Of a stretch of DNA of 64,000 nt, positions 1-64,000 are shown in pieces. Numbering within the stretch: the stretch's first letter is position 1; every line of letters starts with the position of its first letter. The notes beneath the pieces were generated by a model. That model saw only the letters and a program-made list of their open reading frames with translations. It did no database searches and had not been told where the DNA came from. The stretch is from Bacteroidia bacterium (GTDB taxonomy: Bacteria; Bacteroidota; Bacteroidia; B-17B0; Aurantibacillaceae). The stretch is taken from NCBI GenBank assembly GCA_022841465.1, contig JALHRL010000006.1, forward strand, positions 1 through 64,000, written 5' to 3'. Made by a program: the position numbers and the translations under genes.

Positions 1-95
1 TAATTTGTTTTTGTCTTTCATAGTTTTTTATGTATTAAAAAACGCTTTACATATATTAATTAAGAACTTATGATTTAATAAAGGTTGTTTAATTA

Positions 96-338
96 TTAAT
101 TTACACTTATTTCTGATTTTAATTTTAAGTCAACTTTTTTATTATTTACATAATTTCTTAAATCAAATAATTGTTTTTGAAGTTCCTTAATTTTGGATTC
201 TCTAAATTTTATTTCTTCCTCAGTACTTTTATTAACTATTTTATTTTCGTGATACTTTATTTTTATTTGTATCATTTCATTAATAAGTTCTAGCGTATCT
301 GAAGGGCTAAATTCACCTTGTATGAGTTGTATATTCAT
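96..338 (-). CDS. Small charged coiled-coil protein, unknown function
   Basis: An 80-residue, highly charged protein with no signal peptide or membrane segment. The middle (about residues 25-70) is rich in Lys/Glu with Ile/Leu spacing that suggests one long helix or coiled coil. The ATG is only 10 bases after the stop of the isocitrate dehydrogenase gene on the same strand, so the two are probably co-transcribed. I do not recognise the family. It could be a real small Bacteroidota protein or, less likely, a chance frame; the tight spacing and normal composition favour a gene. Confidence 0.5.
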   Translation of the reverse strand: MNIQLIQGEFSPSDTLELINEMIQIKIKYHENKIVNKSTEEEIKFRESKIKELQKQLFDLRNYVNNKKVDLKLKSEISVN

Positions 339-348
339 TTTATTTAGT

Positions 349-1785
349 TTATTGACCTTGCCCTAAAGAATAAGCAGCTTTTCCATTAAATGAATACAAA
401 TTTTCTGTTTTTATTGTATCAATATTTTCGCTTATCGCATTATTTAAAAGGTTAATAATATCTGTTTTATTAATTTCAGAGCCTTCTGTTGGTTTAAAAC
501 GACATCTCCAATGATCTGTACAAAAAGTTTCTTTAAATCCGTCTGGCCAAACTTTTATACCTCTATTTGTAATCATAGAAAGGGATATTCCTTTAACTTC
601 CATGTTTTTAATTTTTTCGGCCAATTCGTTTGGGTTATTACCTGGCCAATGCACAAATACATCAACTCCCACTAGTTCTTTTTTTGCCGCCGGTTTGCGT
701 TTGTATTTCGGTAAACTTAATGCTGAATTATTAGCGTAAGAAACTGGTTTAAAAATAGAAGGTTGATTGCCAATGTTGGCGATTACTGCATCGGCAAATT
801 CTTTTGTTCCAACTTTTTGTTTACTTGTCCCTTCTTTAAAAATATCATAAGTATGAATGCCGTCTTCCATTGTTTTTAACCAAGCATTTTGTACTTTTTC
901 TGCTACTTCTGTTTGACCAATATGATTAAGCATCATTATTGCACCTTGTAGCAAACCAGATGGATTTGCAACATTTTGTCCTGCTCTTCTGGGGGCTGAT
1001 CCGTGAATTGCTTCAAACATAGAGCATTCTTCACCAATATTTGCAGATCCTGCTAATCCAACAGAGCCAGTAATTTGTGCCGCCACATCACTTAATACAT
1101 CTCCATATAAATTTGGCATTACAATAACATCAAATGCTTCTGGAGTATCGGCCATTTTTGCTGCACCAATATCAATAATCCAGTGTTCATTTTCTATTTC
1201 CGGATATTCCTTAGCTATTTCATCAAAAACTTGGTGAAATAAACCATCCGTTTGTTTCATAATATTATCCTTTGTGAAACATGTTACTTTTTTGCGATTT
1301 TGTTGTTTAGCATATTCAAATGCATATCGTACAATTTTTTCACATCCGGGTCTGCTTATTAACTTTAAACATTGAATTACTTCATCGGTTTGTTGATGCT
1401 CAATGCCTGCATACAAATCTTCCTCATTTTCTCTTACAATTACAATGTCCATTATGGGGTGTTTGGTGCTTACAAATGGATGAAGGCTTCTGCAAGGCCT
1501 AACATTAGAATACAAACCAAGAAATTTACGAGTAGTAACATTTAAACTTTTATAACCGCCGCCTTGGGGGGTTGTAATAGGAGCTTTTAGAAATATTTTA
1601 TTTCGTCGGATTGTATCCCATGATTTATTTTCGATACCAGAAGTATTGCCAGCCAAATAAACCTTTTCACCCACCTCAATTTCTTCTATTTCTATTTTAG
1701 CACCTGCAGCGATAATTATTTTTAAGGTTGCATCCATTATTTCAGGACCAATACCATCACCTTTTGCTACTGTAATTTTTGTCAT
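349..1785 (-). CDS. icd: NADP-dependent isocitrate dehydrogenase, long Thermus-type form
   Basis: Oxidative decarboxylation of isocitrate to 2-oxoglutarate in the TCA cycle, cytosolic. The N-terminal two thirds is the isocitrate/isopropylmalate dehydrogenase fold: GDGIGPEIM near the start, the substrate segment RENEEDLYAGIEH near residue 120 and the metal/cofactor segment NLYGDVLSD near residue 228. Residues from about 370 on (VDVFVHWPGNNPNELAEKI onward) form the extra C-terminal domain of the Thermus thermophilus-type enzyme, which explains the 478-aa length against about 416 for the E. coli form. The preference for NADP is inferred from this subfamily, not read from a motif. The small coiled-coil gene follows directly. 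Confidence 0.93.
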   Translation of the reverse strand: MTKITVAKGDGIGPEIMDATLKIIIAAGAKIEIEEIEVGEKVYLAGNTSGIENKSWDTIRRNKIFLKAPITTPQGGGYKSLNVTTRKFLGLYSNVRPCRSLHPFVSTKHPIMDIVIVRENEEDLYAGIEHQQTDEVIQCLKLISRPGCEKIVRYAFEYAKQQNRKKVTCFTKDNIMKQTDGLFHQVFDEIAKEYPEIENEHWIIDIGAAKMADTPEAFDVIVMPNLYGDVLSDVAAQITGSVGLAGSANIGEECSMFEAIHGSAPRRAGQNVANPSGLLQGAIMMLNHIGQTEVAEKVQNAWLKTMEDGIHTYDIFKEGTSKQKVGTKEFADAVIANIGNQPSIFKPVSYANNSALSLPKYKRKPAAKKELVGVDVFVHWPGNNPNELAEKIKNMEVKGISLSMITNRGIKVWPDGFKETFCTDHWRCRFKPTEGSEINKTDIINLLNNAISENIDTIKTENLYSFNGKAAYSLGQGQ

Positions 1786-1803
1786 GTTTGTTTTTTTTAG
1801 TTA

Positions 1804-2406
1804 TTAAAATTCTACTTTATAAATACTTTTAATAGGTATAATTATTCCACCTTTTAAGGCAATATGTTTTGAGTTGGCGTACCAAACTGTTGTTTCTACA
1901 TAATTGTGATTATATACGTCTTTGAAGTGAATTTTAACCTTGTGTTTAATTGAATTACCAAGCGTCATAGCTTTCATCAAATTATTATTTCTTTCAACTA
2001 TTTCTTCGTTAGAGGTTAAAACTTCACTATCAGGAAATTTGAGGGAAGTAATTTGTTCTTTCTCAATAAATTTTGTTTTTAAGTTATTTGTATGTGTGTT
2101 TATTTTATTTTTTAAACTTGCAAACCTTTTACTTTTTTCTTTTCTTATGTAATTAATACCGTTTTTAGTATGGAACTGTTTTTCAAATTCTTCATCCATT
2201 GTATTGTATAACTTAACTGAAATTAATAAGATAACTAAACCTAAAAATCCAATTAAAAAATAATGATGTGTTGAAAAATCGATAATTGATTTTAACATAT
2301 TTAATGGGGCAATATGTAATATTACCGATGCAAAGAAAACCAAAGCGCCTAACATTGATATGAGCGTTAATAAGGCTTTAAATTGTGAGTTTGATTTAGT
2401 TTTCAT
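1804..2406 (-). CDS. Membrane protein of unknown function, two N-terminal TM segments
   Basis: About 200 residues. Two hydrophobic segments near the N-terminus (FKALLTLISMLGALVFFASV and FLIGFLGLVILLISVKLY) are followed by a charged, Lys-rich cytoplasmic-looking region and a C-terminal beta-like portion (VKIHFKDVYNHNYVETTVWY, then GGIIIPIKSIYKVEF). I chose the ATG at 2406; the open frame continues upstream only through a TTG at 2430. It ends 18 bases before icd starts on the same strand, so it may be the first gene of that transcript. The family is not recognised. A short stress or membrane-associated sensor is possible but nothing in the sequence shows it. Confidence 0.6.
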   Translation of the reverse strand: MKTKSNSQFKALLTLISMLGALVFFASVILHIAPLNMLKSIIDFSTHHYFLIGFLGLVILLISVKLYNTMDEEFEKQFHTKNGINYIRKEKSKRFASLKNKINTHTNNLKTKFIEKEQITSLKFPDSEVLTSNEEIVERNNNLMKAMTLGNSIKHKVKIHFKDVYNHNYVETTVWYANSKHIALKGGIIIPIKSIYKVEF

Positions 2407-2461
2407 AAGTTTTATTTTAGTATTGTACAAATTTCTTTATTCTAATTCATATATTTTTATT

Positions 2462-2469
2462 TATATTTG
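2462..2469 (+). promoter_or_regulatory. Putative Bacteroidota -7 promoter element for the LysR gene
   Basis: TATATTTG matches the Bacteroidota primary-sigma -7 consensus TAnnTTTG and lies 24 bases before the ATG of the LysR gene. No convincing -33 TTTG was seen. Confidence 0.4.
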
Positions 2470-2493
2470 TTATATATTACATAAAAATAATTT

Positions 2494-3417
2494 ATGCATT
2501 ACACCTTACATCAACTTATCGTTTTTTTAAAAGTGGCTCAATTAAAGAGTATTACTAAGGCTTCTGAGGAATTAAACATGACTCAGCCCGCAGTATCTAT
2601 TCAATTAAAAAACTTTCAAGATCAATTTGATATTCCTTTAACGGAAGTAGTGGGAAGGCAACTATATGTAACAGATTTTGGAAGAGAAATTGTAGAATCT
2701 GCAGAAAACATTATTAACCAAGTTTATGCCATAAATAACAAAACTTTAGCCTATAAGGGCCAGTTATCAGGAAGATTAAAAATTTCTGTGGTTTCAACCG
2801 GTAAATATGTGATGCCCTATTTTCTAACTAATTTTTTGCAACAACATTCCGGAATTGAGTTATTGATGGATGTAACAAATAAGAATAAAGTATTAGAAAG
2901 TTTAGAAAACAATGAAGTTGATTTTGCGCTTGTTTCTATTTTGCCTACAACAATGAATGTAGAGAAACTTGATTTGCTGCAGAATAAATTGTATTTGGTA
3001 GGTAATTCAAATAACAAATTTTTAAGAACAACCAAAACGAAAGATGTTTTTAAAGATTTACCATTAATTTTTAGAGAAAAAGGTTCTGGTACTCGGCAAA
3101 CAATGGAAAGTTTTATTGAGCGCAAACGTATTTCTGTTTTAAAAAAAATGGAGTTAACATCTAATGAAGCCGTAAAACAAGCATTGTTAGCCGGTTTGGG
3201 GTATTCTATAATGCCTTTAATTGGAATAAGAAATGAACTTCATAACAACGAATTGCAAATAATTTCAATAAGTGGGTTACCAATTAAAACTACTTGGAGC
3301 CTTATTTGGTTAAAAGGAAAAAAACATTCACCTGTTTGTTTATCGTTTTTAGAATATTTAAAAAAGGAAAAAGCACAAATAGTTCAAGAAAAATTTAGTT
3401 GGTACGAACAGTATTAA
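2494..3417 (+). CDS. LysR-family transcriptional regulator
   Basis: A 307-residue protein with the standard LysR layout. Residues 1-60 are a winged helix-turn-helix (LHQLIVFLKVAQLKSITKAS, then ELNMTQPAVSIQLKNFQDQF). Residues from about 90 are a periplasmic-binding-like effector domain starting LKISVVSTGKYVMPYFLTNF. LysR proteins normally bind a small-molecule co-inducer and regulate a divergent neighbour. Here the divergent neighbour is the two-TM membrane protein and icd transcript, so control of icd is a reasonable but unproven guess. The binding domain resembles the CysB/CbbR side of the family, but I cannot name the ligand. Confidence 0.85.
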   Translation: MHYTLHQLIVFLKVAQLKSITKASEELNMTQPAVSIQLKNFQDQFDIPLTEVVGRQLYVTDFGREIVESAENIINQVYAINNKTLAYKGQLSGRLKISVVSTGKYVMPYFLTNFLQQHSGIELLMDVTNKNKVLESLENNEVDFALVSILPTTMNVEKLDLLQNKLYLVGNSNNKFLRTTKTKDVFKDLPLIFREKGSGTRQTMESFIERKRISVLKKMELTSNEAVKQALLAGLGYSIMPLIGIRNELHNNELQIISISGLPIKTTWSLIWLKGKKHSPVCLSFLEYLKKEKAQIVQEKFSWYEQY

Positions 3418-3499
3418 CCATTAAGTTTTATTTATAATGAAGTATTTTCTGTAATTCAATAAAAGTTTGTATAAAGCATTATTAATTCAGTATAATACT

Positions 3500-4312
3500 T
3501 TATTCCGGTAATAAGGATTTCATTTTTTTACTGATTAGTCGAGTGGCAAAAAGCGGACTAATTCTGTAGAGTAGATTCATCATTTTAGAATCACTACCCA
3601 CATAAATAAGGGGTTTATTATTTTCCATTCCTGATACAATTTGCTCTGCTGCTTCATTTGCCGGTAATACTTTTATTTTTGAATTATTTACTTCGGCATC
3701 TTTCATGTTGGGTATGGTTACGCCCGAATTGGCGGTAATATTCGTTCCTATAGCTCCCGGAAAAACTAACGAAACTTTAACGTTAGTATAAAGTAATTCG
3801 GAGTATAATGCTTCGGTTAATAATTTTACCGCAGCTTTAGATGCACCGTAAACACTTTGTCCCGGTACCGGTAAAAAACCACCCATGCTGGATATGTTTA
3901 AAATATGTGCCTCATTTCGTTTTAGTAAATGTGGTAAAAATGCTTTTATCATGTAAAGGGTTCCATAAAAATTTACGTTCATTACGCGCTCAATAGCATC
4001 AAAGTCTAAATTATTTATTTTTACAAATGGTTGTATTATTCCAGCGTTGTTTATTAAACCATCAACCGCACCAAAATGTGCAATTACTTGCTCCGGTAAT
4101 TTTTCTACAGCTGCTTTATCGGTAATGTTTAATACCTGCGTTAATAAATTAGGTGCATTGTTGCCCGATAGTTTTTTTGTTTCTATAAGGGCTTCTTCGC
4201 GCATATCTATGGCTGCAACTTTAGCGCCTTTTTTAAGTAGATTTAAAGTTATTTCTCTGCCCATACCGTTTCCTCCTCCGGTAACAACTATAATTTTATT
4301 TTTTACATTCAT
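3500..4312 (-). CDS. SDR-family NAD(P)-dependent oxidoreductase
   Basis: A classical short-chain dehydrogenase of 270 residues. Seen directly: the dinucleotide motif TGGGNGMG near residue 11, the NNAG motif (GLINNAGI) near residue 88, the catalytic Ser in NISSMGG near 140, and YGASK with the catalytic Tyr and Lys near 155. The length and the basic C-terminal tail (RLISKKMKSLLPE) are typical of Bacteroidota SDRs acting on lipid-like or acyl substrates. The substrate cannot be told from sequence. It lies 76 bases downstream of the STAS/SEC14-like gene on the same strand, so co-transcription is possible. Confidence 0.88.
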   Translation of the reverse strand: MNVKNKIIVVTGGGNGMGREITLNLLKKGAKVAAIDMREEALIETKKLSGNNAPNLLTQVLNITDKAAVEKLPEQVIAHFGAVDGLINNAGIIQPFVKINNLDFDAIERVMNVNFYGTLYMIKAFLPHLLKRNEAHILNISSMGGFLPVPGQSVYGASKAAVKLLTEALYSELLYTNVKVSLVFPGAIGTNITANSGVTIPNMKDAEVNNSKIKVLPANEAAEQIVSGMENNKPLIYVGSDSKMMNLLYRISPLFATRLISKKMKSLLPE

Positions 4313-4388
4313 GGCTTTTCTATTTGTAACTAAATTTACTAAAGGGCAGGGGAGCGTGCAAGTAAATAAAATTGATTTAAATCAGGCT

Positions 4389-4820
4389 TTAAACTGCAAA
4401 ATATGCTTTAGCGGCACTGTTTTTTGTTTTTTCTAACCATTTAAAAGCTTCTTGCTTGGTAGAAAAACTTTTGGTGGGCACAATGGGTTTACTAAAGTTG
4501 ACGAAAAAATTAAACAAGAATTTTTTTGCACTGTTATCTACCTGTACTGCTATGGCTAATGAATAAACCGTTCCTTCTTTTGAAGCGGCAAATTTTCTTC
4601 CGGCATCGCTTACCTGAATAAAATCAGGTGTTGTAAAAAACAAAAGCATTTTCTTTCCTTCGCCCAATTCTTTAACTGCCTCCTGCATTTTTTGAAGATG
4701 CATTACCTCTACCACTTCTACTTTCTTGTCCCAAGTAATCTCAACAATACCGTTAGAATAAAGTTGTGCTTGCAAAATATTTGCAACGCTAGTTTCCTTA
4801 ATTATAGAGAGGTTTTTCAA
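4389..4820 (-). CDS. STAS/SEC14-like small protein of unknown function
   Basis: The conserved-looking part (AQLYSNGIVEITWDKKVEVV, the helix HLQKMQEAVKELGEGKKMLL, FATSKE-like FAASKEGTV, and a C-terminal FSTKQEAFKWLEK) fits the alternating beta/alpha pattern of SpoIIAA/STAS-SEC14-like proteins found in many Bacteroidota. No ATG precedes the conserved region. The open frame reaches a TTG at 4889, but I prefer the TTG at 4820, which gives 143 residues and starts just before the first predicted strand. There is no signal peptide or TM segment, so it is probably cytosolic. The role is unknown. The start is uncertain by about 70 bases. Confidence 0.65.
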   Translation of the reverse strand: MKNLSIIKETSVANILQAQLYSNGIVEITWDKKVEVVEVMHLQKMQEAVKELGEGKKMLLFFTTPDFIQVSDAGRKFAASKEGTVYSLAIAVQVDNSAKKFLFNFFVNFSKPIVPTKSFSTKQEAFKWLEKTKNSAAKAYFAV

Positions 4821-4963
4821 TGAATTAAATGAATTATTTTTGTAATGTAAAAGAGTAAATAAAGGTACTAAAGAATTTAAGTTTCGCAAACTTGTGTGGT
4901 AGATTGGTTATTTAATTCAAATTCTTAAAAATAATTTATTATTTTTCCATTTAATTTATTTTA

Positions 4964-5908
4964 ATGGAACTTACTTTAATAATAGTTGGCCTAATAGGCC
5001 TATGGATAGGCACCAAGTTTATAATAAATAGTTCCTTGGGTATTGCAACAAAATTTAAGCTGTCTCATTCTTTTGTTGGTGTGGCTATTTTAGCCGTAGG
5101 AACTGATTTGCCTGAAGTTTTTGTTTCTTTAAAAGCATCTTTTTTGCAATTGAAAGGAATTGAATCATCCGGCATTATAACCGGGAATGCAATTGGAAGT
5201 TGTATCAGTCAAATAACTTTAATTTTAGGAGTGGCAGGTTTGTTTTTAAAATTTAGTATTTCAAGAAAAGATTTTATAAGAGACGGAACAGCCCTGTTAG
5301 GTTCTATAATTTTATTGTATTTGTTTGGAATGGATGGAAGGATAACCCGTTTAGAAGGAGCGACAATGTTGATGTTGTATATCATCTATTATGTTGTACT
5401 AATTAAAACGCAAACAGCTGCTGAAGAAGAAGAGGGGAATGGAGGTGTAATTTACTCCAATACAAAATTAGCTTTAATGTTACTTGCCGGGTTTGTTATA
5501 TTAATTTTTGCGTCTCATTTAGTGGTAGATAATTCTATGTTACTTGCCGATAAAATGGGAGTGGCCCAGTCGTTTGTTGGTATTGTAATTATTGGTCTCG
5601 GTACCAGCTTGCCTGAATTGGCCGTAAGTATTGGAGCTGCATTTAAAAAAGCAGCAGGAATGTCGGTAGGGAATGTAATAGGAAGTAATATTTTTGATGG
5701 CTTAATACCTATTGGTTTGGGCGGAACTATTAGCGAAATTAGTTTGGATAGTAATTTAATGAAAGTGGATATTCCTTTACTTTTTGCCGCAACATTATTT
5801 GTATTACTTTTTTTAAGAACGAAAAGAGGTATTTCAAGACCGGAAGGTATTGTGTTGTTGCTTATGTTTGCAGGATATTTACTTATTAAAATTTCAAGCA
5901 CCCTCTAA
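4964..5908 (+). CDS. CaCA-family calcium/sodium antiporter (YrbG-like)
   Basis: A 314-residue inner-membrane cation antiporter built from two repeated five-TM halves. The alpha-repeat motifs are visible: GTDLPEVFVSLKASF with GNAIGSCISQ in the first half, and GTSLPELAVSIGAAF with GNVIGSNIFDG in the second. These supply the ion-binding acidic and Ser residues in Na+/Ca2+ exchangers. The expected role is export of Ca2+ in exchange for Na+ or H+; the actual ion is inferred from the family. The first repeat has GSCISQ where the second keeps the more usual GSNIFD. Its 3' end overlaps the convergent DUF4256 gene by 23 bases. Confidence 0.9.
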   Translation: MELTLIIVGLIGLWIGTKFIINSSLGIATKFKLSHSFVGVAILAVGTDLPEVFVSLKASFLQLKGIESSGIITGNAIGSCISQITLILGVAGLFLKFSISRKDFIRDGTALLGSIILLYLFGMDGRITRLEGATMLMLYIIYYVVLIKTQTAAEEEEGNGGVIYSNTKLALMLLAGFVILIFASHLVVDNSMLLADKMGVAQSFVGIVIIGLGTSLPELAVSIGAAFKKAAGMSVGNVIGSNIFDGLIPIGLGGTISEISLDSNLMKVDIPLLFAATLFVLLFLRTKRGISRPEGIVLLLMFAGYLLIKISSTL

Positions 5909-6467
5909 ATGCTCTGGAGCCATAATAAGATTCAGCACCGTTGTGATATACAAACACCCTGCCAAAACGGTAATCGCCAAAAATGGCACCACCCAATTTA
6001 CGCACCTCAGGCGGTGTTTTTAACCAACTGGATGTTTTTGTATCAAAATTTCCTAACTCTTGCAATTGGCGGTATTGTTCTTCGGTTAAAATTTCAATCC
6101 CCATTTCTTCGGCCATTTCCATAGCGCTGCTTTTGGGTTTAAATTCTTTTCTCGATTTCAAAGCTTCTCCATCGTAACACAAGCTTCTTCTTTCTTTGGG
6201 TGTTTCGGCAACGCAATCAAAAAAAGTATACTCGCCGGTTTTTTTATCAAAGGCAACTACATCGGGTTCACCTCCGGTTTTTTCCATTTGGTAAATAGAC
6301 CATAATTTTTCTTCTACCCCTTTGCCGCTGCCTTCTAACTTGGCTTGTACCTTGGCCCAATCAATTCCTTTGTGACGCTTTTCGTTTTTTTCAAAACGTG
6401 CTTTTAAAACCTTCAGTAATTCTTTGCGCTCATCGGCCGATAATTTTTTTATTGTTTGCTTTGCCAT
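5886..6467 (-). CDS. DUF4256 family protein
   Basis: A 193-residue soluble protein recognised as DUF4256 from its conserved body: GKGVEEKLWSIYQMEKTGGE, PDVVAFDKKTGEYTFFDCVA, SAMEMAEEMGIEILTEEQYR and LGGAIFGDYRFGRVFVYHNG. The function is unknown. It follows the DUF1905 gene with 8 bases between stop and start, so the two form a small operon. The tail overlaps the end of the antiporter gene on the other strand. Confidence 0.88.
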   Translation of the reverse strand: MAKQTIKKLSADERKELLKVLKARFEKNEKRHKGIDWAKVQAKLEGSGKGVEEKLWSIYQMEKTGGEPDVVAFDKKTGEYTFFDCVAETPKERRSLCYDGEALKSRKEFKPKSSAMEMAEEMGIEILTEEQYRQLQELGNFDTKTSSWLKTPPEVRKLGGAIFGDYRFGRVFVYHNGAESYYGSRAFRGCLKF

Positions 6468-6475
6468 TTTAATAT

Positions 6476-6775
6476 TTACAGTAAAATTAATACTTCTACG
6501 GTTTTTCCGGCAACAATATTTTCTTTTTTCCTTATTTCGGCTTTTAAGGGAAGTAAATAAGTATCCATTTTTGTATCAAACCAAATGGCAGTATCCCATT
6601 GGCTGTTATTAATTTTTGCCTGGGCTTTTAATCGTCCCCAACCTTCTTCTTGCCACTTTAAATTTTCTCTAATTTCTTTGGCCAAGTTTTTAGGTAAAGA
6701 AATAAAATGCCAGCCCCCCGGCGAAGAATGCTGCCAAGGCTTGGCAGAGAAGCTGTATTTTATTTTGGTGGGCAA
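6476..6775 (-). CDS. DUF1905 domain protein
   Basis: A 99-residue protein matching the DUF1905 beta-barrel fold (SSPGGWHFISLPKNLAKEI, then GWGRLKAQAKINNSQWDTAI and YLLPLKAEIRKKENI). The function is unknown. The only available start is a TTG at 6775, with an in-frame TAA two codons upstream. The attC-like site at 6826-6870 lies about 50 bases upstream, so the native 5' end may have been replaced by the insertion of the cassettes. The DUF4256 gene follows in the same transcript. Confidence 0.75.
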   Translation of the reverse strand: MPTKIKYSFSAKPWQHSSPGGWHFISLPKNLAKEIRENLKWQEEGWGRLKAQAKINNSQWDTAIWFDTKMDTYLLPLKAEIRKKENIVAGKTVEVLILL

Positions 6776-6825
6776 GGGTTATCTATTGTAATTAAATAAA
6801 ACAAATTAAATATTTATATAATTAT

Positions 6826-6870
6826 GTTACGTAAGTCTGACCGCTGGTCGTTTGATTGCTGTTACGTGGT
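6826..6870 (-). repeat. attC-like recombination site downstream of the Tyr-rich gene
   Basis: Directly after the stop of the Tyr-rich gene, GTTACGT occurs twice on the plus strand (6826-6832 and 6861-6867). Because the first copy reads GTTACGTAAG, the outer ends form an inverted repeat (ACGTAAC against CTTACGT on the minus strand) around a perfect GACC-GCT-GGTC hairpin at 6839-6849. The segment shares a motif with the site at 7964-8030: both read CCGCT, then CGTTT, then TTGCTGTTA. Paired R-type boxes around a hairpin are what integron attC sites look like. At about 45 bases this one is short for an attC. No integrase is in the window. Confidence 0.4.
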
Positions 6871-6871
6871 G

Positions 6872-7951
6872 TTAATTTTCATAAAACTCATATTTAAAGG
6901 TTTCTTTATATCCTTTATGTTCAATATCTATTATAAGTCCATTATTTTCGAAATAATATATCATATCATTTTCAATAACTCTGAAGTTATAATGTGCAAT
7001 CGTCTTCACAAGTTTAAAATTGTCATAATAGTTATTAAATGTATAGTATGTGTATTTTAATTCAAACTTTTTTCCATATTTCTCTTTACGGTCGATTGAT
7101 GTTAAATATCCCATTTTGTCATAATGCATAGTGTAGATACTGCTATATTTTGGTTGTTTTTTTTCAAATAATATGCTCTTTGAAATTTTATTTGCTTTAT
7201 TTTTTATTATAAGATTTTGGAAAGTGTATGTTGTGTCATAAATTTGGTCATATTCAACACTTGTTATTAATGTTTTATTTTTACTCGGATATTCAAAGTA
7301 CCTTTCATAGTCAATGGCAGGTTTGTTTTTATAAGAAATGCTTTTTAGTTTTCCATTAGGATAGTATCGATAGTTTGTCTCTATGAATCTATATCCTTTA
7401 GGTTTAAATCTAATTGCTTTTTTCAATGAATCATATACCTTAATCAATTCTTGCTGTTTACGAACCTGAAATATTATTTCATCCTTTACATGAATTGTTT
7501 TTTCAATTAAACTATCCTTAAAATATCTAATTACTATTGAAGTGTCATTTGAATTTAGGTATTTATAATATACTTTATTAAGTTTTAGGCTATCTGTTTT
7601 AGTTAAATATTGGCAAATAGGATATTGAAAATGTTCAAGTAAATAACCATATTTATTATAATTGTAAATTTTTACTAATGAATACGGACTATGGGTCCCA
7701 GAATAGTTATTTATTGCGTTTTGAAAATGTTCTTTATTTACAAAGTATAAGCTGTCAAGAGATTCACCGGGGATATAAACCCTTATAGATTTAATTTTAA
7801 AGTATTTTCTTTCTTCTCTAAATAGGTCATTTGTAAGGTCTTTGAATGAACAAGCTTGATCTATAAAGTCATGATTAAATTCAAAAATCGAGGCGTCATT
7901 TTGTGCTATTAGCTTAAAGGATAATATGAAAAATATGAATGTCCGTATCAT
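6872..7951 (-). CDS. Exported Tyr-rich protein of unknown function
   Basis: A 359-residue protein with a signal peptide (MIRTFIFFILSFKLIAQ) and no further TM segment, so it is probably periplasmic or at the outer membrane. The body is rich in Tyr, Lys and Asn and contains loose repeats of the type RYYPNGKLKSISY and MHYDKMGYLTSIDRKEKYG, reminiscent of MORN/YwqK-like beta-hairpin repeats. I do not recognise a named family. It lies between two attC-like sites in the same orientation as the reverse transcriptase, so it may be a separate mobile gene cassette. No promoter match was seen directly upstream; transcription may come through from the reverse transcriptase side. Confidence 0.7.
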   Translation of the reverse strand: MIRTFIFFILSFKLIAQNDASIFEFNHDFIDQACSFKDLTNDLFREERKYFKIKSIRVYIPGESLDSLYFVNKEHFQNAINNYSGTHSPYSLVKIYNYNKYGYLLEHFQYPICQYLTKTDSLKLNKVYYKYLNSNDTSIVIRYFKDSLIEKTIHVKDEIIFQVRKQQELIKVYDSLKKAIRFKPKGYRFIETNYRYYPNGKLKSISYKNKPAIDYERYFEYPSKNKTLITSVEYDQIYDTTYTFQNLIIKNKANKISKSILFEKKQPKYSSIYTMHYDKMGYLTSIDRKEKYGKKFELKYTYYTFNNYYDNFKLVKTIAHYNFRVIENDMIYYFENNGLIIDIEHKGYKETFKYEFYEN

Positions 7952-7963
7952 TTTTTTATCTGC

Positions 7964-8030
7964 GCATCTTAATTACGAATCGAGCGATGACCGATTATGC
8001 CCGCTTACGTTTATTTGCTGTTAGCATCTT
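7964..8030 (-). repeat. attC-like recombination site downstream of the reverse transcriptase
   Basis: Lies between the reverse transcriptase stop and the next start. Reading the minus strand, it opens with TGCTAAC (8026-8020), the exact reverse complement of GTTAGCA found just before the reverse transcriptase ATG. An imperfect hairpin follows, in which AATAAACG pairs with CGTAATT and AAGCG with CGCTC. GCATCTT appears at both ends of the segment (7964-7970 and 8024-8030). The clear left box, the central hairpin and the position between two same-strand genes fit an integron attC. The second box does not match the GTTRRRY consensus well. Confidence 0.45.
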
Positions 8031-8041
8031 CCCAATCATTT

Positions 8042-9550
8042 TTAGTCCTTGGGAAACAAAGTTAAATGCTTTAAAAGTGTAATGTCAGGCTTTGTTTTTA
8101 TTTTGGTAAATAATTCAATGTCTGGATATGAAAAATAACATTGTTTGTTTTCTTTTATAGATTTCAAAAGAGGGTTGTCGATTTTCTTTGGCCAATTAAT
8201 TTTAAAAAGAGAATTAGTCCTAATGAAATAGCTTAACCAAACAAGTATAAAAATGTTATCAGTAGGATTTTTGATTTGTTCTTTAAACAAGTCTTGGATT
8301 GCCCTTTTTATAAATGAAGAGATTGCTTTGTCAGCTTTATTAGCTTGATAAAGGCTTTCAATAATTGCGAGAATTTGCGGAAAACATTTTGGGCGCTTCG
8401 CTTTAAGCAGCAGCAGTAGGCTTATAGTCTTGTTAATTTCTTTTCCTGTAATAACAAGTTTCAAATTGTGACTTTTTGAAGATAGTTCGCTTACAAATCT
8501 GTCGATTATACCTGTATCGGGATGGTTTTTATGCAACCTTAAAACGGCTAAGTAAGTTTTTTCAAACTGTCTAAAGCTGATGGTTTTTCGATACCTCAAA
8601 GTGTGTTTTGAATATTCGGAAATCCAATTTCGATAAAGCCCTTCAGGTAATTCACCAATGTCTGACTTATTTTCACTTAAATTTAAATTATATTTCCTTA
8701 ATTCAGATTGCAAGGACTTAATTATAAATTCTCCGTCGCCTTTCGTTTTACATAGAAATCTATAATCGTCTTTAAATCGAACGCCTAGAAATTTTATTTT
8801 CTTTTTCTTTATAAGTTTCGAAAGTTCTGTGTCAACTGCAGCGAGAATGATTTCAGAAATAAGGTCAGTCAAAGCTGAGCCAATTCCGATCCCATTAGTG
8901 CATCCATCATTTGCATTCTGAAAGAGTTTATCAATTTTATTTCCCGTTAAGTTATATTTAAATCTGTCAGCTCTAGCGTTATCTTTTCCATGGAGTGCCC
9001 AAGAGATACTATGAGTGTAAACTGAAGGGTAAAAGTTTTTTATGTCGGTCTTAAGTATAAAATTGTAGTTGTGAGCTTCGGCTACCAAATCGTTTTCGGC
9101 CATTTCAATGTATTCATAAATCATCCGTCCGCCGCGCAGTTTGCCCAAGTGAGAGTCGACTTTCGAAGTTATTGGAATTGGGAAACTATAGGCATGTATC
9201 TTATTGTCTTTATGAAAAAGCGTGTTCAAAATTAATTTCCAGTCCTTTTTAACATAGAGACAAATGTCATGATAGATTTTTGGATCAATAATTGTAAATG
9301 AACGATCTGTAAGATGTGATTTTTGAAGAAAAATCGAAATTGATTGCGTAATAGGCGGTTTAAGACTACTGCCTGTTTTCGGATAATAAGGAGTCTTATT
9401 GAGTTTAAATTTATTTACTTTAAAACAAGGTGGTAAAACAAATTGCTCAGGAAAATATCCATCGGTAACAATCCAATCGGCAATATTCTTCGCTCCAATT
9501 TTCGAGATTAATTTTTTTGTCTGACGGATATGTTTTTCTGGATATGTCAT
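8042..9550 (-). CDS. Stand-alone reverse transcriptase, Abi/UG-like (candidate phage defence)
   Basis: A 502-residue RNA-directed DNA polymerase. Catalytic motif A is LKTDIKNFYPSVYTHS (Asp169), motif B NGIGIGSALTDLISEIIL (219-236), motif C RFKDDYRF with Asp261-Asp262 in an FKDD box in place of YxDD, and motif D LNLSENKS. About 200 further residues form a helix-rich C-terminal region. There is no maturase/HNH domain of group II introns and I see no retron-type NAxxH/VTG signature. The YTHSIxWAxHGK segment after motif A is one I associate with the unknown-group/Abi-like RTs, several of which are antiphage (DRT) systems. The ATG is 7 bases from a cassette boundary box, leaving no room for an upstream ncRNA within the cassette. 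The subgroup is unassigned. Confidence 0.88.
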   Translation of the reverse strand: MTYPEKHIRQTKKLISKIGAKNIADWIVTDGYFPEQFVLPPCFKVNKFKLNKTPYYPKTGSSLKPPITQSISIFLQKSHLTDRSFTIIDPKIYHDICLYVKKDWKLILNTLFHKDNKIHAYSFPIPITSKVDSHLGKLRGGRMIYEYIEMAENDLVAEAHNYNFILKTDIKNFYPSVYTHSISWALHGKDNARADRFKYNLTGNKIDKLFQNANDGCTNGIGIGSALTDLISEIILAAVDTELSKLIKKKKIKFLGVRFKDDYRFLCKTKGDGEFIIKSLQSELRKYNLNLSENKSDIGELPEGLYRNWISEYSKHTLRYRKTISFRQFEKTYLAVLRLHKNHPDTGIIDRFVSELSSKSHNLKLVITGKEINKTISLLLLLKAKRPKCFPQILAIIESLYQANKADKAISSFIKRAIQDLFKEQIKNPTDNIFILVWLSYFIRTNSLFKINWPKKIDNPLLKSIKENKQCYFSYPDIELFTKIKTKPDITLLKHLTLFPKD

Positions 9551-9557
9551 GGGGTGC

Positions 9558-9580
9558 TGCTAACTTCCAAACAAGCGCTA
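9558..9580 (-). repeat. attC-like right boundary (R' half-site) upstream of the reverse transcriptase
   Basis: On the minus strand this reads AGCGCTTGTTTGGAAGTTAGCA and ends at a GTTAGCA box 7 bases before the reverse transcriptase ATG. The 3' box and the CGCTT...GTTT...GTTAGCA spacing resemble the flank on the other side of the gene in inverted orientation. Only the right half is clear; the left half towards 9610 is degenerate. Confidence 0.38.
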
Positions 9581-9659
9581 AAGCTTATTATCAGTTATTT
9601 AGTAACTTAAATATAATAAAAATAAGAATGTATACCAATAATTCCGCGTTACAACAAGC

Positions 9660-10454
9660 TTATTTGTTTTTTACAGCACTTAGGCTATACACCATAGGGA
9701 TGGCATTGCTTAAATGTTTTATTCTAAATTTTCCGGGTTCAAATTCTTCGGTATGTTTAAAGCAATTATAGGGCGAGTAATTGTATTCTTTAAAACTGCT
9801 TAATTGCAGGCCTTGCTTTAATAAATTATTTATTACTTCTTCCAGGCTGTGGTTCCAGCCTACGTATTGTTGTTGTATGTTGGCTTCGCGGTTGGCGTAG
9901 GTGCCCGTTTGCGTTTCTACAATGGGGCCGGTGTTAAAATAATTGTAAGCTACTTTTTCAAAATCATCGTCAAACATCCACACCACCGGATGAAATTCTG
10001 CAAACACAAATTGTCCGCTCGGTTTTAAAAAGGTTTTTACAATACTTGCCCATTTTTCTAAATCGGGTAACCAGCCAATGGTGCCGTAACTGGTAAATAC
10101 AATATCAAAGGTTTTGTTTAAGTGTTGGGGTAAATCATACACATTGCAACAAATAAATTCGGTAGTGGTGTTTAATTGTTTGGCAAATTGTTGGGCACTG
10201 GCAATGGCTTTGTCGCTTAAATCTACTCCTGTAACTTCAGCGCCCATGCGGCTTAAAGAAATGGTATCTTGCCCGAAATGGCATTGCAGGTGTAAAATGC
10301 TTTTGTTTTTTACATTACCCATTAATTCTAATTCAATTTCTTTAAGGGTGTTGTTTCCTTTTAAAAAACTTTCAACATCGTAAAATTCAGAAGTAAGGTG
10401 TACTTCTGTTTTATTATTCCAGGCCTTACGGTTTATATCAATGTAATTTTCCAT
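9660..10454 (-). CDS. Class I SAM-dependent methyltransferase
   Basis: A 264-residue soluble methyltransferase. SAM-binding motif I is ILHLQCHFGQDTISLSRMGA near residue 55, followed by the acidic motif II VTGVDLSDKAIASAQQFAKQ and the post-motif segment CCNVYDLPQHLNKTFDIVF. QCHFGQD replaces the usual ExGxGxG loop, a variant shared with a known Bacteroidota group (methyltransferase domain 11/25 type). The substrate is unknown. The stop lies about 80 bases from the attC-like half-site, so this gene is probably the first chromosomal gene beyond the cassette region. Confidence 0.88.
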   Translation of the reverse strand: MENYIDINRKAWNNKTEVHLTSEFYDVESFLKGNNTLKEIELELMGNVKNKSILHLQCHFGQDTISLSRMGAEVTGVDLSDKAIASAQQFAKQLNTTTEFICCNVYDLPQHLNKTFDIVFTSYGTIGWLPDLEKWASIVKTFLKPSGQFVFAEFHPVVWMFDDDFEKVAYNYFNTGPIVETQTGTYANREANIQQQYVGWNHSLEEVINNLLKQGLQLSSFKEYNYSPYNCFKHTEEFEPGKFRIKHLSNAIPMVYSLSAVKNK

Positions 10455-10493
10455 TCAGTTTATTTAAAAAAAAAACAGACATTAAAATTAATT

Positions 10494-11999
10494 TTACTCA
10501 ACAATAATTTTTTTATTCATTACATTTTTATTGGCATCAGTTACACTAATAAAATAAATGCCTTTACTTAATTCACCTTTATTTAGTTTCACTTCTTTAC
10601 CTGAAAAATTAAAAGAGTGTATTGTTTTTCCAAAAACATCTATTAGGCTAATATTGCTGTTTACTTGTTCAGTAGTAAATTGCAAAGTAGTTTGGTTAGA
10701 AAAGGGATTTGGATAAACAGAAAAATTATTCAGCAATTGGTTTTCATTAATAAAAGTTGAAGGAAAAAAATATTCGTAAGCGCCACAATCAATTGCTGCC
10801 CCTGAAATGTTGCGTGTAGCTAAGGCACTTAAAAAGGAAACATAACTTTTAGTTGGGTTTAATGAAAAACCTGTATTGGTAGTCCCTGCTATGGTACCAT
10901 TATTAATGGCCAAGGTAGCGGCAGGCAGCAAACTGTAATCGTTACCCGATGGGTTGGTAAAGCCAATGGTTAAGTAATTAGGTGCAACCACATTTCTTAA
11001 ACTATCTAATGCACTAGGTACTGTGGTGCCAAAAAAACTATTGCTGGCTCCTGTAACCGAAGCAAAAATATTGTTGTAAATTTTATAGGTGTTTATTCCG
11101 GAAGTAGGTGTTACGTTAAAGTATTTATTGTTTCCTACAAATTTGTTTATAACGGTATTGTTTACAAAGTAAAAATCTTGCAGGGCATTGGTGGCGGCAT
11201 CGTAACTCATCATACCATGGTTTGCACCCGAAGTACCTTGTATAATTACATTTCCTAATACAACATTTAAGCCCCCTTGCGCAATATTTAATTCCCAACT
11301 TCCATAGCCGGTAGCTTCTTCATCAATTAAATTATACAATATGTATGCGCGTTGTGCGCGTGTTTTAATGGAGTTGGCTTGTCCGCGTGGGCGATGAAAA
11401 TAACAGTTCTCAACCCACAAGGTATCGGTGCTTGCGTTAATGTAAATGTGATGTTCGTAGCCGGAGTGGGTAGGGTCGTTAGGCAATTGATAACCGTTGT
11501 TTTCAAACTCTGAATTGTACAACATCACATTGCTGGTGGTAACACTTCCGTTTCCTTCTAAAATTCCGTTTTGGCAATTCATGAATTTGCAATTTTTTAC
11601 GGTTAAATCTTTCGCTTGAAAACGAATACCTGCACCATTTCCTCCGTTTGCATCAGATACCTGAGCGCCATCAAACACAATGTTTTCTATATAGGCATTA
11701 TCGCAGGTTCCGGGAGTTTCAAATACCCATATACCTTTACCGTTTGCAATATCGCCGGTATGTTGAATAATTGTTCGGTTAGAGCCGGTTCCTAATCCTA
11801 TAAATTTTAAATTCTTTTTTGTCCATTTTACGGCATCGTTCAGGTAAACACCTCCGTCAATTTCAATGGTATCACCATCTTGCACCAGGTTTTTTACTAG
11901 GCTTGGAAGGGTGTATGTTTGTGATGCACCAACATGCCAAACTGTTGCCTTTGCAATACCGCAAATAAATAGCGCAATAAGGATAGATTTAATTTTCAT
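10494..11999 (-). CDS. Exported right-handed beta-helix protein with T9SS sorting domain
   Basis: About 501 residues from the ATG at 11999, chosen because MKIKSILIALFICGIAKA is a clean signal peptide; the frame extends 12 codons further upstream. The middle holds parallel beta-helix repeats (YIENIVFDGAQ, LTVKNCKFMNCQNGI, LYNSEFENNGY, LWVENCYFHRPRGQ) typical of pectate-lyase-like or polysaccharide-binding proteins. The last 80 residues are a type A T9SS sorting domain: SVYPNPFSNQTTLQF, then SNISLIDVFGKTIHSF, GELSKGIYFISV and a basic-hydrophobic end MNKKIIVE. It should cross the outer membrane through T9SS and be attached or released at the surface. No catalytic residues could be assigned. Confidence 0.88.
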   Translation of the reverse strand: MKIKSILIALFICGIAKATVWHVGASQTYTLPSLVKNLVQDGDTIEIDGGVYLNDAVKWTKKNLKFIGLGTGSNRTIIQHTGDIANGKGIWVFETPGTCDNAYIENIVFDGAQVSDANGGNGAGIRFQAKDLTVKNCKFMNCQNGILEGNGSVTTSNVMLYNSEFENNGYQLPNDPTHSGYEHHIYINASTDTLWVENCYFHRPRGQANSIKTRAQRAYILYNLIDEEATGYGSWELNIAQGGLNVVLGNVIIQGTSGANHGMMSYDAATNALQDFYFVNNTVINKFVGNNKYFNVTPTSGINTYKIYNNIFASVTGASNSFFGTTVPSALDSLRNVVAPNYLTIGFTNPSGNDYSLLPAATLAINNGTIAGTTNTGFSLNPTKSYVSFLSALATRNISGAAIDCGAYEYFFPSTFINENQLLNNFSVYPNPFSNQTTLQFTTEQVNSNISLIDVFGKTIHSFNFSGKEVKLNKGELSKGIYFISVTDANKNVMNKKIIVE

Positions 12000-12127
12000 A
12001 GTGATTGTTTTAGTAGTTAAAGTAAAGCGCGTCAATAATTGTTTTCAAGCAATCATTATAAATAAATGATTTACTTAAAAATTAAACAGAACAAGAACAA
12101 ATAATAGTACCGCTACGTAAAGAGTAA

Positions 12128-13669
12128 CTAAAGCGGAATATTTCCGTGTTTTTTCTTCGGAAGTTTATCTACTTTATTTTCCAGCATTTTAAAGGCCTTA
12201 ATTAATTTAATGCGTGTTTCTTCGGGCTTAATTACTTCATCTACAAAACCTCTTTCGGCTGCGCGGTATGGGTTTGCAAACATGGTTTGGTATTCCGCTT
12301 CTTTTTCTTTCCACTTGGCATCTTTATCTTGCGCAGCAGCAATTTCATTTTTAAAAATAATTTCGGCAGCACCTTTTGCACCCATTACCGCAATTTCTGC
12401 ACTTGGCCATGCGTAATTCATATCGGCACCAATGTGTTTACTGTTCATTACATCGTAAGCGCCACCGTATGCTTTACGTGTAATAACGGTAATGCGCGGC
12501 ACGGTTGCTTCGCTAAATGCGTACAATAATTTTGCTCCGTTGGTAATAATGGCGTTCCACTCTTGGTCGGTACCCGGTAAAAAGCCCGGTACATCTTCAA
12601 ACACCAATAATGGAATATTAAAACTATCGCAAAAGCGCACAAAACGCGCTGCTTTGGTAGAAGAGTGTATATCTAACACACCGGCTAATACGGCGGGTTG
12701 GTTGGCAACAATACCAATGCTTTTTCCGGCAAGGCGTGCAAAACCAACAACAATGTTTTCAGCAAAATTTTTGTGTACTTCTAAAAAAGTATCGGCATCA
12801 ATTACGTTTTCAATTACCTCTCTAATATCGTAAGGTTGGTTGGCGTTATCAGGTATAATGGTGTTTAAGCCTGTTCTAATTTCGTTGCCGGGTTCGTAAG
12901 GCATGCTTGGTGCATCTTCTTCACAATTTTGCGGCATGTAACTTAATAATTGGCGAATGTTGTTAATGGCTTCTACTTCGTTTGCACAAGCAAAGTGTGT
13001 AACGCCGCTTTTGGTTGCGTGCGTCATAGCACCGCCTAACTCTTCGCTGGTTACTTCTTCGTGTGTTACGGTTTTTACAACGTTAGGGCCGGTAACAAAC
13101 ATGTAACTGGTGTTTTCTACCATTAAAATAAAATCGGTCATAGCCGGGCTATAAACCGCACCTCCGGCGCAAGGTCCCATTATGGCGCTAAGTTGTGGTA
13201 TAACGCCGCTGCTGCGTACATTGCGGTAAAAAATATCAGCATAACCACCAAGCGAAACAACACCTTCTTGTATACGGGCTCCGCCGCTATCGTTAAGGCC
13301 AATAACCGGTGCGCCATTTTGCATAGCAAGATCCATTATTTTGCAAATTTTTTCGGCATGTGTTTCAGAAAGAGATCCTCCAAAAACGGTAAAATCTTGC
13401 GAGAAAACATATACCAAGCGTCCGCCAATAGTGCCATAGCCGGTAACAACGCCGTCTCCTAAATATTTTTCTTTATCTAAACCAAAATCGGTACTGCGGT
13501 GCGAAACCAGCATTCCAATTTCTTCAAAAGAGTTTTCATCTAATAAAAGGTGCACCCGTTCGCGTGCGGTAAGTTTTCCTTTTTTATGTTGAGCTTCTAT
13601 ACGTTTTTGTCCGCCTCCTAAAAGTGCTTCGGCTTTTTTCTCTTCTAATTGTTGGATTTTATTTTTCAT
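12128..13669 (-). CDS. pccB: Acyl-CoA (propionyl-CoA type) carboxylase, carboxyltransferase beta subunit
   Basis: A 513-residue carboxyltransferase that moves carboxyl from biotin to an acyl-CoA. It has the two crotonase-like halves of this family: the N-half with [16 protein letters not shown] and [20 protein letters not shown] (acyl-CoA oxyanion hole), and the C-half with [26 protein letters not shown] and [15 protein letters not shown] (biotin-side oxyanion hole). Length and ending (HGNIPL) fit propionyl-/methylmalonyl-type subunits, so propionyl-CoA to methylmalonyl-CoA is the most likely reaction. No biotin carboxylase or biotin carrier gene is adjacent, so those subunits must be elsewhere. 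It reads as a single-gene transcript. Confidence 0.92.
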
Positions 13670-13744
13670 AGATACGATTAAAATTAACGCTTAAATATAG
13701 CAATTAAATGCTTTTTAAAAAGGCTTACTTATTGGTAATTTACT

Positions 13745-14575
13745 TTACTTCTGATAGCTTACGGTAACATTAAAATCGAGGCCCATTAATGGAATTTTTT
13801 CAAAATTGCTAAAAGTGGCCATTTTAAAATAAGAAGGCCCCATAATTGAACCGGAAAAGGAAAAATTAGTGCTGTTTATTTTATCAGTTAACGATTCTAA
13901 ACTAATAAAAAAATCATCGTTGGTATTAATGTTGTATTTTTTTAAATCTAAACTAACCACACCGCTTTTTGTTTTTATTTTAAAAATAATGGGTTGTCTT
14001 AAAATATTTTTTTCAGGTAAACCGTCTTTATTTTCGGTATAAAAATTTAGCCTAAAAGTAATAGAATCGTCAATTAAGTTTTTGGTTATATAAAAATTAA
14101 AATCCTCAATCCAAACCAACCTACCTTTTTTATTATTTGCTTTTATGGCCGCTTCTACACCTTTAAAGTTTTTATCAGCACCTTGAAACGAGCAATGTAT
14201 ATTGGTGTTGTATTTTTTATTTCCTAAAACTTTGGTAATTGTTTTGGTTGGTTTAATAACCAATTCATTTAACAATACATCGTTTGGTTTTAAGTAAATG
14301 GTTTCATTATTAAAATCCTTAACCTTGCTTAAATTAAAACTTTGTGCTAAATAACCTATTGAAGAAATTTTTAATGAATCAGTTGTATTAAAATCTTTTA
14401 ATTGTATTTCAAAAATACCGTTTTCATTACAAACAGTACCAATGTTTTTACCCTTTATACCAACACTTGCAAATGGAATGGGTTCTTTAGTTGCAGCATC
14501 TAATACCTTGCCGGATAATGTTGTTTGAGCCATACTTAAATTAACAACAAACAAAAGAAATAGTAAGTTTTTCAT
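13745..14575 (-). CDS. Exported protein with carboxypeptidase-like regulatory domain
   Basis: A 276-residue protein with a signal peptide (MKNLLFLLFVVNLSMA). Residues 18-100 form a carboxypeptidase D regulatory-like beta-sandwich (TLSGKVLDAATKEPIPFASV, GIKGKNIGTVCNENGIFEI, LKISSIGYLAQSF). This module usually opens TonB receptors, but here no plug or barrel follows. The C-terminal 170 residues are beta-rich and unrecognised. It is likely periplasmic or at the outer membrane. It is convergent with nothing and divergent from the ABC-F gene. Confidence 0.75.
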   Translation of the reverse strand: MKNLLFLLFVVNLSMAQTTLSGKVLDAATKEPIPFASVGIKGKNIGTVCNENGIFEIQLKDFNTTDSLKISSIGYLAQSFNLSKVKDFNNETIYLKPNDVLLNELVIKPTKTITKVLGNKKYNTNIHCSFQGADKNFKGVEAAIKANNKKGRLVWIEDFNFYITKNLIDDSITFRLNFYTENKDGLPEKNILRQPIIFKIKTKSGVVSLDLKKYNINTNDDFFISLESLTDKINSTNFSFSGSIMGPSYFKMATFSNFEKIPLMGLDFNVTVSYQK

Positions 14576-14641
14576 AGTTTCAAGAGGTATTTTAATGGTA
14601 TTGAATTATGCAAAAATAGCCCTATTTCCTTAATAATTTTG

Positions 14642-14649
14642 TACATTTG
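14642..14649 (+). promoter_or_regulatory. Putative -7 promoter element for the ABC-F gene
   Basis: TACATTTG matches TAnnTTTG exactly, 17 bases before the ATG. No clear -33 TTTG was found at the usual distance. Confidence 0.45.
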
Positions 14650-14663
14650 TGCCCTTATTTTAA

Positions 14664-16283
<1,620 letters not shown>

Positions 16284-16294
16284 GTTTTTAGTTA

Positions 16295-16356
16295 TTAGTT
16301 CTTAGTTTTTAGTAGGGAACATTTTTAATAACTAATCATTAAACACTAAGAACTAA
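16295..16356. repeat. Intergenic inverted repeat (12-bp perfect arms)
   Basis: TTAGTTCTTAGT (16295-16306) and ACTAAGAACTAA (16345-16356) are perfect reverse complements separated by 38 bases. The arms lie just after the ABC-F stop and the right arm runs into the -7 element of the next gene. It may be a terminator-like or dispersed palindromic element. There is no T-run typical of an intrinsic terminator. Confidence 0.5.
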
Positions 16357-16361
16357 TTTTG
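16354..16361 (+). promoter_or_regulatory. Putative -7 promoter element for the GldM_C-like gene
   Basis: TAATTTTG matches TAnnTTTG and lies 33 bases before the ATG. It overlaps the right arm of the inverted repeat. Confidence 0.4.
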
Positions 16362-16394
16362 TATCTTTTTATCCGAATAGCGTTATAATCTTTC

Positions 16395-16817
16395 ATGAAA
16401 AAACTTTTATATCTATTTTTTATTTTAGTAAGCGGAAAAATGATTTCGCAAGAAAAAATTGGTACCATTAAAGTAAAGCGCGAGCAAAATTTGGTGAAAG
16501 CTGTTTTTGATAACACCGAGTATAAGCTGTTTGCGGTAGATAGATTTGGCAACCCAAAAGAAAATGAATTTGCTTCATATACTTTGTGGATTAAGGAAAA
16601 AAGAAGCACTAAAAAGTTTGAAGGATTTTCGAATACCTTAACACCGGAGATGTTGAAAGAATTAAAAAGCTTAAAAAAGGCCACTAAAATATTTTTTACA
16701 CAAATAAAGGTAAAAGGCGATGACGATCATATTGTTGAATTGCCCGATATTATTGATACCTGGTTTCCTGATTGTAAGAATTGTGTAGGAAAAAAGCAAA
16801 AACAACCGGGGTATTAA
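16395..16817 (+). CDS. Small exported protein resembling the GldM C-terminal domain
   Basis: A 140-residue protein with a signal peptide (MKKLLYLFFILVSGKMIS). The rest forms one domain. The segments FDNTEYKLFAVDRFGNPKEN, FASYTLWI, GFSNTLTPEMLKELKSLKKA and TKIFFTQIKVKGDDDHIVEL follow the pattern of the last domain of GldM, the periplasmic T9SS/gliding motor protein (SNS..T.EMK.LIK..KRG.KIYFE.IKAKGPDG...L). The full-length GldM N-terminal TM and earlier domains are absent. It may be a free-standing GldM_C-like periplasmic module. The similarity is from memory and needs a profile search. Confidence 0.65.
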   Translation: MKKLLYLFFILVSGKMISQEKIGTIKVKREQNLVKAVFDNTEYKLFAVDRFGNPKENEFASYTLWIKEKRSTKKFEGFSNTLTPEMLKELKSLKKATKIFFTQIKVKGDDDHIVELPDIIDTWFPDCKNCVGKKQKQPGY

Positions 16818-16841
16818 AACTTTTTTTTCTGAGACATCATC

Positions 16842-16915
16842 CTGTCACGTCGAGCGGAAGTGGAGACGCAACGAAAGTAAGTGTTGAATTAATTTTGGAT
16901 GTTCTCGACTGACAG
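16842..16915. repeat. Dispersed-repeat-like intergenic palindrome
   Basis: CTGTCACGTCGAG (16842-16854) pairs with CTCGACTGACAG (16904-16915) with one bulged base. It is more GC-rich than its surroundings. The text (GTCACGTCGAGCGGAAGTGG, then GTTCTCGACTGACAG) resembles a repeat I associate with Bacteroidota intergenic regions. It lies between the GldM_C-like gene and the convergent TPR-like gene and could act as a two-way transcript end. Confidence 0.5.
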
Positions 16916-16948
16916 CTTGGTTAAAAGACGAAAGAGCTTTATAAAAAA

Positions 16949-17977
16949 TTAATAGCTTGGAGCAACCTTGTAATATTTAACCTGTTTTTTGCTTTCGCGT
17001 ACTTCGCTGTTTTTGCGGCTTATTTTCTTGTGTTTATCTGATACCACCAACACAACACCCAGGCCACCCATTAACGATCCAAAAATTAAAGGGTTATTTG
17101 AACCACTATCGCTTGTAAAATAACCAACAGCGTAACCAATACCAAAGTACAATCCGCCTAAAAGCATACTTTTTGCAAAAGTATTTCCTACTAATTTGTT
17201 ACGTTCTTTTTTATTAAAAGCTAAATTATCTGAATAATAGTTTAGGCAATCGTTCCACTTTTTATCGTATAGTTCTTTAGCATTGTTATAAAACTTAGGA
17301 CTTGAAAATTGAGTTTTATAGGCATTTAATTTATTTAAGGCACTCTCGTTAGTTAAGTTGCTTGCGGTATTTAAAAAATTTAATTGCCAAATGGTATAAA
17401 CAGAATCTTTATAAAAGCTATTGGGGTATTTGTAGTAAAAGTCGCTTGCTTTATCTTCGCTGCCACTGTTTACCACTGCTTGAAAAGCTTCCAACTCTGT
17501 TTGCAGCAATTCTACCTGCTTTTTGTTTGCCTTTTGTTGGGCAATTACTTCTTTCCTTTCAGCGGTGTTATAGGTTTGACTAATGGCATTATCGGCCTCT
17601 TGCATGCGTTTGTTTTCAATGTTTTGTTTGTGTTCTTTTTCCAGTTTATCAATGGCGGCGTCAATTTCTTTTTCTAAACTTAAGACAGCACTAATATTTT
17701 CACTGGATTTATTGCCAATTAATTTTTTAAAGGTATTCATTGCAATTTTTGCGTTGATGTAATCGTTCTCACCTAAATATGCATAAATGTATAAGGAGTA
17801 AATTTTGGGGTTAGCGCCAATTTGGCTTTGAATGGTTACAAGTAAATTAATACATTCTTTATTGTTTCCGTTTTCGTAGAATTCTTTGGCCTTATTGAAT
17901 ACATCGTGTGATGATTGAGAATATATAAACGCTATTTCAAAAAAAAATAGTAAAAAAGTAAGTGATAATTTTTTCAT
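16949..17977 (-). CDS. Exported TPR-like/coiled-coil protein with two C-terminal TM segments
   Basis: About 342 residues from the ATG at 17977, which starts a clear signal peptide (MKKLSLTFLLFFFEIAFIYS). The open frame continues 28 codons upstream but into the neighbouring gene. The N-terminal part looks like two helical TPR-type hairpins (AKEFYENGNNKECINLLVTI and YAYLGENDYINAKIAMNTF). Next come a charged coiled coil (about residues 100-175) and a helical region. Two hydrophobic stretches (SMLLGGLYFGIGYAVGYF and PLIFGSLMGGLGVVLVV) precede a basic tail. It may be anchored in a membrane by its C-terminus. The family is not recognised. It lies 31 bases after the preceding gene on the same strand. 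Confidence 0.7.
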   Translation of the reverse strand: MKKLSLTFLLFFFEIAFIYSQSSHDVFNKAKEFYENGNNKECINLLVTIQSQIGANPKIYSLYIYAYLGENDYINAKIAMNTFKKLIGNKSSENISAVLSLEKEIDAAIDKLEKEHKQNIENKRMQEADNAISQTYNTAERKEVIAQQKANKKQVELLQTELEAFQAVVNSGSEDKASDFYYKYPNSFYKDSVYTIWQLNFLNTASNLTNESALNKLNAYKTQFSSPKFYNNAKELYDKKWNDCLNYYSDNLAFNKKERNKLVGNTFAKSMLLGGLYFGIGYAVGYFTSDSGSNNPLIFGSLMGGLGVVLVVSDKHKKISRKNSEVRESKKQVKYYKVAPSY

Positions 17978-18008
17978 AATTATTTTATAAGCAAGTTTTT
18001 TTATTGAA

Positions 18009-19550
18009 TCAATCCCCTCCAAATCTTTTAATATCGTTACAAATAAATTGGACATTACCACTAGTTTGAATTGAGTAATAATCTACTTTGTATGAATACC
18101 ATCCTTTCTGTTCCCCTTCCCTATTTTGCTTTATGCTAAAACAAGATTTATCCATGCAGTTGCTGGAAGTATTACAAGACTTAGTGCCAGGACCGTCAAA
18201 AATTGAACAGTTTTCTGAATTGTTATTTATTTTGATTTCAAATATTTTTTTAAGCGATACTATATCAATTATAAATGCAACTTTGTTTTTTTCTAAAAGT
18301 ATGTGTTTCAATTCCCATTCAGATGGGTTAGAAGAATTTGTAAAACGCAATGTTTCATAATAAACATTTTCTACGTGGTAGAGTTGTGTACCTTTGATAG
18401 AATATATCCAAATATTTTTGTAGAAACGAGCGTATATTGAACGCGATGGATCTTTTTCGCAATCAATTATAATTTTGTTTTTTTTAAAATATGTCGGCGA
18501 AAAAAATTTTGCAGGTATTATTACTTTGCCGTTGTTATCCTTGAATCCGTATTTGTTATTTTCGAAATAAATAACTAGTTCATGATTTTCTTCTTCCACT
18601 ATAGCATCCTCCCAAAACGGATCAATTCCTTTTGTTTTATTTGTGAGTGGTATTGAATCTGCTTTTTTAATTTGGTCTTTGGGTGATGGTTCTGTTCCTT
18701 TTTCGTAGGCTTCCAACTTTTCGGCAATGCTTTTCATTTCGGCAACCGGCCAGCGCATTTGTGTAACCACAAAATTATTTATTACATGGCCCTTAGAAAT
18801 GTTCCAGTAGGCAAGTATTTCTTTAAATTTTTGGTCGTTATAACTAGGGGCTAAACCAAAAAAATCTTTCCCTTTACCTGGGCGTATACCGGGAACGCTT
18901 AAAGGCTCAACACCACTTGCTTCAAACAACAAGCCATTATTTATTTTGGTATTAAAATCACTTTTTACGTGCGGCATGGCCGAGCCAATATCGCCCATAA
19001 TTTTATAACTCTTTTTAAATTTATCTTTGTCATCATCTGTGTGTCCGCCAATGCGCCAGTTTATTTGAAATTTAACATCAAGCGGTTTCAAAGCGTTAAA
19101 GCGTTTTAATAAGTCGGGATATTTGCTGAGCATATCTTTACTTATTGTTGTATAAACCTGTTTTCCATCCTTGTTAAAATATTCAATTTGATATTTGCCA
19201 CTACTTTTCCATTGAAAATTATAGTTTTCGGTGGGCTCGTTAAACAATAACCACCAGTCGGTAACCAAAACTGCACCGCTTAATAAACCTTTTACGCTAA
19301 TGTTATTTTCTTTGTACCAACTATCTGCAGTGTTGGTTAAGCCACAAGCTGTGGGGTTGGGGTTGCTGATTCGGTTTTTTGTGCTAGTGTAGGTGTTTAA
19401 AAAATCGAGTGCTGCAATGTGGTGGCCACTAACTTTAGCCATTACACCTTGGCTTTTTAAATTGCCCGAAAGTAGGATTAGTAAATAAAGAATTGTTTTG
19501 GGAAATTCTAAACTAAATTTATATGAATTGCTTTTAAAAAAGTAGGGCAT
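18009..19550 (-). CDS. Large exported protein of unknown function with a WG-like repeat
   Basis: A 513-residue protein with an N-terminal hydrophobic stretch (FPKTILYLLILLSGNLKS) acting as a signal peptide after a short basic lead. Most of the protein is unrecognised. Around residue 345, IYFENNKYGFKDNNGKVIIP has the form of a single WG (KWG) repeat. Near the C-terminus there are several cysteines (KSCNTSSNCMDKSCFS) that may form disulfides in the periplasm. It shares a transcript direction with the following TPR-like gene. The start is the ATG at 19550, with a -7 promoter element 22 bases upstream. Confidence 0.7.
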   Translation of the reverse strand: MPYFFKSNSYKFSLEFPKTILYLLILLSGNLKSQGVMAKVSGHHIAALDFLNTYTSTKNRISNPNPTACGLTNTADSWYKENNISVKGLLSGAVLVTDWWLLFNEPTENYNFQWKSSGKYQIEYFNKDGKQVYTTISKDMLSKYPDLLKRFNALKPLDVKFQINWRIGGHTDDDKDKFKKSYKIMGDIGSAMPHVKSDFNTKINNGLLFEASGVEPLSVPGIRPGKGKDFFGLAPSYNDQKFKEILAYWNISKGHVINNFVVTQMRWPVAEMKSIAEKLEAYEKGTEPSPKDQIKKADSIPLTNKTKGIDPFWEDAIVEEENHELVIYFENNKYGFKDNNGKVIIPAKFFSPTYFKKNKIIIDCEKDPSRSIYARFYKNIWIYSIKGTQLYHVENVYYETLRFTNSSNPSEWELKHILLEKNKVAFIIDIVSLKKIFEIKINNNSENCSIFDGPGTKSCNTSSNCMDKSCFSIKQNREGEQKGWYSYKVDYYSIQTSGNVQFICNDIKRFGGD

Positions 19551-19572
19551 AAAAAAATTAGTACCAATAAAA

Positions 19573-19580
19573 CAAATATA
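19573..19580 (-). promoter_or_regulatory. Putative -7 promoter element for the 513-aa exported protein
   Basis: On the minus strand TATATTTG matches TAnnTTTG, 22 bases before the ATG at 19550. Confidence 0.45.
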
Positions 19581-19665
19581 ATATAATTTGGTTTAAGTAA
19601 TTATTATCTTAATTTTTAGTGAAATGGATAAGAGGTTTTTGAATAACGATTATAAAATTTAAAAC

Positions 19666-19977
19666 TTACTTCTTAAACTCATGCGAACTTTCTACCAAAC
19701 AAATTTGAGATAAATAACGTTTGTACCAATTTTTTGCTTGGTCTTTAGCCATTTTATGTGTTGAATGTTTACGCCAGTTTTCAATTGCTTCTTTACTTTC
19801 CCAATACGAAATAAAAATTCCGGTATTGCCATTGTTTACACTTTCGTAGCCCAGGTAACCGGATTGTTCTTGCGCCAGCTTCATGGTAAGTTCATCCATT
19901 TCTGCATAGCCTTCGCGCACTTCTTCTTTGGTAGAAGAAAAAATAACAGCGTAGTAATTTGACTTTGGAAGTGCCAT
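19666..19977 (-). CDS. Antibiotic biosynthesis monooxygenase (ABM) domain protein
   Basis: A 103-residue ferredoxin-fold protein of the ABM family. The pattern YYAVIFSSTKEEVREGYAEM, QEQSGYLGYESVNNGNTGIF and ISYWESKEAIENWRKHSTHK is typical of the YjgC/YqjZ-like members, which are heme-degrading or quinone-acting in a few cases but mostly uncharacterised. There is no signal peptide. It lies 85 bases downstream of phaC on the same strand, separated by a repeat element, so a link to polyhydroxyalkanoate metabolism is not shown. Confidence 0.85.
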   Translation of the reverse strand: MALPKSNYYAVIFSSTKEEVREGYAEMDELTMKLAQEQSGYLGYESVNNGNTGIFISYWESKEAIENWRKHSTHKMAKDQAKNWYKRYLSQICLVESSHEFKK

Positions 19978-19981
19978 TTAA

Positions 19982-20044
19982 ATTATTAATTATGAATTAT
20001 TAATTATGAATGAAGTGATTGCAATTAATTCATCATTCATAATT
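19982..20044. repeat. AT-rich tandem and inverted repeat
   Basis: ATTATTAATTATGA occurs twice head to tail (19982-19995 and 19996-20009). AATTATGAATGA (20002-20013) pairs perfectly with TCATTCATAATT (20033-20044). This fills most of the gap between phaC and the ABM gene. It looks like a dispersed AT-rich palindromic repeat and not a terminator, as the stem has no GC core. Confidence 0.6.
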
Positions 20045-20062
20045 TATCATTCAACATTTTTA

Positions 20063-21109
20063 TTAGTCTCTTTTCTTTAACCAACTAACTACGGCAGGTG
20101 CCAATTCTTTTTGTGATTTGCTTCCAACAAATACACCTATGTGTCCGCCTTTAAAACTATACAACTCTTTGTCTTTGCTTCCAACCAGGTCGTTTAACGG
20201 AGTAGTTGCAGCAGGAGGCACCAAATGATCTTCGGTAGCGTAAATGTTTAAAAGCGGCGAGGTTAAGTTTTTTAAATTTACTTTTTTACCACCTACTTCT
20301 AATTCACCTTTTATTAATTTATTTTTTTGATAAAGGTCTTGCATAAATTCGCGGAAACATTCTCCGGCTTGTGCCGGGCTTTCGCTAATCCATTTTTCCA
20401 TGCGAAGGAAGTTGAGTAATTTACTTTCATCATCAAGGCTGGCAGCAAAGGCGTGTTGTTTTTGTAATTTCATCATGGGTTTTAGCATATCAAAACCCTG
20501 ATTTAAAAAATTACCCGGAATTAAACCTTCAAAACCCTCTACCAGTTTGTCAAAATCCATGTCTTTACTCCATTTAAACAGCAAACCATCGTTGGTGCTA
20601 AAATCAATAGGGGTAACGTGTGTAACTAAGTTTTTTACTTTGTTAGGGTAAAGCGCCGAATAAATAACGCTTAAAGTACCGCCTTGGCAAATACTTAAAA
20701 TATTAATTTTTTCTACTCTGTTTTTTTTGCGTACAAAATCAACGCAATTGTTTATATAACCGTTTACATAATCATCTATATTTAAGTAACGATCAGCTCT
20801 TGTAGGAAATCCCCAATCAATCAGGTAAACATCTAAACCGGCATCCAGTAAATTTTTAATGTAGCTTCTATCGGGTTGTAAATCCAACATTTTATAGGTG
20901 TTTACCAAAGCGTAAACAATTAGCACCGGAGTTTTAAAAGTAGCTTTATCGGTTCTATCGTACTTATATAATGTAAGTTTGTCTTCGCTATACACCGCAG
21001 TTTTTGGGGTGGTAGCAATTTCAACTTCGGTAAGGTTTTTAAGTGTGTCGTAGCTTTTTGCAATTTTTTGGCCCACTTCAGCCATTTCTTTTAATAGGTT
21101 ACTTTCCAT
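20063..21109 (-). CDS. phaC: Class III polyhydroxyalkanoate synthase, catalytic subunit PhaC
   Basis: An alpha/beta hydrolase that polymerises (R)-3-hydroxyacyl-CoA into polyhydroxyalkanoate at the granule surface. The catalytic Cys is in the lipase-like box SICQGG (Cys141), Asp294 is in ATEDHLVP and His323 in GGHIGVFVG. Each lies 8 residues before its counterpart in the Allochromatium vinosum class III enzyme (149/302/331, from memory). Length 348 is right for class III. The box begins SIC where GVC is usual. The PhaE partner is encoded just upstream, with an intrinsic terminator between the two genes. No phaA, phaB or phasin gene is nearby. Confidence 0.93.
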   Translation of the reverse strand: MESNLLKEMAEVGQKIAKSYDTLKNLTEVEIATTPKTAVYSEDKLTLYKYDRTDKATFKTPVLIVYALVNTYKMLDLQPDRSYIKNLLDAGLDVYLIDWGFPTRADRYLNIDDYVNGYINNCVDFVRKKNRVEKINILSICQGGTLSVIYSALYPNKVKNLVTHVTPIDFSTNDGLLFKWSKDMDFDKLVEGFEGLIPGNFLNQGFDMLKPMMKLQKQHAFAASLDDESKLLNFLRMEKWISESPAQAGECFREFMQDLYQKNKLIKGELEVGGKKVNLKNLTSPLLNIYATEDHLVPPAATTPLNDLVGSKDKELYSFKGGHIGVFVGSKSQKELAPAVVSWLKKRD

Positions 21110-21158
21110 AACAGTTCAATTTTTAGTGTTACTAATTTATTTAAAATAAGGGAATAAA

Positions 21159-21191
21159 AAAAGCCGCCTCAAACACAAAAAGGCGGCTTTT
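21159..21191 (-). terminator. Intrinsic terminator between phaE and phaC
   Basis: AAAAGCCGCCT (21159-21169) pairs perfectly with AGGCGGCTTTT (21181-21191), giving an 11-bp GC-cored stem with an 11-base loop. In the minus-strand transcript a run of U follows the stem (21162 down to 21156). It sits after the phaE stop and before the phaC ATG. The four U on the other side would make it weakly bidirectional. Confidence 0.85.
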
Positions 21192-21212
21192 ACTCACATC
21201 AGCTATTAGCAA

Positions 21213-22565
21213 TTATTTCTTTGCTTTTTTGCTGCTCTTTTCTTCATCTAACAAATCACTAGCGCCAGATAAACTTAGTTTATTTTGAAGTTCTTTAATT
21301 TGTTTTTTTAATTCGTAAACTGTTTTGTGTAATTCTTCCACTTCGCTTTTTAATACAATAGGAAAATTACTAACTACACCTTCAAATTGTTTTTCGAAAT
21401 GTTTTTTTACATCCATTGTTAAGCCCATTGATTCAGCTTTTAATTTGCTGAAATCGTCGCTCGCAAATAAGTCTGCAAATAATTTCTCGTTAGTTTTTGT
21501 CCACTCATCGTACATTTCTTTTGCATCTGGAACTTTGGTAAGATTCTCTGGGTTTTGAAATTTTTCAGAGTATTTTTTAGCCACATCTTCCACACTTTTA
21601 CGCAATGTATCTTGTAACTGATATTGCAATTCGCTTTGTTTTAAAGCGTACTCTGTAACTTTATCCATTAAAGCAATGGTTGCTTCAATGTTTTCTTTTT
21701 CTTTACCCGGAGTAGCTAACTTTAATACCGGTTCAAAAGTTTTTGCAAACACATTGTTGTAGTTTGCATACGCTTCTTTTAATTTTTCAAAGTTATCTCC
21801 AAATAATTGAGGAAATTCTTTGCTGATATTTTGCACTTGTGCATAATATTCTTTGCTTAAGCCGTTTTGACTGGCAAAGAAGTTGTGCATTTGTTTCATG
21901 CTATTATCATAGAAATCTTTTAACTGACCACCGGTGTAAAAATCACCAAACATTTGTTTGCTTAAGTTGGTGTAGTTCTCCGGTTTAAAAAAGTTTTTAA
22001 AATCTTCCATGTTAAATTGCCCTTTTTGAATGGCGTTTAACATAGGTTGAAAAAACTCAAGCATTTTAGTATACACTTGATTTCCTTGTACAAAGTTTGA
22101 GAAAATATCTTTGTTAAAAGTACCACTCATGTTTTTGTACATGTTATCGTAAGATGAATTTAATGTTTGCATAAACGAGTTGTAAATATTAGTCCATGCA
22201 GTATTAGAATTCATAAAACCATTAACGTACTCATTAGCCGGTTTACCAAAATTATTAAAGCTGTTATAAATACTTTGGTTAAAATCAGTCATTTGTTTTG
22301 CTTGAGCCATTTGGTTGTTTAACCAATTTTTAAAAAATTCAGGAGCGTTTTGAGTATTACCCATAAAGCCATTAGAATTTTGTTGCATGCCGCTTAAAAT
22401 AGCTTGTTGTTTTTCAAACCACTCTTTTGCGATGTTTTGTGTTTCATGCATTGCGTTTCCACTTGTAAAAGAAGCTTGCATCTTTTTAGTAGAATCCATC
22501 CAATTGTTTAAAACACTTGCTTGTGCTTCTAACATCGAATCGATAATTGGATTGTTTGTTTTCAT
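21213..22565 (-). CDS. phaE: Class III polyhydroxyalkanoate synthase, subunit PhaE
   Basis: The non-catalytic subunit that pairs with PhaC in class III synthases. The 450-residue protein is almost all helical, Asn/Gln/Phe/Met-rich in the first 260 residues (WLNNQMAQAKQMTDFNQSIY and similar), with the more conserved C-terminal part (MDKVTEYALKQSELQYQLQD, KMYDEW-type PDAKEMYDEWTKTNEKLF) typical of PhaE. It ends in a coiled coil (EVEELHKTVYELKKQIKELQ) and a Lys-rich tail. It is longer than the classical 350-360 residues, the excess being in the N-terminal half. Transcription should start at the -7 element at 22669-22676. phaC follows after a terminator hairpin. Confidence 0.85.
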   Translation of the reverse strand: MKTNNPIIDSMLEAQASVLNNWMDSTKKMQASFTSGNAMHETQNIAKEWFEKQQAILSGMQQNSNGFMGNTQNAPEFFKNWLNNQMAQAKQMTDFNQSIYNSFNNFGKPANEYVNGFMNSNTAWTNIYNSFMQTLNSSYDNMYKNMSGTFNKDIFSNFVQGNQVYTKMLEFFQPMLNAIQKGQFNMEDFKNFFKPENYTNLSKQMFGDFYTGGQLKDFYDNSMKQMHNFFASQNGLSKEYYAQVQNISKEFPQLFGDNFEKLKEAYANYNNVFAKTFEPVLKLATPGKEKENIEATIALMDKVTEYALKQSELQYQLQDTLRKSVEDVAKKYSEKFQNPENLTKVPDAKEMYDEWTKTNEKLFADLFASDDFSKLKAESMGLTMDVKKHFEKQFEGVVSNFPIVLKSEVEELHKTVYELKKQIKELQNKLSLSGASDLLDEEKSSKKAKK

Positions 22566-22668
22566 TTTAATTATATTGTTATTTAATTGTTATCTATTTA
22601 CTTTTTCCAAGGTTTTAGTGTAAAATTTTGATTTACAGCTTATTAGGACATGATTTTTAAAACCTGCG

Positions 22669-22676
22669 CAAAGATA
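22669..22676 (-). promoter_or_regulatory. Putative -7 promoter element for phaE
   Basis: The minus strand reads TATCTTTG followed by CGC, an exact TAnnTTTG in the sequence context common for Bacteroidota housekeeping promoters. The distance to the phaE ATG implies a 5' leader of roughly 95 bases. Confidence 0.55.
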
Positions 22677-22781
22677 GCAAATTAATCGTGTAAAATAAAA
22701 CATTTGTCGATTAAATTAATGTTAAAAAATTGATTTGTAATGTTTTATCGATTTAGTTTCAAACTGTTATCATTTATGTAA

Positions 22782-22937
22782 ATTGATGTAAGTAATACAG
22801 AAATAGCTTCTTACATTTATAACATCAATTTAAATAAAAAAAATAACACTTTATTAATTAAACGCGAAGCCCAACGTTTAGGTTTCGATTTTTGCGGAAT
22901 TAGTAAGTCTGAATTCCTTAAAGAGGAAGCACCCCGA
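22782..22937 (+). other. In-frame upstream extension of queG without a canonical start codon
   Basis: The frame is open from 22782 (after a TAA at 22779) into queG. Its translation from about 22842 ([20 protein letters not shown] then [13 protein letters not shown]) reads like the normal N-terminus of epoxyqueuosine reductases. There is no ATG, GTG or TTG in frame before the TTG at 22938; only ATT, ATA and ATC codons are available. Confidence 0.7.
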
Positions 22938-23750
22938 TTGGAAAAGTGGTTAAGAAGCAATAAGCATGGTGAAATGAAGTACATGGAAAACTACTTCGAT
23001 AAACGCCTCAATCCTTCTTTATTGGTTAATGGCGCAAAATCGGTAATTTCCTTAATGTACAATTATTATCCTACCCAAACACAAATTGCCGATGCCCCAA
23101 AAATTAGTAAGTATGCTTTTGGAAACGATTATCACGAAGTAATAAAAGAAAAACTCAACGAATTTTTATTCTCTTTAAAAGAAAATATTGGTGATATAAA
23201 CGGACGAGCTTTTGTTGACTCTGCTCCCGTGCTTGAAAAAGCCTGGGCTGCCAAAAGCGGCTTAGGTTGGGTAGGGAAGAACAGTAATTTAATTTCTAAA
23301 CAACAGGGCTCGTTTTATTTTTTAGCCGAATTAATTATTGATTTGGAATTGGAGTATGATGGACCCATAAAAGATTATTGTGGCACCTGTACTAAATGTA
23401 TAGACGCCTGCCCAACACAAGCCATAGTAGAGCCTTATGTTGTGGATGGAAGTAAATGCATTAGTTATTTAACCATTGAATTGAAAGAAAATATCCCGAA
23501 CGAGTTTAAAAATAAAATGGATAACTGGGTTTTTGGTTGCGATGTGTGCCAAGATGTTTGTCCCTGGAATAGTTTTAGTGAACCACATCAACAACCCTTG
23601 TTTAATGACAACAGAGGATTATTAAATTTTTCAGAAAAGGAGTGGATGGAGATGACGGAAGAAACGTTTAAAAAAGTATTTGGTAAAAGCGCGGTAAAGC
23701 GCACTAAGTTTAAAGGATTAAAAAGAAATTTGGAGTTTTTAAGGAAATAG
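22938..23750 (+). CDS. queG: Epoxyqueuosine reductase QueG (5' end unresolved)
   Basis: A cobalamin-dependent iron-sulfur enzyme that reduces epoxyqueuosine to queuosine in tRNA. Given from the first canonical start (a TTG), but the true protein almost certainly begins about 30-50 residues earlier. Visible motifs: [19 protein letters not shown] with the catalytic Asp, [12 protein letters not shown], a ferredoxin-like cluster [12 protein letters not shown] (Cys148, 151, 154, 158), the extra ligand Cys174 in [15 protein letters not shown], and [11 protein letters not shown] (Cys201, 204, 208). These supply two [4Fe-4S] clusters. With the upstream part the protein would be about 310-320 residues, normal for QueG. 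It is divergent from phaE. Confidence 0.9.
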
Positions 23751-23863
23751 CATTTTTAAAAGAGTCCTTATCCAGCAAAGGTTCAAAGCTGAGTGGGAAG
23801 TGTTATTTTAGTTAAAATTTCATTTTGCTACAAACCGTAGCAATCAATTGCTATTAATTGAGG

Positions 23864-23871
23864 TAATTTTG
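23864..23871 (+). promoter_or_regulatory. Possible -7 promoter element for the radical SAM gene
   Basis: TAATTTTG matches TAnnTTTG but lies only 4 bases before the ATG. If it is used, the mRNA would be essentially leaderless. Confidence 0.25.
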
Positions 23872-23875
23872 AATC

Positions 23876-24970
23876 ATGATAGCAGCAACAAATTTCAACA
23901 GCAACCCAACTTACTTTAAGGGCAGAGGCTCGCAGGTGAATACATTTAACCGTTTTGCCTCATTTAATTATGTTCAGGAATACAAAGAGGTATTGGATGA
24001 AGAGTTTCTTGTTAATGAAAAAACGGAGATTATTTATACTACTCCTAAAACTATTATCAATAAGGTTAATAGTCCGGATATTCCAATGGATTTTTCGGCT
24101 AACCCTTACCAAGGCTGTGAGCATGGATGCGTTTATTGTTATGCGCGCAATACGCACGAGTATTGGGGCTATAGCGCAGGATTAGAGTTTGAACAGAAAA
24201 TTATTGTAAAGAAAAACGCCGCTGAATTGTTGGAAAAAGAGTTACTGGCAAAAAGTTGGAATGTAAGGCCAATTATGCTTTCAGGAAATACAGATTGTTA
24301 CCAACCCATTGAAAAGAAAATGGAAATTACCCGGAGTATGCTAAAAGTGTTTTTAAAACTAAAACACCCTGTTGGTATTATTACAAAAAACGCACTAATA
24401 CTTCGCGATTTAGATATATTAAAAGAACTGGCAAAGCACAATCTAGTGTATGTGAATATATCCATTACCGGCTTAGATGAAAAAACCAGACAAATATTAG
24501 AACCGCGTACTTCTACATATAAAAACAGATTAAAAATAATTCAAACCTTAACAGAAAACGGTATTCCATGTGGAATTATGATGGCTCCTATTATTGCCGG
24601 AATTAATAATCAGGATATTCCGGAACTTTTAAGATTAGCCGGTCTTGCCGGAGCTCGCAGCGCCTCGTATACGATGGTGAGGTTGAATGGCGCTGTGGGT
24701 CCTGTTTTTAAAGATTGGTTGTACAAAAATTTTCCGGATAGAGCTGATAAAGTTTGGAACTTAATTTGCGATTCGCACGGAGGTAATGTAAACGACAGTC
24801 GATTTGGCGTGCGTATGCGCGGAGAAGGGAAGATGGTAGAAAGTATTAATCAAATATTTAAAATCAGTAAAAGAAGGTTTATCACCAACACACAAGAGTT
24901 TACTTTTAATAGAGATGGATTTAAAGGCAAGGTAAAAAAAGCCGAAGTACAACAAATGAGTTTGTTTTAA
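23876..24970 (+). CDS. PA0069-family radical SAM protein (spore photoproduct lyase-like)
   Basis: A 364-residue radical SAM enzyme. The [4Fe-4S] motif is CEHGCVYCYARNTHEYW (Cys81, 85, 88), preceded by the family-typical NPYQGC. Further family marks are the N-terminal KGRGSQVNTFNRF, LSGNTDCYQPIEKKMEITRS, ITGLDEKTRQILEPRTSTY, MMAPIIAGINNQDIPELL and FKDWLYKNFPDRADKVW. Members are often annotated as Rv2578c/PA0069-type or SplB-like. The reaction is unknown; DNA photoproduct repair is suggested by fold relatives but not established. It is a single-gene unit. Confidence 0.9.
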   Translation: MIAATNFNSNPTYFKGRGSQVNTFNRFASFNYVQEYKEVLDEEFLVNEKTEIIYTTPKTIINKVNSPDIPMDFSANPYQGCEHGCVYCYARNTHEYWGYSAGLEFEQKIIVKKNAAELLEKELLAKSWNVRPIMLSGNTDCYQPIEKKMEITRSMLKVFLKLKHPVGIITKNALILRDLDILKELAKHNLVYVNISITGLDEKTRQILEPRTSTYKNRLKIIQTLTENGIPCGIMMAPIIAGINNQDIPELLRLAGLAGARSASYTMVRLNGAVGPVFKDWLYKNFPDRADKVWNLICDSHGGNVNDSRFGVRMRGEGKMVESINQIFKISKRRFITNTQEFTFNRDGFKGKVKKAEVQQMSLF

Positions 24971-25009
24971 ATAGTATAAGTAAGTTCAGTTTTAATCTTA
25001 CCTAAGATC

Positions 25010-25071
25010 TTCAATCGCATCCTGAAAATCGAATCTTTAATAGAGATTTTCGACCTAAGGATGTGATTGAA
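25010..25071 (+). ncRNA. Long imperfect hairpin in the 301-base gap after the radical SAM gene
   Basis: TTCAATCGCATCCT (25010-25023) pairs with AGGATGTGATTGAA (25058-25071) over 14 positions with one G-U pair. Immediately inside, GAAAATC (25024-25030) pairs with GATTTTC (25045-25051). It is about 40 bases after the radical SAM stop and lacks a U-run, so it is not a standard terminator. I saw nothing else in the rest of the gap up to 25271 apart from AT-rich sequence. Confidence 0.45.
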
Positions 25072-25271
25072 ACTAATTTGAATTTACTGTTTGCCTATTG
25101 ACGAAAACAGGTACGAAGCTATCCTATTTTAAATTTGTTTTTCAAGTGATATGTAATTGGCTAAGTAAAGACTAAAGGTGTATAATATTTTATTTGTAAA
25201 TTTTTGAATTCACAAAACAATTAAGTGTTTTATGCGTTAAATATAATATTATTAATGTAAGTTGTTTAGCG

Positions 25272-25604
25272 ATGAGAAAACTAAGTTATATTTTTTGCTT
25301 ATTTGCCTTGTTACAATTTTCTTGTAAGAAAAGCGATAAGAATTCAACCTCAAAAAGTTCGGTTTATACCCCTGTTTGCAGCGGTACTGTATCTTTTAGC
25401 AGCAATGTTATGCCTTTAATTAATTCAAGTTGTAATACTTCCGGTTGCCACAGTAACTACAGTAATTATAATCAGATAAATGCAAATAAAGCAAACATTC
25501 GATCTAGGGTTGCCAATGGATCTATGCCAAAAAATGCAACATTATCCAACGCTCAAAAAGATATTATTTTGTGCTGGATAGATGCTGGAGCACCAAATAA
25601 TTAA
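25272..25604 (+). CDS. Small lipoprotein with a CxxxxCH heme-like motif
   Basis: A 110-residue lipoprotein: the lipobox LQFSC places Cys18 as the lipidated residue. The mature part has VCSGTVSFSSNVMPLINSSC then NTSGCH, giving Cys54-x4-Cys59-His60, and later WIDAGAPNN. The pattern (vMPLI...C....GCH...W.dAGAP.N) is that of small c-type cytochrome-like domains in Bacteroidota and planctomycete cytochrome-like proteins, where spacing is CxxCH or longer. Heme attachment with a four-residue spacer is possible but not certain. Met residues that could serve as distal ligand are in NGSMPKNAT. No partner gene is next to it. Confidence 0.75.
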   Translation: MRKLSYIFCLFALLQFSCKKSDKNSTSKSSVYTPVCSGTVSFSSNVMPLINSSCNTSGCHSNYSNYNQINANKANIRSRVANGSMPKNATLSNAQKDIILCWIDAGAPNN

Positions 25605-25684
25605 ACAAGTAATGCCTATAAAATGTAAGAAAAGTGGGTTAGATTTAAAAGATTAATGATTTTAAAGTAAAAATAAATTTGAAA

Positions 25685-25797
25685 AGCATTTTAAAATGCT
25701 GGCTTCGTGAGCTTCAGGTACTATTTTGGTATCTGTTCCGATTAACGCAATCAATATCGGGCTCCCGAAGTCATGTCTAATTTCATAAAAACGAAGC
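25685..25797. ncRNA. Three-way-junction structured intergenic element
   Basis: Core 25703-25770: stem P1 CTTCGTGAGC/GCTCCCGAAG (9 of 10 pairs) encloses two hairpins, P2 CAGGTAC/GTATCTG (25715-25721 with 25729-25735, one G-U) and P3 CCGAT/ATCGG (25738-25742 with 25756-25760). A 16-bp palindrome AGCATTTTAAAATGCT (25685-25700) precedes it, and GCTTCGT/ACGAAGC (25702-25708 with 25791-25797) could form an alternative outer pairing. It lies between convergent genes. There is no open frame of note. It may be a dispersed Bacteroidota repeat, a non-coding RNA or a two-way transcript end. Confidence 0.5.
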
Positions 25798-25866
25798 ATC
25801 AAGCACAAAACAAAAAACAACAATCATTAAATATTAATGGTTGAATTACATCTTGCTTTTTGTAGT

Positions 25867-26298
25867 TTAATTTACAGGAGCAGAAGTTACCACTCTAAAA
25901 GTAACCTGGCCGGGTGATGCCGGCGGAACACCATGAATTTTTAAGTATTCTAAATGAATATAACTTAGTTCAATGGATTGACGCATAAAAATATCGCCCA
26001 CAGCATAAGGCAAGCTCCACCATTCGCTACCAATTTTCATGTACACTTTTACTTCTCCTTTGGTTAAAACATCATTTGTTATTTCAGGAAAATAAACTTG
26101 TGCTGAATATCTGGAACCGTTAAATGTCCAAGAGCTCGGGTAAATGGTAAATGTTCTTTGAGATTGTACTAAATTCCCCTTACCGCCATCTTCACCCGAA
26201 TCGCCTTTTGGACCCGGAACATTTTTTTTACAAGAGCCTAAGCTTAGCAATATAAAAGGTATTAAAAGAAAAATAGATTTTATAAGTGAACTTTTCAT
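25867..26298 (-). CDS. Collagen-motif lipoprotein (paralogue 2)
   Basis: A 143-residue lipoprotein with signal/lipobox LLSLGSC followed by a short Gly-x-Y stretch (GPKGDSGEDGGKG). The remaining 100 residues are beta-rich (FTIYPSSWTFNGSRYSAQVY, GEVKVYMKIGSEWWSLPYAV, YIHLEYLKIHG). It is clearly related to the upstream neighbour: both have the C-K-K, GPKGD, W-x(n)-Y/V-F/L-E/T-I/L and VKVY-x(6)-W-x-LP sequence order. The pair probably arose by tandem duplication and is one operon. The function is unknown; a surface or periplasmic beta-sandwich is likely. Confidence 0.75.
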   Translation of the reverse strand: MKSSLIKSIFLLIPFILLSLGSCKKNVPGPKGDSGEDGGKGNLVQSQRTFTIYPSSWTFNGSRYSAQVYFPEITNDVLTKGEVKVYMKIGSEWWSLPYAVGDIFMRQSIELSYIHLEYLKIHGVPPASPGQVTFRVVTSAPVN

Positions 26299-26352
26299 TT
26301 TAAAGTTTTATTTGTTTAAGTAAACTGTTTAAACGTTAGAATTTCTTTTGCT

Positions 26353-26802
26353 TTATAATTTAGTTTGAATTACCATCCTGTACTTAGCAGTGGCAGGTGC
26401 AGCACCGGGAATACCCCCTTCAATATTTATATAATTTAAATAAAGCTTACCAACATCAAAACCAAATTGAGTGAATAAATCAGAAGTGGTTATTGGTAAT
26501 TCTGACCAAACTGTTCCTTCTTGCCTATATACTTTTACCGATCCATTATCAACTACATTTTGTGTAAGCTCTGTAAAATTAAGTGTAACTTTTAAACTCT
26601 CATTAACCGAATCGGCTTCCCAGGCAGCGCTATTAACTACAAAAGTACTAGTAGAAACAATGTTTGCATTTCCGCCAATTCCGGGATCTCCGGGATCACC
26701 CTTCGGACCTTGTATTTCTTTCTTTTTACAGGCGGTAAATGCAATTCCTAATATAACAACTAAAGCTACTGCTAACTTAATTACACGTGATGTTGTATTC
26801 AT
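26353..26802 (-). CDS. Collagen-motif lipoprotein (paralogue 1)
   Basis: A 149-residue lipoprotein with lipobox IAFTAC and a collagen-like segment GPKGDPGDPGIGG just after it. The C-terminal domain (STFVVNSAAWEADSVNESLK, GSVKVYRQEGTVWSELPITT, FGFDVGKLYLNYINIEG) matches the domain of the following gene. The Gly-x-Y run of about four triplets is too short for a stable triple helix on its own and may act as a flexible linker. The two genes are 54 bases apart. Confidence 0.75.
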   Translation of the reverse strand: MNTTSRVIKLAVALVVILGIAFTACKKKEIQGPKGDPGDPGIGGNANIVSTSTFVVNSAAWEADSVNESLKVTLNFTELTQNVVDNGSVKVYRQEGTVWSELPITTSDLFTQFGFDVGKLYLNYINIEGGIPGAAPATAKYRMVIQTKL

Positions 26803-26954
26803 TTTTTTTGATTTTAAAAACTTAAGAAACCAAGTTCCAATAATAATGCCAAGTTTTGTTAAAGAGTAATATTTGTAAAGAAGCTTTTAAATTGAAAATA
26901 CAAAATGGCAATATGTTTTTTTCTTTCTAGAAAATCATTCTATATAACCTCATA

Positions 26955-27968
26955 CTACTTACTCACCGAAATTTTTACATTATAAGAACCTTTGTTATTG
27001 GCATTGTAAACAGTTTCGTAGATACTGATGTACAACATACCGCTTGTTTTGGCAGAACCTGTAAACTTTGCTCCGGCTTTTAAATTTTCATACGATGCAT
27101 CACCAACTTTATAAACTACCATTCCGTAAGTAGGGTAGGTGTTTCCGCTGCCACCATCGTAATCTCCACCGCTATATTCACTACTACTGGCTGATTTTGT
27201 ACTTCCATCCGGCTTATATACATTATTACTTAAACTTGCCAAAGTAACTTCTCCGTTAGCTGTAATGTTAAATTTTTGTCCGCTTTTTAAAGTTATACCT
27301 GTTTTTAACCAACCGCCGTTTTGATTTCCACTAATATGTTTGCTGGCCATTAGTTTAAAAATTAGTTCGCCTTTTCCATCACCACTTGAAACAAATACAT
27401 CTATACTTTTTATTTTTTCTTTGGGGATGCTTAATGTTCCGTATTCGGTTTTTACGTCTAATTTGGTAAAGTTATAGGCTCCCCCCATCGTGTATGAACC
27501 ATCAATTGTTATTACATCATCGGGACTACTGTTATCTGAAATATTGTTAGTGCTTTTTATTTCTTCGTAAGCATTATCAACGGTAAATTCACCGGTATAA
27601 TCACTGTCCATTAAGTTTTTAGGGTCGGCATAAAAATCTTCAAAGGCACTAATGGCTTTTACACCCATTTTAAGTAGTTCGCTGTAGGCATTTTTACGAA
27701 TATCTTCGTTACCGGTATTCAATAATTTTATTTGCGCCAATGCTTTATCGGCACCTGATTTATCTCGGCCGTAACCAATTTTAATATTGCTTACTTTAGC
27801 AACCGGAATTAATAATTTTCCGTAAGGTGTAGTTAAATCAACATCGTTAAAGGCGGCAGTACCTTTAATTACGTTACCGTCGTGTAATTCTAAATTAACT
27901 TCGGCTTGTTTTTGAGCAAAAGCGTTAACAATAGTAAATAAGCAAAGACTTAAAATAATTTTTTTCAT
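26955..27968 (-). CDS. Exported beta-rich protein, possible sugar-binding C-terminal domain
   Basis: A 337-residue protein with signal peptide MKKIILSLCLFTIVNAFA. The first 200 residues contain two related segments in which a short hydrophobic strand pair ends TPYGKLLIPVAKVSNIKIG and TEYGTLSIPKEKIKSIDVF, so there is an internal duplication. The C-terminal 130 residues (GGWLKTGITLKSGQKFNITA, NTYPTYGMVVYKVGD, GMLYISIYETVYNANNKGSY) resemble PA-IL/LecA-type or PA14-adjacent jelly-roll domains seen in Bacteroidota exported proteins. That assignment is tentative. No sorting domain is present, so it is likely periplasmic. Confidence 0.7.
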   Translation of the reverse strand: MKKIILSLCLFTIVNAFAQKQAEVNLELHDGNVIKGTAAFNDVDLTTPYGKLLIPVAKVSNIKIGYGRDKSGADKALAQIKLLNTGNEDIRKNAYSELLKMGVKAISAFEDFYADPKNLMDSDYTGEFTVDNAYEEIKSTNNISDNSSPDDVITIDGSYTMGGAYNFTKLDVKTEYGTLSIPKEKIKSIDVFVSSGDGKGELIFKLMASKHISGNQNGGWLKTGITLKSGQKFNITANGEVTLASLSNNVYKPDGSTKSASSSEYSGGDYDGGSGNTYPTYGMVVYKVGDASYENLKAGAKFTGSAKTSGMLYISIYETVYNANNKGSYNVKISVSK

Positions 27969-28018
27969 AGATATTATGTTTTTTATTGTGATGCAGAAAC
28001 AATTACAGTTCCATAAAA

Positions 28019-28987
28019 TTACTTTACTTTTTTTGCAACCACAATCATTTCTTCGCCAATGTTTAAAAAAGAGAGTAAATTATAGATGATGTTGTGGAAA
28101 AATACAAAAAGTTTAAGTTGCCAAATGGGCCTAGCGGTAAACTTATTAAAATAATTTTGGCGTTCGGCTTGACCAATTTGGTAATTTGCTTCCATTTGGC
28201 TCACCTTTTTTTTGGCTTTTAATCGTTTTATAAAAGGCAAAATGGTGTACATTATAAATAGTTTTAACTCAAATGACGATTTGATGGTTTGTACTTCGTA
28301 CCCATAATTGGAAAGAAGTTGCGTAATGGTTTTTTTACTAAAATAATTTACATGATCAAGACCCATCATTTTCCATTTCTCTTTGTGTTTTTTAGCAAAG
28401 TAACTGTCAATTTGCGGTACTTGCAAAACCAAATAACCACCAGGTTTATTCACCTGCGCGCATTTATTAATAAAAGTATCGGCTTTATCTATGTGTTCTA
28501 AAACATCCCACATGGTAATTACATCAAACTTTCTATCGTTACTCATTTCAAAAAAATCAATGTGATCAACGGGCAATTGTAAATCATTTTTACAGTACAG
28601 GTAGGGTTGTTCAGAAATTTCAATTCCATATACATCGTAACCTAATTCTTTTCCGGCCAACATAAAATGCCCCCAACCGGCACCCAAATCAAACACACTT
28701 CCACTTTTAACGTATTTCTGAATTAATTTAAAACGAAGTTTGTGTCGCTGAATTTTAACCCAATTGTTACCGGATCGAACGGCTTGAGTAACATCGCTGT
28801 TTTTGTATTGATGGTACTTAATTTGATTACGATAAAAAGGAGGAATAAAATTAAAAGAGCATTTAGTGCACTCTAAAACATCAAAATTTTCGCGTTTAAA
28901 TTTTATTTTAAATTCAGAAGGGTTTGTATTACCGCATACGCAGCATTTTGCACCTTCTGTTATTTCAGTACTGATAGTAGTTTGCAT
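28019..28987 (-). CDS. Zinc-ribbon class I SAM methyltransferase
   Basis: A 322-residue methyltransferase. Residues 16-50 carry a four-Cys zinc-binding knuckle (CCVCGN and LECTKCSFNF). SAM motif I is SVFDLGAGWGHFMLAGKELG near residue 100, with VYGIEISEQPYLYC after it and the late motif FDVITMWDVLEHIDKADTFI. This layout (zinc knuckle plus Methyltransf_23) is common in enzymes acting on sugars in surface polysaccharide or on O-antigen intermediates. The C-terminus has a weakly hydrophobic stretch (FVFFHNIIYNLLSFLNIGEE) that could associate with the membrane. It starts 5 bases after the rod-protein stop, so the two share a transcript. Confidence 0.87.
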   Translation of the reverse strand: MQTTISTEITEGAKCCVCGNTNPSEFKIKFKRENFDVLECTKCSFNFIPPFYRNQIKYHQYKNSDVTQAVRSGNNWVKIQRHKLRFKLIQKYVKSGSVFDLGAGWGHFMLAGKELGYDVYGIEISEQPYLYCKNDLQLPVDHIDFFEMSNDRKFDVITMWDVLEHIDKADTFINKCAQVNKPGGYLVLQVPQIDSYFAKKHKEKWKMMGLDHVNYFSKKTITQLLSNYGYEVQTIKSSFELKLFIMYTILPFIKRLKAKKKVSQMEANYQIGQAERQNYFNKFTARPIWQLKLFVFFHNIIYNLLSFLNIGEEMIVVAKKVK

Positions 28988-28992
28988 TAAAA

Positions 28993-31560
28993 TTACTTTG
29001 TGGTTTCTTGTTCAAATATACTTTCGGTAATAGGTGTTTCATCGCGAAAGAAAGAAGTACCGCCCCAATTAAACATTTTCTTTTGGTAAACCCACACATC
29101 ACCATCTTTTACCAATACCCGTTGTAAAATAACCACATTATTACCACTAATGGTTTCTTCGGTAATACCCGGTTTATACTTTGTAAGCAATTCTTTTTTC
29201 CGTTGATTTCTTACTTGAGCATTATCAGCGTTCAGTAATTTTTCACACTCAATCATACGCACTTTTGCGTAAGCATCGCCACCTTTATAGGTTAAAGCTT
29301 CTTGGTAATATTTCTTAGCATCAGCATAATTTTTTTTATCAAAATGCCCGTCAGCTATTTTAACAGACTCTTTATATTTTAATTCTACATCCGCCTCCTT
29401 TTTTCCCAGCGTTGGTAAAATATTGTTGTTTTTCTTGTCTTTAATTTCTTGTTGTTTAACTAAATCTGCTTTTATTTTATCTATCTCTTCAATTTTTTGT
29501 TTAGGGAAAGCTTCATTTGGTTTTATCCCTAAGGCATCAACATATAATACTCTTGCTGCATCATATTTTTTTTCACCCAAAGTTTTGTTGGCATTAGCAA
29601 CAATTAATTTATATTTTACTTCTAATTCATCTGTTTTTTTCTTGTTGGCGGCTTCAACATCTGCTTTCGCTTTTGCTGCAATTTCAGCCTCTAATTTCTC
29701 TTTTGCTTCGGCCTCTGCTTTTAGTTTAGCCTCTGCATCAGCTTTTGTTTTTGCTTCTGCGTCAGCCTTTGCCTTAGCCTCTGCTTCTTGCTTAGCTTTT
29801 GCATCCGCCTCCGCTTTTGCCTTAGCATCTGCTTCCGCTTTTAATTTTGCATCTGCCTCCGCTTTTGCTTTTGCTTCTGCGTCAGCCTTTGCTTTAGCCT
29901 CTGCTTCTTGTTTTGCTTTTGCGTCTGCTTCCGCTTTTGCCTTAGCATCTGCTTCTGCTTTTAATTTTGCATCTGCCTCCGCTTTTGCTTTTGCTTCTGC
30001 GTCAGCCTTTGCTTTAGCCTCTGCTTCTTGTTTTGCTTTTGCGTCTGCTTCCGCTTTTGCCTTAGCATCCGCCTCCGCTTTCGCTTTGGCATCTGCTTCT
30101 GCTTTCGCCTTGGCTTCCGCATCCGCTTTCGCTTTTGCATCCGCCTCTGCCTTTGCCTTTGCAGCAGCATCTGCAGCTTCTAACTTTTCAATTGCTATTA
30201 ATTGATCTTTTGGATATTTTTCATTTGCTTTTAAACTACTTGCTTCATTATATCCTATTTTAGCATTAGCCCAATCTTTTATTTTAAAAGCATCGTCTCC
30301 TTTTTTAATTGCAGCATTGTAATTAGCGTTTAATTCCGCCTCCGCTTTTGCTTTCGTTTCAGCTTCTGCTTTGGTCTTTGCTTCAGCTTCTGCTTTGGCC
30401 TTTGCCTCGGCTTCTGCTTTTGCTTTCGCCTCAGCTTCTGCTTTTGCTTTGGCTTCCGCTTCTGCTTTCGCTTTCGCCTCAGCTTCTGCCTTTGCTTTAG
30501 CATCCGCCTCTGCTTTCGCTTTTGCTTCTGCATCAGAAGCAATTGCTTTTTCAATAGCTGCTAATTGATCTTTTGGGTATTGTTCAGTAGGTTTTAAACT
30601 TAGCGCTTCGTTAAAAGAACTTTTTGCGTTGCCCCAATCCTTTGCTTTAAATGCGTCGTCGCCTTTTTTAATTGCGGCTTGGTATTTTGCTAATAATTCA
30701 GCTTCTGCTTTTGTTTTAGCCTCCGCTTCCGCTTTTGCTTTTGCATCGGCCTCTGCTTTTGCCTTTGCTTCCGCTTCCGCTTTCGCCTTTGCATCTGCTT
30801 CCGCTTTTGCCTTTGCAATTGCTTCCGCATCGGCTTTTGCTTTTGCTTCTGCATCTGCCTTTGCCTTGGCTTCCGCTTCTGCAATTAATTTTTGAAGATG
30901 TGCAATTTGATCTTTCGGGTATTTTTCGTCAGGTTTAATTTTTGATGCAGCTTCATAAGAGCTTATGGAAGATTGCCATTCTTTCTTTTGAAAAGATTTA
31001 TCAGCCTCTTTAATTAACGCAATGTAATTTGCCTCTTTTTCTTTTTCTTTTAGAACTGCTTCTTTTTCTAATTCTTTTAAGCGTTCTAATTCTCCTAACA
31101 TTTGGTTTACGTAATTTTCATCGTAATCAATATTTTTCACAGATGGATTATACGCAGCTTTTACTAAAACTTTATTTAAAACAGAATAATCAATATCCTT
31201 TTGTAATTCAAATAATGTAATTCCTCCAATTTCAAAAGCGTAATTACCACCTTCAGGAGGAACACCAATTGTTGAAATTTCAAGTTTTTTGGTGCAATGT
31301 TGATTTTTACCAATAGAAATTAAATAAGCTGAACCATAGGGCAAATCTAATTTCACTCTTCCATCATCATTGGTGATTTGAGTTAAAAATGGTTTCCCGT
31401 CTTTTAATACAGTTATATTAGCACCACCGCATGGTTTCCCGCCTTTTTCAATTTTTGTAGAGAAGCGTACTGTTTTATCTTGCGAGGATAATTTTGTAGC
31501 AAAAAGAAAAAGCAATAAAATAAGCGTGTAATGAATATTCTTAAGTAAACTGTTGTTCAT
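28993..31560 (-). CDS. Exported Ala/Lys/Glu-rich rod protein with TPR-like repeat units
   Basis: An 855-residue protein with a signal peptide (about residues 1-27, [17 protein letters not shown]). Next comes a beta-sandwich like the carboxypeptidase regulatory domain (about 30-110, with [16 protein letters not shown] and [13 protein letters not shown]). Five copies of a roughly 50-residue helical unit of the form [16 protein letters not shown], then Y.EA..LKP.E.YPKDQL..IE, are spaced by long TolA-like [12 protein letters not shown] helices; the longest runs between the third and fourth units. The C-terminal 80 residues are non-repetitive. It looks like a long periplasmic or surface rod. The function is unknown. 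The helix region is encoded by near-identical DNA repeats. Confidence 0.8.
29761..30060. repeat. Tandem 120-bp coding repeat inside the rod protein
   Basis: The 60-base block at 29881-29940 is identical to 30001-30060, and 29821-29880 differs from 29941-30000 at one position, so a 120-bp unit is present twice almost unchanged. A third, more diverged half copy starts at 29761. Each unit encodes 40 residues of the [10 protein letters not shown] helix. Such near-identity points to recent slippage or gene-conversion expansion. Confidence 0.9.
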
Positions 31561-31614
31561 GTAGCTTATATCATCTAAATTTACGAAAATCTCACTTAAA
31601 TTTTAAATCACAAA

Positions 31615-32757
31615 ATGCCTTTAAATCAAAGAAATGTTAATTTGAGTTACTGGGAATTAAAGCAGTTTTTTTCTCATTACCATTTAGTAGTTGTAGGAAG
31701 CGGAATCGTAGGTGTATTCACGGCTTTAGCCTATAGAAAGGAAAATAAAAATGCTCGAATTTTAATTCTGGAAAGGGGTGTTTTACCTTATGGCGCAAGT
31801 ACTAAAAACGCCGGTTTTGCTTGTTTTGGGAGCATTAGCGAGTTATCAGCAGATTTATTAACAATAAAACCAGAAAAAGTATGGGAAACAGTGGCCATGA
31901 GATGGAACGGTTTAAATCTGTTACGAAACACATTAAGCGATAAAAAGCTAGATTATCAAGGCTTTGGAGGGTACGAACTCTTTAATACCAAAGATGAGTT
32001 TGAAAAAAATGCCGATGAAATAAATTTAATGAACATGCACGTAAGTGCCATTACGGGTAAAAAAAACTGCTACAGCGCCAATAAACTAGCTGCAAAAACA
32101 TTTGGTTTTAAAAATGTTTACGGATTAATTTATAATAAACTGGAAGGACAAATTGATACCGGAAAAATGATGTTTAACTTAATGAAGTTGGCCAGAAAAA
32201 ATGATATTGAATTTTTAAATGGAATTACTGTAAATGATATAGAAGATAATGGAAAAGCAGTGACTTTAAAAACCAACATAAGTGATTTTGTTGCTGATAA
32301 AGTGGTGGTTGCAACAAACGGTTTTGCAAAACAACTTTTAACCATAAAGGATGTGGAACCGGCACGCGCGCAAGTATTAATAACAAAACCAATTAAGAAT
32401 TTAAAATTTAAAGGAACTTTTAATTATCAACAAGGTTATTATTACTTCAGAAATATTGATAATAGGGTATTATTTGGAGGAGCAAGAAATATTGATTTGA
32501 AAAAGGAAAACACCAGTGAGTTTGCCATTACTTCAAAAATTCAGAATAGATTAGAACATTTATTGAAAGAAATGATTTTACCGCATACGAAATTTGAAAT
32601 TGATCATCGTTGGGTTGGCATTATGGGTGTTGGTAAAGAGAAAAAACCGATTATAAAAAGAATCAGCAACAATGTTGTAGTGGCCGTAAGAATGGGTGGA
32701 ATGGGTGTTGCAATTGGGAGTTTAGTAGGAAAGCAGGCTGTAGAGGAACTAAAATAG
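31615..32757 (+). CDS. FAD-dependent oxidoreductase of the DAO family
   Basis: A 380-residue flavoenzyme. The FAD-binding dinucleotide motif is HLVVVGSGIVGVFTALAYRK near residue 22, followed by RILILERGVLPYGASTKNAG, the family's substrate-side signature. The C-terminal flavin segment is VVVAVRMGGMGVAIGSLVG. This is the glycine oxidase/D-amino-acid dehydrogenase-like DAO fold; the amine substrate cannot be read from the sequence. There is no signal peptide, so it is cytosolic. It is divergent from the rod protein and its stop abuts the stop of the convergent exported protein with no spare bases. Confidence 0.88.
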   Translation: MPLNQRNVNLSYWELKQFFSHYHLVVVGSGIVGVFTALAYRKENKNARILILERGVLPYGASTKNAGFACFGSISELSADLLTIKPEKVWETVAMRWNGLNLLRNTLSDKKLDYQGFGGYELFNTKDEFEKNADEINLMNMHVSAITGKKNCYSANKLAAKTFGFKNVYGLIYNKLEGQIDTGKMMFNLMKLARKNDIEFLNGITVNDIEDNGKAVTLKTNISDFVADKVVVATNGFAKQLLTIKDVEPARAQVLITKPIKNLKFKGTFNYQQGYYYFRNIDNRVLFGGARNIDLKKENTSEFAITSKIQNRLEHLLKEMILPHTKFEIDHRWVGIMGVGKEKKPIIKRISNNVVVAVRMGGMGVAIGSLVGKQAVEELK

Positions 32758-34188
32758 TTACCAATTTTGAATTTGAAGATTTATTTTTTCTTCACCTGAT
32801 TTTTTAAAAAATAAATAACTTGAATTATTTATTAAAATCACCTTTGGTTCTTCTTCTATATTAATGGGGCTGCCTTTTGTGAGTTCATAAACCTTTTTGC
32901 CGGGTTGTAATTTTGCATAAACGTAGTTTTTATCCTTAAAATTTGTTTTTTTAAGTAACCAACACGGAAAGTTATTTTCATTTAGTTTATAAAGTTGTTT
33001 GGCCTTTAAAAATGGTGGTATATAAAATAATCTATTTAAAGAATAACTTGAATCAATGAATAACTTTCCGTTGATATCGTTTTTATCGGTTGAAAAATAA
33101 AAACCTTCAATCTCCATGTTTTCTTTTACTTGTATTGGTAAAACAACATCCGGAAAATTAAAATTATACTCAACTAAATGTGTATTGCTGTAAGAATACA
33201 TGTTGTTTTGTTCTTTATAAAAATCAATTTCTATTTTTATGGTTCCATCGGCACTAAAATTGGTTTTACTAATTTGCAATAAGTAAGGGTTTGTTACTTT
33301 AGATTTAGGATTAGCAGCATTGATTTTTATAGGGAGCTCTACATCATTTACTAAATTTAATAAAGTATCAAAACTAGATATAAAAATAGTTGGAGTAGGC
33401 GAGGCAATGTTGGCGGTAGAACTAATTACACCCATTAAAACTAATTCTTTGTTTATATTGTCAATATGGTAATTAGAATAATGATAATTTAAAGAGGGTT
33501 TATTGTTTATTTTTTTTCCTTTAACCAATAAACCATTATTAGTGTTTATTTTTAATAGCCATTGGCCTTTTCTTTCTCCTTCAGTAATATCAACGTAAAC
33601 GTATATGTTTGATGAGTCAACATGAAATATATGCGAACTTCCTATATGTTTTTTTTCAAAATTAAATTGCCATAAAAACGTATAAGCATTAGGTTCTTTT
33701 TTTGTGGTATCTAATTCGTATTTTGATAAATAATACAAAGTACCGGAACTATCAAAAGCCGTTTTTATAACAAAGCAATTTTTATCATAAAAAACTTTCT
33801 GGTAATTAAAATCAGCTAAAGGGCTTAATCTTGTTGTATTTATATCAATAAAGGCTTTTAGTAGTTTTAATTCTTTGTTGTATTTTAAAAGTGAACCGCC
33901 TTTATTATCTTTTTTATAAATGTAAAAGTGCAAGCTGTTATGAATGGTGTCGGTATTTATTTTTAAAACATTATCTAATACATTTTTATTATTGTAAACT
34001 ACACTGTCTGCAATTCTCAGCTCCTTATTTAATTTATAAACAACAAAGCCGGATGGATTTATACCATAGATATAAAAGTTTGATGAAAAAGAAATAATAT
34101 TTCCGTTTTTTAAATTTAAATTTAATTGTTGCGCATTTAATTTAAACGCAATTACTACCAATAGCCAATATAAATTTTTAACTTTCAA
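32758..34188 (-). CDS. Exported protein of unknown function, MFS-linked
   Basis: A 476-residue protein with a signal peptide (MKVKNLYWLLVVIAFKLNA) and a beta-rich body with no recognised domain. Repeated short strand patterns (LYYLSKYELDTTKKE, WLLKINTNNGLLVKGKK, LVLMGVISSTANI) suggest a propeller-like fold, but I could not delimit blades. It begins with a TTG that overlaps the stop region of the MFS gene by 11 bases, so translation is probably coupled. It is likely periplasmic. The start choice is supported by the signal peptide starting exactly there. Confidence 0.65.
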   Translation of the reverse strand: MKVKNLYWLLVVIAFKLNAQQLNLNLKNGNIISFSSNFYIYGINPSGFVVYKLNKELRIADSVVYNNKNVLDNVLKINTDTIHNSLHFYIYKKDNKGGSLLKYNKELKLLKAFIDINTTRLSPLADFNYQKVFYDKNCFVIKTAFDSSGTLYYLSKYELDTTKKEPNAYTFLWQFNFEKKHIGSSHIFHVDSSNIYVYVDITEGERKGQWLLKINTNNGLLVKGKKINNKPSLNYHYSNYHIDNINKELVLMGVISSTANIASPTPTIFISSFDTLLNLVNDVELPIKINAANPKSKVTNPYLLQISKTNFSADGTIKIEIDFYKEQNNMYSYSNTHLVEYNFNFPDVVLPIQVKENMEIEGFYFSTDKNDINGKLFIDSSYSLNRLFYIPPFLKAKQLYKLNENNFPCWLLKKTNFKDKNYVYAKLQPGKKVYELTKGSPINIEEEPKVILINNSSYLFFKKSGEEKINLQIQNW

Positions 34189-35434
34189 TTAATCCTTTTT
34201 CTTCGCGTTTAATGTAATCAACAATTAATAAGTAGTACATAAATACACCAACCGCGTATAATGCAGAGGTTATTAGAAAAATGTTTGCAAATTGGTATCC
34301 TAGTCCAAACATTAAATTTACCATTAATCCGCTTAAAACCCAACTGCCGCTCCAAATGGCCGAAGTGAGGGCGCTTGTAATTTCACGGTTGTTTTTGCCA
34401 ACATAATTTAAAACAACTTCGGTTGTCATGGGCCCAGCCATATTCATTAAAGGCTGGCGAATTAAGTAGCAAATAATTGCAATGTATACAGCAATGCTGT
34501 ACTGCGAATAATATTGTGTGGTGGCTAAAGCAATTAATGATATTACGGCTAACGATTGTGTACTTGGTATGGCTATTTTATATCCAATGTTTTTTTTAAT
34601 TCTTGGTACTAGCATGGCTGCGAATGCCACCAAAACAGATGCAATGGCGCTTATAATAGAAAACTGGCCTGCATTAAGCTGATGAACTTTTTCAAAAAAC
34701 AAACTAATAAACGGAATAGTTAAACCTGCACCTGTTGCAATAATTAATGTTGGAAACAAGGCTTTAAAAATAAGTTTCCAATTTGTTTTTGCGTTTATAT
34801 TGGTGTTTTGTGTATTTACTTCCACAACCTTTTCGTCAAACTTAGTTTTGGTTAAAAAATAAATTCCGGCAAAACCCATAACTGAAAAAAGTATTAAAAT
34901 ATTTTGTTCGCTAAATATGTTGGGGTTAATGAAATGTAAAACGGCTATTAAAACTCCGCTTAAAATTCCACCAAAACTCCACGTGGTATAACTAAGTGCA
35001 ATTGCAGCAGTATGGTTATGTTTGGCTGAGTTTCTTAATATAAAAGGTGAAATTGGAATTTGCATAAAGGTGAAAGACGCGCCCCAAAGTACTAAGGTAA
35101 GATACATTAACCACGAAATTTTGAAATAGATGGCGAAAACAATTCCTAAACCAAATAACGGAACGCCAATGGCAGACAAATAAAAAAATGGAAAAAGTTT
35201 TTTTCCTTTAATAAACTTACCAATTGGTAAGGCCAAAGAAAATACTCCTATAAATCTAAACGTAATAAACCATGCAATTTCTTCTTCAGAATAATTCATT
35301 TTTGCCATATAAAGCGGCAAAATATTCATGAAGGTGGCGTTAATTAATTGAATAAAAAATTCAGTAACAATTACATTAATAACAGGTTTTTCAATTTTCT
35401 TATAATCGTTTAAAAAAGAAAACAAACCGGTCAT
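34178..35434 (-). CDS. MFS transporter
   Basis: A 418-residue inner-membrane transporter with about twelve hydrophobic segments (for example FITFRFIGVFSLALPIGKFI, LTLVLWGASFTFMQIPISPF, PTLIIATGAGLTIPFISLFF). The central loop (FDEKVVEVNTQNTNINAKTN) separates the two six-TM halves. The conserved loop 2-3 motif is weak. Similar Bacteroidota proteins are annotated only as MFS transporters, and the substrate is unknown. It is translationally coupled to the exported protein that follows, which may be a periplasmic partner. Confidence 0.87.
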   Translation of the reverse strand: MTGLFSFLNDYKKIEKPVINVIVTEFFIQLINATFMNILPLYMAKMNYSEEEIAWFITFRFIGVFSLALPIGKFIKGKKLFPFFYLSAIGVPLFGLGIVFAIYFKISWLMYLTLVLWGASFTFMQIPISPFILRNSAKHNHTAAIALSYTTWSFGGILSGVLIAVLHFINPNIFSEQNILILFSVMGFAGIYFLTKTKFDEKVVEVNTQNTNINAKTNWKLIFKALFPTLIIATGAGLTIPFISLFFEKVHQLNAGQFSIISAIASVLVAFAAMLVPRIKKNIGYKIAIPSTQSLAVISLIALATTQYYSQYSIAVYIAIICYLIRQPLMNMAGPMTTEVVLNYVGKNNREITSALTSAIWSGSWVLSGLMVNLMFGLGYQFANIFLITSALYAVGVFMYYLLIVDYIKREEKGLIES

Positions 35435-35480
35435 AAATTAAGCGAGAAGTGGTGATTTAGAAGTAAAGGTAAATAAATTA

Positions 35481-36476
35481 TTACACGCTTTTAATTTTAC
35501 GCTCACATTCATCAATATATCCGTTTAACTTGCTAAAAAACTGATAACGTTGTTTTTCTGCAACACCACTAATAAGCGTACTTTTTTTAATGATGTTTTT
35601 AACCCAATGTTCGGTTTCCTCGCAAAACTCGTTATTATTGGTGTTTAAAGAGTTCATGGTGTTAAATGAAATGTAAGCGTGCTTTGCATTTGCAACATTT
35701 AAATAAATACAGTTTGTGCCCAATACTACTTCGCTGTGATAAAGCTGAAAGTTTTCCGTTTTATCGCTAATTTCTTTTCTACCGGTGTCTGCACACTCTT
35801 TTAAATACCCGGTCATTTCTTTTAAAGTAGCTATTAAGGTTAATGCATCTTGTTTGTTTTCAAAAACGCCACTTTCTGCATAATGTTCAATTTGTTTGGT
35901 AACAGTAAAAATTGTTTCGCTGGTCCAAATTTCAACAGAAGGTGTTTTTCTATATTCTAAATAGCAATTATGTGCTAAATCTATTAAAGCACCATCTACA
36001 ACTCCAAACTTAAATTTTTGCGACTGATATTCCTGAAGGTTTAGTACACTTCTTTGCCAATAAAACAATTTAAACTCAGTTAAAATTTTATTAAAAAACG
36101 AATAAAATATTGGTAGTTCTTCAGCAACGTAAAACAATTTTCGTTCCGGAAAACTGTTTAGTGTTTTTAAATGATTTAAAATTCCACTTAAGTATTTGGT
36201 GAAATTTTCTTTGCTATCAACCAGTTTTGTGTATTTAAATGTTACAGTATCTCCTAAACTTGAAAATATATTATCTAAAGAAACGCCGTACTTTTTGGTA
36301 ATGGTATATATTTCGTTAATACCTAATGCGGTTTCGCCTCTTATTCTACGGTAAGCACTATCAATGCTAACGTTTAATAATTCTGCAATTTCTTCGGCCA
36401 TACCAATAGAGGGAGGCATTACTTCTTTTAATTTTTTAAAAAAAACATCCTGAACGGTTTCTGTTTTGGTTTTCAT
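35481..36476 (-). CDS. HTH transcriptional regulator
   Basis: About 331 residues from the ATG at 36476; the frame runs 14 codons further upstream without need. Residues 15-75 contain an XRE-like helix-turn-helix (GMAEEIAELLNVSIDSAYRR, IRGETALGINEIYTITKKYG). The remaining 250 residues are helical and Tyr/Phe-rich (LKLFYW-type FKLFYWQRSVLNLQEY, LYHSEVVLGTNCIYL) and do not match a known ligand-binding domain. This single N-terminal HTH plus long helical domain is seen in a family of Bacteroidota regulators with no known signal. Two TTGCAA sites lie just upstream and may be its own operator. Confidence 0.75.
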   Translation of the reverse strand: MKTKTETVQDVFFKKLKEVMPPSIGMAEEIAELLNVSIDSAYRRIRGETALGINEIYTITKKYGVSLDNIFSSLGDTVTFKYTKLVDSKENFTKYLSGILNHLKTLNSFPERKLFYVAEELPIFYSFFNKILTEFKLFYWQRSVLNLQEYQSQKFKFGVVDGALIDLAHNCYLEYRKTPSVEIWTSETIFTVTKQIEHYAESGVFENKQDALTLIATLKEMTGYLKECADTGRKEISDKTENFQLYHSEVVLGTNCIYLNVANAKHAYISFNTMNSLNTNNNEFCEETEHWVKNIIKKSTLISGVAEKQRYQFFSKLNGYIDECERKIKSV

Positions 36477-36480
36477 TCTA

Positions 36481-36518
36481 TTGCAATTTTCCGTACTAAA
36501 AGTATAATTATTTTGCAA
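36481..36518. promoter_or_regulatory. Candidate operator: paired TTGCAA sites
   Basis: The palindrome TTGCAA occurs at 36481-36486 and 36513-36518, 32 bases apart or about three helical turns, flanked by AT-rich sequence directly upstream of the HTH regulator start. Autoregulation is a guess from position only. Confidence 0.25.
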
Positions 36519-36561
36519 TAATCACAATAAAATTTTATACTCTGCCTAAATGGGTGTAATG

Positions 36562-37026
36562 CTAATAGTTTTCTTGCAACTGTTGGTAGGTTAGTTTACA
36601 GTTAACCCAGTCTTCATCAAAATTTGTATAGTGTTTTTTGTAAAAATTTATGGCAGGGGTGTTCCAGTCTAATACTTGCCATTCCATTCGTTTTACCTTT
36701 AACTCTTTGGCAACTTTTGCTACGGCTTCAAATAAAAATTTGCCATATCCGTTTTTTCTTTCGCTTTCTGTTACAATAATGTCTTCTAAAAACAGGCATT
36801 TTCCCTTCCAGGTGCTGTATTTAAAGTAATATAAGGCAATGCCAATAATTTTACCATCTTTTTCTGCTACAAAAAAATCAAACAATTTATCCTTTCCAAA
36901 ACCCCATTCATTCATTTGTTCAATAGTTACTTCTACTTCCTGTGGCGCCTTTTCATAAATGGCTAATTCTTTAACCAGAGCTAATGTTGCCGGTATATCG
37001 CTTAAAGTTCCTTTACGAATTTTCAT
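36562..37026 (-). CDS. GNAT N-acetyltransferase (diamine/spermidine acetyltransferase-like)
   Basis: A 154-residue GNAT enzyme that transfers acetyl from acetyl-CoA. The acetyl-CoA loop is VTESERKNGYGKFLFEAVAK (a slightly altered R/QxxGxG/A). Flanking strands are IGIALYYFKYSTWKGKCLFL and RMEWQVLDWNTPAINFYKKH. The order KCLFLEDI-VTE... and NTPAINFYK resemble spermidine/spermine and diamine acetyltransferases, so a polyamine-like amine is possible. It overlaps the preceding gene by 14 bases in a three-gene operon. Confidence 0.87.
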   Translation of the reverse strand: MKIRKGTLSDIPATLALVKELAIYEKAPQEVEVTIEQMNEWGFGKDKLFDFFVAEKDGKIIGIALYYFKYSTWKGKCLFLEDIIVTESERKNGYGKFLFEAVAKVAKELKVKRMEWQVLDWNTPAINFYKKHYTNFDEDWVNCKLTYQQLQENY

Positions 37027-37378
37027 TGTTTTTATAATGTTGTTTTAAAACTACTTTTTGTAAAATGCGTTTAATAATAAGTTCTGCAATTACAGAATGA
37101 TATTTTTCATTTTTAAATTCCTGTAAATATTTTTTTAATTGATTTTCACTAATGTCAATACGGTAAAGTAATTGCATTAAATTAAAATCCGATTTCTTTT
37201 CATTTTTATAAAGCTCAGCGGAAATTTCTTCAAGGATTTGGTTATAATTGGGCTGTAGATTGTTTACAAATGCTGCCGGAAAATTACTTTGCTCAAAATC
37301 TTTCGTCAGTTGTAATTTAAAAGCTTCAAATAAATCTTTACTGCTTAATTGATTTATTATGTTCGGTAAATGGTGCAT
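37013..37378 (-). CDS. Helical protein of unknown function in a [2Fe-2S]/GNAT operon
   Basis: A 121-residue, all-helical, soluble protein (LFEAFKLQLTKDFEQSNFPA, YNQILEEISAELYKNEKKSD, LMQLLYRIDISENQLKKYLQ). I do not recognise a named family. It starts on the stop codon of the [2Fe-2S] gene (one-base overlap) and overlaps the GNAT gene by 14 bases, so translation of all three is coupled. The conserved packing suggests a shared process, but none is shown. Confidence 0.7.
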   Translation of the reverse strand: MHHLPNIINQLSSKDLFEAFKLQLTKDFEQSNFPAAFVNNLQPNYNQILEEISAELYKNEKKSDFNLMQLLYRIDISENQLKKYLQEFKNEKYHSVIAELIIKRILQKVVLKQHYKNNENS

Positions 37379-37686
37379 TATTGTTTCAATAACAGTCTTT
37401 CTACTTTTTTTCCGGTTTTAATATGCGATTCAATTATTTCAGGTACATCTGTAACTTTCACTCCAACATAAAAAGTTCCTTCGGGGTAAATGGCAATAGT
37501 GGGTCCAAAATAACATATTCCTAAACAACCACTTTTATTTGCTCTTGTTTTTAAGTTAATATTTAAATCTTTTAATTCTTTTTTAAAAGCGGCCACCAAT
37601 TCTAAGCCATGCGTTTCGCCACAACTTAATCTTTCATTACCTTTACGTTCGTTAGTGCAAACAAAAATGTGTAAATCGTAAACCAT
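37378..37686 (-). CDS. Thioredoxin-like [2Fe-2S] ferredoxin protein
   Basis: A 102-residue thioredoxin-fold iron-sulfur protein. Four cysteines are placed as in this family: Cys10 (HIFVCTNERK), Cys22 (RLSCGETHG), Cys54 and Cys58 (KSGCLGICYFGPTIAIYPEG). The rest (WYxxV-like FYVGVKVTDVPEIIESHIK) is the usual ending. It should carry one [2Fe-2S] cluster and move electrons or act in cobalamin/other redox pathways, as relatives do. It is first in the three-gene operon. Confidence 0.9.
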   Translation of the reverse strand: MVYDLHIFVCTNERKGNERLSCGETHGLELVAAFKKELKDLNINLKTRANKSGCLGICYFGPTIAIYPEGTFYVGVKVTDVPEIIESHIKTGKKVERLLLKQ

Positions 37687-37720
37687 AGTTAATGTTATTT
37701 GTTTAGTTTATAGAAATTGT

Positions 37721-38626
37721 ATGGCAAAGATACTAATTACAGGCGGAACAGGATTAATTGGCAAAGAATTAGCCCATTATTTTACAAATACCGGCCATAC
37801 AGTGGTTTTATTAACCAGAAATTCATTTAAAGAAAAGTACCCATTTAAAACCTATGAATGGGATGTAAACAGCGGACATATAAATGAAAAAGCTTTTGAG
37901 GATATAGAGCACATCATTCATTTAGCCGGCGCAGGTATTGCAGATGAAAGATGGAGCAAAAAACGTAAGCAGGAAATTATTGATTCGCGCGTTAAATCAA
38001 CATTGCTAGTTGCTGCATATTTAAAGAAACTGAACATAAAGCCTATTAATTTTATAGGAGCAAGCGCAATAGGATTTTATGGAGCAAAAACAAACGAAAT
38101 AGTATATAAAGAAACGGATAAAGGGGAAATTGATTTTCTTTCTTTTTCTACTAACGACTGGGAAGAATCATACGATGCTATTAGAAAATTGGGAATAGAA
38201 ACATCTGTATTAAGAATTGGCGTTGTGCTTTCTGAAAAGGGAGGCGCTTATAAAAAAATGGCGAAACCTTTTAAAATGGGTTTGGGTTGTGCTTTAGGAA
38301 GCGGAAAACAATACATGCCTTGGATTCATGTGGAAGATTTAATTGAAATATTTAATCAAGTAATGTTGGGTAAAATAAAAACCGGATTATACAACGCGGT
38401 GGCTTCACAACACATTACCAATAATGAATTTTCGATGGCGCTGGCTAAATCATTAAATAAAAAATTGATTTTACCAAACGTACCCGCCTTTATTTTAAAA
38501 CTTGCCTTAGGCGAAATGGCTATTGTGTTGTTAGAGGGGAGCAGGGTAAGCAATGAAAAATTACTAAATACAGGGTTTAAATTCAAGTATACTTCCATTG
38601 AGGAAGCATTGAAATCATTAGCTTAA
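37721..38626 (+). CDS. TIGR01777-family NAD(P)-binding epimerase-like protein
   Basis: A 301-residue extended SDR. The nucleotide motif is ILITGGTGLIGKELAHYF; other family marks are IIHLAGAGIADERWSKKRKQ, SRVKSTLLVAAYLKKL, GASAIGFYGA, RIGVVLSEKGGAYKKMAKPF and YMPWIHVEDLIEIF. The C-terminal DUF1731-type region (NVPAFILKLALGEMAIVLLE, GSRVSNEKLLNTGFKFKYTS) confirms the TIGR01777/SDR39U1 group. The substrate is unknown. It is divergent from the [2Fe-2S] operon and overlaps the convergent GNAT gene by 9 bases. Confidence 0.92.
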   Translation: MAKILITGGTGLIGKELAHYFTNTGHTVVLLTRNSFKEKYPFKTYEWDVNSGHINEKAFEDIEHIIHLAGAGIADERWSKKRKQEIIDSRVKSTLLVAAYLKKLNIKPINFIGASAIGFYGAKTNEIVYKETDKGEIDFLSFSTNDWEESYDAIRKLGIETSVLRIGVVLSEKGGAYKKMAKPFKMGLGCALGSGKQYMPWIHVEDLIEIFNQVMLGKIKTGLYNAVASQHITNNEFSMALAKSLNKKLILPNVPAFILKLALGEMAIVLLEGSRVSNEKLLNTGFKFKYTSIEEALKSLA

Positions 38627-39058
38627 ATTAATTTCCATTAAATACAAGTCTAATCCTTTTGCCCAGAAATTTTTTTTGGTGCTGATTAATTTAAATCCAA
38701 AATTTTCGAAAAAAGGATGAGCATGTTGAGATGTTCTTACTACTAATTTTTTAATTTCATTATTTTCTTTTAAAAATTTTAAGCAAAACTCAGCTGCCTT
38801 TTTACCATATCCTAAGCCTTTAAAGGTAGGATGTATAAAAATCCAATTTATTCTTCCTGTTTTATCGCTGCTTCTAATTTCATATCCAACCCCTCCAATA
38901 ATTTGATTGTTGTGCTCAATAATGTAATAAGTATCGGCGTATTTTTTTAAATAATCTAAAAATTCGTTTAATTCTTGTTCTGCAAAATATGCAGGAACAT
39001 TTAACTGAAATACTTCAGTAATTTTTTCTATATCGGAAGTGTTATATGGACGAATCAT
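38618..39058 (-). CDS. GNAT N-acetyltransferase
   Basis: A 146-residue GNAT enzyme. The acetyl-CoA-binding loop is THPTFKGLGYGKKAAEFCLK-like (IHPTFKGLGYGKKAAEFCLK), and the final strands are LVVRTSQHAHPFFENFGFKL, which has the usual H/N-x(n)-F-x-x-x-G-F ending. The acceptor is unknown. It follows another GNAT gene by 8 bases, forming a pair of distinct acetyltransferases. Confidence 0.87.
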   Translation of the reverse strand: MIRPYNTSDIEKITEVFQLNVPAYFAEQELNEFLDYLKKYADTYYIIEHNNQIIGGVGYEIRSSDKTGRINWIFIHPTFKGLGYGKKAAEFCLKFLKENNEIKKLVVRTSQHAHPFFENFGFKLISTKKNFWAKGLDLYLMEINLS

Positions 39059-39066
39059 TTTTTTAT

Positions 39067-39585
39067 TTAGTTAGTGTATAACTGAAGTTTTTCTTTAGTT
39101 TCCGGTAATATAATCATTTCGCTAAACGTAAACCCTAATTTTTTTAAAAGCTTTATTGAATTACTATTGCCGGTAACAGTTATTGCACAAAGTTTATTAA
39201 GTTTTAATTTGTTTTTTGCAAAATTAAGCACAGCACTTGCGGCTTCGTAACCATAGCCTTTGCCCATAAAATCAGGTAAAAATGCAAAACCAATATCGGG
39301 GTGGTTTAAAAAAGTTCTGTTTATAATACCACACATGCCTATGGCTTGCTTTGTGTTTTTTAATTCAACCAAATATAAGCCATAGCCTTTTTCGTTGTAG
39401 CTTTTTATGGGACCGTTTATAATAAAATCTAAAGCTTGTATTTCTGTTTTAATATTTCTATCACCAATATACTTTAGCCACCCTTCGCTGTTTAATAATT
39501 CAATGATAAATAAGGTGTCGTTTATTGATAATTCTCGCAAACTTAATCTTTCCGTATGTATTACGTAATTATTAAATTGTTTCAT
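39067..39585 (-). CDS. GNAT N-acetyltransferase (RimJ/RimL type)
   Basis: A 172-residue GNAT enzyme of the RimJ/RimL-like branch: opening IHTERLSLRELSINDTLFII, central IGMCGIINRTFLNHPDIGFA, acetyl-CoA loop LPDFMGKGYGYEAASAVLNF and final ITVTGNSNSIKLLKKLGFTF. In this branch the acceptor is often a protein N-terminus or an amino-group-bearing small molecule. The target is unknown. It is first of the GNAT pair. Confidence 0.88.
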   Translation of the reverse strand: MKQFNNYVIHTERLSLRELSINDTLFIIELLNSEGWLKYIGDRNIKTEIQALDFIINGPIKSYNEKGYGLYLVELKNTKQAIGMCGIINRTFLNHPDIGFAFLPDFMGKGYGYEAASAVLNFAKNKLKLNKLCAITVTGNSNSIKLLKKLGFTFSEMIILPETKEKLQLYTN

Positions 39586-39674
39586 GAATGTATTAAAGGT
39601 ATGTATTATATTAGTTAATTGCTAATAACGTCTTTTTATTAGGTGAAATTTTTATAATCTCTTATATTTAAACC

Positions 39675-40316
39675 ATGGAATTTATAGAAGAGTCAATAAA
39701 AAATTATTGTGAAAAGTTTACAGATGAGGAAGCTGAATTTCTTACCAAATTAAACAGAGAAACGCATTTAAAGGTAAGCCAACCTCGTATGTTAAGCGGA
39801 CATTTACAGGGCCGGTTTTTAAGTTTTATGGCAAAATTAATTCAACCCAAAAATATTTTAGAAATAGGAACTTACACCGGTTATTCTGCTTTGTGCTTAG
39901 CAGAAGGACTAGCTTTTGATGGAAAGCTAATTACGATTGACCCTAATGAAGAAACAAATTATTTCGCAAAAAAATATTTTAATGAATCGCCCTATTCCTC
40001 AAAAATTGAGTTAGTAGAAGGGCAGGCTTTAGCTGTAATTCCTGATTTGAATATTACTTTTGATTTGGTATTTATAGATGCCGATAAAAAGAATTACCTC
40101 AATTACTTTAACGCAGTTATTGATAAGGTGAGAAGCGGAGGAATTATAATTGCAGATAATGTTTTGTGGAGTGGAAAAGTGATAACAGAGGAAAATAAAA
40201 TGGATGCTGATACCTTTGCAATTCATAAATTTAATGAAGCGGTAAGCAAGGATAAGCGCGTAGAGAGTTTGTTATTACCGGTTAGGGATGGTTTAATGAT
40301 ATTAAGAAAAAAATAA
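39675..40316 (+). CDS. O-methyltransferase (caffeoyl-CoA/catechol type)
   Basis: A 213-residue SAM- and metal-dependent O-methyltransferase. SAM motif: NILEIGTYTGYSALCLAEGL; metal-binding and catalytic segments: VFIDADKKNYLNYFNAVIDK and GIIIADNVLWSGKVI; ending RDGLMILRKK. The family methylates vicinal diols such as catechols. The substrate is not determined. The threonine aldolase gene starts one base after its stop, so the two are an operon. Confidence 0.92.
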   Translation: MEFIEESIKNYCEKFTDEEAEFLTKLNRETHLKVSQPRMLSGHLQGRFLSFMAKLIQPKNILEIGTYTGYSALCLAEGLAFDGKLITIDPNEETNYFAKKYFNESPYSSKIELVEGQALAVIPDLNITFDLVFIDADKKNYLNYFNAVIDKVRSGGIIIADNVLWSGKVITEENKMDADTFAIHKFNEAVSKDKRVESLLLPVRDGLMILRKK

Positions 40317-40317
40317 A

Positions 40318-41340
40318 ATGATAATTGATTTAAGAAGTGATACTGTTACCAGGCCGTCTAAAGCAATGTTAGAGGCAATGATGAATGCAGAAGTAGGTGA
40401 TGATGTTTTTAACGAAGACCCAACAGTAAAAAAACTGGAACAAAAATTAGCCGATATGTTTGCACACGAGGCCGGTTTGTTTTGCCCCAGTGGAACCATG
40501 ACCAACCAAATTGCCATTAATGTTCATACACGCCCCGGTGATGAAGTTATTTGTGATGTGAACAGCCATATTTATAATTACGAGGGTGGTGGTATTTCTA
40601 AAAACTCGGGGGTTCAAGCAAAATTATTGCAAGGAGATAGAGGTAGGCTAAGTTTAAAACAAATTCAGGAAAGCATAAACGGCGATTTTGATTGGTTAAC
40701 CCGCAGTACTTTGGTTAGTCTTGAAAACACAGTGAATAGAGCAGGAGGGAGTTATTATCAATTAAAAGATATAAAAGAAATTTCTGCCTTTTGTAAGAGT
40801 AGTAAAATAAAATTTCATCTTGATGGGGCCCGTATATTTAATGCCTTGGCAGAAACCGGAGAAAGCCCAAAACAATATGGTGAGTTATTTGATTCAGTTT
40901 CTATTTGTTTAAGCAAAGGATTGGGTACACCTGCAGGTTCTGTTTTAGTTGGAAGCAGCAGCTTTATAAAAGAAGCGAGGAGAGTACGGAAAGTATTTGG
41001 AGGTGGAATGCGACAAGTGGGCATTTTTGCAGCAGCAGGTTTGTTTGCATTAGAAAATAATATTTCCAGATTAAAAGAGGATCACAAAAAGGCAAAGAAA
41101 ATTGAGGAAACATTAAAAAAATGCGCATTTGTTGAAAGTATTTTGCCTGTAGATACCAATATTGTAATATTTAATTTGAACAACTCTATAACAGGCGAGC
41201 TATTTGAAAAAAAATTATTGGAAAACAACATAAAAATCGCAGCATTTGGCAAACAAACCATACGCATGGTAACGCATATGGATTTTACAGAGGAGATGTT
41301 GGATAAGGTTTGCTCAGTGTTACTGAATTTGAATACTTAA
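40318..41340 (+). CDS. ltaE: Low-specificity L-threonine aldolase
   Basis: A PLP enzyme that cleaves L-threonine/L-allo-threonine to glycine and acetaldehyde. Seen: opening DLRSDTVTRPSKAMLEAM, EVGDDVFNEDPTV, substrate/PLP region CPSGTMTNQIAI, Asp169 in FHLDGARIFNA (PLP ring nitrogen), and the PLP-binding Lys200 in CLSKGLGTPAGSVLVG. The length of 340 residues is standard. Co-transcribed with the O-methyltransferase. Confidence 0.94.
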   Translation: MIIDLRSDTVTRPSKAMLEAMMNAEVGDDVFNEDPTVKKLEQKLADMFAHEAGLFCPSGTMTNQIAINVHTRPGDEVICDVNSHIYNYEGGGISKNSGVQAKLLQGDRGRLSLKQIQESINGDFDWLTRSTLVSLENTVNRAGGSYYQLKDIKEISAFCKSSKIKFHLDGARIFNALAETGESPKQYGELFDSVSICLSKGLGTPAGSVLVGSSSFIKEARRVRKVFGGGMRQVGIFAAAGLFALENNISRLKEDHKKAKKIEETLKKCAFVESILPVDTNIVIFNLNNSITGELFEKKLLENNIKIAAFGKQTIRMVTHMDFTEEMLDKVCSVLLNLNT

Positions 41341-41359
41341 AATTTATTAAAAAGGCTAA

Positions 41360-42100
41360 TTAATTTAAACTTGTATTTCCAAAATTCTCCGGTAAATAAA
41401 TTTTACTGTCAATTGTTTTTGGGAATTTTATGTCATAATACTTTTCAATTAAGCCAAGTTTTCCATTCATTTTAAAGTATATTGTTTTAGCAACCCAATA
41501 ATTATTCATTTTCGTATAGTCGCCAAAAACAACATCTTGTACATTCTCTTTCTTTTTGTAAATAATTCGGTGCATGTATAGTCGTTCGGCATCAATCCAA
41601 AATTGTGGTGTTTGTTCATCGTCTTTGTCGGCGCCAACTACATAAACCTTTCGTCCTTCAAACACATCTTCTCTAATTTTATTTAAGTTGTATCCAATAG
41701 AATCAAGAATTTTGCAGGTTTGTTCAGGTTTTAAAAAGTACACATCTAAGCCTACCAACAATAAATCGTGCACCATGGGCGATGAAAAAGTGGTTTTTCC
41801 ATCTTTTAATCCATACACTTTGTGATTTGAAAAAATTATTCCGTTACCGGAGTTTTTAGTATCAAATTTTATAATTAGGTTACCGGGTAAAGTAGAGGCT
41901 TCATGCCACACTTCTTTTTTAATAATAGAATCATTTCGGTAATGTTCCATTTTTTGGCTAAACGTAAAATGTTTGTACCATTTGCCTTTATAAGTATTGT
42001 GCATGGCCTTTATTAGTTCGTTACCATTTTTAAATTTGGTTTGTGCAGCAATAAATGATAAGGACAGGATGAAAACGGATACGGTAAACTTTAGTTTCAT
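41360..42100 (-). CDS. Exported LolA-like protein of unknown function
   Basis: A 246-residue protein with a signal peptide (MKLKFTVSVFILSLSFIAA). The body has the order of strands seen in LolA/outer-membrane lipoprotein-sorting-like folds (WYKHFTFSQKMEHYRNDSII, VYGLKDGKTTFSS, REDVFEGRKVYVVGADKDDE, QFWIDAERLYMHRIIYKKKE). It is probably periplasmic and may bind a lipid or hydrophobic ligand. It is not the canonical LolA. No operon partner. Confidence 0.7.
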   Translation of the reverse strand: MKLKFTVSVFILSLSFIAAQTKFKNGNELIKAMHNTYKGKWYKHFTFSQKMEHYRNDSIIKKEVWHEASTLPGNLIIKFDTKNSGNGIIFSNHKVYGLKDGKTTFSSPMVHDLLLVGLDVYFLKPEQTCKILDSIGYNLNKIREDVFEGRKVYVVGADKDDEQTPQFWIDAERLYMHRIIYKKKENVQDVVFGDYTKMNNYWVAKTIYFKMNGKLGLIEKYYDIKFPKTIDSKIYLPENFGNTSLN

Positions 42101-42180
42101 GCTATTTTTTTATAAATGTAAATAGGAAATAGGAAGCTTAGAAAGAAACTATACGAATGGCAGAAATAAAGGATAGAAAA

Positions 42181-43185
42181 TTAATTAACCGTTAATTTTA
42201 AACGATGTATTTCACCTTTATAATTAATTAAACAAATGTAAATTCCTTTTGGTAAAGGATTTTGCGGGATAACTTCAATAACAGAGCCGGTAATTTTATC
42301 ATTGATTACACTGTATCTGTTATCTGAAATTAATTGTGAATACTGGTCGTAAATTTTTAAATCAACCGATTGATTAGGTTCTTTGGTTGGGATATCAATT
42401 TTGAAAGTTCCTACATTTGGGTTAGGGTAAATTTTAAATTCAGTAGGATATACTCTAACAAAAATTTTATTAGAATATTTAAATGTTCCGTCAAAATCAA
42501 CTTGTTTTAAGCGGTAATAATAAAGCGGATGTTTAATATCCGAATCTATTTCATTGTAAACTAATAAAGAGGTACTATTACCATTTAATCCTTTACTGGG
42601 AACAGCTGATAATTTATAAAAATTGTAACCATCTGAACTTTTCTCCACTTCAAAATGACTGTTGTTTGTTTCTGTAACTGTTTTCCATTGAAGAAATACT
42701 GCTTTTGATTCTAAAAAACCGGTAAAAGCTACTAATTCAATTGGTAAAGAACTGCATCCTGGAGGAAAACATGTAGGCCCTGTTGCTGTTCCATCTGAAG
42801 CTTTCCAAACAGCAGTATTACAAATTTTTATCCAATCAGATGAACCGCCACCGGTTCCCGGTTGTATAGAACCTCCCGCGTTAACATAAACACCGGAGCC
42901 ACAAGGTAAATCAATTCTTTTACCTGTTTGAAATTGTAATGTTCCGTTAATAACAATTAACATGGGGGTTGTGCAACTAGGAGTATCGTAATCTTCAGTA
43001 TTAGCAACGGTAACGGTTGTTCCCGCTGCAATTACAATAGTATCTCCACATTGTGGAACGCCGCCACAATTCCAAGTAGATGAGCTTCCCCACGTACCAC
43101 TTGTGGTGGATGTACAAATTGCAGCTTTTACCTGAAAAGAAAAAAGTACAGTAAATAATATAAGTGTAAGTTTTTTAAAATTCAT
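42181..43185 (-). CDS. T9SS-exported protein with type A sorting domain
   Basis: About 334 residues from the ATG at 43185, which begins the signal peptide MNFKKLTLILFTVLFSFQVKA. An N-terminal Cys-containing beta domain resembles a G8-type pattern (SGTWGSSSTWNCGGVPQCGD, TIVIAAGTTVTVANTEDYDT). The middle matches the module often found in Bacteroidota secreted proteins (LPIELVAFTGFLESKAVFLQ, NNSHFEVEKSSDGYNFYKLS). The end is a type A sorting domain (FKIYPNPNVGTFKID, LKIYDQYSQLISDN, LPKGIYICLI, IHRLKLTVN). It should be secreted by T9SS; no enzymatic residues are visible. Confidence 0.88.
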   Translation of the reverse strand: MNFKKLTLILFTVLFSFQVKAAICTSTTSGTWGSSSTWNCGGVPQCGDTIVIAAGTTVTVANTEDYDTPSCTTPMLIVINGTLQFQTGKRIDLPCGSGVYVNAGGSIQPGTGGGSSDWIKICNTAVWKASDGTATGPTCFPPGCSSLPIELVAFTGFLESKAVFLQWKTVTETNNSHFEVEKSSDGYNFYKLSAVPSKGLNGNSTSLLVYNEIDSDIKHPLYYYRLKQVDFDGTFKYSNKIFVRVYPTEFKIYPNPNVGTFKIDIPTKEPNQSVDLKIYDQYSQLISDNRYSVINDKITGSVIEVIPQNPLPKGIYICLINYKGEIHRLKLTVN

Positions 43186-43242
43186 TTTTTCCTTCACATA
43201 AAGTTAATAAAAGATTCATTAAGAGCAAATTACTAAAATATT

Positions 43243-44412
43243 TTAGCTTAATTTTTGATAGGTCTGCCACCACCTGTCGGGTATTTCGTTGTTCATGGCT
43301 AAATCGTAATCCTTACTTGAGCAAGGGATTAAGGTATGCCTTTCAAATTTTAATTCTTTATGCGAAGGGTAGGGTATTTCCATCCACCACCTATCGCTTT
43401 TTTTACTTTTATAAAAATTAATATCGTACTTGTCTTCTAACACTACATGAAATCTAAGATAATCAGGGTTTGTGCGACTAGGAAAATCATTTTTTCTGCT
43501 GTAAAACCCGTCTAACAAACACCAAATCATTTGGGCCATTAAGCTGGCAGTTTTACCATTCACATCAAACTCGGGGTTAAGTTCATACAATCCAATGCTT
43601 GATAATTTATCGCTCATTCCGGCGTAACGCATCATTTGGCAAGCTTCTTCACTATACAAACCGTTTGGTGAAGCATCCGGATTAGCCGGCGCATCCGAAT
43701 TTTTTATAGAAGAAATATCAAAACTAATCATATCCGCTTGTCTAATGATGGGTTCAGATTCTTCAATTTTATCGCGAATTTGGCCTAATCTGTATACATC
43801 AAAAAATAAACGTTCCATCATTTTTAAACTCATGGGGTCTACCAAATAAGTTTGATAACCAATATTGCTGTAATTAAACAAGTAATTGGGTTGATGTAAA
43901 ATTATTTTTCCAAGGTAAGAATGGCTATGAATATCTTCTTCCGGATTACCAATATCAAAAGTACTATCAATACTTACTATGTTTATGGTTTGCTCTAAAT
44001 CTTTATATCCTAAAAACTGCGCGTACGTTAAATCTTGTGAGCCACCAATTATTACCGGTAAAATGTTTTTTCTTACCAAGGCATCAATACACGTTTTTAA
44101 GGCAAAATAAGTATCTTCTGTACTATGGCCGGGTTTAATATTTCCAATATCTGCAACTTTTGCATTAAACTCTCCGGTAAATAATTGATACAAATGCTTT
44201 CTAACGGCATTGGCAGCATACTCGCATCCTTTATTGTTTTCTGAATTACGGCTTTCTTCAACTCCAAAAATAACAATGTGCACATTTTCAAGTTCAGGAA
44301 AATCTTCGCCTTCTTTAAAAATGGTAAAGGTGTTACCCAGTTGTAAAGGATTAGTGCATTGGTTTAATAAATTTTCGTCAACCGGACTGAAAAAAGTAGA
44401 GATGTCGTTCAT
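43243..44412 (-). CDS. Formimidoylglutamase-like ureohydrolase-fold protein with altered metal motifs
   Basis: A 389-residue ureohydrolase-fold protein, a conserved Bacteroidota group usually annotated formimidoylglutamase (histidine degradation). The three motifs that normally supply the Mn2+ ligands read VIIGGSQDLTYAQF where GGGHE is expected, VSIDSTFDIGN where DAHxD is expected, and SFDISSIKNSDAPANPDASP where DxDxxDP is expected. The first motif's His and most of the second set are thus missing. From memory the same substitutions occur throughout this branch, so it may not be an active ureohydrolase. The C-terminal 70 residues (RFHVVLEDKYDINFYKSKKS, DRWWMEIPYPSHKEL) are an extension typical of the group. 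Confidence 0.8.
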   Translation of the reverse strand: MNDISTFFSPVDENLLNQCTNPLQLGNTFTIFKEGEDFPELENVHIVIFGVEESRNSENNKGCEYAANAVRKHLYQLFTGEFNAKVADIGNIKPGHSTEDTYFALKTCIDALVRKNILPVIIGGSQDLTYAQFLGYKDLEQTINIVSIDSTFDIGNPEEDIHSHSYLGKIILHQPNYLFNYSNIGYQTYLVDPMSLKMMERLFFDVYRLGQIRDKIEESEPIIRQADMISFDISSIKNSDAPANPDASPNGLYSEEACQMMRYAGMSDKLSSIGLYELNPEFDVNGKTASLMAQMIWCLLDGFYSRKNDFPSRTNPDYLRFHVVLEDKYDINFYKSKKSDRWWMEIPYPSHKELKFERHTLIPCSSKDYDLAMNNEIPDRWWQTYQKLS

Positions 44413-44545
44413 CTTTAAAAAAATATATCATTAAAATTAAAGATTACATAAGGGATTAATTTGAAAAAGCCAATAACATATTAATACTGCATTGTTAATT
44501 TGTTTAGGGTTTAGTAAAGGTATTTAAGTGCTAAATACCGTAAAT

Positions 44546-45910
44546 ATGTTTAAATTTTTAACTAGCATTCAGCCACTGCTTATATATTCACCTAAAATTA
44601 GCTCCAGATTAAAATACATTACAGATGTATTGTTTAAAAATGTTTCCGGAATAGATTGTAGAGTTGAGGATGATATAGAATTGTTTAAACAATACACAGG
44701 CCCAAAATTAAATTATTCAGATGTTGCTATAGAACACAGTATACAAATTATACCTCATACCATTTTGTTTGATTATGGAGTAAAAGATTATTTGATAGAA
44801 ATACACAGCAACGATGTTTATGAAAAATATTTTTTTAAAAACAACAAAGGGAATTTACCATTTGATTTGTTAGGTGCTTCTTTTTGGTTAATTAGCAGAT
44901 ACGAAGAGTATTTACCCTTTAAAGCCAATAAGTATAACATGTTTGATTACAGAAGCAGCTTAGCTTGGCAAAATAATTTTATAGAGAAGCCCTTGGTAAA
45001 CATTTGGCTTTTAGAATTACAAAAACTAATAAAGAAACAATTTCCTCAAGTAGAATTTAAAAAACAAACATTTCAATATGTACCAACTATTGATATAGAT
45101 AACGTATATAAGTATAAACACAAGGGTTTTGTAAGAACATTGGCGGGTTTTATAAATAGTATTTTAAAAGGAAATTTTCCGGAAATTAAAAACCGTATTA
45201 ATACTGTTTTTTTTAGTAAGCAAGATGAATACGATTGCTATCATTATTTAATTGAAATAAATAAAAAGTATAAAAAAAGTGCAATTTATTTTTTTCTTTT
45301 GGGAGACTATGGCATAAACGACAAAAACCATTCTGCCAGTAATCTTAAATTTCAACAGTTAATAAAGCATTTAGCAGATTATGCCCAAACAGGTATCCAT
45401 CCTTCCTTTGCATCTAATTTTAAACAACAACAATTGAAAATTGAAATTGTACGTTTATCAAATATTACGCACAAAGAGGTAATAAATTCTCGTCAACATT
45501 ATGGAATGCTTCAGTTTCCGAATACCTACCAAAGCCTTATTGGCGGCGGAATTTTAAATGATTATAGTTTGGGTTATTCGCAAGTGATAGGATATAGAGC
45601 TAGTATTTGCTCAAGTTATAAATGGTATGTAATAGGTGAAGAAACAGTAACCAATTTAACCTTAAATCCCTACTGCATAAATGATGTTGCCTTAAAGAAA
45701 GCATCAAAAAACAATGAAGATTTAATGAAAGAAATTGTAACGAAACATATTAAATGGTATAAAGATTTTGGAGGTAAATTAATTAGCGTTTTTCATAATG
45801 ATATACTGGGAAATACTACTGAAGGTCTTATATGGCGAAGGTTTTACGAACATTGTTTAGAAGCTTCTAAAGATGAAGGCTCTTGTAATGGGTTGAATGC
45901 TTCTCAATAA
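44546..45910 (+). CDS. Polysaccharide deacetylase family protein (DUF7033-type N-terminus)
   Basis: About 455 residues from the ATG at 44546; a GTG at 44528 is the only upstream alternative. The N-terminal 180 residues are a lead domain (PFDLLGASFWLISRYEEYLP, the usual mark of this group). The deacetylase part has VPTIDIDNVYKYKH (metal Asp), GIHPSFASNFKQQQ (His motif) and ISVFHNDILGN. The expected role is N- or O-deacetylation of a surface polysaccharide or related glycan. It lacks a clear signal peptide. It is divergent from the ureohydrolase-like gene with about 130 bases between them. Confidence 0.83.
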   Translation: MFKFLTSIQPLLIYSPKISSRLKYITDVLFKNVSGIDCRVEDDIELFKQYTGPKLNYSDVAIEHSIQIIPHTILFDYGVKDYLIEIHSNDVYEKYFFKNNKGNLPFDLLGASFWLISRYEEYLPFKANKYNMFDYRSSLAWQNNFIEKPLVNIWLLELQKLIKKQFPQVEFKKQTFQYVPTIDIDNVYKYKHKGFVRTLAGFINSILKGNFPEIKNRINTVFFSKQDEYDCYHYLIEINKKYKKSAIYFFLLGDYGINDKNHSASNLKFQQLIKHLADYAQTGIHPSFASNFKQQQLKIEIVRLSNITHKEVINSRQHYGMLQFPNTYQSLIGGGILNDYSLGYSQVIGYRASICSSYKWYVIGEETVTNLTLNPYCINDVALKKASKNNEDLMKEIVTKHIKWYKDFGGKLISVFHNDILGNTTEGLIWRRFYEHCLEASKDEGSCNGLNASQ

Positions 45911-46015
45911 TTTTAATAAGTTGCTGAAAAAAAACTGCAATTTTTTAATAATTATAACCACAAATTATTGCTAAAATCTCCATATTTGAGTATTATTGCA
46001 TAAATTTTTTAAGAA

Positions 46016-46360
46016 ATGGCAGAGTTACACGTTTTGGGAATTAACTTTATTGAAATAAACACTCAACAAGAGCTTGAGTTTACATACAAACCTGAAGTAC
46101 CTAAGTTACAATTAGTTGGAACACTTTTAATTGCTGAAAGCGAAGATGAAGAAGAGGGTGTTTTGTTTCTTACTCAAAAACAATTAAACCAATTAATTGC
46201 AAATAAAGACATTGATTTGAAGCTTTTGGAAGATCGTTGGTACCTTAATAAACCACTAACCAAAGAGCAAGTTAAAAAAATTGGTTTGGTTGATATTGAT
46301 GCGAATTATATGGGCGATGCTGGTGAACTTAAATGTTACGAAGCAATAAGCGTAAACTAA
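46016..46360 (+). CDS. Small acidic protein of unknown function
   Basis: A 114-residue acidic protein of alternating strands and helices (LHVLGINFIEINTQQELEFT, LVGTLLIAESEDEEEGVLFL, TQKQLNQLIANKDIDLKLLE). No signal peptide, no cysteine pair, one Cys near the end. I do not recognise it. Its stop directly abuts the stop of the convergent gene. Confidence 0.6.
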   Translation: MAELHVLGINFIEINTQQELEFTYKPEVPKLQLVGTLLIAESEDEEEGVLFLTQKQLNQLIANKDIDLKLLEDRWYLNKPLTKEQVKKIGLVDIDANYMGDAGELKCYEAISVN

Positions 46361-47035
46361 TTACCATTCAGCAGGACCAAATCGTTTACTTACTTTATGT
46401 TCCGGAAACAGTTGATAAAACAGTTGGTCGGGCCAAAACAGCGCTTTTACGCTAAACGTTGGCGAAAATAATTTATCGGAAGTTTTCTTGTAGTTTCTTA
46501 AAACAAATCGCTGCGCAATATCTCCGCCTGCACCAAGCCATTTAAATATTTTAAATTGTATGGTAATACCTGGTTCGTATAGCAACAAAAAGTGTTTAGG
46601 GTCTTTGTTATTTATATCATATTTTGTTTCTTTCTGAAACCACGATGCTCCTGCGCCCACTTGTATAGGAACGCTTAATTGCCAACGCTTGGTGCGATGA
46701 AAAACAAAATCTATATAATAACACAAATAGGCTAATTTTAAATAACGTATGCTTTCTTCCATTTCACCATTAAAATTTCTTACCAGCGTTGAAGTTTGCA
46801 AATTAGTTTTTAGCCAACTTACTCCACCACCCATTCTTAATCTGCGCTTATATGCAATTCCTAATCGCACACCTGAAATTTCTATTAAATTGGTTTTATA
46901 TACACTAAACCGCGATTCAAAACGCGCATCAATTCCCGATTTGCTTTTAAAAATAAGATTTAAAGAATCTAAAAATTGCGCATCGGTATTTTTGCAATAA
47001 AAAAGAAATATAGTTATGTAAAATATTTTCTTCAC
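46361..47035 (-). CDS. Exported outer-membrane-like protein of unknown function
   Basis: About 224 residues from the GTG at 47035, chosen because the following sequence is a signal peptide (KKIFYITIFLFYCKNTDA); a TTG three codons earlier is the alternative. The body has alternating strands typical of a small outer-membrane barrel (VYKTNLIEISGVRLGIAYKR, LAYLCYYIDFVFHRTKRWQL, PIQVGAGASWFQKETKYDIN, TFSVKALFWPDQLFYQLF). No family name can be given. It is divergent from recG. Confidence 0.68.
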   Translation of the reverse strand: MKKIFYITIFLFYCKNTDAQFLDSLNLIFKSKSGIDARFESRFSVYKTNLIEISGVRLGIAYKRRLRMGGGVSWLKTNLQTSTLVRNFNGEMEESIRYLKLAYLCYYIDFVFHRTKRWQLSVPIQVGAGASWFQKETKYDINNKDPKHFLLLYEPGITIQFKIFKWLGAGGDIAQRFVLRNYKKTSDKLFSPTFSVKALFWPDQLFYQLFPEHKVSKRFGPAEW

Positions 47036-47127
47036 TCCTAACAAAAATACGTGTATAACTAATAAACGCTTAATTTTAATAATAATTGTTTCAACAGGGT
47101 TCTTGTCGTAATTTTAGTTTTTATAAG

Positions 47128-49224
47128 GTGCTTGATACAGCTATTGAATATTTAAAAGGAATTGGTCCTTTACGCTCCGAATTACTTAAAAAAGAGTTGG
47201 GCGTTTTTACCTTTCGCGATTTGTTACATCATTACCCATTTCGGTATATCGATCGTACCAAATTTCATACTATTAAAGGAATTGCCGATGAATCTACCCC
47301 CGTTCAATTAAAAGGTGTAATAGAAAGTATTCAAATGATCGGGGAGCGCCAAAGCAAAAGATTGGTTGCTCAATTTAAAGATGCTACCGGAATAATTGAG
47401 TTGGTTTGGTTTAAGGGCCATAATTGGATGGCACAAAAAATTAAAATTGGCGAGGTTTATATTGTTTATGGAAAACCAACTTTATTCAAAAATCGCTTTA
47501 ATTTAGCACATCCTGAAATTGATTCTTTGTTTGAATACGAACAAAGTCAGCCTTCTGCATTTCAACCGGTTTATCATTCAACCGAAAAGTTAAGGGTAAA
47601 AGGATTAGATAGCACCGGAATAAGAAAATTATTGAAACATTTATTTACGCAAATTAATCATAACCATATTACAGAAAATTTATCAGAAGATTTACGTTCA
47701 GATTTTAAGTTGATTCACAAATTTGCAGCATTGCATCAAATACATTTCCCCGACAGTTCCTCCAATTTTAAAGCGGCAGAGTTTAGATTAAAATTTGAGG
47801 AATTATTTTATGTTCAATTACGTTTACTGAAATTAAATTTAGTTAGAACCAACACCATTAAAGGTTTTGTGTTTTCAAAAGTGGGTAAACTGTTTAATGA
47901 TTTTTATACCCACGCACTACCGTTTGAATTAACCAACGCACAAAAAAGAGTGATTAAAGAAATAAGAACAGATGTTGGCAGCGGAAAACAAATGAGTAGA
48001 TTAGTGCAAGGTGATGTTGGCAGCGGAAAAACCCTGGTTGCATTAATGAGCATGTTGCTTGCTGTTGATAACGGCTTTCAGGCATGTATGATGGCACCAA
48101 CAGAAATATTGGCGCAACAACATTTTCAAACCTTTAAAGAATTATTAGGTATGTTGCCAATTAATGTTGAACTGCTAACTGGCTCCAGCACTACCAAAGA
48201 ACGAAGAAGAATTTTAGCCGGTATAGCTTCCGGAGAAATAGAAATTTTAATTGGTACTCATGCCTTAATTGAAGATAAAGTTATTTTTAAAAACCTGGGA
48301 TTTGTTGTGATTGATGAACAACATCGTTTTGGTGTTGAACAGCGATCTAAACTTTCACGAAAAAACACTCAGCCTCCGCATGTGTTAATTATGACCGCAA
48401 CGCCAATACCGCGTACTTTAGCCATGACCTTATACGGCGATTTAGATACAAGTATTATTGATGAATTACCGCCCGGAAGAAAACCAATTAAAACCATGCA
48501 TTTTATGGAATCGCAACGTTTACGTTTGTTTGGTTTTATGAAAGAACAAATTGCTTTAGGCAGACAGGTGTATGTGGTTTATCCTTTAATTCAGGAAAGT
48601 GAAAAAATGGATTATCAAAACTTGCAAGAAGGCTACGATAATTTAGCAGTTGAATTTCCAATTCCAAAGTTTCAAATTAGTATTGTGCACGGTAAACTTC
48701 CAAACGAACAAAAAGAATTTGAAATGCAACGCTTTATTAAAGGTGAAACGCAAATAATGGTAGCAACAACAGTAATTGAAGTAGGTGTAAATATTCCAAA
48801 TGCAAGTGTAATGGTAATAGAAAGTGCCGAAAGATTTGGATTGTCGCAATTACATCAATTAAGAGGAAGAGTAGGGCGCGGCGCAGAACAATCGTATTGC
48901 ATTTTAATGACCGGTTATAAGTTAGGGCAGGATAGCAGAACCAGAATGGAAACAATGGTAAGAACCAATGATGGCTTTGAAATTAGTGAAGTTGATTTAA
49001 AATTACGCGGCCCCGGTGATATTGAAGGAACACAACAAAGCGGTGTGGTTGATTTAAAGCTGGCAGATTTAGCAAGAGACGGACAAATATTACAAATGGC
49101 ACGCAATGCGGCTAAACAAATATTAGAAGAAGACCCAGAATTAAATTCAATTACGCACGCCCCGCTAAAAAACCAACTACACGAAATTTACAAAAACCGA
49201 CCCGATTGGAGCAAGGTGGGGTAG
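47128..49224 (+). CDS. recG: ATP-dependent DNA helicase RecG
   Basis: A 698-residue helicase that drives branch migration at stalled forks and Holliday junctions. The N-terminal wedge begins LDTAIEYLKGIGPLRSELL and includes the OB-type region. Helicase motifs: LVQGDVGSGKTLVALMSMLL (Walker A), VVIDEQHRFGVEQRSKLS (DExH), MTATPIPRTLAMTLYGD, then IMVATTVIEVGVNIPNASVM and HQLRGRVGRGAEQSYCIL. I chose the GTG at 47128 because family proteins start near this point; the frame is open upstream to a TTG at 47086. The full C-terminal region (FEISEVDLKLRGPGDIEGTQ) is intact. Confidence 0.94.
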   Translation: MLDTAIEYLKGIGPLRSELLKKELGVFTFRDLLHHYPFRYIDRTKFHTIKGIADESTPVQLKGVIESIQMIGERQSKRLVAQFKDATGIIELVWFKGHNWMAQKIKIGEVYIVYGKPTLFKNRFNLAHPEIDSLFEYEQSQPSAFQPVYHSTEKLRVKGLDSTGIRKLLKHLFTQINHNHITENLSEDLRSDFKLIHKFAALHQIHFPDSSSNFKAAEFRLKFEELFYVQLRLLKLNLVRTNTIKGFVFSKVGKLFNDFYTHALPFELTNAQKRVIKEIRTDVGSGKQMSRLVQGDVGSGKTLVALMSMLLAVDNGFQACMMAPTEILAQQHFQTFKELLGMLPINVELLTGSSTTKERRRILAGIASGEIEILIGTHALIEDKVIFKNLGFVVIDEQHRFGVEQRSKLSRKNTQPPHVLIMTATPIPRTLAMTLYGDLDTSIIDELPPGRKPIKTMHFMESQRLRLFGFMKEQIALGRQVYVVYPLIQESEKMDYQNLQEGYDNLAVEFPIPKFQISIVHGKLPNEQKEFEMQRFIKGETQIMVATTVIEVGVNIPNASVMVIESAERFGLSQLHQLRGRVGRGAEQSYCILMTGYKLGQDSRTRMETMVRTNDGFEISEVDLKLRGPGDIEGTQQSGVVDLKLADLARDGQILQMARNAAKQILEEDPELNSITHAPLKNQLHEIYKNRPDWSKVG

Positions 49225-49266
49225 TTAATAATCGCAATAATTCTTATTGGATTTAATCGAAATGCT

Positions 49267-49412
49267 GCGCCCGGGATTGAGCGGAAAGCCTTGCGAAGTA
49301 ATTTGCGTAATGTTTGAGCAACGAGGAGGCTACGCTTTTTCAGCGTAGACCCCGCAGTGCTTCAAACATAGCAAAGAACAAGTAAGCTTGAAGTGAAAGC
49401 ACGAAAAGGCGC
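49267..49412. ncRNA. Nested stem-loop intergenic element, possible dispersed ncRNA/repeat
   Basis: A set of nested pairings: GCGCC/GGCGC (49267-49271 with 49408-49412), TTGC and ATGTTTGA with TCAAACAT and GCAA (49303-49317 with 49362-49373), GCA/TGC, and an inner hairpin CTACGCT/AGCGTAG (49330-49336 with 49342-49348). It is GC-richer than its surroundings and sits between convergent recG and the thioesterase gene. The text CCCGGGATTGAGCGGAAAGC resembles elements I recall from many Bacteroidota intergenic regions, possibly the Flavo-1 RNA class, but I cannot confirm that. Confidence 0.55.
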
Positions 49413-49448
49413 CCAAATAATAGAAATAATTTTTTCAGGAATTCCTAA

Positions 49449-49877
49449 TTAATAACCTGCTTTTGAAGCATCGTAAGCGTTAAAGGTACCAATGGCTTTT
49501 GCAATTAGTTGGTTATTTCTGTTTACTGATTTTATCTCGCACTCAATTATTAAAATTCTTTTTCCTTTTTGTATAACTTTTGCTTCTGCTATCAAATCAT
49601 CATTAAGTAAAGCAGGAGAAAGAAAATTTATTTTGTATTCAATGGTACTCACCACTTTGTTTTCTGTATGCACTAAAGATAAGCCTGCTACTCCCAGCGC
49701 AGCATCTGCCAAAGAGGAAACTAAACCTCCGTGCGCAGCATTGGGTGTAGCTAAATGTTCTGTTTTTACTTTTAAAAAATAATGTATTATACCGGGTTCT
49801 TTTATTTCAAAACACATACCAATAAGTTTACCAAAATGGTTTTGTGCAATGTATTTTTCAATTAAATTATTTTCCAT
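49449..49877 (-). CDS. PaaI-family hotdog thioesterase
   Basis: A 142-residue hotdog-fold acyl-CoA thioesterase. The conserved helix is NAAHGGLVSSLADAALGVAG with the Asp in SLADAA placed for catalysis as in PaaI-type enzymes; the strand ending KVVSTIEYKINFLSPALLND follows it. The acyl substrate is unknown. The start overlaps the end of murQ by 11 bases, so it is the last gene of the six-gene operon. Confidence 0.9.
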   Translation of the reverse strand: MENNLIEKYIAQNHFGKLIGMCFEIKEPGIIHYFLKVKTEHLATPNAAHGGLVSSLADAALGVAGLSLVHTENKVVSTIEYKINFLSPALLNDDLIAEAKVIQKGKRILIIECEIKSVNRNNQLIAKAIGTFNAYDASKAGY

Positions 49878-50688
49878 TTTTTAAGTAAGCTTCTGTAGCT
49901 TTTCTAACGCTGCCTTTTTCTAACAATAATTTTTTTGCTGCTTCGTAATCTTGCATTCCGGTGTTTTTCATCAGCATTTGTGTTCCTCTGTCAACCAATT
50001 TGTTGTTGCTTAGTTGCATGTCAACCATTTTGTTTCCCTTTACTCGCCCTAGTTTTATCATTACAGAAGTAGAAATCATGTTTAAAACCAATTTTTGTGC
50101 AGTACCACTTTTCATACGAGTAGAGCCTGTAACAAATTCGGGACCCACCACAACTTCAATAGGGTACTTTGAGTTTTTAGCCACATCACTATTTAAATTA
50201 CACGTTATGCAGCCGGTTAAAATATTATTTTCATTGCATTTTTTTAAAGCACCTACAACATAAGGCGTAGAACCGCTTGCTGCAATTCCAATTACAAAAT
50301 CGTTTTGGGTAATATTATTTTCCTGTAAATCTTTCCAGCCTTGGTTTATGTCATCTTCAGCAAATTCCACTGCTTTTCTTATTGCAGTATCGCCACCTGC
50401 AATTAAGCCAATAACTCTACCATGTTCAATGCCGTATGTAGGAGGGCATTCGCTGGCGTCTACAATCCCTAATCTTCCGCTTGTGCCGGCACCTAAATAA
50501 AACAAACGCCCGCCGTTTTGCATTTTATGTAAAACAGCAGTAGTTAAACTTTCAATTTGTGAAATTGCTTTTTCTATTGCAAGCGGAACTGTTTTATCTT
50601 CTTTGTTCATATTCAACAACAAATCATGAATACTCATGTTTTCTAAGTTGTTGTAGTACGAATCGGATTCTGTTGTTTTTTGTGTCAT
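49867..50688 (-). CDS. murQ: N-acetylmuramic acid 6-phosphate etherase
   Basis: Cleaves the lactyl ether of MurNAc-6-phosphate to give GlcNAc-6-phosphate and D-lactate in peptidoglycan recycling. The sugar isomerase (SIS) domain shows GGRLFYLGAGTSGRLGIVDA, then SECPPTYGIEHGRVIGLIAG with the catalytic Glu, VIGIAASGSTPYVVGALKKC and VTGSTRMKSGTAQKLVLNMI. The length of 273 residues is normal. It begins on the last base of the ppa stop. Confidence 0.94.
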   Translation of the reverse strand: MTQKTTESDSYYNNLENMSIHDLLLNMNKEDKTVPLAIEKAISQIESLTTAVLHKMQNGGRLFYLGAGTSGRLGIVDASECPPTYGIEHGRVIGLIAGGDTAIRKAVEFAEDDINQGWKDLQENNITQNDFVIGIAASGSTPYVVGALKKCNENNILTGCITCNLNSDVAKNSKYPIEVVVGPEFVTGSTRMKSGTAQKLVLNMISTSVMIKLGRVKGNKMVDMQLSNNKLVDRGTQMLMKNTGMQDYEAAKKLLLEKGSVRKATEAYLKNGK

Positions 50689-51308
50689 TATTTAATTAAT
50701 TCTTTATAGTCTTGCATACTACATTTTATAACTTCCAATGCTTCCTTTTGCCCATAAATACTTGCTATTTCAACTTTATTCAGGGTTTCTTCTCCCGGTA
50801 TATTTTTATAGGTTAAAAAATAATGTTTCAATCTATTTACAATACTTGCCGGGCATTCTGAAATATCTTTTAGTTTACCATAAATTTCATCTTGTTTTAA
50901 TACTGCTATAATTTTATCATCGGCTTCTTCTTTATCTATCATTCTAAATCCACCAATTGGAATTGCTTCTAAAATAATATCTCCCGATGTAATAATTCTT
51001 TCTGTAATAACACAAATATCTAATGGGTCGCCATCTCCTTTTGAAATAACTGCTGTGCATTTTTGTCTTGCGAAAGCTGCAATATTATTCCCGCAATAAG
51101 TTTGAGGAATAAAGCCATAAAGAGCAGGGGCGTAGTTAGAAAATTTTTGGGGTCTGTCTACTTTTCTGTATCCCGTTGTTTTATCAATTTCATATTTAAC
51201 GGTGTCGGTAGGAACCATTTCAATATAAGCAATAACCTGTTCGGGTGCTTTTTCTCCAATATGTATACCGTGCCAAGGATGCGGCTTGTATATTGGGAAA
51301 CGACTCAT
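50688..51308 (-). CDS. ppa: Inorganic pyrophosphatase
   Basis: A soluble family I pyrophosphatase of 206 residues. The opening HPWHGIHIGEKAPEQVIAYI, the substrate segment KYEIDKTTGYRKVDRPQKFS, YGFIPQTYCGNN and the metal signature GDGDPLDICVI with its three Asp are all visible, as is IDKEEADDKIIAV. It hydrolyses pyrophosphate made by biosynthetic reactions such as aminoacyl-tRNA synthesis by the HisS encoded in the same operon. The start overlaps the upstream gene by 4 bases. Confidence 0.94.
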   Translation of the reverse strand: MSRFPIYKPHPWHGIHIGEKAPEQVIAYIEMVPTDTVKYEIDKTTGYRKVDRPQKFSNYAPALYGFIPQTYCGNNIAAFARQKCTAVISKGDGDPLDICVITERIITSGDIILEAIPIGGFRMIDKEEADDKIIAVLKQDEIYGKLKDISECPASIVNRLKHYFLTYKNIPGEETLNKVEIASIYGQKEALEVIKCSMQDYKELIK

Positions 51309-51883
51309 TTTAAATATTTATTTATTAAATAAAAAAACACAATAATAGATACCAATGAACAAACTAAAATAATAATAGATTGATTAGTGGAAGGTAATTC
51401 ATTTCTGTTGTTAGCGTTGGGTTTATTATCGGGATTTAAGGTACGATGCAATCCTAAACTATCCATTAAAAATTTAACTTCATCGTCGTATGAATTACCA
51501 TAAGTTACAGCATAATAATCTTCTTTGGCTTGCGCTATAAATTTTCTGCTTCTGCTGCACCAATCCATCATGGCATTATCTATTTGTTTATAGCGCGAGT
51601 AAATAATCCATTCTTCCCCAACATTAAAACCAACAGAACAGGGGTCTTTACAATCAAACATTATTTTAAACTCCGGGTAAGCATTTCCTTTGTATAAATC
51701 TATAATTTCAAACAAAGCCTCTCCCGGTTTATCATTGCAGGTTACAGTTGATTTTACTTTGCCTCTGAAAATAATTTCGTATTTGTTACATTCGGCTTTT
51801 CCTAATTTTGTTAATGGGCATTGACAAGCTTCAGAAATAGCACTACTTAAAAGAAAGAACAATATAATTACTAATTTTTTCAT
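51305..51883 (-). CDS. TIMP/NTR-like exported protein with a C-terminal TM anchor
   Basis: A 192-residue protein with a signal peptide (MKKLVIILFFLLSSAISEA) after which the mature chain would begin Cys20-Gln-Cys22, the CxC start typical of TIMP/NTR domains. Further cysteines are at ECNKYEIIFRGKV, TVTCND, FDCKDPCSVG and WCSRSR. After about residue 165 a single TM helix (SIIILVCSLVSIIVFFYLI) anchors it, with a short basic tail. The role is unknown. It lies between hutH and ppa, overlapping both neighbours by 1-4 bases, which is unusual company for such a protein. Confidence 0.72.
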   Translation of the reverse strand: MKKLVIILFFLLSSAISEACQCPLTKLGKAECNKYEIIFRGKVKSTVTCNDKPGEALFEIIDLYKGNAYPEFKIMFDCKDPCSVGFNVGEEWIIYSRYKQIDNAMMDWCSRSRKFIAQAKEDYYAVTYGNSYDDEVKFLMDSLGLHRTLNPDNKPNANNRNELPSTNQSIIILVCSLVSIIVFFYLINKYLK

Positions 51884-53379
51884 TAATTAATTTCTGTAGC
51901 TTTTAAAAATTGCAATGTATTATCCATTAACGCATGCATATAAACATCCTTTGTAAGAAAAGGAACATTATTTCTGAATTTGGAATAAAACGCTTCAATT
52001 ACTTGCGATGATTTTAGGGGCCTTCTAAATTCAAATGCCTGCGCCGCATTTAAAAGTTCAATGGCTAAAACTTTTTCGGTATTTTCAATTACTGTTAAAC
52101 ACTTTGTGGCTGCGTTAGCTCCCATACTCACATGGTCTTCTTGTCCGTTACTGCTTACAATGCTATCAACACTTGCCGGGGTGCACAATTGTTTGTTTTG
52201 ACTAACAATAGACGCCGCAGTATATTGAGGTATCATAAAGCCTGAATTTAAGCCGGCATCTTTTAAAAGAAACGGAGGTAAATTTCTTTGACCGGATATT
52301 AATAAATAAGTTCTGCGTTCAGAAATACTTCCTAGCTCACTCATGGCAATACATAAAAAATCTAAAGCTAAAGCCAAAGGTTGTCCGTGAAAATTACCAC
52401 CGCTTAAAATTTCATTGTCTTCCGGAAAAAGTGTAGGGTTATCGGTAACTGAATTTATTTCTGTTTCAAAAACACTTAGCACATAATTTAAAGTGTCTTT
52501 TGTTGCGCCATGCACCTGTGGTATACAGCGAAAAGAGTAGGGGTCTTGTACTTGCGTTTTTTCTTTTTTAATTATTTCACTTCCTTTTAAGTGTTCTTGA
52601 ATTGCTTCAGCAGTTTGTATTTGGCCGTTATGCGGACGAATATGATGCAATGATGATTTAAACGGATCAATTCTTCCATCAAAAGCTTCTAATGAAATAG
52701 CAGAAATAAAATCTGCATTTTTATTAATTTGAATTGACTTTATGATATTATATACACCATAGGCAGCCATAAACTGTGTTCCGTTTAATAAAGCTAATCC
52801 TTCTTTACTACTTAATTTAATGGGTTGAAGGTTTAATGTTTTTAAAACTTCTGAAGCTTCTTTTACTTCTCCCTTATATTCAACTTTACCAAGGCCAATT
52901 AAAGGGAGGCATAAATGAGCTAAAGGAGATAAATCGCCGCTTGCACCTAAAGAACCTTGGTTATATACCAAAGGAAACACTTTATTGTTTAATAAATCTA
53001 ATAAGCGTTGCACTGTTGTTAATTGTACTCCGCTTTTTCCGTAAGAAAGCGATTGTACTTTTAAAAACAACATAAGTTTTACAATATCATTTGAAACAAG
53101 GTTGCCAAAACCGCAGGCATGGCTTTTTATTAAATTTTCTTGTAATTGTTCTAATTCGTTTTCGGGAATAATAACATTGCATAAAGAACCGAAGCCGGTG
53201 TTGATGCCGTAAATAGGAGCCTTATGAGTTTTAATTTTCTCTTCTAAAAATTTTCTTCCGTTTATTATGGCATTTTTTGCTTCCTCCGATAATTCTACTT
53301 TAGCGTTAGCGTCAAGTAAAAACTCTTTTAGTTTTGCTATACTTAATTTTTTAGATATATGAATGGTGTAAGTTGCCAT
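51883..53379 (-). CDS. hutH: Histidine ammonia-lyase
   Basis: Removes ammonia from histidine to give urocanate. The Ala-Ser-Gly triad that forms the MIO prosthetic group is at residues 146-148 (NQGSLGASGDLSPLAHLC). The catalytic Tyr57 lies in IYGINTGFGSL, and the family segments YSFRCIPQVHGATKDTLNYV and EINSVTDNPTLFPEDNEILS are present. It is 498 residues, as expected. No hutU, hutI or hutG is adjacent; the gene follows hisS by 7 bases and overlaps the next gene by one base. Confidence 0.94.
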   Translation of the reverse strand: MATYTIHISKKLSIAKLKEFLLDANAKVELSEEAKNAIINGRKFLEEKIKTHKAPIYGINTGFGSLCNVIIPENELEQLQENLIKSHACGFGNLVSNDIVKLMLFLKVQSLSYGKSGVQLTTVQRLLDLLNNKVFPLVYNQGSLGASGDLSPLAHLCLPLIGLGKVEYKGEVKEASEVLKTLNLQPIKLSSKEGLALLNGTQFMAAYGVYNIIKSIQINKNADFISAISLEAFDGRIDPFKSSLHHIRPHNGQIQTAEAIQEHLKGSEIIKKEKTQVQDPYSFRCIPQVHGATKDTLNYVLSVFETEINSVTDNPTLFPEDNEILSGGNFHGQPLALALDFLCIAMSELGSISERRTYLLISGQRNLPPFLLKDAGLNSGFMIPQYTAASIVSQNKQLCTPASVDSIVSSNGQEDHVSMGANAATKCLTVIENTEKVLAIELLNAAQAFEFRRPLKSSQVIEAFYSKFRNNVPFLTKDVYMHALMDNTLQFLKATEIN

Positions 53380-53386
53380 TATTAAA

Positions 53387-54781
53387 TTATGAAATAAGTT
53401 TTTTTATTAATGCCGCTTTATCTAATTTTTCTTGCGTTCCACTTTCCATGTTTTTTAATGAAAAAATTCCGCTTTTCATTTCATCGCTTCCAATTACACA
53501 AACAAAGGGTACGCCTTTTTTATCGGCATACTCAAATTGTTTTTGAATTTTTTTAGCTTCAGGATATAATTCGCTGGCAATGTTGTTGGCACGCAATTCT
53601 TGAATTAATTGCAGGCAATATTTTTCTTCTTCGGTGCCAAAATTAGCAAACATTACTTTAGTGCTTGTTGGTTTATTTAAATGTTCCGGAAATAATTTTA
53701 ACTCTTCCATTACATCAAAAATTCTATCAATTCCAAATGAAATACCAACGCCACTCATGTTTTTTAATCCAAAAACTCCGGTTAAATCATCGTAACGTCC
53801 ACCACCTAAAATACTGGGCGTAAAGTTTCCGGCATTTGCTTTTACCTCAAAAATAGTTCCGGTATAATAATTTAAACCTCTTGCCAAGGTTATATCCAAT
53901 TCTAATTTTGCGTGAACAAGATTTAAACTTTCTACACCATTTAATAAATAATCAAGTTCTTCTATTCCTTTTTTACCGACTTCTGTTTTACCAAGTATGT
54001 TGTTTAGTTTGTTTATTTTTTCTTGATTATTTCCTGTAAAATCAATTATGGGTGTTATGGTTTCTATTGCTTCATCATTTACACCTTTTGATTTTAATTC
54101 GGCAATTACGCCATCTTTACCAATTTTATCCAGCTTGTCTATTGCAACCGTAATGTCAATTAGTTTATCGGGTTGTTTAGAAACATCGGCAATTGCGGTT
54201 AAAATTTTTCTGTTATTAATTTTTAAAGTAACAGGTACTTTTAGTTCTTTAAAGCATTTATCAATTAATGAAATTAATTCTAATTCGTTTACCAAACTGT
54301 TGCTTCCAATTACATCGGCATCGCATTGGTAAAATTCCCTGTATCTTCCTTTTTGAGGTTTATCTGCACGCCAAACCGGTTGAATTTGGTAACGCTTAAA
54401 CGGAAAAGTTAAATCGTTTTGATGCATTACCACAAAGCGTGCAAAGGGTACGGTTAAATCGTAGCGCAAGGCATTTTCAGATTTATGGGCTAAAAAGGTG
54501 TAATCGTAGTCGTTAACCTCTTTCAGCAAATTCTTTATTTTATCCTTGACTTCTGGGTAACTATTAAAAACGTTCTTGTTACTCCGGATTTTAAAGATCA
54601 ATTTATCACCCTCTTCGCCATATTTTCCTGTAAGCGTTTCTAGATTTTCCATTGCCGGTGTTTCAATTGCCTGATAACCGAATAGACGGAAATTACTTCT
54701 AATAACATCAAATAAAAACTGACGTTTGTTTACATCAATGGGGCTAAAATCTCTGGTGCCTTTTGGAATGGATGGTTTCAT
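53387..54781 (-). CDS. hisS: Histidine-tRNA ligase
   Basis: A class II aminoacyl-tRNA synthetase of 464 residues. Motif 1 region starts IPKGTRDFSPIDVNKRQ; motif 2 is QPVWRADKPQKGRYREFYQC; the histidine-specific segments are LARGLNYYTGTIFEV and GGGRYDDLTGVFG. The anticodon-binding C-terminal domain follows (VMFANFGTEEEKYCLQLIQE). First gene of the packed six-gene operon, with a -7 promoter element just upstream. Confidence 0.95.
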   Translation of the reverse strand: MKPSIPKGTRDFSPIDVNKRQFLFDVIRSNFRLFGYQAIETPAMENLETLTGKYGEEGDKLIFKIRSNKNVFNSYPEVKDKIKNLLKEVNDYDYTFLAHKSENALRYDLTVPFARFVVMHQNDLTFPFKRYQIQPVWRADKPQKGRYREFYQCDADVIGSNSLVNELELISLIDKCFKELKVPVTLKINNRKILTAIADVSKQPDKLIDITVAIDKLDKIGKDGVIAELKSKGVNDEAIETITPIIDFTGNNQEKINKLNNILGKTEVGKKGIEELDYLLNGVESLNLVHAKLELDITLARGLNYYTGTIFEVKANAGNFTPSILGGGRYDDLTGVFGLKNMSGVGISFGIDRIFDVMEELKLFPEHLNKPTSTKVMFANFGTEEEKYCLQLIQELRANNIASELYPEAKKIQKQFEYADKKGVPFVCVIGSDEMKSGIFSLKNMESGTQEKLDKAALIKKLIS

Positions 54782-54796
54782 TTACTTTAAGATATG

Positions 54797-54804
54797 CAAA
54801 CTTA
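54797..54804 (-). promoter_or_regulatory. Putative -7 promoter element for the hisS operon
   Basis: On the minus strand TAAGTTTG matches TAnnTTTG, 15 bases before the hisS ATG. The next gene upstream on this strand ends at 54867, so this would drive hisS through the thioesterase gene. Confidence 0.45.
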
Positions 54805-54866
54805 AGAATAATGTTGAAATGATTGCCTTTATAAAGGAGAAATAGAAGAAAAACGGTAAAAAATAA

Positions 54867-57125
54867 CTAGTTAATTATTAACTTTTGATGATACAGTTGA
54901 TTGTTTCGTTTAACGGTAACATTATAAATTCCACTTTTTAAATCATCAATCAAAAATAATTCGTTGGTGGTTTGGTTGTTAGATTGAATGTTTTTTTCTG
55001 CAACCAATTTACCTGTGTAATCAAAGATACTTATTTCAATATTTTCGTTTTTAGCCAAACCATTTAATAATAAATTAAATTGTTTATTTGTTGGGTTGGG
55101 TACAATGTTCATTTCAAATAAATCGTTTTGAATGTTTAAGGTAATTATGTGTTGGTAGGCATGTTCTGTTCTATTTAAATCAAATTGTTTAATTCGGTAA
55201 TAGGCAATTGCGCCAACACTAGGTTTTATGTCTTGAGTTCTATAAACTTTATTTGTTGAGCTTTTTCCGGCAGCTTTTACTTTAGCTAATGCACTATACT
55301 CAATACCATCAAGGCTTTTTTCAATTAAAAAATAATCGGAGTTTAATTCAGAACTTGTTTCCCATGTTAAATCAACCGAAGTACCATTGTATATTGCTTC
55401 AAATTTCTTTAAGGTTACCGGTAAAACACAGTTGTTGTTAACGGTAAATATGGCGGTTTTAACTGTACCACAAGCATCTGTTACCGTTACAGTGTAAGTG
55501 GTGGAGCCAATTATGTTGGCGGTATAACTTATTGTTGGTGTTGTTTGCCCGCCTGGTGACCAAAGGTAGGTATAAGGACTAACACCGTATAAAGAAGCCG
55601 GATTTAAGGTGGTACTATTAAAACAAACAACATTAATAGTGGTAGTTCCGTTTCCAGTTGTTGTTTCATTTAAATTTTCAAGCGTTCTGCCCTGCAAAGT
55701 AACGTTCCAGCTATTTAATCGAACGCACGTATTGGTTGCATAATTACAAATACAACCTAAATTGTCGCTACAAAAAACGCGTAATAGGTTTAAAGTAAAA
55801 GTTATATTTTGATTTGAACAAGAAGCGGGTAAGCATTGCACCAAACTTTGATTACCGGAAGAGCTATACGGTAAAGTTGGCCCCCAGGTACCAGGTGTAT
55901 TGCATGCCGGCACACCACATGACCAGTACAAGCCAGCACCGGCAGGAGATTTTCCGCCACAATTGGATAAAATTTCAATTCTTGGATCACTGTTAAAACA
56001 AGTAACTGCTGGCCCGGGCGGACCAGTTGTGCAACAAGCGTTTGATGCCGTTTGCCATGTTGAAGTAAAATCCCACGGTGTGCTACCTCCGGGATAAGTA
56101 ACCGTTAAAACCTGAGAACAAAAACCAGGGGTTAATAAAGAGCCTATTGCGTTAGCCGGTGCTGCAACCGGACCAACTGCTGTAATTAAAGGATCAACAG
56201 TTATAGGATAAATAATTTGGCTTGAATTAATGTAAGATGAATCTAAGTGAATCTCTAAAATATTTCCGTTCAATCGATATTCATTAAAATAAAAATTATT
56301 TCTATTTCCTGATGCATCGAAAGAGTAAGCTTTAGAAATCGTAAAATTGGTGCTTAAGTTAACATCATTCACATTAACACCATCAATAAATAACTGCCCG
56401 GGAAAGCCCGACTGTTGGGAAAGACTTAAGCCATTACTTAAAATTAAACTATCACAAATTATTATTTTTTTTACGTTTGAATAGTGTGTTTTAATAATAA
56501 AATTTGATTTTATACCACCTTGCAAGGCAACAAGTTTTAAATCAACACCCGGGAAAATATCATAAATTACTGCTCCATTATTTCCAACCGCATAATTACT
56601 TAAGTTTGCATTATAACTTGTTAATGAATTATTGTTATTGATGGTTAATAAACGGTAATTACCGGATTGTAAAATTTTACCATCATAATTTATAGAATTA
56701 TAACCCGAATTAAAATCAAATTTAGTTGGATAAGGTTGTTTTGGGGCCTGGTATAAGTTTTCTCCGGTTTTTTCAAGGGTAGGGTCTACCGCTAACCAAA
56801 ATCCGTTTTTAAAATAATTAATTGGGTTAATTGATTTTTGTATGTAGAAAAACGTTTTGTCATTTAAATCAACATAAAATCTTTCTGTTTCGGTTCGCTT
56901 GTGAAGTTGCTCAACAACATTTTTTCCGATTGGCGAATTATGTGGCAAAGTTCCAAAATCAGGGTGACCATAATTTTCTTTTATATTGTAAACCATCCCA
57001 TCGTTTACAGAATAAACTTTTCGTGGTAGTAAATTGGTGAAATTTTCAGAATGATATTCCAAAGCAGTTTGAGAATTAAAAATCCCAAAACTCAATAATA
57101 AGCTATGTAGTAAAAATTTTTTCAA
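54867..57125 (-). CDS. Large T9SS-exported protein with gliding-protein-like beta domains
   Basis: A 752-residue protein with a signal peptide (MKKFLLHSLLLSFGIFNS) begun by a TTG. The N-terminal 330 residues form a beta-rich domain (FYVDLNDKTFFYIQKSINPI, YDIFPGVDLKLVALQGGIKS, FNIKTH-like NFIIKTHYSN) of the kind that opens many Bacteroidota cargo proteins. A Cys-rich part follows (CCTTGPPGPAVTCFNSDPRI, then CGVPACNTPGTWG). Then comes a PKD/SprB-type segment (YTYLWSPGGQTTPTISYTAN, YTVTVTDACGTVKTAIFTV) and the common module LPVTLKKFEAIYNGTSVDLT. The end is a type A sorting domain (MNIVPNPTNKQFNLLL, ISIFDYTGKLVAEKN, LKSGIYNVTVKR). It is probably a surface structural or adhesive protein. Confidence 0.85.
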   Translation of the reverse strand: MKKFLLHSLLLSFGIFNSQTALEYHSENFTNLLPRKVYSVNDGMVYNIKENYGHPDFGTLPHNSPIGKNVVEQLHKRTETERFYVDLNDKTFFYIQKSINPINYFKNGFWLAVDPTLEKTGENLYQAPKQPYPTKFDFNSGYNSINYDGKILQSGNYRLLTINNNNSLTSYNANLSNYAVGNNGAVIYDIFPGVDLKLVALQGGIKSNFIIKTHYSNVKKIIICDSLILSNGLSLSQQSGFPGQLFIDGVNVNDVNLSTNFTISKAYSFDASGNRNNFYFNEYRLNGNILEIHLDSSYINSSQIIYPITVDPLITAVGPVAAPANAIGSLLTPGFCSQVLTVTYPGGSTPWDFTSTWQTASNACCTTGPPGPAVTCFNSDPRIEILSNCGGKSPAGAGLYWSCGVPACNTPGTWGPTLPYSSSGNQSLVQCLPASCSNQNITFTLNLLRVFCSDNLGCICNYATNTCVRLNSWNVTLQGRTLENLNETTTGNGTTTINVVCFNSTTLNPASLYGVSPYTYLWSPGGQTTPTISYTANIIGSTTYTVTVTDACGTVKTAIFTVNNNCVLPVTLKKFEAIYNGTSVDLTWETSSELNSDYFLIEKSLDGIEYSALAKVKAAGKSSTNKVYRTQDIKPSVGAIAYYRIKQFDLNRTEHAYQHIITLNIQNDLFEMNIVPNPTNKQFNLLLNGLAKNENIEISIFDYTGKLVAEKNIQSNNQTTNELFLIDDLKSGIYNVTVKRNNQLYHQKLIIN

Positions 57126-57242
57126 AACAACTTCTAAGGTAAATTTAATGAAAATTGGCCATTATTTAATTAAAATATTTGAATGATTTTAATGTTAAAT
57201 TATATAAACCAATATTTTCCACCATCGGTTAAAAAACGTTAC

Positions 57243-57270
57243 GGAAACTTTTTAGTTAGAAATAGTTTCC
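57243..57270. promoter_or_regulatory. Candidate operator upstream of the TonB receptor gene
   Basis: GGAAACT (57243-57249) and AGTTTCC (57264-57270) form a perfect 7-bp inverted repeat with a 14-base spacer, ending 2 bases before the -7 element at 57272. Position over the -35 region suggests repression. I recall similar GGAAAC...GTTTCC sites in front of TetR-linked genes in Bacteroidota, but no TetR gene is here. Confidence 0.4.
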
Positions 57271-57271
57271 A

Positions 57272-57279
57272 TAGCTTTG
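57272..57279 (+). promoter_or_regulatory. Putative -7 promoter element for the TonB/DUF4249 pair
   Basis: TAGCTTTG matches TAnnTTTG exactly and is followed by C. The 5' leader to the ATG at 57332 would be about 45 bases. Confidence 0.5.
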
Positions 57280-57331
57280 CCTCCGAAATTCGAAACAATT
57301 TGACGAATACATTGTTAAGAATGATAGTTTT

Positions 57332-59683
57332 ATGAAAAATTTCTACTTATTTCTTTTTATTTCTTTGGTTTTATTTGCCAACGCACAAGAAAAATTTACC
57401 CTTAGCGGCTACATTAAAGATGCAAAAAACGGAGAGTCCTTAATTGGCGCTTCGGTTGTTAAAGCAGGAACCACAACGGGCGCTGTAGCAAACGAATATG
57501 GTTTTTATTCGTTAACACTTCCAAAGGGAACACACACTATTATAGTGTCATATATAGGTTACGAAAACTTTAGTTTTATAATAGATTTAGAAAAAAACAC
57601 CACCAAAAACGTAGAGGTTAAAGGGGAAGGGACACAATTGCAAGAGGTAGAAATTACCGCAGAAGCAGAAGATAAAAACATAAAAAGTACCGAAATGGGT
57701 ACAGCTAAGTTAGATATTAAGCAAATTAATAAAATCCCTGCTTTATTGGGTGAGGTTGATATAGTGCGCTCTATTCAGTTATTGCCCGGAGTTACAACGG
57801 TAGGTGAGGGTGCAAGTGGATTTAATGTGCGTGGTGGTAACATCGACCAGAATTTAATTTTATTGGATGAAGCCCCTGTTTACAATTCATCGCATTTATT
57901 TGGTTTCTTTTCTGTTTTTAATCCTGATGCTGTAAAAGATGTAAAGTTAATTAAAGGTGGCGTGCCTGCGCAATATGGTGGTAGAGTGTCATCTATACTA
58001 GATATCCGCATGAAAGAAGGGAATTCAAAAAACCTTGAAGTAAACGGGGGTATTGGTACTATTTTTAGTAGATTGAGTATAGAGGCACCTATTATAAAAG
58101 ACAAAATGAGTTTTGTGCTTGCCGGAAGAAGAAGTTATATTGATGTTTTAGCAAAACCTTTTTTAAAAAACAGACCGGCTTTTAAAGACGCTAAATTTTA
58201 TTTTTACGATGCAACTGCAAAACTTAATTGGCGCATAAACGATAAAAACACGGTGTTTTTAAGCGGTTATTTCGGGCGCGATGTTTTTGGTGCCGGCTTT
58301 GGATTTGATTGGGGTAATGCAACTACAACCTTAAGATGGAATCACATCTTTAACAGCAAACTATTTATGAATGTTTCTGCATTTTACTCTAATTACGATT
58401 ACCGCTTAGAATTTAGTCAAGAAAGTTCCGACCAAAGTTTTAACTGGAAATCAAATATTATTAATTATAGTTTAAAACCTGATTTTACTTATTTCTACAG
58501 TGCTAAAAGTACTTTTAGGTTTGGTGCGCAAGCATTGTACTATGATTTTTTACCGGGAGATGCAATTGCAACCGTTAATAATACAAGTGTAAATGTGAAG
58601 TTAGATAAACGCTATGGAATAGAATACTCAGCGTATTTCGGACATGAATACAAAGTATTGCCACGTTTAACAATTGAATATGGTATAAGAGGAAGTTTGT
58701 ATAATTATTTGGGTAAAGGAACCAAGTACGTTTACAGAGATACCATTGCCAACGAAACATTGCCTTTAGCGAGTACAGAAAAATTTGGTGCTAACGAAGT
58801 AATTCAAAGTTATTTTACACCGGAACCTCGCTTCTCTACTAATTATGTAATCAATAGTTTTAGTTCAGTAAAAGCCAGTTATAACCGTATGGCGCAGTAC
58901 TTACAATTAATTAGCAACACCGCTGCAAGTACCCCTTTAGATGTATACACTTTAGCAACGAATAATTTAAAACCTTTAATTGCCGATCAGGGAAGCTTAG
59001 GGTATTTTAGAAATTTTAAAGAAAATATGTTTGAAACATCTGTTGAAGTGTATTACAAATATTTGCAAAATCAATTGGATTATATTGATAATGCCGATTT
59101 GTTTTTAAATGAAAGAGTAGAAAGTCAACTTTTACAAGGTTTAGGAAGAGCTTACGGTGTTGAGTTTTATGTTAAAAAAACACGAGGTAAATTAAATGGT
59201 TGGATAAGCTATACCTTAAGTAAAACTGAACGTTTAATGCGAGGAATAAGCAACGATAATTGGTTTAACAGCAGATACGATAGAACGCACGTTTTAAATA
59301 CGGTTGTAAATTATGATATTACCAAGCAATGGAACCTATCTGCCAATTTTGTTTTATTAAGCGGTACACCGGCCACTTTTCCAAACACTAAACTGGAAAT
59401 TCAGAATTGGAACATACCTTACAATACAGATGGTGTAAGAAATAATTATAGGATTACACCTTACCATCGTTTAGATGTTGGTGCTACTTATAATTTTAAA
59501 AAGAATGAATCAAGAAGATACAAGCAAACTATTGTAATTAGTGTTTACAATGTGTATAACAGACGAAATGCATTTAGTATTTACTTTACTACTAAACAAG
59601 GCGAACCATTAAATACACAGGCCATTAGGTATTCTATTATAGGCAGCGTTATTCCTGCAATTACTTACAATTTTAAGTTTTAA
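57332..59683 (+). CDS. TonB-dependent outer-membrane receptor with carboxypeptidase-like domain
   Basis: A 783-residue outer-membrane protein. Signal peptide MKNFYLFLFISLVLFANA; residues 20-100 are a carboxypeptidase regulatory-like domain (FTLSGYIKDAKNGESLIGAS, NEYGFYSLTLPKGTHTIIVS). The plug domain follows (LGEVDIVRSIQLLPGVTTVG, EGASGFNVRGGNIDQNLILL, DEAPVYNSSHLFGFF), then a 22-strand-type barrel ending in an aromatic strand (ITYNFKF). It would import a ligand using TonB energy. It is not a full-length SusC (those are near 1000 residues). Its DUF4249 partner follows after 4 bases. Confidence 0.92.
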   Translation: MKNFYLFLFISLVLFANAQEKFTLSGYIKDAKNGESLIGASVVKAGTTTGAVANEYGFYSLTLPKGTHTIIVSYIGYENFSFIIDLEKNTTKNVEVKGEGTQLQEVEITAEAEDKNIKSTEMGTAKLDIKQINKIPALLGEVDIVRSIQLLPGVTTVGEGASGFNVRGGNIDQNLILLDEAPVYNSSHLFGFFSVFNPDAVKDVKLIKGGVPAQYGGRVSSILDIRMKEGNSKNLEVNGGIGTIFSRLSIEAPIIKDKMSFVLAGRRSYIDVLAKPFLKNRPAFKDAKFYFYDATAKLNWRINDKNTVFLSGYFGRDVFGAGFGFDWGNATTTLRWNHIFNSKLFMNVSAFYSNYDYRLEFSQESSDQSFNWKSNIINYSLKPDFTYFYSAKSTFRFGAQALYYDFLPGDAIATVNNTSVNVKLDKRYGIEYSAYFGHEYKVLPRLTIEYGIRGSLYNYLGKGTKYVYRDTIANETLPLASTEKFGANEVIQSYFTPEPRFSTNYVINSFSSVKASYNRMAQYLQLISNTAASTPLDVYTLATNNLKPLIADQGSLGYFRNFKENMFETSVEVYYKYLQNQLDYIDNADLFLNERVESQLLQGLGRAYGVEFYVKKTRGKLNGWISYTLSKTERLMRGISNDNWFNSRYDRTHVLNTVVNYDITKQWNLSANFVLLSGTPATFPNTKLEIQNWNIPYNTDGVRNNYRITPYHRLDVGATYNFKKNESRRYKQTIVISVYNVYNRRNAFSIYFTTKQGEPLNTQAIRYSIIGSVIPAITYNFKF

Positions 59684-59687
59684 GAAC

Positions 59688-60572
59688 ATGAAAAAGATAA
59701 TTAGTTTAATTTTAATTTTTGCGGCATTTATTTTTACTTCTTGCGAAGATCCTATTCAAATAAAATTGGATGAAGGTTCAAAATTAGTTGTTATTGATGC
59801 TTTTGTAAATGATTTACGACAAGATCAGATAATTAGAGTAACTCAAAACGATAGTTACTTTAGCGGAAAAAAAGCACCACCAATTACAAATGCTTTAGTA
59901 CTTTTAGAAGATTTAACCGATGCAGTTACCTATACTTTTACTTATGCAAATGGAAATTATATTTACCCAATTGGAGTTAATGATACCATTGCAAAATTAA
60001 ATCATCAGTATAAATTACATGTAACAGTAAATGGAATTGAATATACTTCAACTACTATTTTAAAAAGAACTGCAGCTATTGATAGTATTCAATCTATCTA
60101 TAATGAAGGTAACGGTGGGTTCGGTAATCAGACTCCGTTTTATTTAGCATACTTATGGGCAAAAGATAAAGTAGATTTTTCCCCGGATTATTATTGGGTA
60201 AGAACATTTAGAAACGACACCTTATTTGGTGAAGCTGGCGAGTTGAATTTAGCAATTGATGGAACCAATGGCTCTATTAGTCCTGAGGAAGCCAATAATT
60301 TAGATTCCTTAACCTTTACGCCACCCAGTACTTTTCTAGGATTTAAACAATACAAAAAATTTGATAAAGTAAAAGTAGAAATACATTCTGTAGCTCGCGA
60401 AACGTATAACTTTTTGCTTCAAGCGGCAGCTCAAATTCAAAATGGAGGTTTATTTGCAACCACCCCTGAAAATGTAAAAACAAATATTATAACACCTAAA
60501 GACCAAACAGTGAAAGGTGTTGGTTGGTTTGAAGTTTCTAAAGTAGAAGTTAAAGAAAGAATTATTTTTTAA
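59688..60572 (+). CDS. DUF4249 lipoprotein paired with the TonB receptor
   Basis: A 294-residue lipoprotein: lipobox IFTSC, then a DUF4249 body (IQIKLDEGSKLVVIDAFVND, ITNALVLLEDLTDAVTYTF, LNHQYKLHVTVNGIEYTSTT and the ending GWFEVSKVEVKERIIF). DUF4249 proteins sit next to such receptors across Bacteroidota and may act as a surface substrate-binding partner, as SusD does for SusC. The ligand is unknown. Its 3' end overlaps the convergent zinc-ribbon gene by 4 bases. Confidence 0.9.
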   Translation: MKKIISLILIFAAFIFTSCEDPIQIKLDEGSKLVVIDAFVNDLRQDQIIRVTQNDSYFSGKKAPPITNALVLLEDLTDAVTYTFTYANGNYIYPIGVNDTIAKLNHQYKLHVTVNGIEYTSTTILKRTAAIDSIQSIYNEGNGGFGNQTPFYLAYLWAKDKVDFSPDYYWVRTFRNDTLFGEAGELNLAIDGTNGSISPEEANNLDSLTFTPPSTFLGFKQYKKFDKVKVEIHSVARETYNFLLQAAAQIQNGGLFATTPENVKTNIITPKDQTVKGVGWFEVSKVEVKERIIF

Positions 60573-61687
60573 GTATTTCCTCCGTCATCTGCAAAGTAAA
60601 TAATTGCCGCAATGGCTGCAATAATACTCACCACTAAGAAGAATATTTTCCAGGCGCTGTAAGGCCTTTCGCCTTGCACTTCGCCTGTTCTGGCATTAAT
60701 AGTAAATCTATAGGTTTTGTTATTGTATTTATATGCACTAATCCATAACGGAAGTAAAATATGTTTAAATGTAATGTCGTTATAGGAGGTATTCATAGAA
60801 TTAATGGTTTGTACATCTCCACCAATATCAGAGTTAACAGAACTGGTAATAGTTCCGTTCATTATTTTTTTTGCGGTTTCAAAACCGCTTTCAAGATTTA
60901 TTTGGTAACTCTCACTTAAAAAACCCGCCAAAAATTTGTTATCGTATTCTGTTAATTCGTTTAAATCCCAAGGTTCTAAATCGTGTGTTAGTTTTTGAGG
61001 CAATGAATTTGATGCACAAACCAATACATCGTCAAAATTATTTCTTACTGTTCCGCTTGCAGGATACCAACGAGTATGCCTAACACTTCTAGTTTGCGTT
61101 TTACCGTTAGAATCAGTATACCTTTCTGTAACATAATAATATTCGCCTCTGCTTCCCGAATAATTGGTGGTAGTGTCGCTATCGTATGTCCAAAATGGCA
61201 TATAAACGCCGTTTAGTTTTTCTGCGCTATGTGCTGCATAATCTTTTAATTTGTTTGGCGCAAACCATAAGCCCTTCACCCATCCAACAAACTTATCTTT
61301 TGCCTGGTTTCGTTCTATTTTAAAAGGCAGCAAATATTTTGGTTTTACAATAGAGCAAGTGGAAGCATTTTGAATGATTAAGGGAGTATCACAATAAGGG
61401 CAAGCACTTGAAGTTACGTTTTGGGGCAAAGTGGTTGATGCCCCACAATTACTGCACTTACAAACTGATAAATCTTGCTTGGGAACAGCAGCACTGTTTT
61501 CGTTTAAAAACTGATGATAATCGTTTTCAATTACTTCGGTTGCTTTGGCGGAAATTGTGTTTTGGGTATTGCAATATTCACAAACCAAACTTTCTGTACC
61601 CGGCTTAAACTTTAAATTAGCTGAACAATTACTGCACTTAATAGTGTCTGCTGTATCGGCAGTTGCTTCGTTAAATGAATTACTCAT
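60569..61687 (-). CDS. Zinc-ribbon membrane protein of unknown function
   Basis: About 372 residues from the ATG at 61687. Two four-Cys zinc ribbons open the protein: CSNCSANLKFKPGTESLVCE then YCN, and CKCSNCGASTTLPQNVTSS then CPYC. Next is a large soluble domain rich in Trp/Tyr (KGLWFAPNKLKDYAAHSAEK, MPFWTYDSDTTTNYSGSRGE). The C-terminus has one TM helix (IFFLVVSIIAAIAAIIYFAD). Relatives are common but uncharacterised and are often mislabelled as helicase or primosomal proteins because of the ribbons; there is no helicase motif here. It may be membrane-anchored with the ribbons cytosolic. Confidence 0.8.
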   Translation of the reverse strand: MSNSFNEATADTADTIKCSNCSANLKFKPGTESLVCEYCNTQNTISAKATEVIENDYHQFLNENSAAVPKQDLSVCKCSNCGASTTLPQNVTSSACPYCDTPLIIQNASTCSIVKPKYLLPFKIERNQAKDKFVGWVKGLWFAPNKLKDYAAHSAEKLNGVYMPFWTYDSDTTTNYSGSRGEYYYVTERYTDSNGKTQTRSVRHTRWYPASGTVRNNFDDVLVCASNSLPQKLTHDLEPWDLNELTEYDNKFLAGFLSESYQINLESGFETAKKIMNGTITSSVNSDIGGDVQTINSMNTSYNDITFKHILLPLWISAYKYNNKTYRFTINARTGEVQGERPYSAWKIFFLVVSIIAAIAAIIYFADDGGNT

Positions 61688-61815
61688 AAAAATTAATATC
61701 AATTAAATGTATAAAAATTATTTAATAAGCTAAAGCCGTATTTGTTACTATTTTTTTATTAATTATTTTTTATATACTAATAATGCGAGTTTAATTTATC
61801 ACTTTTGCATCCTGT

Positions 61816-63006
61816 ATGAAAAGAAAAGAAATTTTATTACTGCTATTATTAGCTTTTGTTCAATTTACGGTAATAGTTGATTTTATGATTTTAATGCCCC
61901 TTAAGCCTTTGCTTACCGATTTATGGGGTATAAACCCAATGCAATTTGGTATAGCGGTTTTTTCATACGGTTTTGGAGCTTTTATTTCCTCTTTATATTT
62001 TGTAAACAAAGTTGATTTATACGATCGTAAAAAAGTTTTAATTACTATTTACGCCGGTTTTACCATTGGCACCTTTGTTTGCGGCTGGGCTAACTCATAT
62101 ATGGTTTTATTAATTGCCAGATTTGTTACCGGTTTGTTTGGGGGAGTTGTGGGCTCTGTTATACAATCTATTGTTGGTGATGCTATACCCAATGAAAGAA
62201 GAGGACAGGCTATGGGTATTTTAATGATGGGCTTTGCTTTAGCAAGTATTTTAGGTGTTCCGGGTGGTTTGTATTTTGCATCGCACTACCATTGGTATAC
62301 TCCTTTTTTAGGTTTGGGTTGTATTTGTTTAGTGGTTTTTGTTGGTTCTATTTTTATTGTGCCTAATTTTACCGGCCATTTAATAACCGCTCAAAAACAT
62401 AAATTAATTTCATTGCTTAAAAATATTTTAAGTGATTCAAATAGAAGAAACGCACTGTTACTTACAATTGTTACTATGCCATCTCATTTTTTAATTATCC
62501 CTTTTTTAACTGATTATTTTACTAAAAATTTGGGTTTTGATTATAAAACAACTGTGCCCTTAATATACATTGTTGGCGGAACCTTAAGTGCGTTTACATC
62601 ACCCTTTATTGGGAAGTTAAGTGATAAAATAGGCAGGTTTAAAGTGCTTTTTGTTTTATCCATTTTATCAGTTATACCTTTAGTTGGTATTCCTAATTTA
62701 AATACCACCAATACTTATTTGCTTTTAAGTTTTACTGCAATGTTTTTTATTTTTAGCGGTACCAGAATGATAGTAACCATTGCCCAAATAACATCAACTG
62801 TTGAACCAAAATTGCGCGGAGCTTTTTTAATTATTAATTCTTCCTTTCAACAGTTTTCTACTTCTGTTGCTTCATTAATAGGCGGCTTTATTGTGTTTCA
62901 AAATGCCGATGGAACTTTAGGTAATTATCCAATACTTGGTTACTTATCGGTTGGGTTTAGTGTTTTACTTTTAATAGTGTTTAAAAAAGTAAAAGTTGTA
63001 TCATAA
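61816..63006 (+). CDS. MFS transporter (drug/arabinose efflux-like)
   Basis: A 396-residue, twelve-TM transporter. Typical motifs: VDLYDRKKVLITIYAGFTIG (loop 2-3, near the MFS signature), ARFVTGLFGGVVGSVIQSIV, GDAIPNERRGQAMGILMMGF, GKLSDKIGRFKVLFVLSILS. The arrangement is close to the AraJ/bicyclomycin efflux branch. The substrate is unknown. A GC-rich terminator follows the stop. Confidence 0.9.
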   Translation: MKRKEILLLLLLAFVQFTVIVDFMILMPLKPLLTDLWGINPMQFGIAVFSYGFGAFISSLYFVNKVDLYDRKKVLITIYAGFTIGTFVCGWANSYMVLLIARFVTGLFGGVVGSVIQSIVGDAIPNERRGQAMGILMMGFALASILGVPGGLYFASHYHWYTPFLGLGCICLVVFVGSIFIVPNFTGHLITAQKHKLISLLKNILSDSNRRNALLLTIVTMPSHFLIIPFLTDYFTKNLGFDYKTTVPLIYIVGGTLSAFTSPFIGKLSDKIGRFKVLFVLSILSVIPLVGIPNLNTTNTYLLLSFTAMFFIFSGTRMIVTIAQITSTVEPKLRGAFLIINSSFQQFSTSVASLIGGFIVFQNADGTLGNYPILGYLSVGFSVLLLIVFKKVKVVS

Positions 63007-63040
63007 AAAAACCGCCGTTAAACAGGCGGTTTGTTTTTTA
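63004..63040. terminator. Bidirectional intrinsic terminator
   Basis: AAACCGCC (63009-63016) pairs with GGCGGTTT (63025-63032) around an 8-base loop. An A-run precedes and a T-run (TTTTTTA from 63034) follows, so both convergent transcripts, the MFS gene and the T9SS gene, would end here. Confidence 0.85.
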
Positions 63041-63865
63041 TTCAACCAAAAACTTTTGTGTTATTTCATTTTTACCTTGCCTTAGTTTGTAAAAATACAC
63101 TCCGGGTTTTAAATGGTTTAAATTAACCCTCGATTGGTTTTTCTCTATTGTAATTTCATATTCTTTTCTTCCTATTAAATTGTAAACTTCAAATTTCGAA
63201 TCATCAATGTTATTATTTATATAAATGGCTCTATCGTAATAATAACTTTTTGCAACTGCTGTTTGGCTTTTAATTAACCCAACGGTACTTTCTTCATAGT
63301 AAATAGTCATTTTTGGTGTTTGCGAATTGGCCCAATGCTTCTCCATGCCAACAAACGCAGTAGCTGTTCCAATACTTTTTAGCTGACACATAAAACCAAA
63401 ATTACTTGAATTTACATCAGAAGGCGTTAAGGTTGTACCCCAAGTACTTCCTGAACTTCCGTAAGTGTAACTTGTAACAATTGGTGTAAATGAATGAACG
63501 CCGCCTTGGTTGTTACCAGCAGTGTTTCCGTTAACTAAAAGTTTAATTACTGAATCTTTTAAAATTGCATTTCCGGAAGTTTGCGGCATAACGCAAAAAG
63601 TTAATATGGCTTCAACACCCAATATGTTTGCTGTAGTAGGTACTGTAAAAGTAAAATTAGAAAAATGTAATTCATCGGTTAAGCTATCTGTTGGAAAACT
63701 TAAAATGTTTGCAAAGCTGCCGAATTGAGAAGTGTTCCAAGAATAACTTCCGGTACTTGGTATATTTGCCACTGTGCCTACGGTGTGTATGGCGGTTGAT
63801 TGTTGCGCAAAATTTAATTTAATTAATCCAAGATTTAAGAAAATAAGTAAAATTGTTTTTTTCAT
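63038..63865 (-). CDS. T9SS-exported protein with type A sorting domain
   Basis: A 275-residue protein with a signal peptide (MKKTILLIFLNLGLIKLNFA). The central region is beta-rich with a pattern of an exported adhesin-like domain (LHFSNFTFTVPTTANILGVE, ILKDSVIKLLVNGNTAGNNQ, SNFGFMCQLKSIGTATAFVG). The end is a type A sorting domain (FEVYNLIGRKEYEITIEKNQ, NLNHLKPGVYFYKLRQGKNE, ITQKFLVE). It should leave the cell through T9SS. No catalytic motif is seen. Confidence 0.87.
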   Translation of the reverse strand: MKKTILLIFLNLGLIKLNFAQQSTAIHTVGTVANIPSTGSYSWNTSQFGSFANILSFPTDSLTDELHFSNFTFTVPTTANILGVEAILTFCVMPQTSGNAILKDSVIKLLVNGNTAGNNQGGVHSFTPIVTSYTYGSSGSTWGTTLTPSDVNSSNFGFMCQLKSIGTATAFVGMEKHWANSQTPKMTIYYEESTVGLIKSQTAVAKSYYYDRAIYINNNIDDSKFEVYNLIGRKEYEITIEKNQSRVNLNHLKPGVYFYKLRQGKNEITQKFLVE

Positions 63866-63886
63866 GATTTATAATTTTGTTGGTTG

Positions 63887-63894
63887 CAAATCTA
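63887..63894 (-). promoter_or_regulatory. Putative -7 promoter element for the terminal T9SS gene
   Basis: On the minus strand TAGATTTG matches TAnnTTTG, 21 bases before the ATG at 63865. Confidence 0.45.
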
Positions 63895-64000
63895 TGAAAC
63901 AAACATTGCAATAGATGAATTTATAATAATTCACGACAAAGTTCTACTCAATAAGAATGTGGTTTTAAATTTTAAGTCAAAATAAAATGTAAAATTTAGG

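Follow-up and report, generated by a model that had tools for sequence, protein, structure and literature searches.

Relation to Described Integrons

The gain of the I2 helix by an integrase has been described as the origin of integrons; this helix docks the extrahelical bases of attC sites, makes single-strand recombination safe, is needed for cassette capture and is not known from other proteins (PMC7790495). Complete integrons of Bacteroidetes proper were recorded with IntegronFinder 2.0 from Salinibacter ruber only (PMC9024848). In the 'integron-like' subgroup of Smyshlyaev et al. the insertion is incompletely conserved (PMC8138268), and the recombinases described here may therefore already sit in that subgroup unnamed. 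No earlier description of the present system was found in full-text searches of the open literature.

The window analysed here is a stretch of 64,000 nucleotides from a Bacteroidia genome (assembly GCA_022841465.1, contig JALHRL010000006.1); the source genome searched comprises 3.77 Mb in 125 contigs. Our main reading, to which we assign a probability of roughly 0.87, is that one segment of this window holds the remains of two cassettes of a Bacteroidota integron-like system that would be driven by a tyrosine recombinase as modelled below. Overall, we regard it as a new integron variant that differs in recombinase and in site design. Integron-type cassettes, one of them with a likely defence gene, had been proposed for this segment in the original prediction, and both elements were borne out.

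With canonical integrons the system has in common tandem, mostly single-gene, same-strand cassettes lying between long imperfect palindromes, complementarity of cassette start and end in the manner of R boxes, a CGTTR junction, a bottom-strand bias, an attI-like site adjoining a tyrosine recombinase, and toxin-antitoxin and defence genes among the cargo. Differences concern, among other features, the recombinase, the geometry of the sites and the extent of the cassette ends, and because of the first two of these the term attC is used here by analogy.

Genes and Flanks of the Window Locus

The putative cargo of the first cassette is a reverse transcriptase (RT) of the UG14 group (8,042 to 9,550, minus strand; 502 aa; PADLOC, Pfam). 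The RT_UG14 model matches residues 2 to 501 of the 502 (PADLOC, E=9e-198), an RVT_1 domain is identified by Pfam, and the FKDD catalytic motif is intact. The protein shares these features with the UG14/DRT and Abi RTs and is related to the Drt4, Drt6 and AbiP2 models, from which it differs in being carried as a cassette; by homology, its probable role is defence against phages by a single gene. UG14-type RTs occur in one of 87 genomes of the family and in three of 395 genomes of the class; as implied by the original prediction, the gene is not conserved among close relatives. Searches for relatives of the UG14 RT returned none in viral contigs and only distant ones in plasmids, all below 60% identity.

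The second cassette would carry a 359-aa exported protein with a signal peptide-like N terminus (6,872 to 7,951, minus strand). This protein has zero matches in Pfam, NCBIfam and PADLOC, and it represents a cargo type common to many cassettes of the arrays described below.

The genes on either side lie outside the cassettes and look chromosomal, as had been suggested from the sequence: Pfam assigns a SAM-dependent methyltransferase (9,660 to 10,454, minus strand) to one flank, and a DUF1905 protein (6,476 to 6,775, minus strand) followed by a DUF4256 protein (5,886 to 6,467) to the other. A search by way of the methyltransferase flank gave no readable empty site because the window flanks are not syntenic across the genus; this flank was found in 10 of 40 genus genomes at 60–67% identity and without shared neighbours.

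Cassette Ends and Half-Sites in the Window

On its left side the RT cassette is bounded by GTTAGCAGCACCCCA (9,550 to 9,564, minus strand), with the RT ATG close after the GTTA of this sequence, GTTAGCAGC directly preceding the gene, and the right end, TGGGAAGATGCTAAC, consisting of a private barcode and a TAAC box, lies at 8,020 to 8,034 on the same strand. The heptamers GTTAGCA and TGCTAAC, which had been singled out as exact reverse complements, are found within these ends at 9,564–9,558 (8 nt upstream of the RT ATG) and at 8,026–8,020 (after the RT stop). Their complementarity reaches further than had been claimed, with the RT start GCAGCaCCCCA and the reverse complement of the end GCATCttCCCA matching at 8 of 9 informative positions and showing both mismatches found in all such cassettes. 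The probability of at least eight matches is 0.011 when the pairings of 100 real cassettes are shuffled, which is modest taken alone; none of 100 other cassettes matches either RT end that well.

Downstream of the RT lies the 5′ half of an attC-like site, TAACAGCAAATAAACGTAAGCGGGC... (7,963 to 8,023, minus strand), whose 3′ half is missing. Aligned to the complete sites L137, L038 and L109, which come from this genome and its relatives, the half-site is identical over its first 25 bases and remains alike for about 43–61 nt. A second 5′ half, TAACAGCAATCAAACGACCAGCGG... (6,797 to 6,864, minus strand), follows the exported-protein gene, is identical to the complete site L034-14594 at 52 of 60 positions and then fades, its 3′ half being missing or decayed. 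Both begin with the shared sequence TAACAGCAA(A/T)(T/C)AAACG (8,023–8,008 and 6,864–6,849, minus strand), confirming the common start that had been noticed for the two downstream sites.

The paired R-type boxes around a hairpin that had also been described were not confirmed. Neither window site has a 3′ arm; an arm-pairing finder that recovered 129 complete sites elsewhere, and one in shuffled sequence, returned none in the window. A covariance model of the sites (R1) gave a single chance match in the window, at 46,436, and within the window by itself the core pattern does not exceed chance, with 17 matches against 11.6 expected. The pattern can nevertheless be taken as real because the same core occurs elsewhere in the genome, where a search returned near-copies in arrays and at contig ends. 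The start boundary of the exported-protein cassette is absent from the window. The sequence preceding the GTTA of the RT cassette has no significant likeness to the 3′ arms of attC sites, scoring 26 where the null gives a mean of 24 and a maximum of 31, or to one attI (TAGCGC-N9-AGTTAGCAGC). The alternative that the RT and the exported-protein gene form one two-gene cassette was ruled out, there being no correspondence between the RT start and the end behind the exported-protein gene.

Could the two genes simply be ordinary chromosomal genes that lie beside chance or degenerate hairpin copies and were never cassettes? The presence of half-sites only, the unrecognisable left arm before the RT and the lack of a readable empty site would all suit such an origin, which is nonetheless very unlikely in view of the 25-nt identity of the RT half-site to complete sites, the end-to-end rule followed at 8 of 9 positions with both fixed mismatches, the sporadic distribution of the RT and the occurrence of UG14 RTs in cassettes of another family. 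Judged by these sequence features, the segment is the decayed remains of two integron-like cassettes, a relic because the 3′ halves of both sites are gone. The predicted attC cluster thus stands as regards its cassette nature, but what the window retains are half-sites, so that a relic rather than a working cluster is present.

Architecture of the Sites in the Genome and Family

Complete sites in the source genome are imperfect palindromes of the form TAAC...CGTTA, 89–187 nt long, that lie between mostly single-gene, same-strand cassettes. The 129 complete sites of the arm-pairing finder came from 0.54 Mb of sequence belonging to this genome and its family, compared to the one in three one-strand shuffles; with Y/R at the fourth position, at least 56 complete sites were found in own-genome loci and none in shuffles. 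The sites fold into a 24-bp helix that is 91% paired and almost without G-U pairs, with a covariation of 0.69 against 0.17 when shuffled, pairing statistics that are partly selected since the finder demanded paired arms and many regions were chosen by the presence of sites. Among the first 17 sites, which were found by their 5′ half alone, the 3′ half is present in all but the two window sites. With a covariance model restricted to short loops, 53 of 87 genomes of the family were found to contain sites; at stricter settings the model detected them in 51 of 395 genomes of the class. Rfam searches of the window and the arrays placed no family on the sites.

Where canonical sites have extrahelical bases, the arms of these sites show a constant 4-nt asymmetry and conserved stem mismatches that read as A.C on the top strand and, on the bottom strand, as T.G wobbles. 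No consistent extrahelical bases are present, and most sites have none at all; allowing a bulge of one base gave a better stem in just 14 of the 129 sites. The bottom-strand hairpin is the more stable in 112 of 129 sites and, because of this and of the T.G wobbles on that strand, a folded bottom-strand hairpin without regular extrahelical bases is a plausible form of the site. A further departure from canonical integrons is that roughly every second site (67 of 129) contains a Bacteroidota-type promoter-like motif. When applied near 20 canonical IntI genes, the same finder gave nothing above shuffles and the +4 geometry was not enriched; the finder is therefore specific to the present geometry and supplies no positive control for classical attC sites.

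Cassette Rule and Signs of Movement

In 100 segments between neighbouring sites, the start of a cassette agrees with the reverse complement of its own end at frequencies of.93,.91,.90,.89 and.80 over the first five bases, followed by two positions that are almost always mismatched and then by.76,.68,.68,.74 and.55. The correspondence drops to about.3 when ends are compared across one site or between different segments. As read from these sequences, the complementarity is that which links R′ and R″ within an integron cassette, but it spans about 14 nt and forms a barcode of two or three boxes where the integron R box has 7 nt. The fourth base covaries as well in a 9-kb cassette (GTTG...CAAC), therefore placing the junction at or before GTT|R. 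The main open reading frame lies on the site strand in 94 of the 100 cassettes, with a median coverage of 82%.

Five pairs of cassette starts are 98–100% identical over 60 nt while standing behind unrelated sites (29–69% identity), the identity ending at CGTTA; one of these pairs (L038, L109) links the source genome with another species of the genus. Identical starts behind unrelated sites that break exactly at CGTTA indicate site-specific movement. In textbook integrons the attC travels together with its cassette. Here, a 312-nt cassette present twice in one genome (G052) is 99.4% identical between its copies with different hairpins on both sides, and a pair of 88% identical cassettes in the source genome differs in the downstream hairpin; from these two pairs only, the hairpin seems to be separable from the cassette, in apparent contrast to canonical integrons.

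Dispersed palindromes with internal promoter-like motifs, and a hairpin core separable from the body in the duplicated 312-nt cassette, are also what might be seen if the hairpins were MITE-like or REP-like elements, or terminators, inserted between genes, with the integron look being coincidental. Target duplication or a palindromic target predicts likeness across the element, however, whereas the complementarity observed links both termini of each gene segment lying between elements (~.9 versus ~.3), and neither the order and strand of the sites nor their nearness to one recombinase would be explained, making such an origin scarcely credible.

A Candidate Recombinase

The original prediction also held that no integrase was present, which is correct for the locus but not for the genome, where contig 2 encodes a cognate-looking tyrosine recombinase with an attI-like site and arrays. 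This 391-aa protein (276,549–277,721) is followed by a toxin-antitoxin gene pair (HigB-like toxin; HTH, HigA-like antitoxin) and then by an attI-like sequence with the first cassette, which starts with GTTAGCAGC, ends with GCTGCTAAC and is followed by a site inside which the contig breaks. Across the related loci, arrays lie directly downstream of the recombinase gene on the same strand, an orientation that differs from canonical integrons; among 47 sites in 80 named loci of the genome collection, 46 share the strand of the recombinase gene, and every one of these 46 lies downstream of it. In 14 of 16 arrays examined, an attI-like ...AGTTA site follows the recombinase gene, mostly about 100 nt past the stop codon, and the first cassette, beginning at this site, agrees with its own end at 8–9 of 9 positions.

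Of the 87 genomes of the family, 49 encode relatives of the recombinase with at least 49% identity, many of them located at contig ends. Among the hosts are Flavobacterium palustre, F. limicola, F. soli, F. psychrophilum, Pedobacter, Arundinibacter and Algoriphagus and, outside Bacteroidota, Halanaerobacter jeridensis (Bacillota).

The recombinase is not a canonical IntI, as it is without the ~41-residue I2 insertion: a stretch of 66 residues in IntI4 is reduced to 24 in an alignment of the two, the K motif and HxxR are 59 residues apart in 42 members from the family and 58–59 in 13 from a wider set (canonical IntI, 17 sequences: 100; Xer: 62–66), and its predicted structure (pLDDT 86, pTM 0.54) has no helix at the place of I2. 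The catalytic residues are invariant. Also unlike canonical IntI, these recombinases usually carry an N-terminal domain of about 100 residues. The closest solved folds are IntI4 (2a3v) and XerA, and the protein passes the cut-off of NF040815 ('site-specific tyrosine recombinase/integron integrase', XerA) with 225 against 220 bits. Fold and catalytic residues are thus shared with XerA/NF040815 recombinases, from which the present family differs by a C-terminal SPFDxL motif, the extra N-terminal domain and its tie to attI-like sites and arrays, XerA being tied to dif. The array recombinases, 19 canonical IntI and Xer form separate groups (SH-aLRT 99 and 100) in a quick tree made without bootstrap. 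A recombinase beside tRNAs in the source genome (C30) belongs to another clade of this tree.

The window locus, like many small clusters in the collection, has no adjacent recombinase gene and in this resembles a CALIN. An ordinary CALIN would imply canonical attC sites and a canonical IntI either elsewhere in the genome or lost, an interpretation that we consider unlikely. It gains from the integron-like overall architecture (cassettes, attI-like site, CGTTR junction), from IntI4 being a closest solved fold and from the score of the recombinase with TIGR02249; this score of about 210 bits is, however, the best in the genome and falls below the cut-off of 265, so that the expected canonical integron integrase was not found there. 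The placement of the array recombinases a clade apart from IntI, their K-HxxR spacing of 59 rather than 100 and their co-orientation with the array likewise speak against it, as do the constant 4-nt asymmetry and lack of consistent extrahelical bases in sites whose +4 geometry is not enriched near 20 IntI. The remains of two cassettes of the system described here differ from a CALIN in that the window sites are halves and the cognate-looking recombinase comes from another family. Canonical IntI do exist within the phylum, in classes other than this one (105 of 395 genomes).

Proposed Mechanism and Significance

In the model that we propose, a working cassette would consist of GTTR with a private barcode, usually one same-strand gene, and the complementary barcode with YAAC, an attC-like hairpin in the form of a long imperfect palindrome separating it from its neighbour. 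The XerA/IntI-type recombinase encoded upstream of the attI-like site would bind the folded bottom-strand hairpin, in a single-stranded mechanism, and exchange strands at C|GTT. By this reaction cassettes would be integrated at attI, cut out again and reordered, and now and then placed at other positions. The cassettes of the RT and the exported protein may have landed at their present chromosomal place by such an off-site insertion, after which loss of the 3′ halves of their sites would have fixed them there.

Arrays that look fully integron-like, yet lack I2 and consistent extrahelical bases, open the I2 hypothesis to a direct test: either a different solution exists, or the system represents a sister or ancestral state. 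With hosts among Flavobacterium, Pedobacter, Algoriphagus and numerous uncultured Bacteroidia, it would fill a gap in the map left by the Salinibacter-only record (PMC9024848). At about even odds, these arrays constitute a second integron lineage in Bacteroidota and some hosts beyond, one that would capture cassettes on folded single-stranded sites without I2 or extrahelical bases, exchange hairpin and gene segment separately, which would make the segment bounded by barcodes the actual cassette, and serve as a main carrier of defence genes.

Cargo of Other Cassettes

Cassettes of the source genome carry an Avs2-like protein (4.9 kb), a type I restriction-modification system with a SIR2-pAgo (9.0 kb), a Gp49/HTH toxin-antitoxin pair and, in many cases, exported proteins without a known family. 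With the RT added to the Avs2, type I restriction-modification with SIR2-pAgo and toxin-antitoxin cargo, the system may be a major route for defence genes in the phylum. A UG14 RT in another genome (G537, L312) was not counted as a cassette, its ends being weak (8 of 10, with a second-best match of 7). Another UG14 RT (G801) lies in a chain of four cassettes, each with ends matching at 10 of 10 positions, that are separated by a related site type with a 2-nt asymmetry.

Cassette Cargo and Array Neighbours in the Genome of the Window

Two cassettes in this genome carry defence-related genes. The first is one single 9-kb cassette on contig 10 (G000:C10:22814-31839, within extracted region L032), bounded by GTTGGCAGC...GCTGCCAAC, whose cargo comprises a complete set of type I restriction-modification genes together with a SIR2-type prokaryotic Argonaute. 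The second, a 4.9-kb cassette on contig 30 whose two ends match each other, holds a lone Avs2-like gene of 1449 aa (L035:4837-9186; PADLOC E=1e-164). The same contig carries two tRNA genes and an adjoining tyrosine recombinase (L035:2171-3716) that lie convergent with the 3′ end of the cassette array; this recombinase belongs to a different clade from the array recombinases, and the locus is possibly an unrelated integrative element. On contig 2, a HigBA-like toxin-antitoxin pair (L037:7787-8440) separates the array recombinase from the attI-like site, unlike in most relatives, which lack the pair at this position. A Flavo-1 RNA (Rfam RF01705; L031:6674-6761) adjoins the array on contig 10.

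Cassette and Site Variation in Other Genomes

Genome G052 contains two copies of a 312-nt cassette, both on the minus strand (L137 2734-3046 and L138 6034-6346), that are 99.4% identical, while the hairpins bordering them on both sides are unrelated between the two places. In this pair, hairpin and gene segment appear to be exchangeable separately. A related cassette array in G801 (contig 120, L314), another genome with a UG14 reverse transcriptase cassette, shows an arm asymmetry of 2 nt in place of 4 nt, contains one inverted site, and perhaps represents a second subtype having its own recombinase. Outside Bacteroidota, a relative of the array recombinase with four complete sites downstream is found in Halanaerobacter jeridensis (Bacillota; L236).
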